64,000 nucleotides of DNA. It comes from Pseudovibrio japonicus (lineage in GTDB: Bacteria > Pseudomonadota > Alphaproteobacteria > Rhizobiales > Stappiaceae). Below are positions 1 through 64,000 of the stretch, one piece after another; the first letter of the stretch is position 1; the number at the start of each line of letters is the position of its first letter. The translations under genes were made by a program, and so were the position numbers. Under the pieces are notes generated by a model. It worked only from the letters and a program-made list of their open reading frames with translations, had not been told where the DNA came from and made no database searches. The stretch is taken from positions 310,001-374,000 of the forward strand of contig NZ_BMXE01000001.1 of the NCBI RefSeq assembly GCF_014651595.1, read 5' to 3'.

Positions 1-436
1 CTGCCATGACGCAATCCACGTAGCTTTGCAGGATCGGGTGCTCTTCATCTCCCCAGTAGGCATGCTGATCCTGCGCCTGATAGAGGAAGGTATCTGAGGG
101 CATCTGCCTGCCGCAGTCCGGCAGGAACCTGTCCTCCTGCAATGACTTTCGCGAATAGTGCCACTCGCGTTTGTCCAGAGCTGGCAGGTTCGCTTTTGTG
201 TCCAGCACCATGGCGCCACGGATCACGGAGTCCTCATCGCGCCGTACGCCCAGTGCACACTTGCTCATTCCAGCAAAGCCATCATGACCTGCTTTGCCTT
301 TTGAGCAAGCGCGCCATTCCCGTTTCCATCCACTCAGTTGCCCGGCAATAACTGTTGTTCCAGCAGGCAAGGTTTCTTCATTTACGAGTGAACCATAGCC
401 AAAGTAGCAAATCTGGTCGGTGGAGAGATCAGTCAC
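1..436 (-). CDS. Gamma-glutamylcyclotransferase-like protein (3' end beyond window)
   Basis: Minus-strand reading frame opening with GTG at 436 and running off the left edge (145 codons visible). The N-terminus carries FGYGSLVN, the substrate-loop signature of the gamma-glutamylcyclotransferase/AIG2-like fold, which releases 5-oxoproline from gamma-glutamyl compounds. An AGGAAG Shine-Dalgarno lies four bases upstream of the GTG. It follows gor on the same strand, separated by a terminator hairpin, so both may serve glutathione turnover (inference). The catalytic glutamate cannot be assigned because the end is missing, and a ChaC-type or other AIG2 relative is possible. Confidence 0.8.
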   Translation of the reverse strand, partial: MTDLSTDQICYFGYGSLVNEETLPAGTTVIAGQLSGWKREWRACSKGKAGHDGFAGMSKCALGVRRDEDSVIRGAMVLDTKANLPALDKREWHYSRKSLQEDRFLPDCGRQMPSDTFLYQAQDQHAYWGDEEHPILQSYVDCVMA

Positions 437-483
437 GGGTCTTCCTATTAAACTCTTGGGATGGCGAGGGTTATACACCACAA

Positions 484-514
484 AGAAAAAAGCTGCCAGC
501 GGGTGCCGACAGCT
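484..514 (-). terminator. Rho-independent terminator after gor
   Basis: On the minus strand a 10-bp stem (491-500 paired with 505-514, two G-U pairs, four-base loop) is followed by a run of T residues (complement of 485-490). It sits just downstream of the gor stop codon. Confidence 0.8.
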
Positions 515-537
515 CTTTCAAGAAAATGGTTTCAGAT

Positions 538-1917
<1,380 letters not shown>

Positions 1918-2012
1918 AACAGCCCACCTTTGTTTGCAATAGACCCTTATGCAGCGACGCTTCGTTACGCCCTAAGGTCTTATTTTATAAAAGTTAGGCA
2001 CAGACTTGGGCC

Positions 2013-2042
2013 AGATGCGCCCGAATTTCAAGGGGCGCATCT
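2013..2042. repeat. Perfect 10-bp inverted repeat between the DUF2059 gene and gor
   Basis: AGATGCGCCC at 2013-2022 and its exact complement GGGCGCATCT at 2033-2042, ten bases apart. No T-run follows on either strand, so it is not a typical intrinsic terminator. It may be an RNA-stability hairpin or a protein-binding palindrome. Confidence 0.6.
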
Positions 2043-2081
2043 GATCTAACTGTTCATTTTGGTTTGCGATTTCGTGATCGC

Positions 2082-2597
2082 TTATTGAGCGCCTGCTTCT
2101 GCGAGTTTCTTGCGCGAAATCGCAACCATATCGGTGCTGATGACGTCGCTCCACTGCTTTGCGGCACCGATGGTCAGTGCTGAAAGTGTACCGGACATAT
2201 TCGCCAGATGCTGACCTGTTTCGGAGTTGTAGAAGGCCGAGATTTCATTGAGCTCTGCTTCGGAGAAGCGACGTGCCCATACTTCGTAAATCACACGGTC
2301 CAGCTCCTTACGGCGTGCGATAAGTTCAACAGCAGCTTCATTTACAGCGGTGTCAATCTCCGCGCTCATGGCCGGGTTGGAGCGGATGAACAAAGTACGG
2401 GTCCGTTCAGCAACATCTGGAAGAATATTGTCGAAGTTCTCGATAGACCTTGTTGCACGGACAGCAGCTTTTGCAGCTTCGATGTGACTTTCAGAAATGG
2501 ATGTATCCTGAGCCATTACCGGGCTGGAAAGCAGCGTACCAGCGACAACCAGTGATGCCACACCTGCAATTGCTGCAGACTTGAACTTAGTGAGCAT
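2082..2597 (-). CDS. DUF2059 domain exported protein
   Basis: The 171-residue protein starts with a clear Sec signal peptide (MLTKFK, then a hydrophobic stretch ending SSPVMA), so a periplasmic location is expected. The C-terminal half contains the DUF2059 signature around ELNEISAFYNSETGQ. I chose ATG 2597 because GGGGGAG precedes it by seven bases and it places the signal peptide at the N-terminus; the frame stays open upstream into rpiA. The molecular function of DUF2059 is unknown. It lies 31 bp after rpiA and ahead of gor, probably one transcript. Confidence 0.88.
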   Translation of the reverse strand: MLTKFKSAAIAGVASLVVAGTLLSSPVMAQDTSISESHIEAAKAAVRATRSIENFDNILPDVAERTRTLFIRSNPAMSAEIDTAVNEAAVELIARRKELDRVIYEVWARRFSEAELNEISAFYNSETGQHLANMSGTLSALTIGAAKQWSDVISTDMVAISRKKLAEAGAQ

Positions 2598-2628
2598 AAA
2601 ATGGCTCCCCCATATTTGATCAGCTGTC

Positions 2629-3339
2629 TTAAGAGACTGTCGGGACAGCTTTCGGTTCCAAGACAAGAATTTCATCAGTACCGGCGACATAAGCCCGCAC
2701 CGCCATATCAATAAACAACCCGTGCTCAACGACACCTGGAATAACCTCCAAGCGTTTTGCCAGTGACTTCGGGTCGGCGATTGCCTTCAGATGACAATCA
2801 AGAATGTAGTTGCCGTTGTCGGTTACAAGCGGCTTATCGCCTGCCAGACGCAGGATCATTTCGCCTTGCAGCCCCTCAGCGTCGAAGCTGTTTTGCATCA
2901 TCTGCCGGGTTGCCTCAAGCCCGAATGGAACAACCTCCACGGGAAGCGGAAACTTTCCAAGAGTATCAACAGTTTTGCTTTCGTCAGCAATGACAAGCAT
3001 ACGCCCAGAGGCAGCAGCAATAATTTTTTCGCGGAGAAGTGCAGCTCCGCCGCCCTTGATGAGGTTTAATTGTGGATCAATCTCATCTGCCCCATCAATC
3101 ACCAGATCCAGCACCGGTGTTTCATCCAGTGTGGTCAATGGCACGCCCAGTTCATCACAAAGAGCCTGTGAGTAGGATGAGGCTGGTACGCCAATGATCT
3201 CAAAGCCATCCTTCACCATTTCGGCCAGAAGGCGGATCATTTCGTTGACGGTTGATCCAGAACCTATCCCCAGCTTCATACCGGGCTTAACTTCCTTGAG
3301 TGCTGCAGCTGCGGCCTGCGCCTTCAAACTCATTGCCAT
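2629..3339 (-). CDS. rpiA: Ribose-5-phosphate isomerase A
   Basis: Interconverts ribose-5-phosphate and ribulose-5-phosphate in the pentose phosphate pathway. Family motifs are present in order: phosphate-binding [12 protein letters not shown] near the N-terminus, the catalytic GADEID, and [12 protein letters not shown] with the conserved lysine and glutamate. Start at 3339 (MAMSLKAQ) gives 236 residues; ATG 3333 is the alternative and a longer frame to 3384 lacks family support. It is divergent from gph across about 240 bp and first in a unit with the DUF2059 gene and gor. Confidence 0.95.
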
Positions 3340-3577
3340 CTGACTTATTTCTCTTCCCCGGACCCGAAGCGTGTTGGGAAACAATCACCTGAAAGGGCAA
3401 TTCTGCCCAGTTATCGTGCTTGGGTCTACTCTGACATAACTCCTGCTGATTACCATGAGGTGTGTTCCCCGCCAAGCAGCAATCGACCCAACGCGCTATA
3501 GGTTATCGCTCGAATTTGACTTAAGTGCGATTTTCGTTAGGGTGGCGCGGATTTTCTCAACAGAAACGAGCCTAAAT

Positions 3578-4261
3578 ATGACAACACCAGTTCTGGTCTT
3601 CGACCTAGATGGCACTCTCCTGGAGACCATGGGAGACCTCACAGCGTCGATGAATCATGTCTTGGTAGAAGCCGGTTTTGAAGCCATTGAGCCTGAACGG
3701 GTAAGAAAAATGGTCGGTGCTGGCGTAAAAGTGTTGATGAGCCGTGGGCTTGAAGCGAACAAGATTGAAGTGACAGACGAAGTTCTGGAACCGCTGTTGG
3801 CCAAGTTTATTCGCTACTACGAAACACATATTGCGGACCACAGCCATCCGTTTCCGCAGGCGCTGGAAACAGTTGCGAAGCTGCGCAAAGCTGGCTGGAA
3901 AACTGCTATCTGTACGAATAAGTTAGAGAAGCTAGCCAAACCGCTGGTACGCGCCATGGACATGGAGCGTCTTTTCGACGCTGTTGTGGGCGGCGACACC
4001 TTCTCCAAAAACAAGCCGGATGCGATGCCGGTATTCGGTGCGATCGACATGGCCGGCGGCTCTCGCGCAGGCTCTATTTTTGTGGGCGATTCCAAGGCAG
4101 ATATCAATGCGGCGCGCAATGCGGGCCTTCCGGTGATTGCTGTTGACTTCGGGTACACAGAGATACCGGTTCGCGAATTGGGCCCTGATGTTGTGATCTC
4201 TCACTACAGCCAGCTTGAAGGGGCGGTCAAAGAGTTGAGCAAAGAGAACGCACTTTCCTAA
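3578..4261 (+). CDS. gph: Phosphoglycolate phosphatase, HAD family
   Basis: The 227-residue HAD hydrolase has motif I FDLDGTLLE at the N-terminus (nucleophile and acid/base aspartates), a helical cap, the motif II Ser/Thr region ICTNK, and motif IV VGDSKADI. This pattern matches Gph, which removes 2-phosphoglycolate arising from DNA repair or oxygenation. Start 3578 is preferred because it puts motif I about eight residues in; the frame is open upstream to 3455 without family support. Other HAD phosphatases of this subfamily, such as a pyrophosphatase, cannot be excluded. Confidence 0.88.
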   Translation: MTTPVLVFDLDGTLLETMGDLTASMNHVLVEAGFEAIEPERVRKMVGAGVKVLMSRGLEANKIEVTDEVLEPLLAKFIRYYETHIADHSHPFPQALETVAKLRKAGWKTAICTNKLEKLAKPLVRAMDMERLFDAVVGGDTFSKNKPDAMPVFGAIDMAGGSRAGSIFVGDSKADINAARNAGLPVIAVDFGYTEIPVRELGPDVVISHYSQLEGAVKELSKENALS

Positions 4262-4286
4262 CTCTTTGCTATATTGATAAGAACTT

Positions 4287-4325
4287 CTGCCGCCCCTGAG
4301 ACCTCAGCGGGCGGCAGTTTTTTTT
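4287..4325 (+). terminator. Rho-independent terminator after gph
   Basis: Nine-bp GC stem CTGCCGCCC (4287-4295) with GGGCGGCAG (4309-4317), then eight consecutive T residues. It lies 25 bp after the gph stop. Confidence 0.93.
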
Positions 4326-4511
4326 CACAGGGTCACAAAGCCGCCTCAATTCGCCCATGCAAACCTCATCATAAAATCACGTCTTGGTAGAAATTTTCGC
4401 TCAATACAGTCACATTCCCTTGCGACACAAGTAGCCGTGGAAAGCTCATTTTTTCCATAAGATTAAATCAACACGGAAATGGCGCCATTTAGGGCGTGGG
4501 TTTATAATTGC

Positions 4512-5780
4512 ATGGTTAGAGCATCACTGATTTCGCTATTTGCAATCATTTTTGCGAGTGCGCTTGCGCAATTGGCAAGCTCTGCACTGTTGACAAGCTT
4601 GCCACTTCAGATTGCCGGTCTTGGTGGATCTGCTTCACAAGCCGGTCTGGTGGCGGGGGCTTATTCCCTTGGCTTTATGGCCGGGTGTATGCGCGGTGTG
4701 CCTATGATCAACCGGATCGGACACATCCGGGCGTTCGCCGGGGCAGCTGGTTTGACAGCTCTGCTGGTATTATTATTCAAAAACACAGAAAGTATCGTCT
4801 TCTGGACAACCCTACGGTTCTTCATGGGGGCTGCATTTGCGATTCTGTTTGCCACTGCTGATGCGTGGCTGAATGAGACTGTAAAAGATGAAGTGCGGGG
4901 CCGGGTTCTTGCGGTGAACTCCATTGTTATTGGTGCAATGGCAATTCTTTCGCAGATTTTCATTGCCCGTTTCACGGATGTTCCTTTGCGGATGCTTGAA
5001 ATTCTGAGTGCCATATTGCTGGCAGCTGTGGTCCTGCTATGTCTGACCCGATCTGTGCCGCCGCGCACTTATGAGTCCAAGCGCATCAAGTTTAGAGAGT
5101 TGTGGACACGGTCTCCGGTTGCTGTGCTTGGTGCATTTGCCTCCGGGGCCATAATCACCAGCCTTTTGACGATTGTACCGTTTTCACTCTCAAAAGCGGG
5201 CGTTGGTGCCAGTACCACGGCTCTTCTGATCGCCATGCTTTATATTGGCCGCCTGATGTTCCAATGGCCGCTCGGCTCCCTTGCAGACCGCATGGACCGC
5301 AGATGGCTGATCCTCGGCTCATCCTCGCTGATTGCGGTGATTGTCGTGAGCTTGTGGATTGCAGATCCGTTTACTGGCTGGAACTCCGGTTTCCTACATA
5401 ACTATCGTCTTTTGACCATGCTGGGCCTAATTCTGGTCATTCTGGGAGGCCTCTCCTTCCCGCTGCAGTCAATCTGTGTGGCTCATGCTTTTGAGCGCAG
5501 GCCGGAGAGCAGCGTGGCATTGTCTACCTACCTACTTTTCATTTGGGCGGCAGGCAGTGTTGCAGGCCCAATGTTCATCAGTTTGATGGCGCCTGTGCTT
5601 GGCTCCAAGACGCCAGATCTGGTCCTGATTGGCCTGAGCGGCTCTTTGGCTCTGTTCACCGGGTACAGGCTTTACGTTGCGAAGTTCTTTGGGACCCGCC
5701 AATCTTCGGTCAAACTATTTCCTGCAGCCGGTGATATGCCTTACACAAGCTATCACCGTGCTCAAGCCACTGAAAAATAA
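4512..5780 (+). CDS. MFS transporter, YcaD-like
   Basis: About 422 residues with twelve predicted membrane helices. The cytoplasmic loop after helix 2 has MINRIGHIRAF and the equivalent loop in the second half has GSLADRMDRRW, the MFS motif-A duplication. The overall pattern resembles the YcaD-type subfamily of inner-membrane transporters of unknown substrate. ATG 4512 places helix 1 immediately after the start; ATG 4479 would add eleven residues and neither start has a strong Shine-Dalgarno. It follows the gph terminator, so it probably has its own promoter, and it ends at a hairpin terminator. Confidence 0.88.
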   Translation: MVRASLISLFAIIFASALAQLASSALLTSLPLQIAGLGGSASQAGLVAGAYSLGFMAGCMRGVPMINRIGHIRAFAGAAGLTALLVLLFKNTESIVFWTTLRFFMGAAFAILFATADAWLNETVKDEVRGRVLAVNSIVIGAMAILSQIFIARFTDVPLRMLEILSAILLAAVVLLCLTRSVPPRTYESKRIKFRELWTRSPVAVLGAFASGAIITSLLTIVPFSLSKAGVGASTTALLIAMLYIGRLMFQWPLGSLADRMDRRWLILGSSSLIAVIVVSLWIADPFTGWNSGFLHNYRLLTMLGLILVILGGLSFPLQSICVAHAFERRPESSVALSTYLLFIWAAGSVAGPMFISLMAPVLGSKTPDLVLIGLSGSLALFTGYRLYVAKFFGTRQSSVKLFPAAGDMPYTSYHRAQATEK

Positions 5781-5789
5781 CGGTTACGG

Positions 5790-5830
5790 GGAGGCATTCG
5801 GTTACGGTCGGGTGCCTCCTTCATTTTATT
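5790..5830 (+). terminator. Probable terminator after the MFS gene
   Basis: Stem GGAGGCA (5790-5796) with TGCCTCC (5813-5819), followed by a T-rich tract interrupted by a few other bases. Confidence 0.65.
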
Positions 5831-5926
5831 TTCAATTCTTTTGGGAAAAGTTTCGGCAGGGGCTTGCGGGAACCCGTCAAAGGCCCTAAACACCTCCTCA
5901 CGCCACACGGCGTACCACCCTAGCGG

Positions 5927-6002
<76 letters not shown>

Positions 6003-6023
6003 TTCCTTCTTAAGAAGGCATTC

Positions 6024-6056
6024 AGTCTCCCGAGTATTCGCGGAGGCTTTTTTATT
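6024..6056 (+). terminator. Terminator after tRNA-Val
   Basis: AGTCTCC (6024-6030) pairs with GGAGGCT (6042-6048, one G-U pair), with an inner CGA/TCG helix, followed by a run of T. Confidence 0.75.
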
Positions 6057-6254
6057 TTCTTCCCTCAATTTCCTTGCACGATCAGCTTGCCACCCCATAT
6101 TGGCTCAGAGGGACATCAAAGAGACAGCACCATTTGTATTTTGGCACCGGCTGCTGCAACTCTTTGTCGAGGCAAACTGTCTTTGAAGAGCAACGTTGCT
6201 TTTAGGGGGCGGGCCTCTTGAATTTGGGCGGCTTTAAAGATCGGGATCACATTC

Positions 6255-6437
6255 ATGAACCGCATATTTTTGTTTATTGGCAAAACCTTTGCAGCATCAG
6301 TGATGCTCTTCTTTTTCGTTGTCGTGTTTCAGACGGTCATGTATGGCGGACCAGCGCGTGATGTGGCAGCCTTTATTTCAGGTGCCGGCGGCGTTTCCTA
6401 CACCTCTTTTGTCGCGATCCGTAGCAAGAACACCTGA
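6255..6437 (+). CDS. Small membrane protein, unknown
   Basis: A 60-residue frame with one strongly hydrophobic segment (about residues 13-29, rich in F, V and M) and a basic N-terminus, as in a single-span membrane protein. I do not recognise a family. A weak GGGAT lies nine bases before the ATG, and the gene stops just before a bidirectional hairpin terminator, which supports it being transcribed. It could still be a chance frame. Confidence 0.5.
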   Translation: MNRIFLFIGKTFAASVMLFFFVVVFQTVMYGGPARDVAAFISGAGGVSYTSFVAIRSKNT

Positions 6438-6459
6438 CCCAGCTTTGATACTGACATGA

Positions 6460-6484
6460 AAAAGGGAGCCGAAGCTCCCTTTTA
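6460..6484. terminator. Bidirectional terminator between the small gene and trpB-like gene
   Basis: AAAAGGGAGC (6460-6469) pairs with GCTCCCTTTT (6474-6483) around a CGAA tetraloop. T-runs flank it in both orientations, so it can serve both convergent genes. Confidence 0.85.
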
Positions 6485-6487
6485 TGA

Positions 6488-7705
6488 TTAGATCTTCAGG
6501 TCATCGCCTGTACCGAAGTTATCGGCAACATAATCCAGATCCTTATCTCCGCGCCCGGACAGGTTGACCAGAATGGTCTCTCCCGGACATTCCTTGGCCA
6601 GTTTCATGGCATAAGCAACGGCGTGGGAGCTTTCCAGTGCAGGGATGATGCCCTCATAACGGGACAGAGCCCAGAACGCCTGCAGGGTTTCATCATCGGT
6701 GGCTGAGGTGTAGTGCACCTTGCCGATATCATGCAGGTAAGAGTGCTCCGGACCAACGCCTGGATAATCTAGCCCAGATGCAATTGAGTGCACCGGTGCC
6801 GGATTGCCGTCAGCGTCTTCCAGAACGCGACATTTGAAGCCGTGGAGCATGCCGGGCTTCCCGAAGGTCATTGTTGCGGCGTGCTGACCAAGCTCCGGTC
6901 CTTTACCCATTGGCTCAACACCATGCAGCTTGACGGCTTTGTCCTGAATGAAGCCAGAGAAAAGACCCATTGCGTTGGAGCCTCCACCGACACACGCCAC
7001 TGCGTGATCCGGCAGGCCGCCGGTCATTTCGGTGAACTGCTCACGGGCCTCGATTCCAACGATCTGCTGGAAGTCGCGCACCATCCGCGGGAACGGGTGT
7101 GGGCCAACCACAGAGCCAATTGCGAACAGAGCCTCATCAGCCTGCTTCAGATAGGAGGTGAAGGCAGAGTCCACGGCTTCTTTGAGTGTACGACCACCAA
7201 AGCCTACCGGAACGAGCGTTGCGCCCAGCAGCTGCATGCGGACAACATTAGGATGCTCTTTTTCGATATCCACTTCGCCCATATGAATTTCGCACTCAAG
7301 CTCGAAGTAGGCTGCAGCGGTTGCCAGCGCCACACCATGCTGCCCTGCCCCGGTTTCGGCGATGAGCTTCTTTTTGCCCATGTGCTTTGCAAGGAGCGCC
7401 TCTGCCATGCAGTGGTTGAGCTTGTGGGCGCCTGAGTGGTTCAGGTCTTCGCGCTTAAGGTAGATGTTGGCGCCAGACCCGATCCGGTTGGACAGATTAC
7501 GGGCATGAGAGACAGGGGTTGGACGCCCCTGAAAGTGTTTGCGGATGTAGCGCAGCTCGTTGATGTAGGAAGCGTCGCCGGAGATATTGTCGTAGGCTTT
7601 CGCGATCTCTTCAAACTGAGGTACGAGTTCTGGAGGTAAAAAGGCACCGCCATATTCTCCGAAATATCCTTCCTTGTTCGGAAACTCTTTTAGATAATTG
7701 TCCAT
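6488..7705 (-). CDS. trpB: Tryptophan synthase beta subunit-like PLP enzyme (stand-alone)
   Basis: A 405-residue fold-type II PLP protein. PLP lysine Lys95 lies in [11 protein letters not shown], the catalytic glutamate (Glu117) in [11 protein letters not shown], the phosphate-binding loop is GGGSNAMG, and [14 protein letters not shown] and SGRGDKD are intact, so it should make tryptophan from indole and serine. It is divergent from usual rhizobial TrpB: LNHTG.HKINN became [11 protein letters not shown], and the N-terminus is [19 protein letters not shown]. No trpA or trpF is adjacent. ATG 7705 has GGGAG nine bases upstream; ATG 7726 is less likely. It may be a second TrpB using salvaged indole, or act on another amino acid (inference). 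Confidence 0.82.
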
Positions 7706-7840
7706 CTGCTTACACTCCCATCCCATGCTCTTGGTTTATAGCCGTGATGCTACCTTAGGCTTTGTTGGCCAATCCATCTGACAATTGGAACTAACCACCG
7801 GTTTCTTGGCAAAACTGGGACGCACCCGTGCGCACCCCAT

Positions 7841-7872
7841 AAAAAAAGCCCCAGCACGAGACCGGGGCTTTT
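7841..7872 (-). terminator. Terminator after the first dppA paralogue
   Basis: On the minus strand AAGCCCC (complement of 7864-7870) pairs with GGGGCTT (complement of 7846-7852), followed by seven T. It lies about 25 bp after the dppA stop, separating it from the trpB-like gene. Confidence 0.9.
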
Positions 7873-7895
7873 CTCATTTCAGGTTTGAACCCGAA

Positions 7896-9479
7896 TTACT
7901 TCAGGTCAACGCCGTAGAAGATGTGACCGCCGAATGGGTCGATCTTGTAGTCTTTTACGTTGACAGAGACTGGCTCAGAAACAACAGAGTGAGCGATGGT
8001 TGCCCATGGAGCTTCACGCTTGAAGACCACCTGTGCCTGCTCATAGAGCTTGGTACGCTCAGCAACATCAGCTGTTACTTTCGCTTTCTGGATCAGGTCT
8101 TCAAACTCAGCGTTACACCACTGAGCGCGGTTGGAACCGCCAACGCCGTCACAACCGAGAAGAACTGCGAGGAAGTTGTCCGGGTCACCATTATCACCGG
8201 TCCAGCCGAGAAGAACAGCACCATCGCGATCCAGTTCCTTGGAGCGCTTCAGGTACTCACCCCACTCGTAGGAAACGATCTCAACGTCAACGCCAACCTT
8301 TGCAAAGTCGCCCTGAATAACTTCAGCCATACGACGTGCGTTCGGGTTGTATGGACGCTGAACAGGCATTGCCCAGATCTTCATCTTCAGATCTTTAACG
8401 CCTTCTGCTTCCAGAGCTGCTTTTGCTGCAACCGGATCATATGGATCGTCCTGCAGGTCAGCATTGTAGGACCAGATGGTTGGTGGGATCGGGTTGGATG
8501 CAGCTTTACCTGCGCCCTGGAACACCGCACCAAGGATAGCCTGCTTGTCGATAGCCATGTTCAGCGCTTTACGCACTTTCGGGTTATCATACGGAGCCTG
8601 CTGGGTGTTGTATGCCAGATACCCAACGTTCAGACCTTCCTGCTGCATGAGGTTGACCGCTGGATCTTCCTTCATTGCTTCAATGTCTGCTGGATTCGGG
8701 AATGGCATTACATGACATTCGCCTGCTTTCAGCTTCTGATAGCGAACAGACGCATCAGGCGTGATCGCGAAAACCAGATTATCGATTGGTGCCTTGCCTG
8801 CCCAGTAGTCCGGGTTGGCTTTATAGCGGATCATCGCATCTTTCTGATAGCCAACCAGCTGGAATGGGCCGGTACCTACAGGATTCTGATCGAATGCGTC
8901 CTTATTGTCCATCATCGCATCTGCGTATTCTGCAGAGTGGATGGAAGCAAAGTCCATCGCAAGGTTTGCGATCATCGGAGCTTCAGGACGGGACAGAACG
9001 AACTTCACTGTGTAGTCGTCAACCTTCACCATCTCTGTGATGAGATCAGGCATGGACATTGCGTTGAAGTATTCGTAGTTACCGCCGGAAACGCTGAAAT
9101 ACGGATTTTCTTTGTTGCCCTGACGGTCGAACGAGAAGATCACGTCATCTGCGTTGAAATCACGCGTAGGAGCGAAGTTCTTTGTGGTGTGGAATTTCAC
9201 GCCTTTGCGAAGGTGGAAGGTGTATTCCTTGCCATCTTCGGACACTTCCCAGCTCTCAGCAAGGCCAGGAACAATTTTTGTTGTGCCGCGCTCGAATTCA
9301 ACCAGTTTGTTGAAAATCTGGCGGGAAGAGGCGTCAAATGTTGTGCCTGCTGTGTAAAGAGCTGGCGTAAAGCCCTCAGGAGAACCTTCTGAGCAGTACA
9401 CAAGCGTTTTAGCCATGGTTGGTGCAGCAAATGCCATTGTTGCAGCCATGACACTGCCCATAAGAATTGATTTTTTCAT
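7896..9479 (-). CDS. dppA: Peptide ABC transporter substrate-binding protein, paralogue 1
   Basis: A 527-residue periplasmic binding protein of the SBP_bac_5 (DppA/OppA) family. A signal peptide (MKKSILMGS..., cleaved near ATMAFAAPTMA) precedes KTLVYCSEGSPEGFTP, the typical mature DppA start; family landmarks include LAESWEVSEDGKEYTF, NPVGTGPFQLVGY and DNGDPDN. ATG 9479 has GGGGA eight bases upstream. It lies downstream of dppF, with 425 bp and a hairpin between them, so it is probably transcribed separately. It closely resembles the second binding protein at 13.6-15.2 kb, about three quarters identical by eye. Confidence 0.93.
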   Translation of the reverse strand: MKKSILMGSVMAATMAFAAPTMAKTLVYCSEGSPEGFTPALYTAGTTFDASSRQIFNKLVEFERGTTKIVPGLAESWEVSEDGKEYTFHLRKGVKFHTTKNFAPTRDFNADDVIFSFDRQGNKENPYFSVSGGNYEYFNAMSMPDLITEMVKVDDYTVKFVLSRPEAPMIANLAMDFASIHSAEYADAMMDNKDAFDQNPVGTGPFQLVGYQKDAMIRYKANPDYWAGKAPIDNLVFAITPDASVRYQKLKAGECHVMPFPNPADIEAMKEDPAVNLMQQEGLNVGYLAYNTQQAPYDNPKVRKALNMAIDKQAILGAVFQGAGKAASNPIPPTIWSYNADLQDDPYDPVAAKAALEAEGVKDLKMKIWAMPVQRPYNPNARRMAEVIQGDFAKVGVDVEIVSYEWGEYLKRSKELDRDGAVLLGWTGDNGDPDNFLAVLLGCDGVGGSNRAQWCNAEFEDLIQKAKVTADVAERTKLYEQAQVVFKREAPWATIAHSVVSEPVSVNVKDYKIDPFGGHIFYGVDLK

Positions 9480-9848
9480 TTCTCGTGTCCCCAATCACCT
9501 AAAGTGAATGCAAAAGCCGGAGCTTTTGATCATTTGTTGAAGCTGCTTAGTGCAGTTCTTCTCATAGGATTTTGCAGCACGTGCCAAAGACTCACCTCAA
9601 GCCTATGAACCCCTTCCCTTGGGAGGGGCCGTAGTCAGGATCGTGTCAGGAAGAGATAGCGCGGACAGAGCACAAGATTGGTCCCCCCCTCCGCTGCGTT
9701 GTGTCCTCCCCAGCACACCTGTTACGCAACAGCTACAAACGGGGATACCTTATACGTAATTTTCGGTAAAATCTCCTCTAAATTGCGAATTTTTCAAAGA
9801 ATTTGTTTCAACATTGCATGGATTGGGGAAAATAGTTAATGAAACGAC
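9480..9848. promoter_or_regulatory. Gene-free control region of dppA paralogue 1
   Basis: No convincing gene. It holds the 5' leader of dppA on the minus strand, with a perfect hairpin CAAAAGC (9511-9517)/GCTTTTG (9522-9528) just upstream of the Shine-Dalgarno and a second stem CCCCTTCC/GGGAGGGG near 9608-9626. The distal part, 9740-9840, is AT-rich and is the likely promoter zone, but I cannot place -35/-10 boxes with confidence. Confidence 0.5.
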
Positions 9849-9880
9849 AAAGGGCAGCTCCCTTAAGGGAACCGCCCTTT
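9849..9880 (-). terminator. Hairpin terminator after dppF
   Basis: AAAGGGC (from 9850) pairs with GCCCTTT ending at 9880, with inner CCC/GGG pairing, 25 bp after the dppF stop. The T-run is stronger on the plus-strand side, so termination on the minus strand may be incomplete, allowing some read-through into dppA paralogue 1. Confidence 0.65.
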
Positions 9881-9904
9881 CATTTTTTCAACTGTCAAAT
9901 CAGC

Positions 9905-10732
9905 TTAGCGAGATGCAGCCAGACGCGCTTTGATGTGTGCTACATCTGCCCGTGGTGTCGCGTTAAACAATGTCTGGGTGTACTCATGCTGAGGATTCCC
10001 AAACACTTCGTCGCGCGTTCCGTATTCCACCACTTCACCGAAATACATCACCATGACCTTGTCTGCGATATAACGCACCACTGACAGATCGTGGGAGATG
10101 AACAGGTAAGTCAGGTTGAACTCGTCCTGCAAATCAGCGAGCAGATTGAGGATCTGTGCCTGAACGGACAGGTCCAACGCTGAAACCGGCTCATCAAGAA
10201 TGAGCAGAGACGGGTTGAGCATCAAGGACCGGCCAATGGCAACACGCTGGCGCTGACCGCCCGAGAACATGTGCGGGTAGCGATTGAAGTGCTCAGGACC
10301 AAGGCCAACCTTGACCAGCATTTCCATCGCTTTGTCCCGACGTTCTGCTGGTGGCATGTCGGTGTTGATCATGAGCGGCTCAGTGAGAACGTCACCGATA
10401 CGCTGGCGCGGGTTCAGAGATCCATAAGGGTTCTGGAACACGATTTGCACTTTGGAGCGCATCTCTCTGGAAAGCTTTTCCTTGGAGATGTCGATCCGGT
10501 TGCCTTCGATCAGGAGCTCGCCGTCCGTTGCCGGATCGATCAAGGTCAGAATACGGGCAAGTGTGGACTTGCCGCAGCCTGATTCCCCAACCACGGCAAG
10601 GGTCTTGCCACGTTCCAGACTAAAGCTGATGCCCTTCAGTGCACGGTTGACGTGCTCTTTGCCAAACAGGCCTTCTTTTGTCCGGTATTCGCGCACCAGA
10701 TTGCGCGCTTCAAGGATAATATCGTCAGCCAT
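9905..10732 (-). CDS. dppF: Dipeptide ABC transporter ATPase, DppF type
   Basis: A 275-residue ABC ATPase energising peptide import at the inner membrane. Walker A is GESGCGKST, the signature FSGGQRQRVAIGR, Walker B LLILDEPVSALD, and the H-loop ISHDLSVV. NPYGSLNPR after the Q-loop is characteristic of the OppF/DppF subunit. Its ATG shares one base with the dppD stop (TAATG), implying translational coupling. The C-terminal oligopeptide-transporter extension is present but short. Confidence 0.95.
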   Translation of the reverse strand: MADDIILEARNLVREYRTKEGLFGKEHVNRALKGISFSLERGKTLAVVGESGCGKSTLARILTLIDPATDGELLIEGNRIDISKEKLSREMRSKVQIVFQNPYGSLNPRQRIGDVLTEPLMINTDMPPAERRDKAMEMLVKVGLGPEHFNRYPHMFSGGQRQRVAIGRSLMLNPSLLILDEPVSALDLSVQAQILNLLADLQDEFNLTYLFISHDLSVVRYIADKVMVMYFGEVVEYGTRDEVFGNPQHEYTQTLFNATPRADVAHIKARLAASR

Positions 10733-11574
10733 TATGCAGCACCTCCATCACCAAGGTGGAAATCAGATACCGTCGGCAAACGATCTCCTGTCGCATTTTC
10801 AGGAAGCGCTGACAGCAGGGCTTTTGTGTATGAGTTCTGCGGGCTTTCGAAGAGAGACAAGACATCGGCCTCTTCCATCTTCTTGCCCTTGTACTGCACA
10901 ACAACACGGTCTGCGGTTTCAGCCACAACAGCCATATCGTGGGTGATCATGATCAGGCCCATGCCGCTTTCGTGCTGAAGATCCAGCAGCAGGTCGAGGA
11001 TCTGCTTCTGAATGGTTACGTCGAGCGCTGTGGTTGGCTCGTCCGCGATCAACAGCTTTGGCTTACAGGCAATCGCCATTGCGATCATCACACGCTGGCA
11101 CTGACCACCTGACATCTGGTGCGGGTACTTTTTCAAGGCCTTTGCAGAGTCAGGCATCCCAACAGAATCAAGCAGTTCGATCGCGCGCGCTTTACGTTCA
11201 CCGCGGCTCATCTCCGTGTGCTCTTTCAGGGTCTCATCAATCTGAGCGCCCACAGTGAAGCATGGGTTCAAGCTCGCAATTGGCTCCTGGAAGATCATGG
11301 AAATGTCTTTACCAATGATATCCCGGCGCTGTTTTGCGGACATTGTCAGAAGGTCATAGCCTTCAAACTCCAGCTTGTCCGCCCACAGGTGCCCATTGTT
11401 TGCCAGAAGGCCCATCACTGCGAGCATTGCTACGGATTTACCGGAGCCACTCTCACCCACGACTGCCAGCACTTCGCCAGCATCGATGGAATAACTCACA
11501 CCATCCAGAGCACGAAAACGTCCATCAACGGTGTCGAATTCAACTGTGAGGTTTTCAATTTCAAGAAGGGCCAT
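10732..11574 (-). CDS. dppD: Dipeptide ABC transporter ATPase, DppD type
   Basis: A 280-residue partner ATPase. Walker [10 protein letters not shown], signature [17 protein letters not shown] (the DppD/OppD subtype), Walker [14 protein letters not shown]-loop ITHDMAVV. It should dimerise with DppF beneath the DppB-DppC channel. Two bases separate it from dppC and it overlaps dppF by one, a tight operon. The C-terminal oligopeptide-transporter region is somewhat short, and a cysteine-containing iron-sulfur motif reported in some DppD proteins is not obvious. Confidence 0.95.
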
Positions 11575-11576
11575 TA

Positions 11577-12476
11577 TCAGCTCCTCTTCAGCTTTGGATC
11601 GAGTGCGTCACGCAGACCATCACCGATCAGATTGATTGCCAGCACAGTGGTCAGGATTGCAAGACCCGGGAAGGTCACAACCCATGGCGCGCGCAGGATG
11701 AACTCGCGGGATTCAGCAAGCATCGTGCCCCACTCCGGCGTCGGAGGCTGTGCACCCATACCCAGGAAGCCCAGAGCTGCTGCATCAAGGATCGCTGTGG
11801 AGAAGGACAGAGCCGCCTGAACGATCAGCGGAGCCATACAGTTTGGCAGCACGGTCACGAACATCAGGCGCAGCGTGCGAACACCGGACACACGAGCCGC
11901 CATTACGTACTCGCGGCTCATTTCGGACATCACCGATGCGCGGGTCAGGCGCACGTAGTAAGGCTGCTGCACGACCGCAATTGCGATCATCGCGTTAAGC
12001 AGAGATGGGCCGAGGATAGCAACAAGCACCAAAGCGAGCAGCAAGGACGGGAATGCCAGAATGATGTCCATGATACGCATGATGAAGGTATCAATCCACC
12101 CACCAAACGTACCGGCCACCAAACCGAGGCACACGCCGACCACAAGCGCTACGGAAACAACTACTACACCAATGAACAGCGAGTACTGACTGCCGTAGAT
12201 CAGGCGGGAGAGCAAGTCACGGCCCACTGCATCCGTACCAAGAACGTAGGACCAGTCTCCCCCTTCCTGCCACGCTGGTGGCAGAAGCAGTGCATCGCGG
12301 TACTGCTCGATCGGGGAATGGGGTGCAATGAACCATGCGCCAAGAGCGATGATAACCAGTGCAATGAAGAAGATCAGACCCGCAACAGCTCCTCTGTTGG
12401 TGCGGAAATGTCTCCAGAAGTTAACTATAAGCTCGAACCGGGTATCCGGCGCGGAATTTTGTGTCACGTCAGCCAT
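11577..12476 (-). CDS. dppC: Dipeptide ABC transporter permease, DppC type
   Basis: A 299-residue inner-membrane permease with about six helices and the N-terminal OppC-type segment (FWRHFRTNRGAVAGLIFF). The EAA loop region contains REYVMAARVSGVRTLRLMF, which contacts the ATPase, and AAALGFLGMGAQPPTPEWG is the highly conserved DppC/OppC signature. It forms the channel with DppB. Three bases separate the two genes. Confidence 0.95.
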   Translation of the reverse strand: MADVTQNSAPDTRFELIVNFWRHFRTNRGAVAGLIFFIALVIIALGAWFIAPHSPIEQYRDALLLPPAWQEGGDWSYVLGTDAVGRDLLSRLIYGSQYSLFIGVVVVSVALVVGVCLGLVAGTFGGWIDTFIMRIMDIILAFPSLLLALVLVAILGPSLLNAMIAIAVVQQPYYVRLTRASVMSEMSREYVMAARVSGVRTLRLMFVTVLPNCMAPLIVQAALSFSTAILDAAALGFLGMGAQPPTPEWGTMLAESREFILRAPWVVTFPGLAILTTVLAINLIGDGLRDALDPKLKRS

Positions 12477-12479
12477 GAT

Positions 12480-13490
12480 TTACTCCGTATGCCGAATTTT
12501 CGGGTTAATCAGACCATACATCAGGTCCACAATCAGGTTCACGATCATGACGATTACAGCGATCATCAAGAGGCCACCCTGTACGACCGGATAGTCACGG
12601 CGGAAAATACTATCAACCATCCATTTGCCGACACCTGGCCAGGAGAAGATGCTTTCTGTCAGAATTGCGCCAGCGAACAGAACGCCGATCTGCAAACCGA
12701 TGATGGTGATAACGGGAATAAGTGCGTTGCGCAGAGCATGAATGCCAATCACGCGGAAGTTGGAGAGACCTTTTGCACGTGCGGTACGCACATAATCTTC
12801 GTCCAGAACTTCCAGCATGGCAGAGCGTGTCTGACGTGCAATCACAGCCAATGGAATCGTGCCAAGAACGATGGTCGGGAGAATCAAGTGGCTAACAGCA
12901 GAGCCAAATGCACCCGGCTCATCTGAGAGCAACGTATCGATCAGCATGAAGCCCGTGACAGGCTCAATCCAGTACATGAACGAAATACGACCAGACACCG
13001 GTGTCCACCCCAACATACCGGAGAATAAGATGATCAGCAGCAGCCCCCACCAGAAGATCGGCATGGAATAACCAGCCAGCGCTGTTGTCATCACAGTGTG
13101 GTCCAGCGTCTTACCGCGTTTAACTGCTGCAATGATTCCAGCAGGCAGACCTACAATCACCGCAAAGAGCATAGCACAGACACCAAGCTCTACGGTTGCC
13201 GGGAACAGTGTCATAAACTCTTGAAGTACCGGCTGCTTGGTGACGATGGATGCACCGAGGTCACCTTGAAACAGATTGCCTAAATACGTGAGATACTGTT
13301 GCCAAATTGGGTCGTTATAACCGAACTGAATCATCAGTTCGTTATAACGCTCAGGGCTGACGCCACGTTCACCAGCCAAGAGCAAAATAGGATCGCCTGG
13401 CAGCAGGCGAATGAAGAAAAACGAGGTTAGCGTAACCCCGATAAAGGTCGGGATCAGCAACCCCAGTTTTTTTAATATGAGACGAAGCAT
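12480..13490 (-). CDS. dppB: Dipeptide ABC transporter permease, DppB type
   Basis: A 336-residue permease with about six helices. The N-terminal LGLLIPTFIGVTLTSFFFIR and RLLPGDPI are diagnostic of the DppB/OppB family, and EDYVRTARAKGLSNFRVI is the coupling EAA loop. It is first of the BCDF block; the upstream binding-protein gene is separated by 128 bp containing a hairpin, so permease expression may be set lower than that of the binding protein. Confidence 0.95.
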   Translation of the reverse strand: MLRLILKKLGLLIPTFIGVTLTSFFFIRLLPGDPILLLAGERGVSPERYNELMIQFGYNDPIWQQYLTYLGNLFQGDLGASIVTKQPVLQEFMTLFPATVELGVCAMLFAVIVGLPAGIIAAVKRGKTLDHTVMTTALAGYSMPIFWWGLLLIILFSGMLGWTPVSGRISFMYWIEPVTGFMLIDTLLSDEPGAFGSAVSHLILPTIVLGTIPLAVIARQTRSAMLEVLDEDYVRTARAKGLSNFRVIGIHALRNALIPVITIIGLQIGVLFAGAILTESIFSWPGVGKWMVDSIFRRDYPVVQGGLLMIAVIVMIVNLIVDLMYGLINPKIRHTE

Positions 13491-13522
13491 ACTTCAGTCA
13501 CACCAATCAGAGGATTGTTCGT

Positions 13523-13594
13523 CCGCAGGGCCCCCCCCTGCGGTATGGAAGACTTTCCAAAAAAAGTATCCCGGCGAATACATCGCCGGGATAC
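13523..13594 (-). terminator. Two hairpins between dppA paralogue 2 and dppB (likely partial terminator)
   Basis: A perfect 12-bp stem (13566-13577 with 13583-13594, five-base loop) is followed on the minus strand by seven T (complement of 13559-13565), a strong intrinsic terminator. A second stem, CCGCAGGG (13523-13530) with CCCTGCGG (13536-13543), lies nearer dppB. Such intercistronic hairpins commonly keep binding-protein levels above permease levels; some read-through is needed unless dppB has its own promoter. Confidence 0.85.
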
Positions 13595-13618
13595 ACAATG
13601 TCCAGCGGAAAATTTTTT

Positions 13619-15208
13619 CTAGTTAAGATCTACACCATAGAAGTTATGTTTACCAAGTGGATCAATCTTATAGTTTTCAACACGAACACTTATCGGCTCA
13701 GAAACAATAGAATGCGCGATAGTTGCCCAAGGGGCCTCACGTTTGAAAATTACCTGAGCTTCCTCATAAAGCCTAGTACGCTCATCTACGTCAGATGATT
13801 GTCTTGCCTGTTCTATCAGGTTATCAAACTCTTCATTGCACCACTGGGCACGGTTTGCGCCGCCCACACCTTCACATGATAACAGAACTCCAAGGAAATT
13901 GTCCGGATCACCGTTATCACCAGTCCAACCGAACAGCGCAGCACCGTCACGGTTGGGGTCTGAAGAACGCTGTAGGTACTCTCCCCACTCGTAGGTGATA
14001 ATATCCACATCTACGCCAACTCTTGCGAAGTCAGCCTGTATAATTTCTGCCATACGACGGGCATTCGGGTTGTATGGACGCTGAACAGGCATTGCCCAAA
14101 TCTTCATACTCAGATTGGTAACGCCTTCCTCTTCCAGCATCGTTCTTGCTGCATCAGGGTCGTAGGGATCATCTACAACTTCGTTGTTATAGGACCACAT
14201 GGTCGGCGGAATCGGGTTTTTGGCGACCTGGCCCTCACCCTGGAACACAGCATCTATGATCGCCTGCTTGTTAATCGCCATATTGAGCGCTGTACGCACT
14301 TTCGGATTATCAAAGGGAGTTTGCGTGGTGTTGTAAGCCATGTAGCCAACATTCAATCCTTCCTGCTGCAGGAGGGTAATGTTGGGATCCCTAGACATTT
14401 CTTCCAGATCAGCCGGATTTGGGAAAGCCATAACATGACATTCCCCGGCCACTAGCTTCTGATAGCGCACGGATGCGTCCGGCGTGATTGCAAAGATAAG
14501 GTTGTCAATTGGCGCTTTACCGTCCCAATAGTCCGGGTTCGCTGTGTAGCGGATCTGAGCATCTCTGCGATACGCAACTAGCTGGAACGGACCGGTGCCA
14601 ACTGGTTGTTGATCGAAAGCATTCTTGTTGTTCATCATCGCATCTGCGTATTCTGCAGACTGAATCGATGCAAAGTCCATGGCAAGGTTTGCAATCATCG
14701 GTGACTCGGGTCGGGTCAGGATAAACTTGACCGTATAATCATCGATTTTCTCAATGCTGTCGATCAGGGTCGGAAGATCCATCGCGTTGTAGTACTCATA
14801 AGTACCACCTGACACATTATGGTATGGATTTTGTGGATTGCCCTGTCGGTCGAAAGAGAAGATCACGTCATCCGCATTAAAGTCACGGGTTGGTGTAAAC
14901 CAGCTTGTGGTGTGAAACTTCACACCCTGACGAAGATGGAAGGTGTATTCCTTACCATCCTCAGAAACCTCCCAGCTTTCGGCCAGTGCCGGAACAATGT
15001 CAGTCGTTCCTGGCACAAATTCTACCAGCCTGTTGTAAACTGGGATAGAACTGGCATCAAAAGTGGTTCCTGTGGTGTAGAGAGACGGCGTGAAGCCCTC
15101 AGGAGAGCCTTCAGAACAATACACCAGTGTTTTTGCCATAACAGGACCAGCGACAACTGCAGCTGCGAAAAGGCTTGTGCCAAACAGGAGGCTTTTCTTC
15201 AAGGACAT
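13619..15208 (-). CDS. dppA: Peptide ABC transporter substrate-binding protein, paralogue 2
   Basis: A 529-residue SBP_bac_5 periplasmic protein. Signal peptide MSLKKSLLFG... ends near VVAGPVMA, and the mature start KTLVYCSEGSPEGFTP is identical to paralogue 1. Differences concentrate in scattered surface stretches. Start 15208 aligns with paralogue 1; ATGs at 15214 and 15220 and a GTG at 15253 are open alternatives. It is first in the order A2-B-C-D-F, so this is probably the cognate binding protein, while paralogue 1 at the far end of the cluster may widen the peptide range (inference). Confidence 0.92.
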   Translation of the reverse strand: MSLKKSLLFGTSLFAAAVVAGPVMAKTLVYCSEGSPEGFTPSLYTTGTTFDASSIPVYNRLVEFVPGTTDIVPALAESWEVSEDGKEYTFHLRQGVKFHTTSWFTPTRDFNADDVIFSFDRQGNPQNPYHNVSGGTYEYYNAMDLPTLIDSIEKIDDYTVKFILTRPESPMIANLAMDFASIQSAEYADAMMNNKNAFDQQPVGTGPFQLVAYRRDAQIRYTANPDYWDGKAPIDNLIFAITPDASVRYQKLVAGECHVMAFPNPADLEEMSRDPNITLLQQEGLNVGYMAYNTTQTPFDNPKVRTALNMAINKQAIIDAVFQGEGQVAKNPIPPTMWSYNNEVVDDPYDPDAARTMLEEEGVTNLSMKIWAMPVQRPYNPNARRMAEIIQADFARVGVDVDIITYEWGEYLQRSSDPNRDGAALFGWTGDNGDPDNFLGVLLSCEGVGGANRAQWCNEEFDNLIEQARQSSDVDERTRLYEEAQVIFKREAPWATIAHSIVSEPISVRVENYKIDPLGKHNFYGVDLN

Positions 15209-15794
15209 TGGCATTCTCATTCCGTTTTTGTTGTTTGTTTGATTGTTCTTCACTACTGCTCATTGCTGAAGCTTTTCTCAGAGATTTTCGTGGTACGAGC
15301 CGCGAGCAATAGCAGGCAACCAGCGCTCCGTTTTCTCAACGCGAAGGCATGCCATGCATTAACACTAGCAAGCACATCCTTCTGGTTGATTCTTGCGGTT
15401 TTCACGTAGGTCCACGAAGGGACATCTCACTTAAAGCTCGAACCAAAATCAACGAGATCGCACAGTGACGTGCGATTAATTCCTTCAGAGCCAAATTTAA
15501 TGCATTAAGTTTCGTTTCTAGCTTCCGAAATAATTAAAAATTTCAGAAGCAGTGTCTAATCGGTGTGACTACCTAACCCTGTGCTTTAAGGGTGTTTTAT
15601 TTCTTGTTACTGACCAAAAATTACAGATAATTTCTTATTGGGCGGCAGAGTTGTACTTCTCAGCACCTGTAAATATTTAATTTAGTTTTATAAGTAGCGC
15701 ATGGAAGTCGAGCCGGTGCGAGGGGTCCGGCACGCTGATGCATGCCGGATAGCTCAATTACTTCAGATAGTGAGGAAAGGAGTTAGAAGAGGCC
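15209..15794. promoter_or_regulatory. 586-bp gene-free region upstream of dppA paralogue 2
   Basis: No gene seen. AT-rich stretches at 15480-15710 probably contain the minus-strand promoter of the peptide transporter, but no boxes can be assigned. A 10-bp stem TCCGGCACGC (15726-15735)/GCATGCCGGA (15740-15749) lies 45 bp beyond the stop of the MerR gene; it lacks a T-run and may be a 3'-end stability hairpin of that transcript. Confidence 0.5.
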
Positions 15795-16238
15795 TTAGCC
15801 TTCAGAGAGCTTGGCCATGCATTCATTATGAATGGCCTGGATCTCAGAGATGGTAACCTCCAGAGCCTCTTTTCTGGCACTCAGTTCCGTGAGGACTTCT
15901 CCGGTGCGGGAGGCGAGGTATTCCAATTGCTGGCGGTGCCCTTCCCCGTGTTGACCATAGAGGTCGAGAAAGTGCTTGATTTCGGAGAGCGAAGATCCGA
16001 TTGCCTTGCCGCGCAGGATCAGGGCGAGACGCGCTCTGTCCTTGCGGTTATAGATGCGTACGCCGTTGACGCGTTGTGGTGAGATCAGCCCCTTGCTTTC
16101 GTAAAAGCGAATGGACCGAGTGGAGATCTCGAACTCCTCAGCCAGGTCACCAATTCCAAACAGCTCCTGATCAGCACGACCAGATGCTCTTTCCGCTTCC
16201 TCGAGAGGGTTTAGCGTTTCTTCTCTTTCTTCAGACAT
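15795..16238 (-). CDS. MerR family transcriptional regulator
   Basis: The 147-residue protein has an N-terminal acidic tail, then the MerR winged HTH (FGIGDLAEEFEISTRSIRFYE, about residues 27-47) with the GLISPQR wing, and a C-terminal dimerisation coiled coil. No cysteine pair or obvious metal site is present, so it is not a classic metal sensor. It resembles the LiuR-type MerR regulators of branched-chain amino acid or fatty acid catabolism, but no such genes are adjacent. A GGGGG Shine-Dalgarno supports the start. Confidence 0.88.
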   Translation of the reverse strand: MSEEREETLNPLEEAERASGRADQELFGIGDLAEEFEISTRSIRFYESKGLISPQRVNGVRIYNRKDRARLALILRGKAIGSSLSEIKHFLDLYGQHGEGHRQQLEYLASRTGEVLTELSARKEALEVTISEIQAIHNECMAKLSEG

Positions 16239-16598
16239 GCATCCCCCTTTTGAGAAAATCTAACTGACGTTACCTTATGTCATCGTAAAGCTTTGCCGGT
16301 TTAACCAAACGGCATCACTAAACTGTCAGCAGGCTTACGAAGTTTCGTTTCATACCTAAACTTTACCTATAGGATAACCATCAGAAATTCTGTGGAATTG
16401 CAACTAGCCAGATAGATAATATTGCAAACTATCGAACGCGCTTCGAGAAAAAGTGCGGGATAACCCGGCGAAATGGGTTAGAGAACTTCAGAATAGCGGG
16501 CAATTTTGAAGTTTAATTGCGTGGTGGCCTCCCCTCTACTTGACAATTTTGAGGATTTGGACGACCCCTGCCTCCACGAAGCCCTAGCAGGATGAGAT
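16239..16598. promoter_or_regulatory. Divergent intergenic region, MerR gene / slyX
   Basis: A 360-bp spacer with no credible gene. It should hold promoters for both divergent genes. The direct repeat-like and palindromic elements expected of a MerR operator were not recognised by eye. Confidence 0.4.
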
Positions 16599-16811
16599 AT
16601 GAGTAAAAGTCTTGAAGAGCGGGTCGATGATCTGGAGGTGCATGTGGCACACCAGCATGAAACGATCGAAACGCTCAATGATGTGGTATCCAATCAGGCG
16701 CAGGTAATTGACCGGCTGGTTTCGACTTTGGGCCAGATGAAGGACCACCTGATGGATATTCAGGAGCTGGTTGACCAAGCACCGGCAAACCAGAAACCTC
16801 CGCATTACTGA
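16599..16811 (+). CDS. slyX: SlyX family protein
   Basis: A 70-residue coiled-coil protein. The heptad-rich region (LEERVDDLEVHVAHQHETIE...) fills residues 5-50 and the chain ends with PPHY, the hallmark C-terminus of SlyX. The function of SlyX is unknown; it is a small cytosolic protein common in proteobacteria. AGGATGAG lies directly upstream of the ATG. Confidence 0.9.
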   Translation: MSKSLEERVDDLEVHVAHQHETIETLNDVVSNQAQVIDRLVSTLGQMKDHLMDIQELVDQAPANQKPPHY

Positions 16812-16879
16812 GCGTGAAGGTGATCTCCTGTTATAAGAGGAGCCTATTGACTGCTGAGCATCAGCAAAGATAGGTATAC

Positions 16880-16948
16880 TCAGGTAAGGGGAAACCTGAT
16901 ATTAAATGGAAGACAGGTCTGCTGTTGCTTTGACGCAGGCCCTTTTTT
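16880..16948 (+). ncRNA. Candidate small RNA (or slyX 3' element) ending in a terminator
   Basis: Two consecutive stem-loops: TCAGGT (16880-16885)/ACCTGA (16894-16899) exposing AAGGGGAA in the loop, then, after an AU-rich linker, GGTCTGC (16916-16922)/GCAGGCC (16935-16941) followed by C and six T. The second is an intrinsic terminator. The purine-rich loop upstream resembles a binding surface. It may be an independent sRNA or merely the slyX transcript end; no -10/-35 pair is certain. Confidence 0.4.
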
Positions 16949-17075
16949 CGTGGATCACTCAACGGTAAGAGAGTGAAGAATACAATTTTCTGTTCCGCCG
17001 CCTATAAGGGCTGCCACTGCTGTACGTTCTGTGCAGCACCTGGGAACAAAAAAGCCTGGATGAGAAAGAAACCCA

Positions 17076-17756
17076 ATGGCTATTGAGCAGATTCTGGCGA
17101 CCCATAAAAAGGAGAGCCTTGCTGATAAGGCTTATCGTCTGATTGAAGAGTTAATTGTCAATCTTGACCTTGCGCCTGGTATGGCGCTGACGGAAGGCGA
17201 CCTGTGCGAACGGACCGGCATTGGCCGGACCCCTGTGCGCGAGGCGATCAAACGCCTTTCAACTGAAGGGCTGATCGTTATTCGCCCGCGCAAGGGCCTG
17301 TTCGTCTCCGAGATTGAGACCTCTGAGTATGTTCTGGTGCTGGAAACCAGAAAGCCGCTGGAGCAGCTGCTTGTTGCTTCTGCAGTCCAGCGTGCAACAC
17401 CTGAAGAACGAGCAGCGCTGCATGAGTGTGCCGAAGAAATCCTCGCACAGGCCCGTGCAGGGGATGTGAAGGGCTATCTACGTGCAGATAAGGTCTTTGA
17501 TGAAGTGCTTTGTGCAGTGTCCCGTAACCCGTTCACGGCACGCGCTGTTGCTCCGCTGCAGACCATGAGCCGCCGTGCGTGGAGTGCGTTCCGCGGTGCG
17601 GAGAAGCTGGAAGACTCTGCTATTCGCCACCACAAGCTTGCTGAAGCGGTGGCCAATAACGATACAGAAAGAGCCGAGGCTGCAACCATTGAGATGATGG
17701 ATCACCTCACAAGCTTTGCTGTGAAGCAAGCTGAGAAGACCGAGAGCGACGCCTGA
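17076..17756 (+). CDS. GntR family regulator, FadR subfamily (FCD domain)
   Basis: The 226-residue protein has an N-terminal GntR winged HTH (about residues 14-78) containing LCERTGIGRTPVREAIKRLS, the typical recognition helix, and a C-terminal all-helical FCD ligand domain with RHHKLAEAV and MMDHL contributing metal-binding histidines. Such proteins usually control carbon or amino acid catabolism in response to a carboxylate. No adjacent catabolic operon shows its target. It ends at a strong terminator. Confidence 0.9.
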   Translation: MAIEQILATHKKESLADKAYRLIEELIVNLDLAPGMALTEGDLCERTGIGRTPVREAIKRLSTEGLIVIRPRKGLFVSEIETSEYVLVLETRKPLEQLLVASAVQRATPEERAALHECAEEILAQARAGDVKGYLRADKVFDEVLCAVSRNPFTARAVAPLQTMSRRAWSAFRGAEKLEDSAIRHHKLAEAVANNDTERAEAATIEMMDHLTSFAVKQAEKTESDA

Positions 17757-17780
17757 TAAGGCGCCTCATTTGAGACGCAA

Positions 17781-17807
17781 AAAGCGGGGCCAGTGCTCCG
17801 CTTTTTT
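17781..17807. terminator. Bidirectional terminator, GntR gene / flagellar 3' end
   Basis: AAAGCGGGGC (17781-17790) pairs with GCTCCGCTTT (17795-17804, one G-U pair) around CAGT. T-runs lie on both sides, so it can also end the minus-strand flagellar transcript. Confidence 0.88.
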
Positions 17808-17817
17808 GTTGTTCGCT

Positions 17818-18141
17818 CTATGGGGTTTTGAAACTATCTATGCGTGCGTTACGGCCGCTTGCTCCGAGCAGGAGCAGATAGGGCTGGTTTGGTTCGATTG
17901 CCGGGCGCTTTGCACCGTACACGCCCGAGAGGCGCACGCGGATCTCGCCATGAGGTGTCATGCCGGAGAACATCCCTGCTGCCAGTTGTGAGAACTTTAC
18001 AGGACCGTAGAGGATCTCGTAGGACGGCGGGGCTGCGGCGGGACGCATGACCACCACAGCGTTTGCTCTTATATCGCGTCCTTCATCTGGCACATCAACA
18101 CTGCCGAAAGCGCGGTGCAATATCTTGTACTGACAATTCAT
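17818..18141 (-). CDS. Hypothetical protein at the 3' end of the flagellar gene series
   Basis: A 107-residue frame 22 bp after the FliL-like gene on the same strand. It has no signal peptide or membrane segment; the middle contains alternating hydrophobic stretches (SYEILYGPVKFSQLAAGMF, PHGEIRVRLSGVYG) suggestive of a small beta-rich fold. I recognise no family, and the ATG has no good Shine-Dalgarno. Its position directly before a terminator makes it the probable last gene of the operon. Confidence 0.5.
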   Translation of the reverse strand: MNCQYKILHRAFGSVDVPDEGRDIRANAVVVMRPAAAPPSYEILYGPVKFSQLAAGMFSGMTPHGEIRVRLSGVYGAKRPAIEPNQPYLLLLGASGRNARIDSFKTP

Positions 18142-18163
18142 TTGAATGGTCGTGGTCTACCCA

Positions 18164-18655
18164 TCAGGACGCGGCTGCCTGCTTTGCAGCATTCTCGACA
18201 ATGTTGTCTCTCATGCTTGAAGGCACATGGAAGGTGAAGTCCTGGATGAGCACGTCTTGCACGATATCGGCGGCGAAGCGTTTGTTGACCCGGTCGCGGA
18301 CCTCTTCCGTCAAATCCTTCAGATCGGCTTTCTTGAGCTGCGCGAACTTCTTATCGGCCTTGCTGTAGATCAGACGAAAGGCTTCGTCCACGATGAATGC
18401 ATGTGGCGGAACTGCCAGCTTTGACAGGAGCTCGCTGTCAACGGTGAACACAAACTGCGCCACGATGTAACCGTAGATCTTGCCATCTTCGAGCACCGGC
18501 ACGTTGATGGCTGGTGTGCTTTGGTAATCAAGACCTTCCAGATGCGCATTCTTTTGCAGCATCGGATCATATTCCGTCTTGTACTGTGCAGTGAAATAGG
18601 CTGCACCTACGGTGACGATACAGATCCAAACTCCGGTTACGAGAACTTTCAACAT
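18164..18655 (-). CDS. FliL-like membrane-anchored protein, flagellar-cluster associated
   Basis: The 163-residue protein has an N-terminal membrane anchor (residues 4-22) and a periplasmic domain. The second half, with HAFIVDEAFRLIYSK, then LTEEVRDRVNKRF and VQDVLIQDFTF, follows the helix-strand rhythm of FliL (a DALI-like helix, a second helix with IN, then V..V....F). The true fliL is at 38.5 kb, so this would be a second, divergent relative. It lies 6 bp after flgN. The role is unknown; a stator- or rod-related function is inference. Confidence 0.7.
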   Translation of the reverse strand: MLKVLVTGVWICIVTVGAAYFTAQYKTEYDPMLQKNAHLEGLDYQSTPAINVPVLEDGKIYGYIVAQFVFTVDSELLSKLAVPPHAFIVDEAFRLIYSKADKKFAQLKKADLKDLTEEVRDRVNKRFAADIVQDVLIQDFTFHVPSSMRDNIVENAAKQAAAS

Positions 18656-18661
18656 AGGCTC

Positions 18662-19114
18662 TTACCAGCTTCCAATGGTTGATTCATAGGTGCCGTCGGA
18701 GTCGTGCTCCTTCATCACATTGAGCAGAAGGCCAGACACCTCTTTGACAGCATTGAGCTGGGTCGACAGCAGTTTCATATTGACGGAGAGTTTTTCCTGA
18801 AGTGCCTGAAGGCGGACCACGATCTCGCTCGGCAGGTTTTCAGCGCCAACAGCTTTGCCTGCCAGATCAAGATCCAGCATGGCGCGGCCTTTCAGGTAGG
18901 CGCTCTCTTCAAAATCGATGGTGCCCTTACCGACCAGCGCTTCGTTTTCTGCATCAAGCAGACCTTCAACGCGCGCGATGCTTCTGGACAGAGCCAGATA
19001 GTCTTGCGGCAGGATATAATCGTCAGCCCCTTCGCGGCGCCCGCTGTCCTGAGCTACCGGTTTTTCATCGTGCAGAACAAGTTCAGTGTTCTGGTTGTCG
19101 ATCATCTCAGACAT
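18662..19114 (-). CDS. flgN: FlgN-like flagellar chaperone
   Basis: The 150-residue helical protein has a poorly conserved N-terminus, then the FlgN-like pattern: a first helix (SIARVEGLLDAENEAL), a second with YLKGRAMLDLDLAGK, and a third ending LSTQLNAVKEVSGLLLN before DSDGTY, as seen in alphaproteobacterial FlgN proteins. FlgN holds the hook-junction proteins FlgK and FlgL, both encoded in this locus, before export. It adjoins flgJ without a gap. The symbol rests on pattern and context. Confidence 0.72.
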   Translation of the reverse strand: MSEMIDNQNTELVLHDEKPVAQDSGRREGADDYILPQDYLALSRSIARVEGLLDAENEALVGKGTIDFEESAYLKGRAMLDLDLAGKAVGAENLPSEIVVRLQALQEKLSVNMKLLSTQLNAVKEVSGLLLNVMKEHDSDGTYESTIGSW

Positions 19115-19609
19115 TTACGCCTCTTGTTTGGGAAGAGTTGGACGAATGGTGTCCGGTAGCAGCATTTCCGCCAGACCAACAGAACCGGATTTTGCAAGCT
19201 GATTGGCAAGCTGTTCGGCCATCAGGCCCTGCCACATGGAGCCTGCCGTTCCGCCGCCGTAGACTGTTTCCGTGTTTTTCGGCAGCATGGATTTCACGAA
19301 ACTCTGCAGGACTGCAGCTTCAAGTTTTTCGCCAAGGTCAGCACTCTCCATTTCGCGAGAGTAGCGGTTGGCCATTGAGGTTACCTGCCCGGCGCCCTCC
19401 TGCCCTGCTGCCTTTACAGTTCCGGCTGCGGTTTCCGCTTCTGCCATAAATCGTGAGAAACTGTTTGACGCCCAGGACGGCCCGGAAACAGGCAGGTCCT
19501 TTGAAACGACTGCAGGCGCTTTTAGTGCACGCGTTGCCGCTCTGACTTCGGATGGGTCCGCTTGATTTATAACGTCCAGAACAAGGTCGCTGACAGGCTG
19601 AATGGCCAT
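19115..19609 (-). CDS. flgJ: Rod-binding protein, FlgJ N-terminal type
   Basis: The 164-residue protein has the rod-binding domain of FlgJ (FVKSMLPKNTETVYGGGTAG, then MAEQLANQLAKSGSVGLAE) without the muramidase half of enterobacterial FlgJ. That fits alphaproteobacteria, where a separate lytic transglycosylase does the cutting (see 28.5 kb). It acts as rod scaffold in the periplasm. ATG 19609 has GGGAG five bases upstream; a TTG at 19630 is the longer alternative. Confidence 0.9.
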   Translation of the reverse strand: MAIQPVSDLVLDVINQADPSEVRAATRALKAPAVVSKDLPVSGPSWASNSFSRFMAEAETAAGTVKAAGQEGAGQVTSMANRYSREMESADLGEKLEAAVLQSFVKSMLPKNTETVYGGGTAGSMWQGLMAEQLANQLAKSGSVGLAEMLLPDTIRPTLPKQEA

Positions 19610-19671
19610 AAGCACTCCCATTACTCTCAAAAAAGGGCATATCTCTTCGAAGAGACCCTAATTTCTCAGAC

Positions 19672-20076
19672 TTATCTGGACCTGACCTTACCGGGAACAG
19701 CCTGGAGCTCTGCAATTTCCTGAAGAAGTTTCTTTTCTTCGGAGCGCTGGAAGGACACCTGCGCCTTGTCATGATGCTTTTCGGTCATGGAGGTTTGGCG
19801 CTTTTGGTCGAGCAGTTTGTTGAGCAGCTCGGATTTACGGGTCTCCTTGAGAGACTTATTGCGGTTGTTTGCGTCAAGGCGGCGGGAGATGGCGCGGTTC
19901 ATCACTTCGCGCAGCTCCCCCTCGTGCTGCCCCCAGTGACTGATGAGTTCCTCATCCTCTTCCAGGCAGCGCTGAATTTCGCTTTCAAGAACCGCGATGT
20001 CATATTTGATCATCTGTTCTTTTTGTTCCTGAACTTTCAGGATGCGCCGGAGGCGTGTGACACGTGCTTTATCCAT
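19672..20076 (-). CDS. fliJ: FliJ-like flagellar export protein
   Basis: A 134-residue, highly charged, almost wholly helical coiled-coil protein (MDKARVTRLRRILKVQEQKEQ...). FliJ is the soluble stalk of the export ATPase FliI and binds FlhA. Size, charge pattern and position directly after fliR support this. The start is four bases after the fliR stop; the frame is open upstream within fliR, but homology favours ATG 20076. FliJ diverges strongly, so the name rests partly on context. Confidence 0.75.
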   Translation of the reverse strand: MDKARVTRLRRILKVQEQKEQMIKYDIAVLESEIQRCLEEDEELISHWGQHEGELREVMNRAISRRLDANNRNKSLKETRKSELLNKLLDQKRQTSMTEKHHDKAQVSFQRSEEKKLLQEIAELQAVPGKVRSR

Positions 20077-20080
20077 GGGC

Positions 20081-20836
20081 TTACTGCAATACCAACCAAT
20101 CGCCCAAACCGGCGTAGAACAACCGCAAGAGCTCGGCAATGACCTGCCAGAGAATGAAAAGTCCGCCCATCATAACTGCTGGAAGGGCAACAAAGTACAC
20201 CGGCATTTGCGGCATAAGCCGGTTGGTGAGACCCAGCGTGAGGTTGACCACGATTCCGTAGATCAGGAACGGGCTGGTGATCCTCAACGCAAGCAACATG
20301 GCCTGCATGAGCTTGGTGGAGAACTGATCAAGGGCAGCAGCGGGGACAAAGTCACCGCCCACCGGAATGGTCCGGTAGCTCTCGGCCAGTCCGATAAAAA
20401 CATCAGCATGAGCACCAGTGATGAACAGCATTGCGGTTGCCGAGAGCGTGATCAACCCAGCCATGGGCGGTAACTGCTGAAATTCTTCCACGATGGCAAC
20501 CGGCTGGTTGAAGCTGGAGGCGTTTGCCGCCGCTCCTGCCATCATTTGCAGCATCCCGAAGAAAGCCCGTCCGAATGCCGCGATCAGAAACCCAATCAAA
20601 ATCTCCACCAGGATGATGCGCAGCAGTTCATCTACGGGTGCCGCCGCGATGATAGGCTGGACCACCACAAGAATGAGCGGCGAGATTGCCAATGTGGCGG
20701 ATATGGCGATGAACAACCGGACACGGATCATGACACGCGGCGATGAAAAGCCCGGCATCGCCATAAGGCAGGCTCCTACGCGGCAGAAGACCACGAAGAC
20801 GCTGAGTATGGCTTCCGGGGCATTTTCCAGTGTCAC
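20081..20836 (-). CDS. fliR: Flagellar export gate protein FliR
   Basis: A 251-residue inner-membrane protein with about six helices. The segment [11 protein letters not shown] and the C-terminal region with [16 protein letters not shown] are characteristic of FliR, part of the FliP-FliQ-FliR export gate. It begins with GTG overlapping the flhA stop by four bases (GTGA), indicating coupled translation. Confidence 0.95.
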
Positions 20837-22914
20837 GAGATTGTTCCCAATGCCTCAATATCAACACCACGCGCCACTTCCAGATGGGAGAGGATTGGCA
20901 ATGCAGGGAACATACGTTCTGTAATCATGCGCACGTATTGGCGCGCTTCGGGCGCAACCACTACAGCAAAGCGGTGACCTGAGGAGATAAGGTCGCGAAT
21001 GATCTCTGAGCTTTCCTTGGCAAACTCTTCGACCTGCTTTGGCTCCATATCAAACTCAATGACTTCGCCATTTGTGTCGCGGCGAAGGGCCTGATGGAAT
21101 GCAAGATCCCAACGGTTGCCAAGGCGCAGAACCTTAAAGCTCCCCTCACCTGCAATGTCGCCACAGATCTGGGTGGCCATGCGAATGCGCACGTGATCGG
21201 TGATTTGCTCTGGTCGGCGAGCGTGCGGCGCGATCTCGGCGATGGCTTCCATGATCAGGGAAAGATTTCGGATGGAGATGCGCTCCGCCAGCAGCAGCTT
21301 CAGGACCGCCTGCAGGCCAGAATAGGAAATGTGCTGCGGGCAGATATCATCAATCAGGCGCGTATAGGCCGGGTCCAGACGCTCCAACAGCTTGCGCATA
21401 TCTTTATATGAGAGCAGCTGGGAGAGGTTGTTTCGGATCACCTCAGACAAGTGGGTCAGGACAACGGAGAGGTTATCGACTGTTGTGTAACCCTGTCGTT
21501 TAACCTCATGTTCAAACGCTGTCGGGATCCACATAGCCTGCATGCCAAAGGCCGGTTCACGTGTCTCTGTGCCTGGGAGCGCAGGAAGATCCCGGTTGCC
21601 ACCAATCACCATCAGCTCGCCAACCTTGATGTTTTCGGAGGCGACAATAGTGCCGTGGATACGGAACTCGTAGCTTTTGGGCTCCAGATTGAGGTTGTCG
21701 GTGACTTTGATCTCTGGAACGACAAAGCCGTACTGCTCTGCGAACTTTTTGCGCATCTTGTTGATGCGGTTTCCGATCTCAGGCTTGGCAGCCAAAAGAC
21801 GTGCGGTGAGCTGTTTGCCCAAACGCATTTCAATTTCAGCAAGATCAAGACTGTCTTTTACGGACTCTTTCTTGACCTCCTTCTCCATTTCAACTTTCTG
21901 AAGCGCAGCTTTGGCCTGCTCATCCTTAGCCTCCTGCGCCTTGATCGGGATGATGTAGGCGGAAAAGCCAAGGACACCACTGAGCAATACAAATGGTAGA
22001 AACGGAAGACCCGGTAGCAGCGACAAGAGCAACAGCATCAAGGAGGCAACAGCAAGCGCGCGCGGGTATCCGGCCAACTGCCCGATCACTGCCTGATCTG
22101 TTGAACCTCTGGTTCCGCCCTTGGAGACAAGCAAACCTGCTGCCAGAGAAACGATCAGGGCCGGGATCTGCGAGACAAGGCCGTCACCCACGGAGAGTTT
22201 GGTGAAGACGTCGGCAGCTTCGCCCAGATCCATATCATAGCGTGTAACACCGATGATGATGCCACCCAGCACGTTGACCACGGTGATGATCAAGCCCGCG
22301 ACAGCATCACCGCGCACAAACTTTGAAGCACCATCCATGGCGCCAAAGAAGGAGCTTTCTTCTTCCAGTTCCGCGCGTCTGCGCTGAGCTTCCTTATCGT
22401 CGATCATGCCTGCGGAAAGATCGGCGTCGATTGCCATTTGCTTGCCGGGAATACCGTCGAGAGTAAAACGGGCGCCCACTTCCGCGATACGGCTGGCACC
22501 CTTCGTGATTACGAGGAAGTTCACTGTCACAAGGATGGCAAAGACGATCAGGCCGATGACAAAGTCACCGCTCATGACAAACTGCGAGAAGCCGTTGATC
22601 ACATACCCGGCGGCTAGAGGGCCTTCATGACCGTTTGCAAGAATAACGCGGGTTGTCGCAATGTTGAGCGCCAGCCGCAGCATGGTTGCGATGAGCAGAA
22701 TAGTCGGGAAGGAGGAGAACTCCAGCGGGCGCTGAATCCAGAGCGACACCATCAAAATCAGAACGGAAAAAGCGACTGAGATTGCGAGGCCGAAGTCGAT
22801 CATGAACGTCGGCATGGGGAGAAACAGTACAGACAGAATGAAGATAATTCCGACTGCAAATCCAATATCACGTTTGCTGTTTGGAGCAGCAATCCCCGTC
22901 GCTGTCTGAGACAT
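20833..22914 (-). CDS. flhA: Flagellar export protein FlhA
   Basis: A 693-residue export-gate protein: about eight N-terminal membrane helices with the conserved cytoplasmic loop ([19 protein letters not shown]) between helices 4 and 5, then a large cytoplasmic nonameric domain (from about residue 330) that docks chaperone-substrate complexes. ATG 22914 has AAGGG just upstream; GTG 22920 is the alternative. Length matches the family. It follows fliQ after an unusual 132-bp gap. Confidence 0.97.
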
Positions 22915-22994
22915 TCGCACCCTTCAAATCGGTATAAGTATACTGAGCTACTTAGGCCGTGACATTGAAGAAGGAAGCTTGTGTGAGGGTGGTC

Positions 22995-23026
22995 AGGAGG
23001 GGCCTGAGCGGATGCTATCCCCTCCT
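22995..23026. repeat. GC-rich hairpin in the fliQ-flhA gap
   Basis: AGGAGGGG (22995-23002) pairs exactly with CCCCTCCT (23019-23026). The gap is long for this otherwise compact operon. No T-run follows, so it is more likely an mRNA-processing or stability element than a terminator; on the minus strand its second arm contains CCCCTCCT, able to pair with a Shine-Dalgarno. Confidence 0.55.
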
Positions 23027-23046
23027 CACTTGTAGATCGAATAGGC

Positions 23047-23313
23047 TTAGAAGCCGTACTCTATGCGCCCGTAAACCAGCTCGGTTAGCGAGAAGATCTG
23101 GGAGCCAATGTAAGGCCCGGTCATGGCGACCAGGATAAAAATTACGACAATCTTGGGAATGAACGTGAGCGTCATTTCCTGAATTTGCGTGAGAGCCTGG
23201 AACAAGGCGATAATCAAACCAACAAACATGGCCGCCCCGACCGCCGGTCCTGTTGCTGCTATGACAGTCCAAACTGCGGTGCGTGCAATATCAAGTGCAT
23301 CTGCCTCATTCAT
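23047..23313 (-). CDS. fliQ: Flagellar export gate protein FliQ
   Basis: The 88-residue two-helix membrane protein contains GLIIALFQALTQIQEMTLTF, the conserved FliQ core, followed by FIPKIV. It assembles with FliP and FliR into the export gate. It lies 23 bp after flgD. Confidence 0.97.
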   Translation of the reverse strand: MNEADALDIARTAVWTVIAATGPAVGAAMFVGLIIALFQALTQIQEMTLTFIPKIVVIFILVAMTGPYIGSQIFSLTELVYGRIEYGF

Positions 23314-23336
23314 TTCCGGATCATCTCGCGATCAAC

Positions 23337-23801
23337 TTAAACGTCTGCATCAGGTTCTGGCTCAGGTTCAGGCTCCGGCCGCGATATATGGATACCCGGT
23401 ACAAGAGCCACCTCAGTTCCGTCCTCCAGTGTGGCGATGGACCCGTCGCCGAGGATTCTGACCGACTCGATCACCCCCGTCGTGGTCTCTGTTCCATCTG
23501 CGTTTTGCACCTCCAACGTAGCACCAATCAGGTTGTTGGCCTGATTGATAGAATGCTGCTGAAGCATTGCGGTTAGATTTTGGTTCGTCTTCGTAGACTG
23601 CTCCACCGCCGAGAACTGCGCCAACTGCCCCATATATTCGGCGGTATCCAGAGGGGCTGTGGGATCCTGACTCTTCAACGATTCCATGAAAAGCTTCAGG
23701 AAGGCTTCGTAATCCAGATAGGACTGCTCGCTGCCCTGCGCCTTGAAGACCGGCTCGTTGATTGAAGTAGTGTTTGCGGAGGCTACTGGGTCAACACTCA
23801 T
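23337..23801 (-). CDS. flgD: Hook-cap assembly protein FlgD
   Basis: A 154-residue protein with the N-terminal FlgD scaffold domain: YEAFLKLFMESLKSQDP, then YMGQLAQFSAVEQ. FlgD caps the growing hook. It is short, as in other rhizobia, lacking most of the enterobacterial C-terminal Tudor/Fn3 part. It ends with an alternating Pro-Glu tail (PEPEPEPEPD), apparently a simple-sequence extension. Confidence 0.93.
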   Translation of the reverse strand: MSVDPVASANTTSINEPVFKAQGSEQSYLDYEAFLKLFMESLKSQDPTAPLDTAEYMGQLAQFSAVEQSTKTNQNLTAMLQQHSINQANNLIGATLEVQNADGTETTTGVIESVRILGDGSIATLEDGTEVALVPGIHISRPEPEPEPEPDADV

Positions 23802-23812
23802 AATTCAGTCCT

Positions 23813-24253
23813 CTAGTTCTCTCCAACCGCACGCGCAAGGGGAGTTACCACGGCGTCGGTGTCTTCATCTGCGGTCTCAGATAGAATTGTCTTTTCGGCT
23901 TCGAATAGCTTCTTCAAGGTGCGAAGGGCGTCGAAGTAGCGTTTCTTCTTGACCTTCATCTCCACATCCTCAAGGCCCTCAAGGATCTCGGCATTACGCA
24001 GTGCCTGCCGGATCGAGGCCAGCATCAGAAGTGCCCGTTCCAGACTGTCCAGCTCTGTTTTGGGGTCGATCAATGCGTTTTGGATGTAAAAATACAACTG
24101 CCTGAGAGGCGAGGTTGCTGCTTCGGGCTGCATGACATAAGCCTCAAGAAGAAAGCTCGCGTCATTTAGGAGCTTCACCGACGTCTTCTGTTCAAATGAC
24201 AGAACAGCGCCGTTGATGAAAACCTTTTCACCTGCTTTTAGGTGTAAACGCAT
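23813..24253 (-). CDS. flbT: Flagellin expression regulator FlbT
   Basis: The 146-residue protein starts with the FlbT signature LKAGEKVFINGAVLSFEQ. FlbT is an alphaproteobacterial post-transcriptional regulator: it inhibits flagellin mRNA in Caulobacter and activates it in Brucella. It lies 15 bp after flaF, its usual antagonist or partner. Confidence 0.95.
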   Translation of the reverse strand: MRLHLKAGEKVFINGAVLSFEQKTSVKLLNDASFLLEAYVMQPEAATSPLRQLYFYIQNALIDPKTELDSLERALLMLASIRQALRNAEILEGLEDVEMKVKKKRYFDALRTLKKLFEAEKTILSETADEDTDAVVTPLARAVGEN

Positions 24254-24268
24254 GCAACTTCCCCTTGC

Positions 24269-24616
24269 TTAGCTCAGACCGTCGCGAACGAGCTCATTGA
24301 TCTCGATAAGGCTCTGGAAGTCGTCGGAGTTGCCGAGGCGAATTGCATCTGCCTGCTTCACGCACCAGATCCCGATGGAAATCAGGTCTGCTCTTAGTGC
24401 TGCAGGAAGCGCATTTTCCGAGTTTCCAAGGTCGTCAATCAATATGCTCCAGAGCCGATGGACTGATACGAGCGCCTGAGCGGCTTCGCCCGAGCTGGTT
24501 CCAGCCTCTTTTGCCGCCTGCAGCTGTGCGATAACCAAAGAAAACAGTTCACGCTCCTGCCCCCTTCTGTCCTCAGCAGAGTCCTCAAGCGTTTCGGCAT
24601 AAGACATTTGATACAT
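24269..24616 (-). CDS. flaF: Flagellar biosynthesis regulator FlaF
   Basis: The 115-residue helical protein begins MYQMSYAETLED, very close to the usual FlaF N-terminus, and contains LWSILIDDL and NELVRDGL. FlaF works with FlbT to balance flagellin synthesis and secretion in alphaproteobacteria. Confidence 0.93.
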   Translation of the reverse strand: MYQMSYAETLEDSAEDRRGQERELFSLVIAQLQAAKEAGTSSGEAAQALVSVHRLWSILIDDLGNSENALPAALRADLISIGIWCVKQADAIRLGNSDDFQSLIEINELVRDGLS

Positions 24617-24655
24617 TCAGTACTCCCAGTGTGTTCCAACCAATTTTCTAGACAC

Positions 24656-25711
24656 CTACAAATACTTCATAATATTCAGGTTCTGGATCTTTGCGGTGAT
24701 AGCGTACGTGGCTTCCAATTGCGTTTGAGCCAGACTCAGTTCGATCGCAGCCCGGTTTTCATCGATGTTCTCGAGGTCAATGATGCGCATGTTGAGAACA
24801 TCTTGCTTTGCGATAATGCTTGTGTTTGTGCGCTCAACATTGGTCTTGATCGCGCCATTTTGGGCTTCAACCGCGATGGTTCCATCGACACCTTCGTTCA
24901 GGCTATTGACCGCTTGATTGGTGATAAACTTCTCGGCTTCAACACTGAGATCCAACTTGCCGAAAACAGCGACAATGGCGAGGCCTTTAGCCAATTGACC
25001 AAACGCTTTTTCATTGGCAGATCCCGAGCCATCTGTCGTCACGCCTGCTTCAATGGTGGTGGTCATTTTACCATCGGTTGCGGATGACCAAAGAGGTGTC
25101 CAGCCAGCATCAAAAAGATCGTTGAAGCCAGTGCTTTGCAGAAAGGTCTCCCAATCCTTGCCGTTCGCGTCGCCAGAGACTGGAATTGACGCTGTTGCCG
25201 CATCACCGATGTTAGTAGGCGAAAAGTAGTTATTAAAAACTGCCTCGATTTGCGCTTCGGGGCCATTCTTAAAATCAGTAACAGGCGCGGTGCCAGTGTT
25301 CAGTCCACCAAACACATAAACACCACTGACATTGGTATTGAGGGCATTCGTGAGTTTGCTCAGCTCGGTATAGGCAAGATTGGAGGCTGTCTTAAGGCTA
25401 TCAGAGTTACTCTGCAGTGCCAAAAGATCAGAGCGAAAATCGGAGCTTCCGGTGTGCACATTGTCCAGCGCAGTGTTCATGACCTCCAGCCGGGTCACAA
25501 GCTGTTTGTTGGTATCTAGCTGGCTCTCGAGCTGCGAAAACTCGGTGCGAAAGGATGTGGTTGTTCCTGTCTGAGCACCTAGAGCGAGGCCCATATCAGC
25601 GTGCTTCTTAGATGCGTTTTCGATCACGGCATTGTCTAAGCGCGCACGATTGTCGATGAGATAATTTGTCAGGCGAAGTGAACTTGTTAGTGTCGAAACC
25701 GAATAAACCAT
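24656..25711 (-). CDS. flgL: Hook-filament junction protein FlgL
   Basis: A 351-residue flagellin-related protein. The N-terminal helix is preserved and the C-terminal helix ends LAQTQLEATYAITAKIQNL before MKYL, the FlgL terminus. It forms the second junction zone between hook and filament. It lies 2 bp after flgK, an invariant pairing. Confidence 0.92.
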   Translation of the reverse strand: MVYSVSTLTSSLRLTNYLIDNRARLDNAVIENASKKHADMGLALGAQTGTTTSFRTEFSQLESQLDTNKQLVTRLEVMNTALDNVHTGSSDFRSDLLALQSNSDSLKTASNLAYTELSKLTNALNTNVSGVYVFGGLNTGTAPVTDFKNGPEAQIEAVFNNYFSPTNIGDAATASIPVSGDANGKDWETFLQSTGFNDLFDAGWTPLWSSATDGKMTTTIEAGVTTDGSGSANEKAFGQLAKGLAIVAVFGKLDLSVEAEKFITNQAVNSLNEGVDGTIAVEAQNGAIKTNVERTNTSIIAKQDVLNMRIIDLENIDENRAAIELSLAQTQLEATYAITAKIQNLNIMKYL

Positions 25712-25713
25712 AA

Positions 25714-27153
25714 TTATCTCACTGCCCCCAGCAGTTCCTGGAACATTTTGTCAACGGCTGTCATCAAACGGGCAGACGCAGAATAAGCCGTTTCTATCGT
25801 CAGCAGACGTTGCATTTCGGTGTCGATGTTGACGCCGGTATCGTTTGAAAGCATTTGCGCATTGGAACTGAATGCAGAGGCATCAAGCGTGGAATTTTCG
25901 GCCGCCATTTTACGTTCTGCACTGAACCAACTCACTGTGTTGGCTGCAAAATCCGCCAAGGTCGAATTCGTATTCACGGCTGCAGCCTGATCAAAAGAGC
26001 GGTCCGCGTTGAGTGCAGTTTCATAGCCCCTCAGCAGCTCAGAGTAACCCACGCTGCCTGTGGTGTTGTGCTTGTAACCTACACCATTAATTCCGCCGTC
26101 ACGTAGCAGGTTTATGTCGCCATTCTCGGCTGGGTTGACCGCGTCGTTCACTTTCAATCGGCTCACCAAGTCGCCTGTGCCGGATTCTAAATCGAACAAC
26201 CCGTGTTTTGGATCAGCGCCACCCGGCTTTGTCTCCATAAATGCCTCGACAAGTGCATCAGCAGCCTCCTCGAGCTGCGTTTGCATTGTCACGAGCGCTT
26301 CATCGCGGCCTCTTGCATAGCCAGCGATTGCGCCGCCGGTCACCGGAGCAGACGCGCCGGGACCTGCAACAGCGATGCCGTCAACAAGTACATTCTTGCC
26401 AACGTCTCCTGCCCCCAGAGAAAGCGAGCGGTCAAATGATACTTCGCGAGCAGACTTTTCAAAGAGCGTGACACCGCTATCTGTGTAGATCGCAACGCCA
26501 TTGTTGTCCTGCTCAAGGACCTCAATGCCAATTTCCTCTGAGAGGACTTTCAGCATTTCATCGCGCTGATCCATAAGGCCGTTGACGTCGTTTCCAGCAG
26601 CCGAGCCGGACACAATCTTGTCGTTCACGCCTTCAAGGTCAGAAAGGATCTTATTGATGTTGTCAACGGCGCGTCCCATTGCAGCGTCCGCTTCCATTCG
26701 CGCATCGATCAAGGTCTGCGCAGATTGCTTCAAGTCATCGACCAGGCCATTTGCGGCGTTGATCACCGACTGCCCCATTACCTGATTGGATGGGTCATTG
26801 GCATAAGCAACCAGACTTTCATTAAGCAAGCCGATACCTGATGCCGTACTTGTTCCGAATGGGACCTGTCCGGATGGATTAAGCTGGTCGAGCATCTTGG
26901 CATAGGAGCCTGATGCGATCGCCGCACTTCCCGACTTCAAAGTCGCTTTAAACGCTGCCTGATTGACCATCCGCGATGCATGAGACACATAGACAACGGA
27001 GCCAGTGTCCGTGACAATGTTCTGAACACTTGCTTCAACGCGCGTGTAGTTGGGATTATTGGCATTTGCGACATTGCGCGACGCAATCGCCATCTCAGCT
27101 GAACGAGCTGCGATGGAAGACTGCGCCGTGAGCATTGCTGAAGTAAGAGACAT
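25714..27153 (-). CDS. flgK: Hook-filament junction protein FlgK
   Basis: The 479-residue protein has the axial-protein N-terminus (AEMAIASRNVANANNPNYTR), the FlgK-specific MVNQAAF segment, and the C-terminal rod/hook signature MQRLLTIETAYSASARLM before MFQELL. It forms the first junction zone. It is 11 bp after flgE. Confidence 0.95.
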   Translation of the reverse strand: MSLTSAMLTAQSSIAARSAEMAIASRNVANANNPNYTRVEASVQNIVTDTGSVVYVSHASRMVNQAAFKATLKSGSAAIASGSYAKMLDQLNPSGQVPFGTSTASGIGLLNESLVAYANDPSNQVMGQSVINAANGLVDDLKQSAQTLIDARMEADAAMGRAVDNINKILSDLEGVNDKIVSGSAAGNDVNGLMDQRDEMLKVLSEEIGIEVLEQDNNGVAIYTDSGVTLFEKSAREVSFDRSLSLGAGDVGKNVLVDGIAVAGPGASAPVTGGAIAGYARGRDEALVTMQTQLEEAADALVEAFMETKPGGADPKHGLFDLESGTGDLVSRLKVNDAVNPAENGDINLLRDGGINGVGYKHNTTGSVGYSELLRGYETALNADRSFDQAAAVNTNSTLADFAANTVSWFSAERKMAAENSTLDASAFSSNAQMLSNDTGVNIDTEMQRLLTIETAYSASARLMTAVDKMFQELLGAVR

Positions 27154-27164
27154 TCTGCCCGCCC

Positions 27165-28430
27165 TTAGCGTAGGTTATTCAGCTCTTGGAGCAATTCGGA
27201 GCTCGCGTTGAACACTTTCGTGTTTGCGCTGTATGTGCGCTGCGCCTGAACCATCTCGGTTAGCTCAGCAGCCAGATCCACGTTGGATCCTTCAACCGCT
27301 CCTGAAAACAAAGAACCAAACCCACTATCGCCAGGAAACCCTACTGCTGGATCTCCAGAGGCATCGGTTGCGGCATAAATATTACCACTCTTGGCCTGCA
27401 GTCCGTCCGGGTTTGAGAAATTCACGATCTGAATCTGATCGAGAAGCTTTTCTGCGCTGCTGCCGTACACACCAAACACGCGCCCATCAGATTCGACGCG
27501 AATGTTCTGGATCGTTGATGGCTGATACCCATCCACATCAACTTTGTTGACGCTGAATTTCTCGCCAGCTGTCACTGTTTTGCTTAGATCGAGCGTAACA
27601 ACCTCGCCGTTTGGCACCTTAAACAAGAAATCCGTTGGTGAGCCGGCCGCCAATTTTCCATCGCCGTCAAACTCAAGCGTCACCTCACCAGATGCTGTCG
27701 CAAGCGGAGGTAACGTTGCTTTAATTTTCGTACCATTCTCGTCGACCGCCTCTACAAGCCACTCAGAACCCAAGATATCGCCTGTCGTCGAATGCTGCGT
27801 TTCTGAAAGTTTCGTATAGACGACGTCTATCTTCACAGCATTACCGTTCTGATCAAACGTACTAATTGATGTCTTGTAATCATAACCAGTTGGTAGGCCC
27901 GACGTTGGTCGGCCACCAGAAACAACGGCACCTGTCTCGTCCAGGATCTCAGGTGCAACGGTATTAGATGCCAAGTTCACACCGAGCTCACCTTGAGTAC
28001 TCGCCTGCCAGACTGGAGTATTGAGATCGACAGTTACCGGAGAACCGCCCTGTGACAGCAACTTGTAGCCGCCGGAGTTTACCATCTGGCCGTTTTTGTC
28101 GAGAACAAAGTCACCTGCTCGAGTGTAGTACTGGCCACCATCGGCATCTTCCACCTGAAAGAAGCCGTTGCCGTTGATCGCGAGGTCTGTTCCGCGAGAG
28201 GTGAAGTTGAAGGCGCCTTGCTGGCGTACTGTCTGAACGACGGATGTGTTTACAATACCGGATTCGTGTCCGGATCCGCCGCCTGAGCCGACCAGCGAGG
28301 AGAATGCAGTTTTATAGCGCTTGTAGCCTACGGTGTTTGCGTTGGAGATATTGTCGGCAACAGTTGAGAGTTTATTCGACTGCGCGTTCATACCTGACAC
28401 GCTGGTATTCATAATTCCGTAGAGGCCCAT
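27165..28430 (-). CDS. flgE: Flagellar hook protein FlgE
   Basis: A 421-residue hook subunit. Starts MGLYGIMNTSVSGMNAQ with the flagellar basal-body rod motif SNANTVGYKRYKTAFSSLV, and ends with AELTEMVQAQRTYSANTKVF and LLQELNNLR. It probably opens the flgE-flgK-flgL-flaF-flbT-flgD-fliQ-flhA-fliR unit, since the 89 bp upstream contain a candidate operator repeat. Confidence 0.96.
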   Translation of the reverse strand: MGLYGIMNTSVSGMNAQSNKLSTVADNISNANTVGYKRYKTAFSSLVGSGGGSGHESGIVNTSVVQTVRQQGAFNFTSRGTDLAINGNGFFQVEDADGGQYYTRAGDFVLDKNGQMVNSGGYKLLSQGGSPVTVDLNTPVWQASTQGELGVNLASNTVAPEILDETGAVVSGGRPTSGLPTGYDYKTSISTFDQNGNAVKIDVVYTKLSETQHSTTGDILGSEWLVEAVDENGTKIKATLPPLATASGEVTLEFDGDGKLAAGSPTDFLFKVPNGEVVTLDLSKTVTAGEKFSVNKVDVDGYQPSTIQNIRVESDGRVFGVYGSSAEKLLDQIQIVNFSNPDGLQAKSGNIYAATDASGDPAVGFPGDSGFGSLFSGAVEGSNVDLAAELTEMVQAQRTYSANTKVFNASSELLQELNNLR

Positions 28431-28479
28431 AATCAGCTCCTGGCTACATCAATTGCAAAATTAACTCCCGCCAGTAAAG

Positions 28480-28494
28480 CTTGTTAATCTTGTC
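28480..28494 (-). promoter_or_regulatory. Candidate flagellar operator upstream of flgE
   Basis: Tandem CTTGT (28480-28484) and CTTGTC (28489-28494) with a 9-bp period, 50-64 bp ahead of the flgE start. The motif is the same as the five GACAAG/CTTGTC copies in the motA/flgF control region. Proposed as a regulator-binding site by analogy only. Confidence 0.4.
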
Positions 28495-28519
28495 TGAGCC
28501 TGACCCTAAAGCCGTTGAA

Positions 28520-29095
28520 TTATTTGCAAAATTTTAACGAATTCGGCGTCCAGCGACCATAACCGGCGGCGACGATGTTATTGATCACGCGGCATACATA
28601 GCGCTTTTGCGCCGGGTCGTTGTCCGGCCCTGCGTGATATCTGGCAACAGCCATTGTCCAGCTTTTTTCGCGCTGCTTCAGCTCAGCAAGGAACCGCGCT
28701 GCGTATCTTACATTTTGTGCAGGATCGAGCATGGCTTTTAGGCTTGCAAACTTGTCGCGGTGGTAATGGACATTGATCTGCATACAGCCAACATCGATGA
28801 GCTTTATTCCCCGCTTTTGTGAGCTTTTGATTGCAGCCAATGCTTGAGAAGCGTTCTGTGCGAAGTACGGTTTGCCTGCGATATTTAATGCGTACGGATG
28901 CAGGGAATCCTTCCGGCCAGTCTCAGTCAGACCAACTGCGTAAAGGATGCCGAGCGGGACATCATACCGTTGTGCGGCTTGCTGCATCTGGCGTTCGCAC
29001 AGGCGCACTGCTTTCTTAGTACCGGCCGCATGTGCGGAGACTGCAATCAGGCTACAGATAGATGCCGCTGCGAATATCTTGATTGTCCGCTTCAT
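28520..29095 (-). CDS. Lytic transglycosylase, flagellum-associated
   Basis: The 191-residue protein has a signal peptide (MKRTIKIFAAASICSLIAVSAHA) and a goose-type lysozyme-like fold: catalytic Glu in AVGLTETGRKDSLHPYALN, then DVGCMQINVHYH and VARYHAGPD. It should open peptidoglycan for the rod, doing what the missing enzymatic half of FlgJ does elsewhere. The start at 29095 overlaps the end of fliK by 44 bp and has GGAG/GGGC upstream; the frame is open further into fliK but without a signal peptide. Confidence 0.9.
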   Translation of the reverse strand: MKRTIKIFAAASICSLIAVSAHAAGTKKAVRLCERQMQQAAQRYDVPLGILYAVGLTETGRKDSLHPYALNIAGKPYFAQNASQALAAIKSSQKRGIKLIDVGCMQINVHYHRDKFASLKAMLDPAQNVRYAARFLAELKQREKSWTMAVARYHAGPDNDPAQKRYVCRVINNIVAAGYGRWTPNSLKFCK

Positions 29096-30386
29096 TCTGC
29101 CCTGCTCCGGCATAATCGGTTTGCGGCTGCTCATTTTGATGGTGTTGAGCCCCGCCCTCTCCCGTACTTCCTTCCGGGTTATTGCCCTGACCAAAGCGCT
29201 CCTGATTTTGCCCAAGCTGGCGCATCTGGCCTGCCATCTCGTCTTTGAAATTGATCGTAATGTTTTGGGTTTCTGTTCGGTATCCGGCATCCTGCAGGAC
29301 GCGGGCGAGCGCTTGACGGTCGCCCTTCAGCATATCAGCAGCTTCGCGAGTGCTTGCCGTGAGAGAGATTTCCAACTCACCGCCACGCATCTGGATGTTT
29401 GCACGGACCACGCCGAGGTTATCCGGGCGCAGCTGAATTTCCAACGCCTTGATTGGCTTGACCGCTTGCTTGTCCGCCGTCTGGGCTGCCAGATCTTCTG
29501 CGGCTCTGGCTGCTGCTGCGGCGGGAACTTGCTTTGTCAGCGCATTGGCGACCTGCTGCGCCGGACGTCCCAAGTCAGCTGGCGGCAGGTGTGTTTCGAC
29601 ACTCACAACCTTTACTTCACCGCCGGAAGAAGGTTTGCCAGCGGTTTGACTTGCTGCCGGATCTGACTGAGCCATGTTCTGCTTTGCAAGGAAATCGGTT
29701 ACCGCTTGCTTTGCTGCAGAAGACTTTCCGTCAGATTGTGGCAGATTGATCGCCGGGCTGCCGTCCAGTTTCGTCCCCGCAGCCGGAGTTTTCACATCAC
29801 CAGATGCAGTCTTATCAGGCTTAGCGCTGCCACCAGCCTCACTGCGTAGCCCCTTCAGGTCCTTTGCATTCAATGCATTGAGCACCTCTGCCATGGTGCT
29901 GCCCCGGCCAGAGCTGGTTGCGGCCACTTCATTTGCAAGTCCTGTTACAGAGCTCAATTGCATTGCAGTTTTTTGCTCGGCGGTCATTGCTGAATTGATT
30001 GTCTGCATGTTTGCCGCGAGCAGCGCAAGATCATCCGCGCTCAGCGCGTTCTGGCCCGCATCATCGGTTTTTGTCGCGGTTCCGATGGCTTCACCAGTCT
30101 CCTTTGGAAGCGCACCGGCCATTTTCAGGAGATCATTCAGAGTCTTGCTCGTTTCAGTCTCTTGATCGCCCGAGTGCGCAGAAGCATTTGCTGTGTCAGG
30201 CTTCTGGCTCTTCTTGGAAACATCCTTCCGATCCGGGATCTTTTTTTCATCCCTGACCTTGTCGATCACTTCCTCAAACCCGTTTTTGCGCGCATCTTTC
30301 TCGGAGGATGCTGCGTCCTTAACTGGTTTTGCAGGATCTTTAACAGGGGCACCACGATCTACGTTAGGAAGAGTGGGATTCATCAA
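29052..30386 (-). CDS. fliK: Hook-length control protein FliK (MotD)
   Basis: A 444-residue secreted ruler. The first 270 residues are low-complexity, Ala/Lys/Ser/Thr-rich and probably disordered; the C-terminal Flg_hook domain contains LEIQLRPDNLGVVRANIQM and SREAADMLKGDRQAL-like segments, followed by a Gln/Asn-rich tail. Rhizobial MotD was shown to be FliK. Its ATG overlaps the motC stop by four bases. Confidence 0.92.
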   Translation of the reverse strand: MMNPTLPNVDRGAPVKDPAKPVKDAASSEKDARKNGFEEVIDKVRDEKKIPDRKDVSKKSQKPDTANASAHSGDQETETSKTLNDLLKMAGALPKETGEAIGTATKTDDAGQNALSADDLALLAANMQTINSAMTAEQKTAMQLSSVTGLANEVAATSSGRGSTMAEVLNALNAKDLKGLRSEAGGSAKPDKTASGDVKTPAAGTKLDGSPAINLPQSDGKSSAAKQAVTDFLAKQNMAQSDPAASQTAGKPSSGGEVKVVSVETHLPPADLGRPAQQVANALTKQVPAAAAARAAEDLAAQTADKQAVKPIKALEIQLRPDNLGVVRANIQMRGGELEISLTASTREAADMLKGDRQALARVLQDAGYRTETQNITINFKDEMAGQMRQLGQNQERFGQGNNPEGSTGEGGAQHHQNEQPQTDYAGAGQNEADNQDIRSGIYL

Positions 30387-31621
30387 AACTCGGCCTCTTT
30401 CAGAGCTTTATCAGCATCGTTCAGTGCATTTTCAAAGGGAGTGAACACCGCCGGGTCGTAGAGCTTCTTCTTCAACCCGACTTTAGGAACATAAGGGACA
30501 AACTCAGATGCCGGGTACAGGTCTGGCTGCGGCCATTCGCGGATCGAGTTTGCCATTGTGATTGCAACGGCCTGGATCAGCTGATTTTCCCTGCTTAGGT
30601 CTGGTGATTTTATTGCAACCAGCCTGGAAATCGCTGCTTTCCAGTCTTCACTGGATGCTTTGGAGGCGGCCAGATACAGCTTTGCCTCATTGATCCATTC
30701 AGTGTTTTGGGAACCAAGCTTCAGGAATGCAGTGCTGCCCTGTTGCGCAAACGCAGTATTTCCGTTGACGAGTGCAGCTTTTGCCAAGCGCAGCAAAAGG
30801 ATGCTTTGCGACTCCTCATCAAACTCAGAAATGAGTTGGAAGACGCGGACCCATTCATCCTCTTTCGTCAGATAGTCAGACCCGCTGATCACATCTGCCA
30901 CCGTGTCGCGAAACTCGGATGAGAAAACGGAATTGCTGTACTGAAAGAGATAGCGGCGGGACAGCCGCTCGAACTTTGGCGTATCACCGAGTTTTGCAAT
31001 CATCGGAGCTTGTCGGCGCAGGGCACTTTCTTCAACAAGGGTGCCGGGCATCATCAGACGTGCGAGATCAAAGTAACGCTGCGCCCCTGCCGGATCGTCG
31101 TTGGAGATCAAAATTGCCTGTGCCAGAGCCACCTGCCCTGCAATTGCAACCGGCAGACCAATGGGGTCAACCTTACGCAGCAAACTCAACGCCATTTTGC
31201 GATTGCCCTGCGAATAAGCCATAGCACCGGCAAACAGGTTAGGGTCCGCATTGAAGACAACGCCCTGTGCCGCAAGCTCCTGAAAAACCGATCCAGAGCC
31301 ACCGCTTAACATGAATGCAATGGCCGCTCGTGAGTTGCGCTCCTGTTTCCAGATCTCGGGATCCAGACGGAGGAAGCGGCGGCCAATGACAATAAGGGAG
31401 GGCTGGAGCAGGTTATAGGCTTCAAGGTTCCCCTTGATGATCTCATCCTGCAGGATTTGCAGTTCCAGAACCATCAGGTCCGGGTCCGCCGTTGAGACCA
31501 TCTGCGCAGAGGCTGGTTGCGTTGTCATTACAACTGGGGCCGCAGCCACCATCAGCCCCGTGCAAAGCAGTGCAGATTTCAGGAAAGACATTCCAGCTCG
31601 TCTTGCAATCCCAACCGGCAT
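30383..31621 (-). CDS. motC: Periplasmic motility protein MotC
   Basis: A 412-residue protein with a signal peptide (MSFLKSALLCTGLMVAAAP..., cut near QPASAQ) and a helical-repeat periplasmic body. It matches rhizobial MotC, which binds MotB in the periplasm and is needed for torque. Its chaperone MotE is encoded at 39.7 kb. ATG 31621 overlaps the motB stop (ATGA); ATG 31591 is an equally good signal-peptide start. Confidence 0.9.
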   Translation of the reverse strand: MPVGIARRAGMSFLKSALLCTGLMVAAAPVVMTTQPASAQMVSTADPDLMVLELQILQDEIIKGNLEAYNLLQPSLIVIGRRFLRLDPEIWKQERNSRAAIAFMLSGGSGSVFQELAAQGVVFNADPNLFAGAMAYSQGNRKMALSLLRKVDPIGLPVAIAGQVALAQAILISNDDPAGAQRYFDLARLMMPGTLVEESALRRQAPMIAKLGDTPKFERLSRRYLFQYSNSVFSSEFRDTVADVISGSDYLTKEDEWVRVFQLISEFDEESQSILLLRLAKAALVNGNTAFAQQGSTAFLKLGSQNTEWINEAKLYLAASKASSEDWKAAISRLVAIKSPDLSRENQLIQAVAITMANSIREWPQPDLYPASEFVPYVPKVGLKKKLYDPAVFTPFENALNDADKALKEAEF

Positions 31622-33321
31622 CAGGCCTGCCCTTCCATCAGCATGATTTCGATGCGGCGGTTTTGAGGCGCATACGGGTCGTCCACTTCCTTCAGCCGAC
31701 GATCGGCATACCCTTCAATTCCGATGATACGGTTTTCATCCAAACCGCCGCGGACAAGCATGAAGTAGGCCATGTGAGCGCGGGCGGTTGAGAGGCGCCA
31801 GTTGTCATTCTTCTTGGATTTGAAGGGACGCGCATCAGTATGCCCGCGAATAATGATTTCGCCTTTTTCATCTTCCAGAACCGTCGCGATTTTTTCCATT
31901 GCCTTGACCACAGCTGGATGAGGCTCAGAGGATCCAACGGCAAACATACCGAAGTCGTCGTTGTCCATGATACGGATCAGGACACCGTCAGCTGAGTGGG
32001 TAAACTCGATACTGGCGCCGGTATTGACGCCCTCCAGCGCCTCACCTACCGCGTTGGCCAGTGTCACCAGCTGCTTGTTGCCTTCTTCATCATCGGACCC
32101 ATCGCCCTTTTGCGTTTCCGCAGGCTTTGCGAGTGGCGTCACAGGCGCAGCTTCAGGCTCAGCGCTAACAACCTTGATTGGCTCAACCTTCGGCTCTTCA
32201 GCCTCCATCGCAGAGGTCTTATAGATTTCTTCCGCATCCTCGATGAGCGATGGCGTATCGGAGGTTTCCGTCTTGCCGGCTGGGGCGTTCCGTTTTGCCT
32301 CAGCGAAAACGAGGCGTGTCATTACGGCGTCTTTGCCTCCAGTCTCCGCCTGAGTTTGGGCAAGCTGGTTCAGGATTTCGCCTTCGGCAAACTTCTCGCC
32401 CTGTTCCTCCGGCCCGTCACCGATCACAATCACAGAGTTGTCGGCTGAAGCCTCACCGGACACGGCAGGCAGGACCTTGCCACCACGCGCCAGGTCCGAC
32501 GCTTCTTCCAAGATCTTGATCTGCTCGACAGTCAATTCATTGGCTGCGATGCCCTCTTCCCTTTCATGGAGGATCGGGATCTGGGCAAGTAGAGGTGCAT
32601 TGCCGGGCAGCTCATCCTTTTGCCAGCCGGATGGGTCGAACGGATCGCGGAAGCTAGTGCCGTCGGCGAGGCCCTGCCCGTCGGGATCACGGTTGGGAAG
32701 AGCAAACAGAACGGGCGTTTTTGCCATCTTCAACGCACCGATGCCGCCTGTGCCCGGCGAGCCATCTGTTTTGACAGTGGCTTCAGCCTCTGCTGCAAGT
32801 GCGGCAAGGATGGCGTAGGGGTTATCGAAGAGCTGATCTTCTGAATAATTTGCCTCACGCTCATACGCGCGACTGGTGACGCCGGTTCGCTTTCCACTAC
32901 CAACCTCCGCATCAGCACCTGCAAACTCGGAGTTTTCGCCAGATTCCAGCTCAGAAACAGGCTCCGGTTTATCTGCGCCACCGCCGGAGACAGGGCCGTT
33001 CTTTTCCGTGCCGCCAGAGCCAACGGGCTTGCCGTTGTCGACCCCCTCGTCGCTTTTACTTCGCGACTGAACTTCTTTCGAGTCGCGGATGCCTTTGGGA
33101 TTGGCTGTGGTATCAACGAGTTTGATGGGATTAAAGTAGCCTGCAATGCTGCGCTGGGACGCTTCGTCAGATGCATTCACCAGCCACATGAGCAGGAAGA
33201 ATGCCATCATTGCTGTTGCAAAATCTGCATAAGCAATCTTCCAAACACCTGACTTAGGTGTGACACCCATGTCGCTATGACGCCTGCGAACGATAATCAG
33301 TTCTTGCGGTTCCAACGCCAT
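31621..33321 (-). CDS. motB: Flagellar stator protein MotB
   Basis: A 566-residue stator subunit. The single membrane helix WKIAYADFATAMMAFFLLMW carries the proton-binding Asp; the C-terminal OmpA-like peptidoglycan domain has IIIRGHTDARPF and NWRLSTARAHMAYFML. Between them lies an unusually long (about 330 residues) Glu/Ala/Pro/Gly-rich linker, making it nearly twice the enterobacterial length. ATG 33321 has GGGAGAG eight bases upstream; it lies 5 bp after the FliH-like gene. Confidence 0.95.
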   Translation of the reverse strand: MALEPQELIIVRRRHSDMGVTPKSGVWKIAYADFATAMMAFFLLMWLVNASDEASQRSIAGYFNPIKLVDTTANPKGIRDSKEVQSRSKSDEGVDNGKPVGSGGTEKNGPVSGGGADKPEPVSELESGENSEFAGADAEVGSGKRTGVTSRAYEREANYSEDQLFDNPYAILAALAAEAEATVKTDGSPGTGGIGALKMAKTPVLFALPNRDPDGQGLADGTSFRDPFDPSGWQKDELPGNAPLLAQIPILHEREEGIAANELTVEQIKILEEASDLARGGKVLPAVSGEASADNSVIVIGDGPEEQGEKFAEGEILNQLAQTQAETGGKDAVMTRLVFAEAKRNAPAGKTETSDTPSLIEDAEEIYKTSAMEAEEPKVEPIKVVSAEPEAAPVTPLAKPAETQKGDGSDDEEGNKQLVTLANAVGEALEGVNTGASIEFTHSADGVLIRIMDNDDFGMFAVGSSEPHPAVVKAMEKIATVLEDEKGEIIIRGHTDARPFKSKKNDNWRLSTARAHMAYFMLVRGGLDENRIIGIEGYADRRLKEVDDPYAPQNRRIEIMLMEGQA

Positions 33322-33326
33322 GGCTA

Positions 33327-33959
33327 CTACTCTCCCAGCGTATTGCGAAGCTCCTCGCACCATTCCTTCAAGCCGGTGGACAGCGTCATGTCGGACACCT
33401 TCACCTCAAGATCAGCGCTGGAGTTTTCAGAAAATTGAATGGTGTTTGAAAGTTCGCCGGCCTTATCACCGAACAGATCAAAAAGATGTTGTGGGCCTGA
33501 GACTTCAACCAGCACCTCAGGGGTTTCAGAGAGCTGGCGGCGCAACACTTGCACCAGCGAGGCCACGGCGCGGTCCCGTGCGCGCTCTTCAATAAATGGG
33601 ACCAGAATTTCAGATGTGGTTTTTGATAGACGCTCTTCGATCTCGACCAAGGACTGCTGAAAAGCTTGTTTCAGCTTTTCGCCCTCACCTGCCTTGAACG
33701 CAGCCTCGCGCTCAGCAAGTTCGATTTCCAGCTCCTCGCGCATCTTTTTGATGCGCTCATCTGCGCTGGCCTTTGCAGCCTCCTCGCCTTCCGAAAACCC
33801 GTTTTCATAAGCCTCAAAGACGCGGTTGACCCAGTCGCCGCCTTCTCCATAGCCTTTCGGCAGCATGGAGATTACTTCCTGCATATCCTGCAGGTCTTTG
33901 GTGGTAACGCCTGTATCCTTGGTAAAGTCGGCTAGAAAATCGCTGATGCCGTTCGTCAT
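33327..33959 (-). CDS. fliH: FliH-like flagellar assembly protein
   Basis: A 210-residue protein with a Glu/Lys/Ala coiled coil (about residues 55-125: GFSEGEEAAKASADERIKKM...) and a C-terminal domain (LVPFIEERARDRAVASLV, VLVEVSGPQHLFDLF) of FliH/YscL type, which holds the export ATPase FliI at the C ring. FliH is weakly conserved; the position directly after fliF, with a four-base overlap, supports it. Confidence 0.8.
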   Translation of the reverse strand: MTNGISDFLADFTKDTGVTTKDLQDMQEVISMLPKGYGEGGDWVNRVFEAYENGFSEGEEAAKASADERIKKMREELEIELAEREAAFKAGEGEKLKQAFQQSLVEIEERLSKTTSEILVPFIEERARDRAVASLVQVLRRQLSETPEVLVEVSGPQHLFDLFGDKAGELSNTIQFSENSSADLEVKVSDMTLSTGLKEWCEELRNTLGE

Positions 33960-35644
33960 ACGGCACGCTCCCGGTCATACATCCACTGCTTGAGAATGAT
34001 TGCCGCCTGCATGTCGTCCATTTCAACAGCACGCTCGAGCTTGCGGAGGTTATCGCGGTTCACTACGGTTGTGTCCACGCTGCCACCGGCCATGCCGTCA
34101 CCATTGCTCATATCGGGCAATTGGCCATTTTCGCCTTCGAACTCGCCCTCATGCACTCCTTCGGTGTTGGAGTTCGCTCCAAGTGCAAATCCTTCCGCTG
34201 GTTTCTCTGATTTTGGAATAAGGAATGCAACCGCGGGGCGCAGGCCGAACCAGATGATCATCAAGGTCACAATGAGGATTGCAGCCGCATTGACCACAGA
34301 GCCCATGTTGCGCATCAGCACATCTTGCCAGGTCCGCTCCGGGATGGCGGCGAGCTGATCGCCTGCCAACATAAAGTTCACGGCGGAGACGGAGACCTTA
34401 TCGCCGCGCGCTGGATCGACACCTGCGGCGGTTGCGATGATCTCTTCAATCTCGGTGATTTTATCGCTCAGATCCGGCGCTGCCCCTGCAACGACTGCAT
34501 CGCCTTTTTGCCCGCCAATGCGGCGCGTCATTTCCTGAACAAGACGATCGCGATTAACAAGCACCGCCACACTCATGCGCTCGATGCGATAATCGTCAAA
34601 AATCGTTTCGACTGTTCGGGATGAAATTTCGTAGTTGGTCAGCTCTTCACGGCGCTCGTTTTCTTCCGAGGAGCGCTCGCCGGACTGCGAGGACACAGCT
34701 TCTTCAGGCAGGTTCTGCTCAACAGTGGTCGGGTTTTCGAGACTTGCGTTCTGAGTGCTGGCATTTTCACGCACAACACGGAAGGAGCGTTCGACCCGTG
34801 TTTCCGGATCATACGAGGTTTCAGAGACGCGCTGATTGTCGGTATTCACCGCCGTTGAGACGCTGACCTCGAAGTTGTTCACGCCGAGATACGGAGCCAG
34901 AGCCTGACGGATCGCATTTTCTTTACGCGAGGAAAGATCGGATTCCAGCATCGCCTTGCGCCCGGTGGAAGCGCTTTGCGCATCCTCACCTGCTGCAAGC
35001 AGCTGGCCTTCTGTATCAAGTACGGTCACGCCCTCAGCGGTAAGACCGGGAACAGCGGCGGCAACAAGGTAACGGATGGATTGCGCGACAGTGCTGGTCT
35101 GCACACCTTCTGTGCGAATAAGAACGGATGCAGTTGGCTTCTGATTTTCGCGGCGGAACGTTGCTTTTTCAGGCAACACCAGATGCACGCGCGCGGCTTT
35201 CACGCCCTGCATGCTTTGAATAGAACGGGCAATCTCGCCTTCAAGCGCACGAACTTTTGTCACGCTCTGCATAAAGGAGGTCAGACCAAGGGAGCCCATT
35301 TCATCAAAGAGCTCATAACCAGCGCCAGAGCCACGCGGCAGGCCCTTTTCCGCCAGCAGCATGCGTGCGCGGGCCGTTGCGCCCACGCCTACCGAGATCG
35401 ACGAGCCATCTGCGTTGACGTCAAACGGAATACCGCTGGCCTGCAGCGCCATGCCGATTTGCGTAACATCGTCCCGCTCCAGATTTGCATAGAGAACCTC
35501 CTGCTCCGGACGAGACAAGAGAAATGCTGCTGTGCCAATTGCAACAAACGTAAATAGCCCAACAAGTGCGAGCACGATCAGGCGCTTTGCACCTAACTCA
35601 GCAAGATTACTATAGATTTTTTCGGCGTTTTCACGAGCTGCCAT
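33956..35644 (-). CDS. fliF: Flagellar MS-ring protein FliF
   Basis: A 562-residue inner-membrane ring protein. Helix 1 is near residues 24-44; the YscJ-type ring domains contain VLYANLERDDVTQIGMAL, ARMLLAEKGLPRGSGAGYELFDE and VKAARVHLVLPE; a second helix (VVNAAAILIVTLMIIWFG) precedes the C-terminal tail that binds FliG. ATG 35644 has GAGG five bases upstream; the TTG 35689 frame extension is less likely. It begins a unit fliF-fliH-motB-motC-fliK-lytic transglycosylase. Confidence 0.96.
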   Translation of the reverse strand: MAARENAEKIYSNLAELGAKRLIVLALVGLFTFVAIGTAAFLLSRPEQEVLYANLERDDVTQIGMALQASGIPFDVNADGSSISVGVGATARARMLLAEKGLPRGSGAGYELFDEMGSLGLTSFMQSVTKVRALEGEIARSIQSMQGVKAARVHLVLPEKATFRRENQKPTASVLIRTEGVQTSTVAQSIRYLVAAAVPGLTAEGVTVLDTEGQLLAAGEDAQSASTGRKAMLESDLSSRKENAIRQALAPYLGVNNFEVSVSTAVNTDNQRVSETSYDPETRVERSFRVVRENASTQNASLENPTTVEQNLPEEAVSSQSGERSSEENERREELTNYEISSRTVETIFDDYRIERMSVAVLVNRDRLVQEMTRRIGGQKGDAVVAGAAPDLSDKITEIEEIIATAAGVDPARGDKVSVSAVNFMLAGDQLAAIPERTWQDVLMRNMGSVVNAAAILIVTLMIIWFGLRPAVAFLIPKSEKPAEGFALGANSNTEGVHEGEFEGENGQLPDMSNGDGMAGGSVDTTVVNRDNLRKLERAVEMDDMQAAIILKQWMYDRERAV

Positions 35645-35779
35645 TGCGACCTCTGCAGGTGTATCAATGGCGCTACCTTCGCTTTTCAACCTTGCGCGAA
35701 CGTGATCTGGATTGGCATTATGCGAAAATCCACGGTTTCTCGAAGGCTTGGCAAATAATTCGAGAGAAAATCAACGGGA

Positions 35780-36115
35780 TCAAGTATATGCACCAGCGTA
35801 GGCAACGCGCTGAATGCTCGGTAATCCGCTGACAGACAAGCCTAGGGACAGCCCTTTCAGGTCGCGACTAACACGGTCGGCTGTGGCATTGATCGCGATA
35901 ATCGCGCTAATACCGCAAACATTTTGCAAAGACGGCCCTGCCTGATCTAGAAGCGCATCCTGCGCCAATCCGGCAACCGAACACCAGCATTGCTCGCCGC
36001 CACGCAGCACACTTATCAAATCTCCCGAGAAGCGACCTGAGGCGCGCGCGGAAACGTCCGGCTTCCTTGCTTCCATTTCCTCCGCAGCGGAGAAATTTAA
36101 CTGATCACCCAACAT
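35780..36115 (-). CDS. Hypothetical protein between flagellin and fliF
   Basis: A 111-residue frame starting at ATG 36115 with GGAG nine bases upstream. The N-terminal third is polar; the rest is moderately hydrophobic with three cysteines (EQCWCSV, QNVCGIS). The C-terminal half (GISAIIAINATADRVSRDL) could be helical. No family recognised. Codon use looks coding and it shares the strand of its neighbours, but a chance frame is possible. Confidence 0.5.
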   Translation of the reverse strand: MLGDQLNFSAAEEMEARKPDVSARASGRFSGDLISVLRGGEQCWCSVAGLAQDALLDQAGPSLQNVCGISAIIAINATADRVSRDLKGLSLGLSVSGLPSIQRVAYAGAYT

Positions 36116-36247
36116 CAAACAGTGCTCCGCCTACAGCAAACCAACAGGAGAAAGTTTCATGAACCCTTGTTACATTTACAAATATATTTAGTCGAACTTG
36201 CCTAAACCTGACTTAATACAATTTTATCTAAAATTTTATCGGAAGTA

Positions 36248-36280
36248 CAAAGAAAGGCCCCGGCAATGAGCCGGGACCTT
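36248..36280 (-). terminator. Terminator after flagellin gene
   Basis: Nine-bp stem (36256-36264 with 36270-36278, one G-U pair), followed on the minus strand by TTTCTTT. It lies about 30 bp after the flagellin stop. Confidence 0.88.
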
Positions 36281-36311
36281 AAAGCTTTCAGTGCTCTCAG
36301 AGTTTTCCGGA

Positions 36312-37538
36312 TTAACGGAACAGGCTGAGGATGTTCTCGGAACCAGAGTTCGCGATGGACAGAGCCTGAATACCGAGCTGCTGCTGGGTCTGAAGAGCTT
36401 TCAAACGAGTAGACTCTTCGTTCATGTCGGCATCAACCAGCTGGCCAACACCACGCTCAATCGCATCAGACAGATCGCTTGCGAACTGCTTTTGCATATC
36501 AACACGTGCCTTTGCGGAACCAAGGTCAGTCGCTGCATCAGTCATAGCCTGAAACGTTGCATCGACCTTTGCCACAACCGCAGTCAATAGAGCCTTATCC
36601 AAAACAGAGTTGGTCAGACCGCCAATATCAAAATCCAGGATAGTACTCTTAGAAAGAGTATCAGTCGCAGCGGTCAGGTCAGTCTGCAACTGGTCTGCAT
36701 CCGCTCTCAAAGCCCCCGCAGGTACAGCTGGAGGCCCGGCCACAGCCGCATCGAACAAGTCCTCTACATTAGTTGCAGTTGGCAGTGTGGCTGGAACGTT
36801 ATTGACGTAGTGCTCCGTGACCATCGCTGCCAATGCATCCGCTTCGATGCCAGTGAGATCATTACCACTGCCGTCCTGGAAAGTGACTGTTACATTGTTA
36901 ACATCACCACCAACCACTATGGTAAGGTTGTCGATATCAACATCGTCTCCGATATCAATAGCACCCAACTGCGAAGAGAGAATGCCACTATTAGCGGCGG
37001 CATCGCCGTTGGTATCAACCAGAACAATAGAACCTGTATCCACTTCAATGTTCTGAATCTCGACCTGTCCCTCCGCTGTACGCGTAAAGGAGCCAACGAT
37101 TTCCTTCATCAGGTTATCGGTGGACTTGTCCTGCTGCAGCCAGTTTTCACCAGAGAAGTTCGCGGAAGACGCGATTGTTTTCAGCTGCTCCTGGAGCTGG
37201 TCAATATCAGCCTGGATCTTTTCACGATCGACGGTACCATCTTTAGCGGTGGTCAGCTTAGCTTTGATCTGATCAACAACTTCAACAGCCTTGTCCATCG
37301 CGGTAAAAGCAACATCAACAGTCGCAGCACCAAGACCCAAGGCATCTTCAACGGCGCTCAACGCTGTATTGTCAGATTCCATCGTTGTTGCAATGGACCA
37401 GTACGCCGCGTTGTCAGACGCATCAGAAACGCGCATACCGGTGGAGATGCGGTTCTGAGTGGTTGCCATGTCGTTGTTGATGCCCTTCAGAGTCTGAAGA
37501 GCGACCATGGCGGAGGTGTTGGTCAAAAGAGAAGACAT
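36312..37538 (-). CDS. fliC: Flagellin
   Basis: A 408-residue filament subunit of rhizobial type. The D0/D1 N-terminus is MSSLLTNTSAMVALQTLKGI with TTQNRISTGMRVSDASDNAAYWS, and the C-terminus ends LQTQQQLGIQALSIANSG before ILSLFR. The variable centre (about residues 150-300) is rich in Asp, Val, Ala and Thr. It is the only flagellin in the window and is flanked by terminators, so it is a single-gene unit, consistent with separate late expression under FlaF/FlbT. Confidence 0.96.
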   Translation of the reverse strand: MSSLLTNTSAMVALQTLKGINNDMATTQNRISTGMRVSDASDNAAYWSIATTMESDNTALSAVEDALGLGAATVDVAFTAMDKAVEVVDQIKAKLTTAKDGTVDREKIQADIDQLQEQLKTIASSANFSGENWLQQDKSTDNLMKEIVGSFTRTAEGQVEIQNIEVDTGSIVLVDTNGDAAANSGILSSQLGAIDIGDDVDIDNLTIVVGGDVNNVTVTFQDGSGNDLTGIEADALAAMVTEHYVNNVPATLPTATNVEDLFDAAVAGPPAVPAGALRADADQLQTDLTAATDTLSKSTILDFDIGGLTNSVLDKALLTAVVAKVDATFQAMTDAATDLGSAKARVDMQKQFASDLSDAIERGVGQLVDADMNEESTRLKALQTQQQLGIQALSIANSGSENILSLFR

Positions 37539-37690
37539 AATTTTTGTCCCTTGTTTAGAAGAAATGGGACATTCCGGATCTAAATGCCGGAGTTACAGAA
37601 TAGCATCATGCACTTTGAGGTTCAAAGCCTGTAACAGAGCTTCACGATGACTCATGAAACTTACGCCAACCTGACTCAGAGCCTAAGGCA

Positions 37691-37716
37691 AGAAAAAAGC
37701 CCCGAAACGGGGCTTT
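37691..37716 (-). terminator. Terminator after fliP
   Basis: AAAGCCCCG/CGGGGCTTT stem with a three-base loop, followed on the minus strand by a T-run. It lies 12 bp past the fliP stop and isolates the flagellin gene. Confidence 0.92.
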
Positions 37717-37727
37717 CAACTTCGAAG

Positions 37728-38486
37728 CTAAGTGAAGGACCTTATCAGGCCACCGGTCAGCAGATACCACCCATCAATCAAGACGAAGAACAACACCTTG
37801 AAGGGGAGAGAGATGACTGTTGGGGGGAGCATCATCATGCCCATGGACATTGTCAGGGTCGCGACGATCATGTCAATGACGACGAAGGGCAACGCAATCA
37901 GGAAGCCGATTTCGAAGCCTCGGCGGAGTTCTGAAATCATAAAGGCTGGAATTAGGACACGCAGGTCCAGTTCGTCCAAAGGGGCATCCTTCTCGTAGTT
38001 GAAGGCACTCACTGCCAGATCGTCGAAAAGAACCAGATCTTTTTCGCGCACGTTATCCAACATGAACTCCCGGAATGGCTTTGTCATTTCCTTGTAGGCG
38101 ACTTCCTCGGAGATCTCTTCCTTGATCAACGGCTGGAGGCCATTCTTCCAAGCTGCGTCAAAAGTGGGTGCCATGACGTAGAAGGTCATGAACAGAGCAA
38201 GGGAGATGAGGATAATATTTGCAGGAGTAGTTTGAAGACCGATACCGGAGCGCAAGAAAGACAGCGCCACGACGAAGCGGGTGAAGCTGGTCACCATGAT
38301 CAGGATGCCCGGTGCCAATGAGAGCACTGTCAGGATCATCACATACTGGATGATCCGACCGCTTGCTGAAGCCTGACCTGCCGGGAGCAGATCACTCAGG
38401 TTTACATCCTGAGCTGATGCAGGAGCAACGCAAAATAATGCGAAAAAGCTCAAAAAAGACGCAAATAACGCAAACCAACGCATCAT
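37728..38486 (-). CDS. fliP: Flagellar export gate protein FliP
   Basis: A 252-residue protein with a cleavable signal peptide (ending CVAPASAQ), a family trait, then TSFTRFVVALSFLRSGIGLQ, the invariant FliP region, and MISELRRGFEIGFLIALPF, followed by MGMMMLPPTVISLPFK. It forms the core pore of the export gate. The ATG overlaps the fliL stop by four bases. No fliO is seen between fliL and fliP. Confidence 0.97.
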   Translation of the reverse strand: MMRWFALFASFLSFFALFCVAPASAQDVNLSDLLPAGQASASGRIIQYVMILTVLSLAPGILIMVTSFTRFVVALSFLRSGIGLQTTPANIILISLALFMTFYVMAPTFDAAWKNGLQPLIKEEISEEVAYKEMTKPFREFMLDNVREKDLVLFDDLAVSAFNYEKDAPLDELDLRVLIPAFMISELRRGFEIGFLIALPFVVIDMIVATLTMSMGMMMLPPTVISLPFKVLFFVLIDGWYLLTGGLIRSFT

Positions 38487-38977
38487 TGAATTACCACGGA
38501 TTCCAGGACGAGTTCTTTGACGAATTTTCCGCCTCTCATCTTGGCGCGTTCGTTGAGATCATCACGCAAACGTAGCAGGCCTCGAGTGCCTTCCAGCTGA
38601 CGCGGACCTAAGGTGCGGGCGTAGAGCAGCAGATCTTGCTCAATCTGCTTGACCAGCAAGGATTGATCCTGTTCTTCAATTGCATTTTGCATAAGCACCA
38701 CAGAGGCTTCGATGCGGATCCAGTTTTTGGACGAGGACAGCAGGTTAGTCACAATGGGTTTTAGGGAGACGATCTGACTGTGCTGCGTGTATTCGGGATT
38801 GATCAAAGCGCCGCTGGTTGTCTTTTGTTCTGCCAGATATTTACTGTGAACCTGATCAACCAGTGTTGAGCCTATTCCCACGCCGCCTGCGCCGGCAACT
38901 GCTGTTACAATAACAGCTGCCACTGCGATACCGGGCCAGGAATTTTCGGAGGTTAGCAATTGCGGTTTAAGAGCCAT
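38483..38977 (-). CDS. fliL: Flagellar basal-body-associated protein FliL
   Basis: A 164-residue inner-membrane protein with one N-terminal helix (about residues 15-36) and a periplasmic stomatin-like domain (IVSLKPIVTNLLSSSKNWIR, then ARTLGPRQLEGTRGLLRL-like and FVKELVLESVVIQ). FliL surrounds the stator and supports torque. It directly follows flgH. Confidence 0.9.
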   Translation of the reverse strand: MALKPQLLTSENSWPGIAVAAVIVTAVAGAGGVGIGSTLVDQVHSKYLAEQKTTSGALINPEYTQHSQIVSLKPIVTNLLSSSKNWIRIEASVVLMQNAIEEQDQSLLVKQIEQDLLLYARTLGPRQLEGTRGLLRLRDDLNERAKMRGGKFVKELVLESVVIQ

Positions 38978-38988
38978 TGAAGCCTCCC

Positions 38989-39699
38989 TTAGAGCGGACT
39001 AATGATATCAATGACTTGCTGCCCTATGCTGGGTTGCTGCATTTCGGTTACACGTCCGCGGCCACCATAGGACACGCGTGCTTCAGCGATCTTGTCATAC
39101 TGAATCGTGTTGCGACCGGTGATGTCTTCAGGACGCACAATGCCCGCGACAGACAGGACACGAACCTCGTAGTTGACGCGCACTTCCTGCTGTCCGGAGA
39201 TGATAAGGTTGCCGTTTGGGAGCACTTTGGTGACCACGGCTGCGATGGAAAGATTGATTTCCTCACTCCGATCGATTGCGCCCTGCCCCTTGCTGCTTGT
39301 TGCACCAGAGCCGGAAACACTTACATCTGCTTCACCTGAATCTACCTCACCCCAGGAGAACGCCCCGCGCAAGCTGGTTGAACGCGATGAGTCCCGTTTT
39401 CGCTCACTGGAATTGTCCAGTTTTGCCTTGTCGTTGATTTTGATCGCGACCGTCAGCACGTCACCCACTTGCTTTGCACGCGGATCACGGAAGAAATCCT
39501 GCTCACCATCCGCCCAAAGCCCGTGATAAGCACGATTGGTGCGGCCACTGTTCTTCGCCGGAGCCGCTGGAAGAGCTGCAACGTTTGGCTGAAGCCCCTG
39601 CCCTAGCGGGGTTAACTGAGGCTCCTGACCAACGTTTTTCATGGAACTACAGCCAGTTAGCGTAATTGCGGCGAAAATGCATACCAAAGTGCGCTTCAC
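38989..39699 (-). CDS. flgH: Flagellar L-ring protein FlgH
   Basis: A 236-residue outer-membrane lipoprotein. The lipobox is LTGC (Cys17) after a short signal; FlgH motifs are LWADGEQDFFRDPRAKQVGD, DVLTVAIKINDKA, and LPNGNLIISGQQEVRVNYE. It builds the L ring. Its ATG overlaps the motE stop by four bases. Confidence 0.96.
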   Translation of the reverse strand: MKRTLVCIFAAITLTGCSSMKNVGQEPQLTPLGQGLQPNVAALPAAPAKNSGRTNRAYHGLWADGEQDFFRDPRAKQVGDVLTVAIKINDKAKLDNSSERKRDSSRSTSLRGAFSWGEVDSGEADVSVSGSGATSSKGQGAIDRSEEINLSIAAVVTKVLPNGNLIISGQQEVRVNYEVRVLSVAGIVRPEDITGRNTIQYDKIAEARVSYGGRGRVTEMQQPSIGQQVIDIISPL

Positions 39700-40247
39700 T
39701 GTGTGTCTCCCATACTCTGTTTTGCGGCTTGTCGAGCTGTAAGTTCTGCCATCATGTCTGTGAGGTATGCAGCACGGTCCGCAGACAGCTCAGCCAAGAC
39801 CGAACCGGCTTTGCGGGCTTTCATCTGCAAGAGAATTGAAACTGCGGTTTCATCATCCAGCGCGGTGAGCTGCTGTGCGGCTGCATCCGGTCGCATATTG
39901 GCATATATATCAACCACATGCCCCTCTGCACGACGCAGGATGTCATCGCGGCGTTTGACCCAGCTGCGTAGCTCTGCGATTTTTGCGTCGAGCTCGGAAA
40001 TCTTGGATGTCATCTGATGTTCGACATCAAACAAAGCCCGCATCTGCCAAGCAATTCGAGTGTCTTTTGCCTGATCAGCAATCGCTTCACAGTAATTTCT
40101 GGCCTGCTCGATCGCAGCGCTCAGATCTTGTGTCTCTTCTTCGCTTGTCTGAGCGCTTGCAGTTGCAAGCGACACGCACAAACCGAGAGATACCACTGCA
40201 CACTTCAGCGGAAAGAATTTCTTCTTAGAAAGCTTTAGGAGAGGCAT
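39696..40247 (-). CDS. motE: MotE-like periplasmic chaperone
   Basis: A 183-residue protein with a signal peptide (ending ATASAQ), a coiled coil (about residues 75-110) and a C-terminal MgtE-N-like helical domain (IYANMRPDAAAQQLTALDDE, ILLQMKARKAGSVLAEL). In Sinorhizobium MotE is the specific chaperone of MotC, and the gene lies between flgI and flgH there as here. Confidence 0.92.
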   Translation of the reverse strand: MPLLKLSKKKFFPLKCAVVSLGLCVSLATASAQTSEEETQDLSAAIEQARNYCEAIADQAKDTRIAWQMRALFDVEHQMTSKISELDAKIAELRSWVKRRDDILRRAEGHVVDIYANMRPDAAAQQLTALDDETAVSILLQMKARKAGSVLAELSADRAAYLTDMMAELTARQAAKQSMGDTQ

Positions 40248-40282
40248 TACAACTCAGTTCCAATAGGTTTAGCGGTACATTG

Positions 40283-40306
40283 AAGCCACAAGCTTGCCCG
40301 TGGCTT
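40283..40306. repeat. Hairpin in the flgI-motE gap
   Basis: AAGCCAC (40283-40289) pairs with GTGGCTT (40300-40306) in the 78-bp spacer, one of the few gaps in this operon. Likely an mRNA stem-loop; no T-run. Confidence 0.45.
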
Positions 40307-40325
40307 ATCCAAGTGCCGTGTCCTG

Positions 40326-41450
40326 TTATTTGACCACGAGAGTTGCCTGTAGAGCCCCCGCCTGTTTAATCGCCTGGAGGATTGCAATGATGCCGCTCGG
40401 CTTTAGACCGATACGGTTCAAGCCTCTGACCAGAGTTTGCAAATCAGTTCCCCCAAGCAGCTGGAGCTGCCCTTCTTCTTGCTGCACATCGATATCTGTG
40501 CGTGGCACAACAGTGGTTTCTCCTTGCTGAGAAAACGGAGCTGGCTGGGACACTTCAGGGCGCTCGGAAACGCGGACTGTCAGGTTGCCGTGGGTTACAG
40601 CCACTGTAGAAATGCGCACGTTCTGGCCAATAACGACTGTTCCGGTACGCTCATCTACCACGACTCTTGCTGGTGTGTCTGGCTGAACCATCAAGCCTTC
40701 AATCTGCGAGATGAAGCGGACAGAGCTGATGCCTGCGGGGCGCTGGACTTGCACGGAGCGATAGTCCAGTTCGCTGGCCAGCTTCATGCCATAGCGATTG
40801 AGGGAGAAGGCGTTGATTGCATCTGTGACGCGTATTGCTGTCTTAAAGTCCGGGTTTTTGAGTTCCAGAACCAGTTGCGGCAGAGACGAGAAATAGTCTG
40901 GCAACGTCTTTTCGATCAGCGCGCCATTGGGAACACTGCCTGCGGTTGGTACGCCCTGCGTCAGGCTACCAGCATCACCTTCCGCCAGAAAACCAGAAAC
41001 TGACACGGAGCCTTGTGCCACGGCGTAGACGTTTCCATCTGCGCCCATCAACGGCGTGACGAGCAGCGTACCGCCTTGCAGGGAGGATGCATCTCCAAGA
41101 GAACCTACGGAGACATCGATGCGTGAACCGTTGCCAATAAAGGGAGGCAGCTCAGCGGTTACAACAACAGCCGCGACATTTCGTGATCTTAGATTGGATT
41201 CACGAACGTTGACCCCCATACGCTCAAGCATGGATTGCAGGGATTGTTCGGTGAAAGGAGAGTTGCGCATTGTATCGCCGGAGCCGTTCAGGCCAATTAC
41301 GATACCGTAGCCGACAAGCTGGTTTGAGCGCATGCCGCGCAGGTCAGCTATATCCTTGATACGAACCAGCGCAGATGCAGTCTCAATGCTCAAAAACAAC
41401 GCAAGAAAAGCAAAGAAGATTGCCCGCAGAGAACGGCTTTTAACACGCAC
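40326..41450 (-). CDS. flgI: Flagellar P-ring protein FlgI
   Basis: A 374-residue periplasmic ring protein with a signal peptide (ending ETASA) and FlgI motifs RIKDIADLRGMRSNQLVGYG, IVIGLNGSGDT and RVVVDERTGTVVIGQNVRI. I chose GTG 41450: GGAG from the end of flgA lies about nine bases upstream and the signal peptide then starts normally. An upstream frame extension to 41507 lies inside flgA. Confidence 0.96.
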   Translation of the reverse strand: MRVKSRSLRAIFFAFLALFLSIETASALVRIKDIADLRGMRSNQLVGYGIVIGLNGSGDTMRNSPFTEQSLQSMLERMGVNVRESNLRSRNVAAVVVTAELPPFIGNGSRIDVSVGSLGDASSLQGGTLLVTPLMGADGNVYAVAQGSVSVSGFLAEGDAGSLTQGVPTAGSVPNGALIEKTLPDYFSSLPQLVLELKNPDFKTAIRVTDAINAFSLNRYGMKLASELDYRSVQVQRPAGISSVRFISQIEGLMVQPDTPARVVVDERTGTVVIGQNVRISTVAVTHGNLTVRVSERPEVSQPAPFSQQGETTVVPRTDIDVQQEEGQLQLLGGTDLQTLVRGLNRIGLKPSGIIAILQAIKQAGALQATLVVK

Positions 41451-41454
41451 GACT

Positions 41455-41937
41455 TTACTCTCCTTCAGCCAGCAAAGATCCATCGTCCTGCACTTTGCCC
41501 ATAACACTTAAACCAGTATCAGGGTTTCGCGCCCTGATGTTTGTGCCAACGGCACCGGATTCCTGCGCTTCAACGATGGCGCGGATCTCCAACCCTTCTT
41601 CCTTAAAAACCAGCAGTACTGAAGAACCGCGCTGCACCACAACCGGGTCCTGCACTGCATTTATCGGGATAGGTTTTCCGGGAAAAAGAGTCCTTCGCGC
41701 CTCAAGGCCGACCACGTCGTCCATTCGATTTGCTATGGAAAGCTGCGCCACCGTTGATTTGATGAATCCGTGCTCACGAAGCATTCCTTCTTCGATCTTG
41801 TCGCCCGGATAAATCATCATGGCCGGTACAGGAAGCTTTACAACTTCGCGCCGGCTTGCCGCTGATGCCGGCGTAACACACACCGGCAGAAACAAGATCA
41901 AAAGGATCAGGCTTTGCAGTCGCTTAGAAGCACTCAT
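41455..41937 (-). CDS. flgA: P-ring assembly chaperone FlgA
   Basis: A 160-residue periplasmic protein with a signal peptide (LILLILFLPVCVTPASAA) and the SAF/FlgA C-terminal domain (RRTLFPGKPIPINAVQDPVV, RGSSVLLVFKEEGLEIRA). It assists FlgI polymerisation and sits directly upstream of flgI. Confidence 0.95.
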   Translation of the reverse strand: MSASKRLQSLILLILFLPVCVTPASAASRREVVKLPVPAMMIYPGDKIEEGMLREHGFIKSTVAQLSIANRMDDVVGLEARRTLFPGKPIPINAVQDPVVVQRGSSVLLVFKEEGLEIRAIVEAQESGAVGTNIRARNPDTGLSVMGKVQDDGSLLAEGE

Positions 41938-41946
41938 AACCGCGCC

Positions 41947-42735
41947 CTAGCGAATGCCCTTGGATACGGTTCCAGCCATATCATCGGCAGCCTGAATGAC
42001 TTTGGAATTCATCTCGTATCCGCGCTGCGCACTGATCAGGCTTGTGATTTCCTTGACTGGATCCACGTTGGCGGCTTCAAGATAGCCCTGACGAATAACG
42101 CCGAATGATCCTTCGCCAGCAATACCAGTGTTAGGCGCGCCTGAGGCCTCCGTTTCGCGGAACAGATTGCCACCGATTGCCTTGAGGCCCGCGTCATTGA
42201 CGAAGCTGGTCAGATTGAGCTGGCCGATGCTGGTTGCTGGAGTTCCGTCTGCGAAGGAGGCGAAGACTTCACCACTTTCATTGACGGTCACCTTCACCGC
42301 TTCAATAGGCACGGCGATGCCAGGCTGAACCTCATACCCATCAAGCGTTACGAGATCCCCTTCGCCGTTCACATTGAATGCGCCAGCACGGGTGTAAAGA
42401 GCCTCCCCATCGGGCCCAACAATCTCGAACCAACCTTGCCCATCAATTGCCAGATCAAACGCATTGTTGGTTTGCGCGAGCGCCCCTTGCGAATGCAACT
42501 TACGCACTGCGGCGGTTTTCACACCAAGACCTTGCTGAACACCTTCGGGAACCGGGGCAGCGCCACCACGATTAGAAACACCTGCGGCGCGATCCACCTG
42601 ATAGAGCAAATCAGAAAATTCTGCACGTGAGGCTTTAAAAGCGGTGGTGTTCATGTTCGCGATGTTATTGGAAATAACTTCGAGGTTCTTCTGCTGAGCA
42701 GACATACCCGTTGCGGCAATAGCAAGAGCCTTCAT
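41947..42735 (-). CDS. flgG: Distal rod protein FlgG
   Basis: A 262-residue rod protein. N-terminus [20 protein letters not shown] with [20 protein letters not shown], middle [10 protein letters not shown], and C-terminus [20 protein letters not shown] with [10 protein letters not shown], all typical of FlgG. It follows fliE. Confidence 0.97.
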
Positions 42736-42758
42736 GAGGAAAACCTTCTTTCAATCAA

Positions 42759-43115
42759 TTAGATACTCATACGAGAAAATTCTTGATAGGCCTCAACGAC
42801 CTTATCACGCACAGCAACTGCGCTCTTCAAGGAAAGCTCCGCCTTCATCACAGCTTCAACCACTCTTTGAGCAGATACTTCGCCGCGCACCGCTGCAACT
42901 GACGTTGCTTCTGCGGCTTTCAGATCGCCTGCGGTTTCACGCGCCACGTCCGCCATAGTGTCAGCAAAACTACCCTGAACCCCTTGTGTTTGCTGGGTAT
43001 CCTGCGCACCGCCAACCAGGTACTGGCGAGTATGGGAGACGGAAGAGACATCATTTACCCCACTGGTAAATGTTGACACGCGCGAGACCGCACTCAGCGC
43101 CGAAAAATCCGCCAT
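42759..43115 (-). CDS. fliE: MS-ring/rod junction protein FliE
   Basis: A 118-residue protein whose C-terminal helices (VVEAVMKAELSLKSAVAVRD, KVVEAYQEFSRM) are the FliE signature. It links FliF to the proximal rod and is exported first. It overlaps the flgC stop by one base. Confidence 0.94.
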   Translation of the reverse strand: MADFSALSAVSRVSTFTSGVNDVSSVSHTRQYLVGGAQDTQQTQGVQGSFADTMADVARETAGDLKAAEATSVAAVRGEVSAQRVVEAVMKAELSLKSAVAVRDKVVEAYQEFSRMSI

Positions 43116-43534
43116 TACCTACTCCTCAGCAAATCAATTGTACGAGTAATCATTTCTCTGGACTTGACCATCATCTGCAGACCAGCCTCGTAAGAACGGG
43201 AGGCTTCACGCATATCAGCAAGCTCAAGCAGAGTATTCACATTTGGGTATTTTACGTTGCCGTTCTCGTCCGCTGCCGGGTGCGAAGGATCAAATTCGAT
43301 ACGGTAATCACCTTTGTCCGTACCGACACTTTTTACTTCAACGAGATTGGCACCAAGCGCACGATCAACTTCAGATTTAAAAGTAATTGTCTTGCGCTGG
43401 TACGGATTGGCGCCGGGGGTGTCGCCCGTCGATTGCACGTTCGCCAAGTTCTCTGAGACGATACGCATACGCTGCGACTGCACCCTCAAGCCTGAGGACG
43501 AAATCTTCAAAGATGCTGCGAGTGGATCAATCAT
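43115..43534 (-). CDS. flgC: Proximal rod protein FlgC
   Basis: A 139-residue protein with the rod motif [20 protein letters not shown] near residue 23, [12 protein letters not shown], and [19 protein letters not shown], the FlgC hallmark, ending with [16 protein letters not shown]. Standard length. Confidence 0.97.
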
Positions 43535-43539
43535 TATCC

Positions 43540-43920
43540 CTATCTCCCTAAGCTGGACTTCATCAAACCGTAGAAGGACCCAACAAGTTGGGTGTTGAGA
43601 GAATGCTGCCTAGCAACCTCACCCGATTTAATCAGTTCTTGTTCCAGGGAAACGGAGTTATCAGAGACAGTGACTTGCCAAGCGTCACCATCATTTACGC
43701 GCACACGGCGAGAATTTGTACCATCCTCACTGATGTGCCCTGACTGAGTCGCCGCCATGCGGATGCTGGTCTTGTCCAAAATGTCCTTGAAAGGCTCAAC
43801 ATCCTTACTCGCATAGCCAGGAGTATCGACGTTTGCAATATTTTCGGAAATTGTTGATTGCCGCACGGACAACCAAGAATTCTGCCGCGAAACCAAACTA
43901 AAAAGATATACGGGCTCCAA
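43540..43920 (-). CDS. flgB: Proximal rod protein FlgB (TTG start)
   Basis: A 126-residue protein starting [20 protein letters not shown] at TTG 43920, as in rhizobial FlgB. GGAG lies exactly eight bases upstream (43929-43932). No in-frame ATG gives a family-like start: the frame runs up to 44010 without one. The rod motif is [15 protein letters not shown] and the C-terminus [20 protein letters not shown]. It begins the flgB-flgC-fliE-flgG-flgA-flgI series. Confidence 0.9.
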
Positions 43921-44083
43921 AAAATCCACTCCGCTACAAAAACTGCCCGAATTTGATAGCAGTGCAATCTTGTCCGTAGCTGGTGGAATCAACTTTCTCT
44001 CAAAAACCAAAGAGATTTACTGAGTTAGTCAAGTATTTATCTTTAATTTAAAATTTTATATTAACAAAATGTTAAAATGAAAA

Positions 44084-44533
44084 CTACCGCGAGACGCATG
44101 CATCGGAAAGCGCAGCTTCGAGCTGTTTTGTGTTCTCATGAGCGTCCTCACAAGGCTGCTCGAATGAGATGAATTTCACATCAATTGCCGAGTTTAAAGA
44201 GAGCAAGAACAGATGGAATATGACGTTGACGCCATTGTTGGCAAACTTCATGTGCAGGCAAACGGTGACATCGCCATTCCAGTTCAAGTCAATCGATGAA
44301 GTGCCGGCATAGGTCAGCGTGTCGGGTTTGAAATGAAGCTCAGATGAAGATTCCAGCAGATCAGTCAGGTTTGCGTCCTCGTTTGAGAGGATATGGCGTG
44401 CCAAGGAAGACAGGTCACACAACCGCAATTCGGCAGCGATTGGCTTCATTGCATTTGCGATCAGCGCCTCGCGTAAAACATCTTCTGACGCTGCAGAAAG
44501 ATCAGTTTTCATCAGTTCGGTCTTTATGGACAA
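44084..44533 (-). CDS. Hypothetical protein between flhB and flgB
   Basis: A 149-residue soluble protein, unrecognised. The first part is helical (SEDVLREALIANAMKPIAAE), the middle acidic and beta-like (LHFKPDTLTYAGTSSIDLNW), then hydrophobic strands (VNVIFHLFLLSLNSAIDV). It lies 39 bp after flhB and 163 bp before flgB. Placement in the flagellar operon suggests a motility role, but nothing in the sequence proves one. Confidence 0.65.
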   Translation of the reverse strand: MSIKTELMKTDLSAASEDVLREALIANAMKPIAAELRLCDLSSLARHILSNEDANLTDLLESSSELHFKPDTLTYAGTSSIDLNWNGDVTVCLHMKFANNGVNVIFHLFLLSLNSAIDVKFISFEQPCEDAHENTKQLEAALSDACVSR

Positions 44534-44572
44534 TTAACCCTCGCAAGGCAGAAACATGCTTAAACTAAGTTA

Positions 44573-45634
44573 TTAGCGCTTTAGATAAACATATGAAATG
44601 ATTTCTGCTACCGCACGATAATATTCCTCTGGAATACTCTGATCTATTTCTACGGCGGCGTAAAGTGAACGCGCAAGTTGTCGATCTTCTATAACTGGAA
44701 CATCATGAATATAAGCCAGCTCTTTGATCTTCAGCGCGACAAGATCCTGCCCCTTTGCAACAACACGTGGTGCCTGATCACCATCACGCTCATACTGGAG
44801 CGCAACGGCGAAGTGGGTTGGGTTTGCAATTACAACGGCGGCATCCTGCACCGATGACATCATGCGCTTGCGGGCTCTGTCACGCGCAAGAGAGCGCAAA
44901 CGCGCCTTTACGAGTGGATCGCCTTCAGCTTGCTTGAACTCGTCCTTGAGTTCCTGATGTGACATACGCAGGTTCTTGCGCCATTGAAATCTAGCCAGCA
45001 CCAGATCAAAGCCAACAAGGAAGATGGTTGCAACACAAATTCCGGAGAGCAGCGTCATCGCCACAGACAAGATAAGCTGCGGCAACTGGCTAGGGTCATT
45101 GTACATTGCAGTGAAGGCAACTGCTTGTTGCGATTTCAGAACCAATGCAGCGACCACGACCACCGTTACAAGCTTGAACAATGACTTTACAAACTCCATG
45201 GCCCCATTGACACTGAAGAGCCTTCCAAGCCCCTTTTTTATGGAGATCTTATTGAGCTTGGGCTCAATTCTATCCAACACAAGCCGCGGTGTGTTCTGCA
45301 TGAAGGAGGACGCCAGACCAAAGAAGATCAAGAGGGCAACAATTGGCCCAAGAAACCAGACGAGTTCAAGCGATACAGCGGACATTAACTGAACGGGTTC
45401 AGCTGCACTTACGAAGCTGATTTCTCCGGGGTTATCTAGGAACCACTTGAGAAAGTGGACCAGTCCTTGGGCTTTATCGACTGCAACGAAGGACAGCACG
45501 AGCAGCAGGGCGACCATGGAGGCAAGCACGGACGCCTCCTTGGAGACGGGAATATTCCCCTTCTCCAAGGCATCACGGACCTTTTTCTCCGTGGGCTCCT
45601 GTGTCTTACTATCGGGATCCTGGTCTTCTGACAT
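44573..45634 (-). CDS. flhB: Flagellar export switch protein FlhB
   Basis: A 353-residue protein with an N-terminal EKKVRDALEKGNIPVSKE basic segment, four membrane helices, and a cytoplasmic autocleavage site NPTH in VVIANPTHFAVAL, where self-cleavage switches export from rod/hook to filament proteins. Normal length. It lies 54 bp after fliG. Confidence 0.97.
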   Translation of the reverse strand: MSEDQDPDSKTQEPTEKKVRDALEKGNIPVSKEASVLASMVALLLVLSFVAVDKAQGLVHFLKWFLDNPGEISFVSAAEPVQLMSAVSLELVWFLGPIVALLIFFGLASSFMQNTPRLVLDRIEPKLNKISIKKGLGRLFSVNGAMEFVKSLFKLVTVVVVAALVLKSQQAVAFTAMYNDPSQLPQLILSVAMTLLSGICVATIFLVGFDLVLARFQWRKNLRMSHQELKDEFKQAEGDPLVKARLRSLARDRARKRMMSSVQDAAVVIANPTHFAVALQYERDGDQAPRVVAKGQDLVALKIKELAYIHDVPVIEDRQLARSLYAAVEIDQSIPEEYYRAVAEIISYVYLKR

Positions 45635-45688
45635 GCAACCTGCCGCTTCTCAAGATGGTTTGACAGACTCTCAAAGTCATGCCGAAGC

Positions 45689-46720
45689 TTAGACGTAGAC
45701 TTCCTCTCCACGACCAATCTCAAGATCGATTTCACCGGCATTGGCTTTCTCAAGTGCAAGATCGGTGATCTCTCTGCGCGCATCCATCACTTCACGCTGT
45801 GTCATAGGCTCTCCGGAAGCAAGATCGTTCTCAACAATCCTACGTGCACGGGAAGCCATGCTTGCAAGAATAGCCTGTCGGAACTCCGGCGGTGTGCCCT
45901 TGAGGGCAGCAGTGACAACCTCACTAGGAACATCGTCAAAGATGGCGGTTCTGGTGCGCAGATCCAGATTCTGAATATCGTCAAAGGTGAAGAGCAATGC
46001 ATCAAGCTGCTCTGCGGATCTAGGCAGAGCCTCGCGCAGGTTGCTCAGCGTATCTTCAAGATCGTCGCGCTCCATCTTATTGAGGATATCAGCCATACGA
46101 ACGTGGGAATCTGTGCCTACAGTTCGGGCGAAGTTCACCATGAAGTCTTCGTGCAGGGTCTTCTGCACCTCTTCCATGACATCCTCAACAATTGGCTTGA
46201 GCGTCAGCATACGGCGAACGATCTGGTTGCGCTTTCTGCGCGGGATCTGGGAAATCACGCGGGCTGCGCCACTGGCTGAAATCTTGGAGAGAATGACGGC
46301 AGCGGTTTGCGGATGCTCTTTTTGCAGATAGGTGGACAAAACATGCTCTGAGATCTGTGAAACCTTGTCCCAGATCGAACGCTTGGAATACCCCATAACG
46401 TCCGACATGATTTCGGCAACCTGATCTTCCGGAAGAATCCCCTTCAAAAGACTCTCTGCACCTTCGGCGGTACCGAACAGGTTCACACCGCCTGAGAAGA
46501 GCTCGATAAACTCTTCAATCAGTTCATCGAGTTCACTCGCAGGAACTGTGCCCAGATCTGCGGCTGCCCGGATGATCATCCGCATTTCGTCGTTGTCGAA
46601 ATGCTTCAGAACACGGGTTGCCTTATCACTTCCCATAGCCAACAGCAGGGCCGCCGCTTTCTGATGGCCATTCTTTCTGGAAATGACGCTTCCCATTTCA
46701 GCTGGAACAACACTGTTCAT
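45689..46720 (-). CDS. fliG: Flagellar motor switch protein FliG
   Basis: A 343-residue rotor protein. Three armadillo-like domains: KAAALLLAMGSDKATRVLKH near residue 21, EHPQTAAVILSKI in the middle (the FliM-contacting EHPQT motif), and the C-terminal torque helix region FDDIQNLDLRTRTAIF plus SEVVTAALKG with the charged residues that meet MotA. Confidence 0.96.
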   Translation of the reverse strand: MNSVVPAEMGSVISRKNGHQKAAALLLAMGSDKATRVLKHFDNDEMRMIIRAAADLGTVPASELDELIEEFIELFSGGVNLFGTAEGAESLLKGILPEDQVAEIMSDVMGYSKRSIWDKVSQISEHVLSTYLQKEHPQTAAVILSKISASGAARVISQIPRRKRNQIVRRMLTLKPIVEDVMEEVQKTLHEDFMVNFARTVGTDSHVRMADILNKMERDDLEDTLSNLREALPRSAEQLDALLFTFDDIQNLDLRTRTAIFDDVPSEVVTAALKGTPPEFRQAILASMASRARRIVENDLASGEPMTQREVMDARREITDLALEKANAGEIDLEIGRGEEVYV

Positions 46721-46771
46721 TCTCTACGCGCCTCGGATACACATATTAAATCAAGCACAGCTCATGTGCGG

Positions 46772-47188
46772 CTAGTTGTAGCTGCCTTTTGCGCCAACGA
46801 TCTCAGTCAAAGACACACCAAACCGTGAGTTATCATCCTCAACAACCACGATTTCGCCGCGCGCCACTGTGCGGCCATTAACAACGATATCAACCGGCTC
46901 ACCCACACGGTGGTCCAGCGGTATCACCGCTCCTCGGCCGAGCTTAAGCAAGCTGGCCACTGGCATGGTTGCGGATCCAAGGACGACCTGCATATCGACC
47001 GGGATGCCCAGAACAGCATCCAGATTGCGGTCAACATTTTCGTTGCTCACGCCTTTTTCGGGCTGCGCTGCGGTGGACTGCGGGGTAGACGCAGGCGCTG
47101 CCATGTCCATATCCATCTCAGCCTCAGAAGCAGCTGCTTCCCATTGTAATGCGAGGGCTTCGTCACTCATTTCATTTGAGCTGCTCAT
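46772..47188 (-). CDS. fliN: Flagellar motor switch protein FliN
   Basis: The 138-residue protein has a short Met/Asp/Ala-rich leader and a C-terminal SpoA domain (LGIPVDMQVVLGSATMPVAS, LLKLGRGAVIPLDHRVGEPV, ARGEIVVVEDDNSRFGVSLT). It forms the base of the C ring with FliM. Its ATG overlaps the stop of the upstream membrane protein by four bases. Confidence 0.95.
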   Translation of the reverse strand: MSSSNEMSDEALALQWEAAASEAEMDMDMAAPASTPQSTAAQPEKGVSNENVDRNLDAVLGIPVDMQVVLGSATMPVASLLKLGRGAVIPLDHRVGEPVDIVVNGRTVARGEIVVVEDDNSRFGVSLTEIVGAKGSYN

Positions 47189-47832
47189 TGCGGATCATTC
47201 TCCTTCTCAGGACTTTCCTCGTCCTTTACATTTACAGATCTGAATGTGGCGCTCTGGCCGAAAGAAACTTTTCTAACTCTGACATTCTGATTATCGATTG
47301 CAGAGACTGCGGTGCCTTCCTCGCTGTCTGACACAGGTGGCTTGGCAACCCCGGTCGCAAGCAGCAATGCAGCTGCATTGGACAAACCAGCTGTTGTGGT
47401 CTTCTTCTTTGACCGACCACCAGATTTCAACGCTCCACCAGAACGGCGTCCACGGTCTCCGCCAGGCCTTGGCGGCGCATCGCTCAAACTGATTCCGACT
47501 TCATCGCTCTTTTTGCTCAGCCATTCGATATGCTCCTGAAGCGCCTTCATTTCTGTTTGCGCCTGTAGGATTACACCTGAGATATCGACCGTGGTTTCAC
47601 GGGCTTCATCAATCCGCTGACCAAGGCTAGTGAGAATTTCCTCTCCGCGTACGCGGATTTCCTGCAAGGACAAACCAACATTGTCCATCGCTTCGGAGGT
47701 TTGATCGAAGATCCTTTGATAGTCCTCATGATAGCCAGACAACTTTTGCAGCTGCCGATACATGACAACCACACGCCAGGTGGTAATCAGAAGAGCGAAG
47801 AGTAAAAACCCGTCAATTAGATAAGATATCAT
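47185..47832 (-). CDS. Membrane-anchored coiled-coil protein between fliM and fliN (DUF6468-like)
   Basis: A 215-residue protein with an N-terminal membrane helix (ISYLIDGFLLFALLITTWRV), a coiled coil (about residues 30-105) and a basic, Gly/Ser/Lys-rich disordered tail. The helix-plus-coiled-coil design recalls the DUF6468 proteins that accompany flagellar genes in many alphaproteobacteria; this match is from memory. It overlaps fliM by 20 bp and fliN by 4 bp, so its translation is coupled to two C-ring genes. The function is unknown. Confidence 0.78.
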   Translation of the reverse strand: MISYLIDGFLLFALLITTWRVVVMYRQLQKLSGYHEDYQRIFDQTSEAMDNVGLSLQEIRVRGEEILTSLGQRIDEARETTVDISGVILQAQTEMKALQEHIEWLSKKSDEVGISLSDAPPRPGGDRGRRSGGALKSGGRSKKKTTTAGLSNAAALLLATGVAKPPVSDSEEGTAVSAIDNQNVRVRKVSFGQSATFRSVNVKDEESPEKENDPQ

Positions 47833-48778
47833 CCAGAAGTTCCCCTTCCTGCTCGATCAACTCTTCTACGCGGACGGTGTACGACCCTGCGACCTGACCG
47901 AGACGGCAGTTAAACAAGGGCTGGCCGTTGCATTCGAGCTGGACGGCAGTCTTTGGTGTGGCATTCAATTCAAGAACAAGCCCAACCTCGAACTGCGCCA
48001 CTTCTTCCAGCGTCATGCGCTGCTCTTCGAGAATGGCGGTAAGCTGGACTTCGGTGCGCTGAACTTCCTGCTGGAACTGTTTCGTCCAACGGGTATCGCG
48101 ACCTGCAACTTCGCCGGAAAGCACCTGTGTCAGGTTCTCGCGCAGTGGATTGAGCACCGACTGAGGAATGATGATGAATATCTCACCTTCACGACCAATG
48201 ATCTCCGCTGTCATCTTCGCAAGTACGCACGGATTACTTTTCCGCCCGGTCTGCGCAAATTCCATTCGGTTTTCGAGGCGCTCGACTTTCAGCGACGTAT
48301 CGGCGATAGCCTCAAACGCGGTCTCCAGCGCCGTCGCTGCTTCCTGAAACATTCGATAGGCGAGCCGCTGCTCTACGTTGGTCAAGGCGCGATCTTCCAA
48401 GAACGCTTCTTCCTCACCATCGCCACCGAGAAGAACCTCAACCATGGAGAAGATGAAGGCACGGTCAAAACCGAGCAAGATACGCGCGTCCCACTCCTGC
48501 GCATGAAGAACAGCAACAACAGCGCGATCCTCATACTGCTCAAGTGCATCACCGATGCGCTCGTTGGAGACTGACTCTACAGCCAGATACGGCGCAGTTG
48601 CAGCCATCTGGCGGAGCGTATCAATGTACTGACGCGCCATCCGGTCAAAGACCACGTGCAGCATGGGGAGACGATCAACACCAAGACCCGCCGCGTCCAG
48701 CAGGCGAGAAGGAAGATCCATCTTGGCACCCTGAGCGGCAATCATCTCTTCGCTCATTTCCATTTCTTGCGGATCCAT
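47813..48778 (-). CDS. fliM: Flagellar motor switch protein FliM
   Basis: A 321-residue C-ring protein. The middle domain has GFDRAFIFSMVEVLLGGDGE and LTNVEQRLAYRMFQEAATAL; the C-terminal SpoA domain has EVGLVLELNATPKTAVQLEC and PLFNCRLGQVAGSYTVRVEE. The N-terminus (MDPQEMEMSEEMIAAQGAKM) lacks the usual LSQ.EIDALL peptide that binds phospho-CheY. One-base overlap with the motA stop (TAATG). Confidence 0.94.
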   Translation of the reverse strand: MDPQEMEMSEEMIAAQGAKMDLPSRLLDAAGLGVDRLPMLHVVFDRMARQYIDTLRQMAATAPYLAVESVSNERIGDALEQYEDRAVVAVLHAQEWDARILLGFDRAFIFSMVEVLLGGDGEEEAFLEDRALTNVEQRLAYRMFQEAATALETAFEAIADTSLKVERLENRMEFAQTGRKSNPCVLAKMTAEIIGREGEIFIIIPQSVLNPLRENLTQVLSGEVAGRDTRWTKQFQQEVQRTEVQLTAILEEQRMTLEEVAQFEVGLVLELNATPKTAVQLECNGQPLFNCRLGQVAGSYTVRVEELIEQEGELLDDILSN

Positions 48779-49668
48779 TACGCCTCACCTTCCGCGGCAG
48801 CAGCGGCCACAGCAGGACCAGCAGTCATTGTTTCCACCTCAACTTCATCAATTGTCGGACGATCATCTGCACCGATGGTTTTGCGACCATGCTCCAGAGC
48901 AATCTGCGGCGCTGCGCCATTCATAAAGGCAAGCAGCGTTTGCTTCACCTCGATATAGAGACGGTAGCGCTGTTCGCGGACGGCCTTGATCTTGACCGCA
49001 ATTGGGCTAACAATGCCGTAGGACAAGAAAATTCCAAGGAATGTACCAACGAGTGCAGCACCAATCAGGTTACCAAGTATCTCCGGCTCCTGATCAATCG
49101 CTCCCATAGCCTTAATAATACCAAGCACAGCAGCGACAATGCCAAGAGCGGGCAGAGTTTCAGCCACAATACTCAAAGCCTGATAAGGCTTCATCTCTTC
49201 ACGACCAAGCGTGTGCAGCTCTTCATCCATCAGCGCCTCAATCTCATGAGGGCGAACATTTCCAATGATAATGAGACGGAAGTAATCGCAGATGAAACTT
49301 GTCAGTGAGACATTGGCAAGAACCCGCGGAAAACGCTGAAACAATTCAGCCTCTTCCGGCCTGTCAATAATTTGCTCAACGTCGTTACGCCCTTTTGCAC
49401 GAAGGGTTCTCATAAGCCCATAAAGCACACTAAGCGTATCCAGATGGTCACGCTTTGTAGGCTTTGCGTTCAGCAACGCCTCCTGAATACCACGTCCGGT
49501 ATCCTTAATCGTTTTGAAGGTGTTTGCCACCACGAACGTACCAAAGGCAGCGCCCCCAACAATCAGCAGCTCAAAAGGTTGCCACAGCACCTTCATATAG
49601 CCACCCATAGCAACATAACCACCAATGATGGATCCAATAACGATCACCAGACCGACTAGAATATTCAA
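48778..49668 (-). CDS. motA: Flagellar stator protein MotA (probable TTG start)
   Basis: A 296-residue, four-helix stator subunit. NILVGLVIVIGSIIGGYVAM GG-type N-terminus, FELLIVGGAAFGTFVVANTF, the cytoplasmic loop with RPHEIEALMDEEL, and LPALGIVAAVLGIIKAMGAI plus LGNLIGAALVGTFLGIFLSY in helices 3-4. TTG 49668 matches the family start and has GGAG six bases upstream; a second TTG at 49695 with AGGA is the alternative. Ala/Glu-rich C-terminal tail. Confidence 0.93.
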   Translation of the reverse strand: MNILVGLVIVIGSIIGGYVAMGGYMKVLWQPFELLIVGGAAFGTFVVANTFKTIKDTGRGIQEALLNAKPTKRDHLDTLSVLYGLMRTLRAKGRNDVEQIIDRPEEAELFQRFPRVLANVSLTSFICDYFRLIIIGNVRPHEIEALMDEELHTLGREEMKPYQALSIVAETLPALGIVAAVLGIIKAMGAIDQEPEILGNLIGAALVGTFLGIFLSYGIVSPIAVKIKAVREQRYRLYIEVKQTLLAFMNGAAPQIALEHGRKTIGADDRPTIDEVEVETMTAGPAVAAAAAEGEA

Positions 49669-49988
49669 TTTGCGCTCCACACACTTATTGGACAAGCACT
49701 TTTCCTAGTTTGTGGTAGCGAGGCTTACTTGTCCGAAACTGGCGTGAAGAAATTCAGATCGCCACATATCCAGCTACAGGTTCAGACAAGCCATCTGAAG
49801 CATTCTCTTGTCGTATTTGAGTGTAGACAAGTTTGTTATGATCGACACAACAGTGCAGTACGCTATGTCCACCATAGCCTGAGTACCTCCGCGAGATACT
49901 CAGCCATGGATCATCTGGTCACCTGCCGAGCACTCCGTTTTGAGCAACAAACCTTCACCAACAAGTCGTTCGGACCTGGAGCATAAAC
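49669..49988. promoter_or_regulatory. Divergent motA/flgF control region with five GACAAG repeats
   Basis: A 320-bp spacer between the minus-strand motA unit and the plus-strand flgF unit. It contains GACAAG at 49691-49696, 49785-49790 and 49826-49831 and its complement CTTGTC at 49728-49733 and 49807-49812. The copy at 49785 lies within the inverted repeat TTCAGA-7-TCTGAA (49782-49800). About 0.15 copies would be expected by chance in this length. Plausibly the binding array of a flagellar master regulator such as FtcR, encoded 3 kb away (inference). Confidence 0.6.
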
Positions 49989-50714
49989 ATGATTGTATCT
50001 TCTCTTTACGTCTCCCTTTCCGGGCAGATGGCGCTGGAACGCAGACTTGATACCGTTGCACGAAATGTAGCCAATATGGAAACTGCGGGTTATCGCGCGG
50101 ATGAGGTCAAGTTCGACAGTCTTGTAAAACGCCCGGGGCAAGATCCGGTGTCCTTTGCATCGACTGGAGAAACCTACATCTCAAGAGAAGCAGGAGCCGT
50201 CAAACAAACCGGCAACTCGCTTGATGTAGCGATTGAAGGCAAGGGCTGGCTGGGGGTGCAAACCGGAAATGGCGTAGCCTATACTCGTGATGGTCGCTTC
50301 CAGATCGGAACCGACGGTATTCTCAGAAGTATCGAAGGCAACCCAATCCTCGACAGTGGCAATGCTCCCATAATCCTCGACCCACTAGGTGGTGCACCAG
50401 AGATTGCCAAGGACGGCTCAATCTATCAGGAAGATCGCCAAGTTGGGGTTCTCGGCCTCTTCTCCATTCCTGAAGATGCAAAACTAAGCCGGGCAGGCAA
50501 TTCAGCGGTCATACCTGATGCATTGGCAGAACCGGTGCAGGATTTTGCAGAGAACGGCTTTGTTCAGGGATTTGTTGAGGGATCCAATATCAATCCAATC
50601 TCGGAAATCACCAAGCTCATTACCATCACGCGCGCATTTGAAAGCACAAACTCGATGATGCAGAGCGTGGAGAGCATTCGCCAGCAGACAATTCGTAAGC
50701 TCGGAGAGAGCTGA
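49989..50714 (+). CDS. flgF: Proximal rod protein FlgF
   Basis: A 241-residue rod protein. N-terminus SLSGQMALERRLDTVARNVA with NMETAGYRADEVKFDSLV, middle LDVAIEGKGWLGVQTGNGVA, and C-terminus NPISEITKLITITRAFEST. It opens the plus-strand flagellar unit; its TGA overlaps the next ATG. Confidence 0.96.
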   Translation: MIVSSLYVSLSGQMALERRLDTVARNVANMETAGYRADEVKFDSLVKRPGQDPVSFASTGETYISREAGAVKQTGNSLDVAIEGKGWLGVQTGNGVAYTRDGRFQIGTDGILRSIEGNPILDSGNAPIILDPLGGAPEIAKDGSIYQEDRQVGVLGLFSIPEDAKLSRAGNSAVIPDALAEPVQDFAENGFVQGFVEGSNINPISEITKLITITRAFESTNSMMQSVESIRQQTIRKLGES

Positions 50715-51403
50715 TGGCAGTCAATCCAGTTCAATCAATTTCTGGTGGCTCTGAACAGAACCGTACCCACGGTGCGTCCAGCAACGCAAAGACCTCTACC
50801 GCTGAGCCGTTTAGCCTCGGGGAGCTGCTGGATATCGTGAACCCGCTGCAGCACATCCCCGGTGTCAATACACTCTACCGCGCAATCACAGGTGATGAAG
50901 CTTCCGTTCGCTCCCGTGTGGCAGGGAGTTCTTTGTACGGGATGGTTGGCGGGCCCTTGGGAATGGCCGGACTTGTTGCCGGTAACCTTGCAGAGATGAA
51001 GATCTCTGGTGTGCTGGATGCGGAAAAGGCACAGACTGAAAGCTCAACAGCAGTGAACATTATTGAGCGAAAGATCAGCCCGGCACCCCACTTGCCAGAG
51101 CCTGCAGCGGATATGGCCTCTTCTTTACAACGAGGCATACCAATCCTGCCGGTGCAATCTGGAGATATCCCACCGCTGTTTGGAAATGTTGCATCTCATC
51201 AAGGGATCTCCATGGGGCAAGAAGACATGTTTCTCGAAGCTCTGTCTAGTCACAGCGAGCGCAATGAGGTGACTGAGGCTGACGATGACACCGCAACCTT
51301 GCCAAACGTTGAGAAGCTCTCTCTGGATGCACGAAACCTACTGTCTGAGGACCTTCTCAAGCAGTTACAAGAGCGGCATCGCAAGACAATTGCACACAGC
51401 TAA
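50714..51403 (+). CDS. Uncharacterised flagellar-locus protein (NPLQHIPGVNTLYRAITGD family)
   Basis: A 229-residue protein with a conserved N-terminal segment LGELLDIVNPLQHIPGVNTL, continuing YRAITGDEASVRSRVAGSSL and a Gly-rich hydrophobic patch (YGMVGGPLGMAGLVAGNLAE). This segment recurs in uncharacterised alphaproteobacterial proteins (from memory). The rest (about residues 110-229) is polar and probably disordered. No signal peptide. It overlaps flgF (TGATG) and precedes fliI, so it is coupled to rod and export-ATPase genes. Confidence 0.82.
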   Translation: MAVNPVQSISGGSEQNRTHGASSNAKTSTAEPFSLGELLDIVNPLQHIPGVNTLYRAITGDEASVRSRVAGSSLYGMVGGPLGMAGLVAGNLAEMKISGVLDAEKAQTESSTAVNIIERKISPAPHLPEPAADMASSLQRGIPILPVQSGDIPPLFGNVASHQGISMGQEDMFLEALSSHSERNEVTEADDDTATLPNVEKLSLDARNLLSEDLLKQLQERHRKTIAHS

Positions 51404-51421
51404 TACTTCAAAAGGTTGTTT

Positions 51422-52738
51422 ATGACCGCCCTTGAGCGCATTCAAGAACTTACCACCCAAATTCCAACCAGTTCGTGGAATATTGAGATCAGCGGAACCC
51501 TCTGCGAGGTCACTCCTAACCACCTTCGCGTTAAGGGGCTTTCCGGCGGCGTCAATCTGGGCGACCAGGTCTCCTACAAGAGCAACAACGGCGAAGAATT
51601 CGCGGAGGTCATCCGCATTGAGCCCAATAGCGTGCTTGTGAAGCCTTATGCCTCCAGATCAGACGTTGGACTTGGCATCAAGGTTAAGCGCTGTGGGGAG
51701 CTGAGTTTTTATCCCGACAATTCCTGGCGCGGTCGGATCATCAACGCTTTTGGGCACCCTATCGACAACCTTGGACCTATGGCAGAAGGGCCCGCGGCTG
51801 CCTCTTTCGACAGACTTCCCCCTCCCCCCGTGCATCGTGCCCGTGTCAAAGATACTGCTTTGACCGGGGTCCGGGTTCTTGATCTCTTTACCCCGATCTG
51901 CCATGGGCAGCGCCTTGGTATTTTCGCGGGCTCTGGTGTTGGAAAATCAACGCTGCTCTCCATGATCGCACGAAGTAACTCTTTCGATACAGTTGTGATT
52001 GGTCTGATTGGTGAGCGCGGCCGCGAGGTACGAGAATTTGTGGAAGAGACACTTGGTGATCAACTCTCCAAGTCCGTGGTGGTGGTCGCGACTGGCGATG
52101 AAAGCCCGATGATGCGTCGACTTGCACCCAAGACAGCGATGACGGTGGCGGAACACTTCCGAGATCAGGGACAATCCGTGTTGCTGGTCGTTGATAGCGT
52201 TACACGATACGCTCACGCCCTGCGCGATGTTGCACTAGCAGCGGGAGAACCAGCCCTTTCGCGTGGCTATCCTCCAAGCGTTTTTTCTGAACTTCCTCTG
52301 CTGCTGGAGCGTGCTGGTCCCGGCGTTGAAGGTAGCGGCATGATGACTGCCATCTTCTCGGTGCTGGTTGACGGCGATGACCATAACGATCCGGTTGCTG
52401 ACAATATCCGAGGTCTTCTGGACGGCCACGTGGTTCTGGACCGGCATATTGCCGAGGAAGGTCGTTATCCTGCTGTGAACGTGTTGGGCTCGATCTCGCG
52501 CCTTGCACAGAGTTGCTGGTCGCCTCAGGAGCGTGATCTCATTATGAAGCTTAAGGCGATGATCGCGAAATTTGAGGATACCAAGGACCTGCGCACTATG
52601 GGCGGATATAAGGAAGGCGTCGATCCGTTCCTTGATCAGGCTATCGAGATTTCCCCCAAGGTATACAATGCGCTTGTCCAGGGGTTGGACGCACCTTCAA
52701 GTCAGGACGCCTTCGCTGAACTTGCACAGCTTTTGTGA
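51422..52738 (+). CDS. fliI: Flagellar export ATPase FliI
   Basis: A 438-residue F1-beta-like ATPase. Walker A is GSGVGKST (in LGIFAGSGVGKSTLLSMIA), then VIGLIGERGREVREFVEE, Walker B VLLVVDSVTRYAHALRDV, and GYPPSVFSELPLLLERAG. It energises flagellar export with FliH and FliJ. ATG 51422 has AAGG six bases upstream. Confidence 0.97.
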   Translation: MTALERIQELTTQIPTSSWNIEISGTLCEVTPNHLRVKGLSGGVNLGDQVSYKSNNGEEFAEVIRIEPNSVLVKPYASRSDVGLGIKVKRCGELSFYPDNSWRGRIINAFGHPIDNLGPMAEGPAAASFDRLPPPPVHRARVKDTALTGVRVLDLFTPICHGQRLGIFAGSGVGKSTLLSMIARSNSFDTVVIGLIGERGREVREFVEETLGDQLSKSVVVVATGDESPMMRRLAPKTAMTVAEHFRDQGQSVLLVVDSVTRYAHALRDVALAAGEPALSRGYPPSVFSELPLLLERAGPGVEGSGMMTAIFSVLVDGDDHNDPVADNIRGLLDGHVVLDRHIAEEGRYPAVNVLGSISRLAQSCWSPQERDLIMKLKAMIAKFEDTKDLRTMGGYKEGVDPFLDQAIEISPKVYNALVQGLDAPSSQDAFAELAQLL

Positions 52739-52760
52739 GGTGGGGCCGGAGAGCGTCAAA

Positions 52761-52796
52761 CAACAAAAAAGGCTGCATAAGCAGCCTTTTTTGTTG
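52761..52796. terminator. Bidirectional terminator, fliI / ftcR
   Basis: A perfect 16-bp inverted repeat (52761-52776 with 52781-52796) around ATAA, containing GGCTGC/GCAGCC with six A on one side and six T on the other. It serves the convergent fliI and ftcR transcripts. Confidence 0.95.
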
Positions 52797-53471
52797 TTAC
52801 AGCGAATTGATAATGTAGCCAAGGTAGCGTTTTGAATCGATGGGGTCGTACCCCATTTGACTACGCAGCTTTTTCCTCAGCTTACTTATGTGGCTTTCAA
52901 TGACATTCTCGTCAACTTCGCTCTCAAATATACCGTAGACGAAGTTGTAGATCTGAGTCTTTGTAAGACGTCGGCCATTGTTTTGTGCAAGATACTCAAG
53001 AATACGACGCTCTCTGCGCGGCAGCGCCAATGTCTTCCCGTTTATTTCGGGATCCCTCCCATCGAAAAACACAGTTAAACCACCAAGCTCGACATTGATG
53101 CTCTGGTTTGTTGTTCTCCGCTTAATTGCGTTTACACGCGCAAGTATTTCTTGCGGATGTACTGGCTTTCGAACAACATCATCTACGCCAGCAGCAAAAA
53201 GTTTCAGCGTCTGCTCAAGAGCCGGGCTGCTATTGAGAACCAATACCGGCTTTTGAGTGCACCTGCGGCGTATGATCTGCGGGAAGTTTTCCCTCTCTCC
53301 AATCTCGCCGATCAAAATTGCCTCGACGGCCTCAAATTCAGTCTCAGGCGCAGTATTTAACCAATCCCGAAAATCATCCGGGCTAAAGCCACTTGTCGAA
53401 ATACCTTCTCGCTCAAATCCTGATGCATACCCATCGGTCACAAGCCGTTGTTCATCAACAATTAAATACAT
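52797..53471 (-). CDS. ftcR: Flagellar transcriptional regulator FtcR/Rem, OmpR family
   Basis: The 224-residue protein has a receiver-like N-terminal domain and a C-terminal winged HTH (about residues 125-224: [49 protein letters not shown]). It matches FtcR of Brucella and Rem of Sinorhizobium, OmpR-type activators of flagellar genes. The receiver keeps Asp6/Glu7 and Lys102 but has Gly55-Glu56 (AILIGEIG) where the phospho-acceptor Asp belongs, so phosphorylation there is unlikely. ATG 53471 (AGG upstream) preferred over GTG 53474. Confidence 0.92.
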
Positions 53472-54225
53472 CACCCCAACCTATTCATTCCAAAATGAAT
53501 ACACTGCTGGTAAATCAGAGAAACGCTTCCTGTCAATTTCTCATAAAGTTTTTTTACAGTCCAGACCAAGTAAAAGCATAAGACAAACTATAGTAATTAT
53601 AATAGAAAATAAAAATAAATTTTACTTTGAATTTTAATTTAATGCAAATTACGGGTGCTAAAAACTGCCATTTTTCGAATTCTGCGAGATGCGAAACTCT
53701 ATTTTCAATACCTCGATTTTTCATACCGTGATATTTTAAGGGCATATTTTTGCCACATATTCACCACAAATAAGTTCGCGTTAAGCGCGAAAATTCCTTG
53801 GGATAAACTATTTGCAGTTTTAAGTTTGCTCATGACGCTGCAAGGAGTAGAATCGAAAAAAGGTCTTAAATCGGAGAAAACATCGCGTATTATTACGTAC
53901 GAATGCAATTGTAGTTCCGATGTGGATTTATGGAATATGCTCCGTTAACCAATCAATTCTTAGTAGGCATCATTTACCTACTTCAAAATTGAATTAATTC
54001 TCCTAGAACTTTAGATAATTAAGATTGCAATACTCTCTAATACTGATCGCACTCGGGTTCCAATATGCGCGCAAACTGCTTCTCTTCTTAGGATCAGATC
54101 TGCAGCTAACAGGTGGACATATTTAACTTTTGGATGAGTTTCATCTCAGGTTATGTACTATTGCGTTTCGACCCAAATAAACCTATTTGCACATCCAAAA
54201 GAAATCGGCTCGTGCAGGAGACACA
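53472..54225. other. AT-rich gene-free region upstream of ftcR and ugd
   Basis: About 750 bp, clearly AT-richer than the rest, especially 53560-54000. It holds the divergent promoters of ftcR and ugd. A 97-codon plus-strand frame at 53655-53948 has unusual composition and no Shine-Dalgarno and is not convincing as a gene. No tRNA, repeat family or mobile-element end was seen. Its composition suggests a regulatory island or the remnant of transferred DNA. Confidence 0.5.
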
Positions 54226-55542
54226 ATGTTAATCACGGTAATAGGCAGCGGCTACGTTGGATTGGTTTCAGGCACGTGTTTTGCTGACTTTGGACACGAC
54301 GTCATCTGCGTTGATAAAGCAGAAGACAAGATTGAGAAACTCAAGGGCGGCCAGATCCCAATTTACGAGCCGGGGCTGGAAGAGCTGGTGGCCAGCAATG
54401 TAAAAGCGGGCCGTTTAAGTTTCACAACTGAGCTGTCTGATGCTGTTCGCACGGCTGATGTTGTTTTCATTGCTGTTGGTACCCCTTCTCGCCGAGGCGA
54501 CGGGCATGCTGACTTGAGCTATGTGTATGCCGCCGCAAAAGAGATTGCTGCTTCGCTTGATGGTTTCACAGTTGTTGTCACTAAATCAACGGTTCCGGTA
54601 GGCACCGGGGATGAAGTGGAACGTATTATTCGTGAAACCAATCCTGACGCAGACTTCGAGGTTGTTTCAAACCCTGAGTTTTTGCGAGAAGGAGCGGCGA
54701 TCAATGACTTCAAACGTCCCGATCGTATCGTTGTAGGCTTGACCGATGAGCGGGCGAAGTCGGTGATGACAGAAGTCTATCGTCCTTTGTATCTCAACCG
54801 TGCTCCACTCGTATTCACCAGCCGTCGTACCTCTGAACTCATCAAATATGCCGGAAATGCTTTTTTGGCCATGAAGATCACCTTCATCAATGAGCTTGCC
54901 GATCTCAGTGAAGCTGTTGGTGCGGATGTTCAGGATGTTGCACGCGGTATCGGACTTGATAACCGTATTGGTGCGAAGTTCCTCAATGCAGGCCCGGGTT
55001 ATGGTGGTTCCTGTTTCCCGAAGGACACTCTTGCCCTTGTTAAGACCGCTCAAGACCATTCCAGCCCGGTCCGCCTGATCGAGACCACTTGTTCCATCAA
55101 TGATCAACGCAAACGCTCCATGTCCAAGAAAGTTGCGGAAGCTGTTGGTGGCGACGTGCGCGGTAAAAAAATCGCGGTGTTGGGTTTAACCTTCAAGCCA
55201 AACACGGACGACATGCGCGACAGCCCTGCCCTTTCCATTATCCAGGCTCTTCAAGATAAAGGGGCTGAAATCCACGCCTACGACCCGGAAGGTATGGACT
55301 CGGCTGCGCAACTCACGGAGCATGTTACATTTGGCAGTGACGCCTATGAGATTGCAAAGGATGCGCATGCTCTAGTGATCATTACAGAATGGAATGCATT
55401 CCGCGCACTCGATTTTGGCCGTCTGAAGAAAGATATGGCTGCCCCTGTCCTTGTGGATCTACGCAATATCTACGGTAAAGATGAGGTTGCCAAATATGGC
55501 TTCTCCTATACTTGCGTAGGCCGTCCTGATCAGGAAATATAG
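54226..55542 (+). CDS. ugd: UDP-glucose 6-dehydrogenase
   Basis: A 438-residue enzyme oxidising UDP-glucose to UDP-glucuronate with NAD, supplying acidic sugars for exopolysaccharide or envelope glycans. N-terminal Rossmann motif GSGYVGLVSG, then FIAVGTPSRRGDGHADLSYV, KSTVPVGTG, the catalytic cysteine in GPGYGGSCFPKDTLAL, and LGLTFKPNTDDMRDSPAL at the C-terminal domain. ATG 54226 has GGAG upstream; 54187 is a frame extension. Its promoter must lie in the AT-rich region. Confidence 0.96.
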   Translation: MLITVIGSGYVGLVSGTCFADFGHDVICVDKAEDKIEKLKGGQIPIYEPGLEELVASNVKAGRLSFTTELSDAVRTADVVFIAVGTPSRRGDGHADLSYVYAAAKEIAASLDGFTVVVTKSTVPVGTGDEVERIIRETNPDADFEVVSNPEFLREGAAINDFKRPDRIVVGLTDERAKSVMTEVYRPLYLNRAPLVFTSRRTSELIKYAGNAFLAMKITFINELADLSEAVGADVQDVARGIGLDNRIGAKFLNAGPGYGGSCFPKDTLALVKTAQDHSSPVRLIETTCSINDQRKRSMSKKVAEAVGGDVRGKKIAVLGLTFKPNTDDMRDSPALSIIQALQDKGAEIHAYDPEGMDSAAQLTEHVTFGSDAYEIAKDAHALVIITEWNAFRALDFGRLKKDMAAPVLVDLRNIYGKDEVAKYGFSYTCVGRPDQEI

Positions 55543-55552
55543 TTGATAAAGG

Positions 55553-55583
55553 CCCGGTAACGATTTCTTTTGCCGGGTTTTTT
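55553..55583 (+). terminator. Terminator after ugd
   Basis: CCCGGTAA (55553-55560) pairs with TTGCCGGG (55570-55577, one G-U pair), followed by six T, 10 bp past the ugd stop. Confidence 0.85.
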
Positions 55584-55829
55584 CCGCCTCCCGCACTCCA
55601 TAACAAGTTTTTGGGTGATGTCACCGTAGAGGTGATAATTGCGGTTTGCTTTTGGCGTGCAAGTCATGCGAATTTTAAGTATGACGTGGGCAGATTCTCT
55701 CAGGGCTAATCCCAGGAGCTCTCTTCGCCGAGAACCGACCGCGTTTTTGAGGATTGTGGGAGCCATTTTCAGTTGCTTCACAAGCAGAAATGTAAACAAG
55801 ACTACGTTGCCTCTGGGTGCCCGTGGACT

Positions 55830-57755
55830 GTGAAGGTTCCGCGCGCTCTTGCCTTGCTCGTGTGCCTGTTTTTCTCGGTTGCCACTGTCTCCAAAGTTCA
55901 TGCATTCGAGCTGTTTGGCTATCACCTTTGGGGTGAAAAATCCGAGGATACAGAGGATACTCTTGCCGGTGTACCAGATCCCACACCTTATCGCGTTGAT
56001 TTCCATGTTGTGGGTGAAGATGACAAGCGTCCGAGCAAGATCGAGAAAGAGCTGCAATCCGTAAGCCTTCTGGTGCAAGATATCGATGATCTCCCCTCGG
56101 GAGCCAGTGGCACACTTGCCCGCGCAACGCAGGACTTTCAGCGCCTGATCGGCAAGCTATATGAAGATGGCTATTACGGTGCTTTGGTTCAGATCGCCGT
56201 AGAAGGTATGCCCCTCAATCAGGTTATTGTGCATCCTGAAAAAATCACCGAACGTCCTATTCCTATCACAGTAGAGATCACCCAAGGGCCCCAGTTTACT
56301 TTTGGCGCGGCGGACGTAACCTATGAGGGCCCGGCGACGAACAATGGGCTTGACCTACCGACCGCGGAGAAACTTGGTCTCATAGAAGGGGAACCCGCGC
56401 TATCAGCTAAAGTGCTGGACGCGGAGAGTAATGCTGTCGATTTTCTAAAGGACAACGGCTACCCATTTGCGCGGGTTAGCAACAGGCAATTGTTAGCTAA
56501 TCACGCCAGCCAGACCCTTAAAGTCAAACTAGATATTGTCAGCGGCGCCTATGCGCTTTTCGGGCCTGTTTCTGTGACAGGCACGGAAGAAATGGATCCG
56601 GACTTTGTTCGCACCTATGCAAACCTTCCGCGCGGCGAGCAGTGGGATGCAAAAGTTATTTCACGGGCGCAAAAAAGACTGCGCGATTTGGAAGTTTTCT
56701 CCAGTATTCGCTTTGAACCTGCGGGTGAGATCGACCCGAACGGTGAGTTGCCGATTACGATCATCGTGGCTGAGAGACCGAAGAAGGTTTTTGGTTTCGG
56801 CGCCAATTACTCCAGCAACGAGGGTATCGGTGTTGATGGGTATTGGCGACATCGCAATCTTTTTGGCAAAGCAGAACGACTTTCTCTCACGGGTTCAGTT
56901 GGTCAGCTGAATGCAGTCGACAATGAGCAGATCGAGTATGCTGCACGCCTCTCCTTCGAAAAGCCGGGGGTCATTGGTCCTTTAACCGCGTTTACGACCA
57001 GCGTTGCGGCCGTTCAGGAGAATCCGGACAACTTTCGTAGTACCTCCCTTTCCTATGATGCCTACCTTTCGCGGGAGTTTACCAAAAATCTGGAAGCGAG
57101 GATCGGCGCAGAAGTCTATTTTGCCAATGAGCGGGATGTGTTTGGCCGCAACGATTACTTCCTCCTCGGAATACCGGCTGACATGACATACGACAGTCGT
57201 GAAGACACTTTGAACCCGACCAACGGCGTGTGGGCAAGGCTGTTTTTCGAACCGGCCTATGATGCTCTTGGGAACACCGAGAACCTGTACTCCCGTGGTT
57301 CCATTGCCAGTTACTACCCTATTGCTGGTGATGATCGTGTCGTGTTGGCAGGCCGTGTGTCTGCGGGCGCCATCATCGCTCCATCTGTACCGGCTGTGCC
57401 TGCTGCACGGCGTTTTTTCCTGGGCGGCGGCGGAACCATTCGTGGCTATGCTTATAAGAATGTTGGCCCACGCATCGATGACGAAGTTACAGGCGGGCGC
57501 AGTTTCTTCTTGCTCAACGGCGAAGTCAGGACAAGAATTACCGAAAACATTGGTCTTGTCGGCTTTATCGATGCAGGCGCTGCGTATCTAACGCAGTTCC
57601 CCAACTTCGATTTGCCTCTCAGTGTGGGTGTTGGCGGTGGAGTGCGCTATTTCACACCTGTTGGCCCATTGCGACTGGATGTAGGTGTACCACTTCAGCC
57701 TAAGCGAAATGACCCGCCCTTGGCGCTCTATATTGGTTTAAGTCAGGCCTTCTAA
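55830..57755 (+). CDS. tamA: Outer-membrane assembly protein TamA
   Basis: A 641-residue Omp85-superfamily protein: signal peptide (VPRALALLVCLFFSVATVS...HA), POTRA domains (about residues 40-250), then a 16-strand barrel with the Omp85 motifs RRFFLGGGGTIRGYAYKNVG (RGY in loop 6) and VGGGVRYFTPVGPLRLDVG, ending in Phe. TamA acts with TamB in outer-membrane protein or phospholipid traffic. The start is uncertain: GTG 55830 gives a clean signal peptide but a weak Shine-Dalgarno; TTG 55773 has GGGAG upstream. Confidence 0.93.
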   Translation: MKVPRALALLVCLFFSVATVSKVHAFELFGYHLWGEKSEDTEDTLAGVPDPTPYRVDFHVVGEDDKRPSKIEKELQSVSLLVQDIDDLPSGASGTLARATQDFQRLIGKLYEDGYYGALVQIAVEGMPLNQVIVHPEKITERPIPITVEITQGPQFTFGAADVTYEGPATNNGLDLPTAEKLGLIEGEPALSAKVLDAESNAVDFLKDNGYPFARVSNRQLLANHASQTLKVKLDIVSGAYALFGPVSVTGTEEMDPDFVRTYANLPRGEQWDAKVISRAQKRLRDLEVFSSIRFEPAGEIDPNGELPITIIVAERPKKVFGFGANYSSNEGIGVDGYWRHRNLFGKAERLSLTGSVGQLNAVDNEQIEYAARLSFEKPGVIGPLTAFTTSVAAVQENPDNFRSTSLSYDAYLSREFTKNLEARIGAEVYFANERDVFGRNDYFLLGIPADMTYDSREDTLNPTNGVWARLFFEPAYDALGNTENLYSRGSIASYYPIAGDDRVVLAGRVSAGAIIAPSVPAVPAARRFFLGGGGTIRGYAYKNVGPRIDDEVTGGRSFFLLNGEVRTRITENIGLVGFIDAGAAYLTQFPNFDLPLSVGVGGGVRYFTPVGPLRLDVGVPLQPKRNDPPLALYIGLSQAF

Positions 57756-57806
57756 TTTGTGCGGCCTTCATGAGCCGCCGATACGCAGAGAAAGATTATC
57801 GAGCGA

Positions 57807-60800
57807 ATGCAACTGGTTCGACGCATCACTACGATCCTTGGCAAGGTACTGGCCCTTCTTCTTGTGCTGGTGCTGGTGATCTATGCGGGGCTGGTTGTGG
57901 CCAGTAGCTTTAATCAAGGTCGCCAGCTACTTGGGACAACACTTAGCTCACTTCTGCCAGATGTTACAATCGAACAGCCCCGTCTTACTGTTTCAGGCAA
58001 TTTGCTTGCGAAAGGCATTTATCTGTCTGATCAGGGTGGCTCCTGGCTCGAGATTCATGATGCAGCTGTTCGGTGGTCACCACTTGCGCTCATAACCAGG
58101 TCGCTTAATGTCCAGGAGTTATCAGCGCAGCGAGTTGGTCTTAGCCGCTTGCCCGCATCAGCTGAAAGTCCAGAGCCAGACGATACCAGTGCAACGGGAC
58201 TTGCGCTTCCTTTCAGTTCAATCCAGCTGCAACAACTGAACATCGAAGAAGTGGCGCTGCCCGCTTCACTTGCAGGGATGCCTGCGCAGTTTTCTGTCAC
58301 CGGAACAGCAAGTTATTCAAGTTCGCCCGACACAATTTCAGGTGCCCTCAACGTCACTCGGTCTGGCGCGGTTCAAGGATCGGCAAATCTTGAGGTGGAT
58401 TTTGATCCAACGGATGGTGTGGTCAATTTCCGGGCCATGGTCTCTGAAGCGGCCAATGGACTTGTGGCAAATCTTCTTGAGCTTGAGGACGCCCCCAGTT
58501 TTACACTGCAGATGGAAGGTGGCGGACCACTCTCAAACTGGTCTTCCTCACTACAGGTTGACCTGAATGATGTCCGGGCGATTGATGGCGATGTTACTCT
58601 TTCACAATCCGGAGCACAGAAGTTTCTGACCACCCGTCTGTCAGGTGAGCTGGACCAGTTTCTCCCTGCCTCGGTTACGAGCCTCTTTTCTGGACAAACC
58701 CTATGGTTTGCAAGTGCTTCGCTCAATGAGAACTATGTCCCGCTCACAGCTAATGCGAGGCTTTCAACGGGAGCGATCACCGCCCAGCTGGAAAACACCT
58801 ACGCTGTTGACGGTAAGGTTCTAGACGCAAAGGCACAGATTCAGACGGTTGCAAACAACAGCGAGCCACTTGTTCTGCGGGGCGGCACTCAAATTGTTCA
58901 ACTTGGTGCGCTGACGATCAATGCTTCAGCCTCCGGCCCTCTCGAGAACCTGGACTGGGATTTATCTGCGCAGTTCAGCCAAGTGGAGACGCACGACGTC
59001 GATGTGGATGACATAAACCTTTCAGCAAGGGGTGAAGGCGCGCAATTTTCGGATCAGGACATGTCTGTCCCGATGGAGGTTAACCTTCGGGTGAGTGGGA
59101 TTGACATACCTTCCTCTGCTGAAGATCAGCGCATCGATACTGCAACTCTCTCCCTTCAAGGGACAGCCTTCCCAATCCGGAAGGAACTAGACTTTTCTGA
59201 GCTTCATCTGGAAAGTGACGGGGCGAGAGCACACTTTGATATGATTGAAATCTCGCCTGAAAACGGGCGCGCAAAGGGTGAACTTTCCTTGTCAGACCTG
59301 AGCGTTCTGTCTGCCTTAGTCGGGTACGAACTTAGTGGTTCTGTTGAGACCAGTTTCTCGCTCCTTGCAGATTTTGATCAAATGTCTGGTGAGATCGACC
59401 TATCTGGGTCCAGCAATCGCGTGAGCCTGCAAAATGAGAGTGTTGATCGAGTCCTTGGTTCATTGAGCCAGTTCTCAGCGAAACTTTCGGCGACGGTGGA
59501 TACATCTGACCTTCTTTCCTCAACAGGTCATCTGGACAGGCTCACTTTCGATAACACCTTTGGACAGATTGAAGCTCATGGCACGTTGCAGGATCGTCAG
59601 GTGGACGGGGCTCTTACCGCGCAGGTCGAGCGGCTGGATCTACTGGATCCCCGAGTGGTTGGTGCGTTAAATGCCAGTGGCACGGTCTCCGGTGATGTCT
59701 CTGCCCCGGATGTAACGTTGAAGGTGCGGGCTGACCGCGTTGAGATGGATGGCACGCCATTGGAGCAGTTGCAGCTTTCGGCTGACGGAACGCTTTCTGA
59801 AACCACTCCTAATGCGGATATTGATCTTTCTGGCATGTTTGAAGGTCAAGCGCTTATCGGCAAGTTCAAGCTGGTTAGCGAGGCCGATAAGCTATCGATC
59901 CCCACACTGGATTTTGAGTTTGGCGGGAACTCGCTCACCGGTCATGCCCAGATCCCTGAGATTGCGCAGCTTCCGGAAGGTCTTGTCGGGCAGTTCACCA
60001 TTGAGGCCAATGATCTGAGTACGCTCTCACCCTTGGTTTTGACAGAGATCGACGGCTCTGCTCAGGGGCACCTTGACATTCAGCAGGATGGCGGGGATGC
60101 GCGGATCAAGTTTGATCTGACTGCAGACGGGCTGCGTTTTGAGCAAAGTTCCATTAGCTCATTTGTTGCTGAAGGCTGGATCGACAAGCCCTTCATGCGG
60201 CCAGCGGCTAACGCGAATATCACTCTTGATGGTGTTGAGATTGAAGGTATGAACCTGCGATCTTTGACCATGAATGCCACGCCGGTTGAGGGCAACACAG
60301 CCAATGCCGTGGCTACGGGGTTTTCTATTGAAGCTGACTTTGCTGAGAATAACGACAAGATACAAAGTACAGGGATGGTGCAAGCCGTTCCGGATGGCGT
60401 CGTTCTGACACTGAGCACTCTAGAGGGCATCTACAAAGGCATACAGACAAATCTGAGGCAGCCAGCTACGATCTCTTTGCTTGAAGACCGAACTTCTGTC
60501 ACTCCTTTTGAACTGGCACTGGGCAATGGTACACTGCGGGTTACCGGGAGCAACACTGGTGAACTGGATATCAGTGCGGAAATGATGCAGCTGCCACTTT
60601 CGCTTGCAAATGCTTTTGTCTCTGATCTTGACCTGGCGGGAACGCTGAATGGATCTGCGCGCGTGTCCGGAACAAAAGAGGCGCCTCAGGCCAACTGGCA
60701 GATTGTTCTTGATGGCTTTTCGGCAAAACCGCTTGCCGATAATCGCATTCTCCCGATTCAGATTGAAAACTCGGGCTCCTTTGCCGCAAACCAGATTGAC

Positions 60801-62207
60801 CAGCAGACAATTGTGAGCAACGGATCGGGCCTGAATGTCCAGAGTTCGGGAACCATCAATCTGACTGGAGCTCAGGAGTTGTCCTTGACGACAACCGGTA
60901 CTATTCCACTGGAAGTGGTGGGCGCCAAACTGATTGAGCAGAATCTGGGTGGTAGCGGTGGGTTCAGTCTCGATGGAACCGTTTCTGGTCCACTTAGAGA
61001 TCCACAAGTTGCCATTGAGATTCGTCCAGTCGATCTGGTGACCACCCAGTTCTCGACAGGTATGACCCTCACTGATTATGCCGGGGCTATTCGGATCACG
61101 CGTCAGGAGATCGTGATTGATGCATTGGAAGCTAAGTTCAGTAACAACGGCACATTGAACCTTAATGGCACACTGGGTCTGGGCGCAGGTCTGCCTGCTC
61201 AGATAGAGCTGACTATCGACGGCGGGCGCTATATTGACGGGACATTTATCAGCGCGTTGATTGATGCAGACCTTCGTTTGCAGGGGTCTCTTGCAGATGC
61301 TGGGTCACCACCTTCCATTGAAGGCAATGTAACCATCAATCAGGCTGATATCGAGATACCGAGTTCGTTTAACTCCAGCATCAATCCAGTGATTGTGCGC
61401 CATCTGAACGCACCTAAACCTGTGCTTGAGCAAGCCGAAATCCTAGCTCAGGATGAAGGGCGAGATACGGAACAAGAGAACGAGCAACCAAGCGCTCTTA
61501 TGATGGCCAATCTGAATGTGGATGTGGAAGCTGATGGCAAAATCTTCATACGCGGACGGGGCGTTAATGCAGAGGCTGGTGGCTCTTTGAATATTGGTGG
61601 CACACTCAGCGATGTCAGGACCGTTGGCGCCTTTTCACTGGTGCGCGGGCGGATTGACATTCTCTCAAAACGGCTAACGCTCAGTCGCGGCAATGTAACA
61701 TTCAGCGGACCGCTCGTCCCCCGGCTTGATTTTGCAGCAACGACAACCTCTGGCACTACGGAAATAACTGTTTTGGTGAGTGGACCTGCCGATATGCCAT
61801 CGGTCGACTTCACCTCTGTGCCAAGTTTGCCGAGTGACGAAGTGCTCTCACAGCTGTTATTTGGGGAGTCTGTCGATGACCTTTCACCATTTCAGTTGGC
61901 AAACCTTGCCAGCGCGATTTCGACGCTCACAGGCGGAACCGGTATTGAGGGACCGTTGGGCACCCTGCGCAATCTTTTGGGTGTTAGCGACATTGACATC
62001 AACTTTGATGCCGCCGGAAACCCGGAACTAGCTGTCGGTGGTTATGTAAGTGAGAGGGTATATCTGGGCGTCACGCAAGAGGCAACGACCGGTGACAACT
62101 CAGCGGCCGTTGATATTGATGTGACCAAGTTCTTGAAGCTTCGCGGACAAGCCGGCTCTGACGGGGATGCCAAAGCCGGTTTTTATTACGAGCGTGAGTA
62201 CGATTAA
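57807..62207 (+). CDS. tamB: Translocation and assembly module protein TamB
   Basis: A 1,466-residue inner-membrane-anchored, periplasm-spanning protein of the TamB/AsmA-like bridge family. One N-terminal helix (about residues 10-33), a very long beta-helical stretch of repeated strands, and the C-terminal DUF490 domain (GRGVNAEAGGSLNIGGTLSD, RGRIDILSKRLTLSRGNVTF, LGVTQEATTGDNSAAVDIDV). It follows tamA by 51 bp, probably one operon. Its stop codon overlaps that of the convergent oxidoreductase gene. Confidence 0.96.
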   Translation: MQLVRRITTILGKVLALLLVLVLVIYAGLVVASSFNQGRQLLGTTLSSLLPDVTIEQPRLTVSGNLLAKGIYLSDQGGSWLEIHDAAVRWSPLALITRSLNVQELSAQRVGLSRLPASAESPEPDDTSATGLALPFSSIQLQQLNIEEVALPASLAGMPAQFSVTGTASYSSSPDTISGALNVTRSGAVQGSANLEVDFDPTDGVVNFRAMVSEAANGLVANLLELEDAPSFTLQMEGGGPLSNWSSSLQVDLNDVRAIDGDVTLSQSGAQKFLTTRLSGELDQFLPASVTSLFSGQTLWFASASLNENYVPLTANARLSTGAITAQLENTYAVDGKVLDAKAQIQTVANNSEPLVLRGGTQIVQLGALTINASASGPLENLDWDLSAQFSQVETHDVDVDDINLSARGEGAQFSDQDMSVPMEVNLRVSGIDIPSSAEDQRIDTATLSLQGTAFPIRKELDFSELHLESDGARAHFDMIEISPENGRAKGELSLSDLSVLSALVGYELSGSVETSFSLLADFDQMSGEIDLSGSSNRVSLQNESVDRVLGSLSQFSAKLSATVDTSDLLSSTGHLDRLTFDNTFGQIEAHGTLQDRQVDGALTAQVERLDLLDPRVVGALNASGTVSGDVSAPDVTLKVRADRVEMDGTPLEQLQLSADGTLSETTPNADIDLSGMFEGQALIGKFKLVSEADKLSIPTLDFEFGGNSLTGHAQIPEIAQLPEGLVGQFTIEANDLSTLSPLVLTEIDGSAQGHLDIQQDGGDARIKFDLTADGLRFEQSSISSFVAEGWIDKPFMRPAANANITLDGVEIEGMNLRSLTMNATPVEGNTANAVATGFSIEADFAENNDKIQSTGMVQAVPDGVVLTLSTLEGIYKGIQTNLRQPATISLLEDRTSVTPFELALGNGTLRVTGSNTGELDISAEMMQLPLSLANAFVSDLDLAGTLNGSARVSGTKEAPQANWQIVLDGFSAKPLADNRILPIQIENSGSFAANQIDQQTIVSNGSGLNVQSSGTINLTGAQELSLTTTGTIPLEVVGAKLIEQNLGGSGGFSLDGTVSGPLRDPQVAIEIRPVDLVTTQFSTGMTLTDYAGAIRITRQEIVIDALEAKFSNNGTLNLNGTLGLGAGLPAQIELTIDGGRYIDGTFISALIDADLRLQGSLADAGSPPSIEGNVTINQADIEIPSSFNSSINPVIVRHLNAPKPVLEQAEILAQDEGRDTEQENEQPSALMMANLNVDVEADGKIFIRGRGVNAEAGGSLNIGGTLSDVRTVGAFSLVRGRIDILSKRLTLSRGNVTFSGPLVPRLDFAATTTSGTTEITVLVSGPADMPSVDFTSVPSLPSDEVLSQLLFGESVDDLSPFQLANLASAISTLTGGTGIEGPLGTLRNLLGVSDIDINFDAAGNPELAVGGYVSERVYLGVTQEATTGDNSAAVDIDVTKFLKLRGQAGSDGDAKAGFYYEREYD

Positions 62208-63220
62208 ACCGGCAGCCCAGCCAGCCGCATCGCTTCCTGATAGATTGGACGAGGCAGATTGATGCCAGACTGTTTTGCTTTGGCGCGCGCTATTAGGCGG
62301 GATGTTCCCGGCAGGCGTGCGCCCTGCTCCGATTCAATGGCGCTAACCAAGGTATGCATCCGCTCAGAAAAGCCTCCACCAGAGACCAGATTGGCATCGA
62401 TTGCGAGAATAACCTGACCGAGATCAGGGGCATCGCCCTCCCCGGAGAACAGGCTTGAGGCTTCAAATCCGAAAGCCGAGCCGCACAGGCCTGCGGCAAG
62501 GATCTCGATCATCATTGCCAGAGCGGCGCCTTTCGCCTCGCCAATCGGGATCATGGTTCCCTCAAGAGCTGCATCCGCGTCTGTAGTCGGTTGTCCTTCT
62601 TTATCCAACGACCAACCTTCCGGAATGGATTTGCCAGCACGCTGTGCGGCCATGATCTTTCCGCGGGCAACACGAGAAAGAGCCAGATCAATCACAAGCG
62701 GATCAGCGTCTCCATTGGGCGCTGCAAAGGCGATTGGGTTGGTGCCGAACATGGGGTTCTTGCCGCCAAATGCAGCAATGGCCTTTGGGGCATTGCCAAA
62801 GACCAGAGCGATCTTTCCTTCCCGTGCCAGCCGTTCGCAATGGGCACCAGCCTGCCCGAAATGGTGGGAATGGCAGATTGCACTGAGGGCCAGTCCGTTT
62901 TGCCCGGAGGCCTCCTTCAGGAACGGCATAGCAACTTCAATTGCAGGATAGGCAAACCCAAATTTGGCATCGACACGTTGAACAACCGGTGTGATGCACC
63001 GCGCTTCCGGTTTGGCAAAACCGTCCACTTTCCCAGATCTGGTTTGCGCGGTGTAGGACGGAATTCTGGACAGGCCGTGCCCTGCCTGACCATCAGCTTC
63101 CGCATTTACCAGCGCCTGAGCAACAATCTGTGCATTTGCGGGATCGGTTTTGTTTGCAGACAAGGCATCGATGGTGAGTTTACGTGCTTCTTCTAAGGAG
63201 AGATTGACCGTGTCTGACAT
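62204..63220 (-). CDS. LDH2-family oxidoreductase (malate/L-lactate dehydrogenase type)
   Basis: A 338-residue NAD(P)-dependent enzyme of the LDH2/MDH2 fold, unrelated to Rossmann lactate dehydrogenases. Motifs: AEADGQAGHGLSRIPSY with the catalytic-region histidine, CHSHHFGQAG, and FGTNPIAFAAPNGD. Members act on malate, ureidoglycolate, 3-sulfolactate or cyclic imines such as piperideine-2-carboxylate; sequence alone does not choose. Divergent from gabD, so a shared catabolic role is possible. Convergent with tamB, sharing stop-codon bases. Confidence 0.88.
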   Translation of the reverse strand: MSDTVNLSLEEARKLTIDALSANKTDPANAQIVAQALVNAEADGQAGHGLSRIPSYTAQTRSGKVDGFAKPEARCITPVVQRVDAKFGFAYPAIEVAMPFLKEASGQNGLALSAICHSHHFGQAGAHCERLAREGKIALVFGNAPKAIAAFGGKNPMFGTNPIAFAAPNGDADPLVIDLALSRVARGKIMAAQRAGKSIPEGWSLDKEGQPTTDADAALEGTMIPIGEAKGAALAMMIEILAAGLCGSAFGFEASSLFSGEGDAPDLGQVILAIDANLVSGGGFSERMHTLVSAIESEQGARLPGTSRLIARAKAKQSGINLPRPIYQEAMRLAGLPV

Positions 63221-63683
63221 GGGGGTATCCTTCGCAATTCGAGTTGTTTTTCAGCAGGTCGCTCCTGACATATTTTACAGGTCGGCACAATTGCTATGTG
63301 ATGCTAATTGTCGGCGATATTTATGGGCGCAATATTTGGGGGGCTCAGGGATCCGCTTTTTCGACAGGAATTGGAGTTCGTGCGCGTTTACCGGAATGAC
63401 ATCATTCCAGATTTTTCCGGTCTCCACATCTGTGCGGGAGCTCCCGTAAAGGCTTATAACTGCGCCAGTTTTTGTTCTCATCGCGAACGGTTGAGAAAGA
63501 GACAATTAATCGAACGTTCAAATTGCATTGCAGAATGGCTCAATCTTTGCAAATCCTATCGGAAACAGGTGTTATTCCCGGATCTGCCACTTATATGTGT
63601 AGATTAGATAACGCCATTCTCACGTCTTGCTTCCCAATCTCTCCCCATTGCCTCGCGGGATTTTACTTCATCAGGAGATACTC
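63221..63683. promoter_or_regulatory. Divergent control region with two palindromes
   Basis: 463 bp without a gene between the LDH2-type gene and gabD. It contains GGAATGA-CA-TCATTCC (63393-63408) and the perfect 12-bp palindrome CGGGAGCTCCCG (63435-63446). Both are dyads of the kind bound by dimeric regulators and sit centrally between the two genes. No regulator gene lies in the window next to them. Confidence 0.5.
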
Positions 63684-64000
63684 ATGACTTCCACAGTCTC
63701 ACCAACCAAAGATATTCCGCTCCTTCGTGAAGCCTGCCTCATAGGAGGAAAGTGGGTCAGCGGAGACGAGAGTAATTCGATCTCGGTGAACAACCCGGCC
63801 ACCGGAGCCATCATCGGACGCGTCCCCCGGTTCGGGCGGCCTGAGACAGCAGAAGCGATTAGTGCTGCTCACGCTGCGTTTAAAATCTGGTCCAAGATGA
63901 CAGCTGTAGAGCGCTGCAATTTGATGCTGGCCTGGGCAGATCTGATTAGTGAAAACCAGCATGACCTTGCCCGGTTGCTGACCATCGAAATGGGCAAGCC
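63684..64000 (+). CDS. gabD: Succinate-semialdehyde dehydrogenase, N-terminal part (cut by window end)
   Basis: The first 105 residues of an aldehyde dehydrogenase. After PLLREACLIGGKWVSGDES come NPATGAIIGRVPRFG and TIEMGKP, matching the N-terminal NAD(P)-binding region of GabD, which oxidises succinate semialdehyde to succinate in GABA catabolism. AGGAG lies seven bases upstream of the ATG. The catalytic Cys and Glu are outside the window, so a glutarate-semialdehyde or related aldehyde dehydrogenase cannot be excluded. Confidence 0.88.
   Translation, partial: MTSTVSPTKDIPLLREACLIGGKWVSGDESNSISVNNPATGAIIGRVPRFGRPETAEAISAAHAAFKIWSKMTAVERCNLMLAWADLISENQHDLARLLTIEMGK

Follow-up and report, generated by a model that had tools for sequence, protein, structure and literature searches.

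Divergent 18-bp direct-repeat boxes between motA and flgF of Pseudovibrio japonicus as a probable target of an FtcR/Rem-like regulator

The gap between motA and flgF in Pseudovibrio japonicus probably holds a divergent promoter pair, in which each promoter comprises an 18-bp direct-repeat box with a −10 element at a fixed distance, and which dimers of an FtcR/Rem-like regulator would activate. The window analysed here is a stretch of 64,000 nucleotides (contig NZ_BMXE01000001.1, positions 310,001 to 374,000). At each promoter the box, CAGCYTCRSRCAAGCTT, would lie at about −36 to −19, as numbered from the −10 element, and take the place of a −35 element. The regulator, an OmpR-type protein that appears to have lost its phosphorylation site, would bind as a head-to-tail dimer and recruit the sigma-70 polymerase. 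The spacing of the two boxes would place them on the same face of the helix, so their dimers may cooperate, and the motA-fliM-fliN-fliG-flhB and flgF-fliI operons could be fired together. The same box would start the flhA, flgE, fliF, flaA, motE and flgB operons, and through this common element the level of FtcR would set the whole flagellar system. The features of the motA-flgF region are as follows.

48778 to 49668, minus strand: motA, with a TTG start.
49691 to 49696, plus strand: extra GACAAG in the predicted motA leader, outside any box, found at this position in 9 of 13 genus mates.
49712 to 49717, minus strand: −10-like hexamer TACCAC of motA, at the fixed spacing of the −10 in other genera.
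49724 to 49741, minus strand: box for the leftward motA operon, CAGTTTCGGACAAGTAAG in gene sense, with a CTTGTC core that all 13 genus mates share.
49777 to 49794, plus strand: CAGGTTCAGACAAGCCAT, the box that serves the DUF1217-remnant/flgF operon on the right and stands inverted to that of motA.
49801 to 49806, plus strand: −10-like hexamer CATTCT of the flgF side, with a predicted start near 49813.
49807 to 49812, minus strand: extra CTTGTC at the predicted flgF-side start, in 0 of 13 genus mates.
49826 to 49831, plus strand: extra GACAAG in the leader, in 0 of 13 genus mates.
49838 to 49882, plus strand: decayed start of a DUF1217 gene, MIDTTVQYAMSTIA in translation and then a stop.
49989 to 50714, plus strand: flgF, followed by an unnamed ORF and then fliI.

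The initial annotation had read this gap as an array of five GACAAG/CTTGTC elements that forms the FtcR/Rem operator. Five exact copies do lie within 141 bp, at 49691 (+), 49728 (−), 49785 (+), 49807 (−) and 49826 (+), and the accompanying estimate that chance predicts well under one copy is sound, as the Poisson probability for a fixed place is 1.6e-7. Among 2079 strand-collapsed hexamers in the window this is the single one to reach five copies in 141 bp, and the richest 141 bp across 400 kb of the same contig holds two. The whole window contains 56 copies, compared to 36.8 expected from shuffles, and a density of 0.875 per kb compared to 0.552 in the 400 kb. The case for the five-copy array as the operator lies in this excess over chance.

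Conservation argues against it. The gap was read in our genome and 29 relatives, with the divergent motA start measurable in 25 of the 30, and genus-mate counts refer to the 13 of 15 genus mates that have a measurable motA gap. A FlgF search of named genomes gave nine loci, seven from Pseudovibrio and two distant. The copy at 49728 is exact in all 13 genus mates and that at 49785 in nine, the other four (L015, L018, L019 and L020) having GGCAAG instead while retaining the longer box and the surrounding 14-mer. The copy at 49691 is mostly kept, as are the bases adjoining it in the motA leader, whereas the remaining two are missing from every genus mate measured. Because two of the five are not conserved, the lack of conservation that the initial annotation had itself named as counting against its reading is found in part. 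Moreover, the exact hexamer is present in just 4 of 9 boxes of our genome and 3 of 48 boxes of other genera. On these two grounds the five-hexamer array was rejected as a unit, and we consider it hardly credible as the operator. Since the box survives where 49785 is inexact, the conserved objects are two longer back-to-back elements, one per gene. The apparent array of five is two divergent boxes and three extra hexamers; the hexamer itself is not the functional unit, and its cluster is mostly a by-product of the two boxes. The proposal of an FtcR/Rem operator was probably right in kind, as the box stands at flagellar operon leaders and tracks FtcR, but the hexamer does not hold as its element.

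In all 21 of 21 genomes the motA box departs from the typed pattern by no more than one mismatch, and the flgF-side box was a zero-mismatch match in the whole-genome pattern search. Their matrix scores of 10.5 and 11.0 are low and fall among background scores, which leaves conservation and position as the case for these two boxes. The −10 hexamer of motA is weak and has no final T, with a start predicted near 49705.

The box contains an 11-bp direct repeat, AGCYTC-N5-AGCTTG, and is followed at a fixed distance by the −10 element TAnnnT. Wherever the gene concerned was found in 20 relatives and our own genome, the box mostly precedes it with its orientation unchanged; this covers motA, flgE, flaA, flhA, fliF and the DUF1217 side, with single genomes lacking it at single genes. 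An ungapped stack of 48 sites from other genera gave CAGCYTCGCGCAAGCTT with TAnnnT at a fixed distance. This training stack covers five leader genes in ten genomes of other genera, was chosen with a typed 14-base pattern, and was reduced from 49 rows to 48 when one fliF row (G028) was dropped. Typed patterns were used to choose the sites, which means that selection partly shaped the box letters and the repeat test, but not the −10. The −10 occupies positions 24 to 29, with 1.21 bits at A25 and 1.85 bits at T29. When the 18-bp box alone was used to select sites in 18 further loci of the order, the 65 obtained (compared to four in the 16 FtcR-minus loci) again showed the −10, with 0.62 at T24, 0.81 at A25 and a weaker 0.52 at T29. 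The correlation between columns at a lag of 11 is 0.77 (permutation p = 0.0002; any lag, 0.0022), with p-values somewhat too good because the sites were found with typed patterns, and it is 0.65 in the order set. Column statistics thus show, for these predicted promoters, a box joined to TAnnnT at fixed spacing. The 11-bp repeat has the geometry of an OmpR/PhoB-type site, which would make the box a stand-in for the −35 element. As expected for that type, the direct repeat has a period of 10–11 bp, and the box overlaps the −35 position of the predicted starts at a fixed distance from the −10.

The distance from CAAG to the −10 is rigid, at 10 bp in the other-genus stack, and the box keeps a single orientation relative to its gene. 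Both features would also be expected if the box were the −35 region of an alternative sigma factor dedicated to flagellar genes, which we judge very unlikely: the −10 TAnnnT is sigma-70-like, the box greatly exceeds a −35 in length and shows an 11-bp repeat symmetry, and typed sigma-54 and FliA patterns are absent from the nine sites of the window. Specifically, the sigma-54 pattern YGGCR-N6-TTGC occurs at 0 of 9 own sites and in 2 of 48 other-genus contexts, and no FliA promoter pattern occurs at the nine. The CtrA box TTAA-N7-TTAA is found at 0 of 9 and 0 of 48, and the motif TGTGGGCA, given for FtcR in the available part of a Brucella ChIP-seq report (PMC9456535), at 0 of 9 own sites with 40 bp each side and 0 of 48 other-genus contexts. 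CtrA, sigma-54, FliA and the Brucella FtcR motif were rejected as identities of the box on their absence from the window's nine sites.

Besides motA and the DUF1217-remnant/flgF operon, flhA, flgE, fliF, flaA, motE and flgB are boxed in the window, and one further box precedes a small ORF.

22974 to 22991, minus strand: flhA box, score 19.1, with −10 CAATGT at 22962–22967.
28485 to 28502, minus strand: flgE box, score 19.7, with −10 TTTACT at 28473–28478.
35687 to 35704, minus strand: fliF box, score 20.1, with −10 GAAGGT at 35675–35680.
36193 to 36210, minus strand: box preceding a small ORF that lies ahead of fliF, score 13.0, in close Pseudovibrio only.
37656 to 37673, minus strand: box of the flagellin gene flaA, score 17.3, with −10 CATCGT.
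40289 to 40306, minus strand: motE box (gene outside the training set), score 17.8.
43965 to 43982, minus strand: flgB box (gene outside the training set), score 15.5.

FlhA (window 20836–22884) was identified by NCBIfam TIGR01398. The tandem CTTGT-N4-CTTGTC that the initial annotation had reported before flgE was located as CTTGT-TAAT-CTTGTC at 28480–28494. The small-ORF site is box-like, with at most two mismatches, in all six genomes where the ORF was found. The MotE-like gene (39696–40247) encodes an MgtE_N domain and has its own boxed promoter within the family; among order-level motE regions, 1 of 16 has a box. The listed ORF starts of fliF and flgB look too far upstream, the probable true starts lying downstream of the boxes: near 35644 for fliF, by reading (window 35644–35704), and near 43920 for flgB, where the NCBIfam match begins at ORF residue 31 (window 43918–44010).

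A matrix trained on other genera only was used to scan 464 kb of our genome, consisting of the 64-kb window and the 400 kb. The five best matches are fliF, flgE, flhA, motE and flaA, and flgB is the seventh, behind one background match. Five matches above 16 occur in the window and none in the 400 kb. Above 10, the window has 12 matches, nine at the listed boxes and three (46027, 19655 and 23691) away from leaders, and the background in the 400 kb amounts to eight.

Per-gene counts of same-strand matches above 14, which include the ten training genomes, are 28/39 for motA, 25/30 for flgE, 18/23 for fliF, 21/28 for flhA and 14/21 for flaA, and for the untrained genes flgB and motE they are 21/30 and 19/36, respectively. 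The low value for flgF (4/38) arises because its box usually precedes the DUF1217 gene. Nineteen other, non-leader flagellar genes gave four matches in 561 regions. For 18 order loci alone we see 13/18 for motA, leaving five FtcR-plus loci with no motA match above 14, and 12/16 for flgB. Across these 18 FtcR-plus loci the matrix gave 50 matches above 16, compared to 0 for the reversed matrix and a mean of 0.8 (maximum 3) for 20 column-permuted matrices. Of the 37 matches above 18, an automatic filter assigned 17 to the 250 bp that precede a gene start; when the sites were read, the other 20 proved to comprise 11 at flgB, seven at the divergent partner of motA and two elsewhere.

Genome-wide, the matrix is unspecific. 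The whole-genome pattern gave 43 matches, compared to seven for the reversed control. Thirty were examined: six correspond to promoters already known from the window, 19 fall within ORFs of at least 150 aa, and five are intergenic elsewhere; one of the other 13 is the C6 DUF1217 site discussed below. Six of the 30 score at least 16 away from known flagellar genes (22.6, 18.6, 17.2, 17.1, 16.5 and 16.1). An attempt to define a genome-wide regulon from the pattern alone failed, with 19 of the 30 examined matches falling inside ORFs. Five downstream genes were read, four of them behind intergenic sites and one behind the in-ORF site L158; by eye, three of the five resemble purC, a phosphatase gene and thiD, and one encodes a GGDEF protein (Pfam). 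Most such stray sites are probably due to chance. The site before the GGDEF protein (L163, G000:C3:571461-571490) is weak and box-like, with a score of 10.9, and lies 50 bp upstream; the protein has a sub-threshold CHASE4 match and could possibly link flagellar control to cyclic-di-GMP.

The candidate binder is encoded in the same locus as the divergent promoters.

52797 to 53474, minus strand: FtcR/Rem-like orphan OmpR-type regulator (Pfam Trans_reg_C and a degenerate receiver).

The initial annotation had placed an FtcR/Rem regulator in this locus, and an OmpR-type regulator gene is indeed there; that it is FtcR/Rem is our assumption, made from its domains, its gene neighbourhood and general knowledge of the family. 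All 41 of 41 homologues have I, F or V at residue 53, which occupies the place of the phospho-Asp in an alignment to 1kgs, and they share a nearly invariant DNA-binding helix. A blind search of 397 genomes for back-to-back boxes found 16 and 23 genomes in two distance ranges, where a reversed control found one in the first range and none in the second. Leaving our own genome aside, FtcR is present in 36 of 38 paired-box genomes, compared to 24 of 121 genomes in a sample of the order; the two exceptions, G074 and G287, had been marked doubtful beforehand. Sixteen flagellar loci that lack FtcR (309,915 bp) contain five matches above 12 and one above 16 that resembles a terminator hairpin. FtcR is thus present in nearly all paired-box genomes, and above 16 the box, this one match aside, is absent from the 16 FtcR-minus flagellar loci. 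There are two main classes of FlhA. One of them, at 55% identity or more, occurs in 20 genomes, all of which have FtcR, and four FtcR genomes (G023, G103, G153 and G158) have no FlhA at that identity. A box was found at 0 of 21 rem regions, and rem autoregulation through the box was rejected.

Our own genome, of 4.96 Mb, has two flagellar systems. The second, divergent system (G000:C3:111324-113357 and C3:477595-479093), with a second FlhA on contig C3 and, at another place on that contig, a second FlgF/FlgG pair, is of the class found in genomes without FtcR. Its 60 kb contain one box match, of 18.3.

From the co-occurrence, together with a repeat geometry typical of the family, we infer that FtcR binds the box. 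Co-occurrence alone does not distinguish among genes that were inherited with the system, so another regulator that travels with it, be it VisN/VisR or an unknown factor, might be the binder; the Brucella FtcR motif, in the published part available, also differs from the box. We nevertheless find this unlikely, as the box is an 11-bp direct repeat whereas LuxR-type regulators usually take inverted repeats, and as the DNA-binding helix of FtcR is nearly invariant over the same range of genomes. In the available part of one review, moreover, Rem stands below VisNR and is presumed to be the direct activator (PMC4018554), and FtcR/Rem stays our preferred candidate.

The distance between the upstream ends of paired boxes clusters near 14, 24, 35, 45 and 56 bp, with a period of about 10.5 bp. 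Values fall mostly within 13–15, 23–26, 33–37, 43–47 and 55–57 bp, with exceptions at 10, 11, 19, 38, 39, 106, 125 and 132 bp and single cases of 77 and 99 bp; our motA/flgF boxes are 36 bp apart. Among distances up to 63 bp, reduced to a single value for each genus in each spacing class (n = 29), R was 0.61 at 10.5 bp, a value reached in none of 20,000 random sets, for a null that began at 10 bp and a pattern search that permitted shorter distances; the best period in this set was 10.9 bp. One value per family and spacing class (n = 21) gave R = 0.59 (p = 0.0004), and shared descent is just partly removed by either collapsing. The set omits six rows with one box at or below 7.4, repeats of close relatives and G008 (132 bp), and, to gauge sensitivity, G287, G074 and the second G130 pair were first excluded and then restored. 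Pooled and family tables were compiled by hand, and the pairs from the blind search are presumed motA pairs, one of which (G130) lies away from motA. This second back-to-back pair (G130:C2:489013-489084), 45 bp apart, perhaps marks another divergent flagellar promoter.

The period of the box spacing suggests cooperation on the same face of the helix. Somewhat short of even confidence, we propose a broader reading: the motA/flgF boxes could form a helically phased bidirectional switch with two cooperative same-face FtcR dimers that would turn on the stator/switch and the rod/ATPase operon jointly, in which the phase would be selected and steps of 10–11 bp would be free to vary, and the box could define the FtcR/Rem/LafR regulon throughout the order.

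In many relatives a gene lies between the divergent boxes and flgF. It matched DUF1217 (Pfam) in six of eight relatives tested (L010, L014, L018, L020, L022 and L027), with shorter frames and no Pfam match in L012 and L013, and the genus mates L010, L014, L018 and L020 carry the full gene. In our genome a DUF1217 remnant is left upstream of flgF (window 49838–49988) and the promoter box is retained. A PF06748 search of the genome found the C6 copy only, an unlinked DUF1217 gene (G000:C6:117273-118289; L050, L189) with a box of score 13.3 about 50 bp before its start. The box before this unlinked gene suggests that the DUF1217 protein is a member of the flagellar regulon.

Methylosinus is a genus of the same order. 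The part of a study of Methylosinus sporium 5 available to us describes a ‘Motif 3’ at the same genes, called novel and given without a regulator (PMC12403871); it is likely identical with our box. In the literature searched we found no published Rem or LafR site of this sequence, and an earlier description may exist. The accessible main text of an S. meliloti TSS paper does not contain ‘flagell’, and its three de novo motifs, as described there, differ from the box (PMC3616915).

Rem, LafR and FtcR are described as master flagellar activators of the order, and an agreed binding site was not found in the literature searched. The box would give a testable answer to what FtcR/Rem recognises. With the −10 rule, it would make regulons predictable from sequence and account for which operons are leaders. 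It conflicts with the Brucella ChIP motif, TGTGGGCA, as published in the part available; the same source reports autoregulation of FtcR (PMC9456535). Rem, for its part, is presented in the available text as a regulator of the OmpR type that is believed to act directly on flagellar genes as their activator (PMC4018554).

Among known systems, the Bradyrhizobium lateral cluster with lafR has, in the part of the report available, a gene list closely similar to that of the window (PMC6406911). Rem of Sinorhizobium, LafR of Bradyrhizobium and FtcR of Brucella are, like the candidate regulator in the window, orphan OmpR-type masters of a flagellar cluster. The pho box resembles our box in its direct repeat with an 11-bp period, its role as a stand-in for the −35 and its fixed distance to the −10. 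The CtrA site TTAA-N7-TTAA and the FeuP candidate TTCA-N7-TTCA likewise are direct repeats with an 11-bp period. The half-site of the box differs from those of these OmpR/PhoB-type class II boxes (pho, CtrA and FeuP), and, unlike regulators of that type, the candidate encoded in the window has no phosphorylatable Asp.
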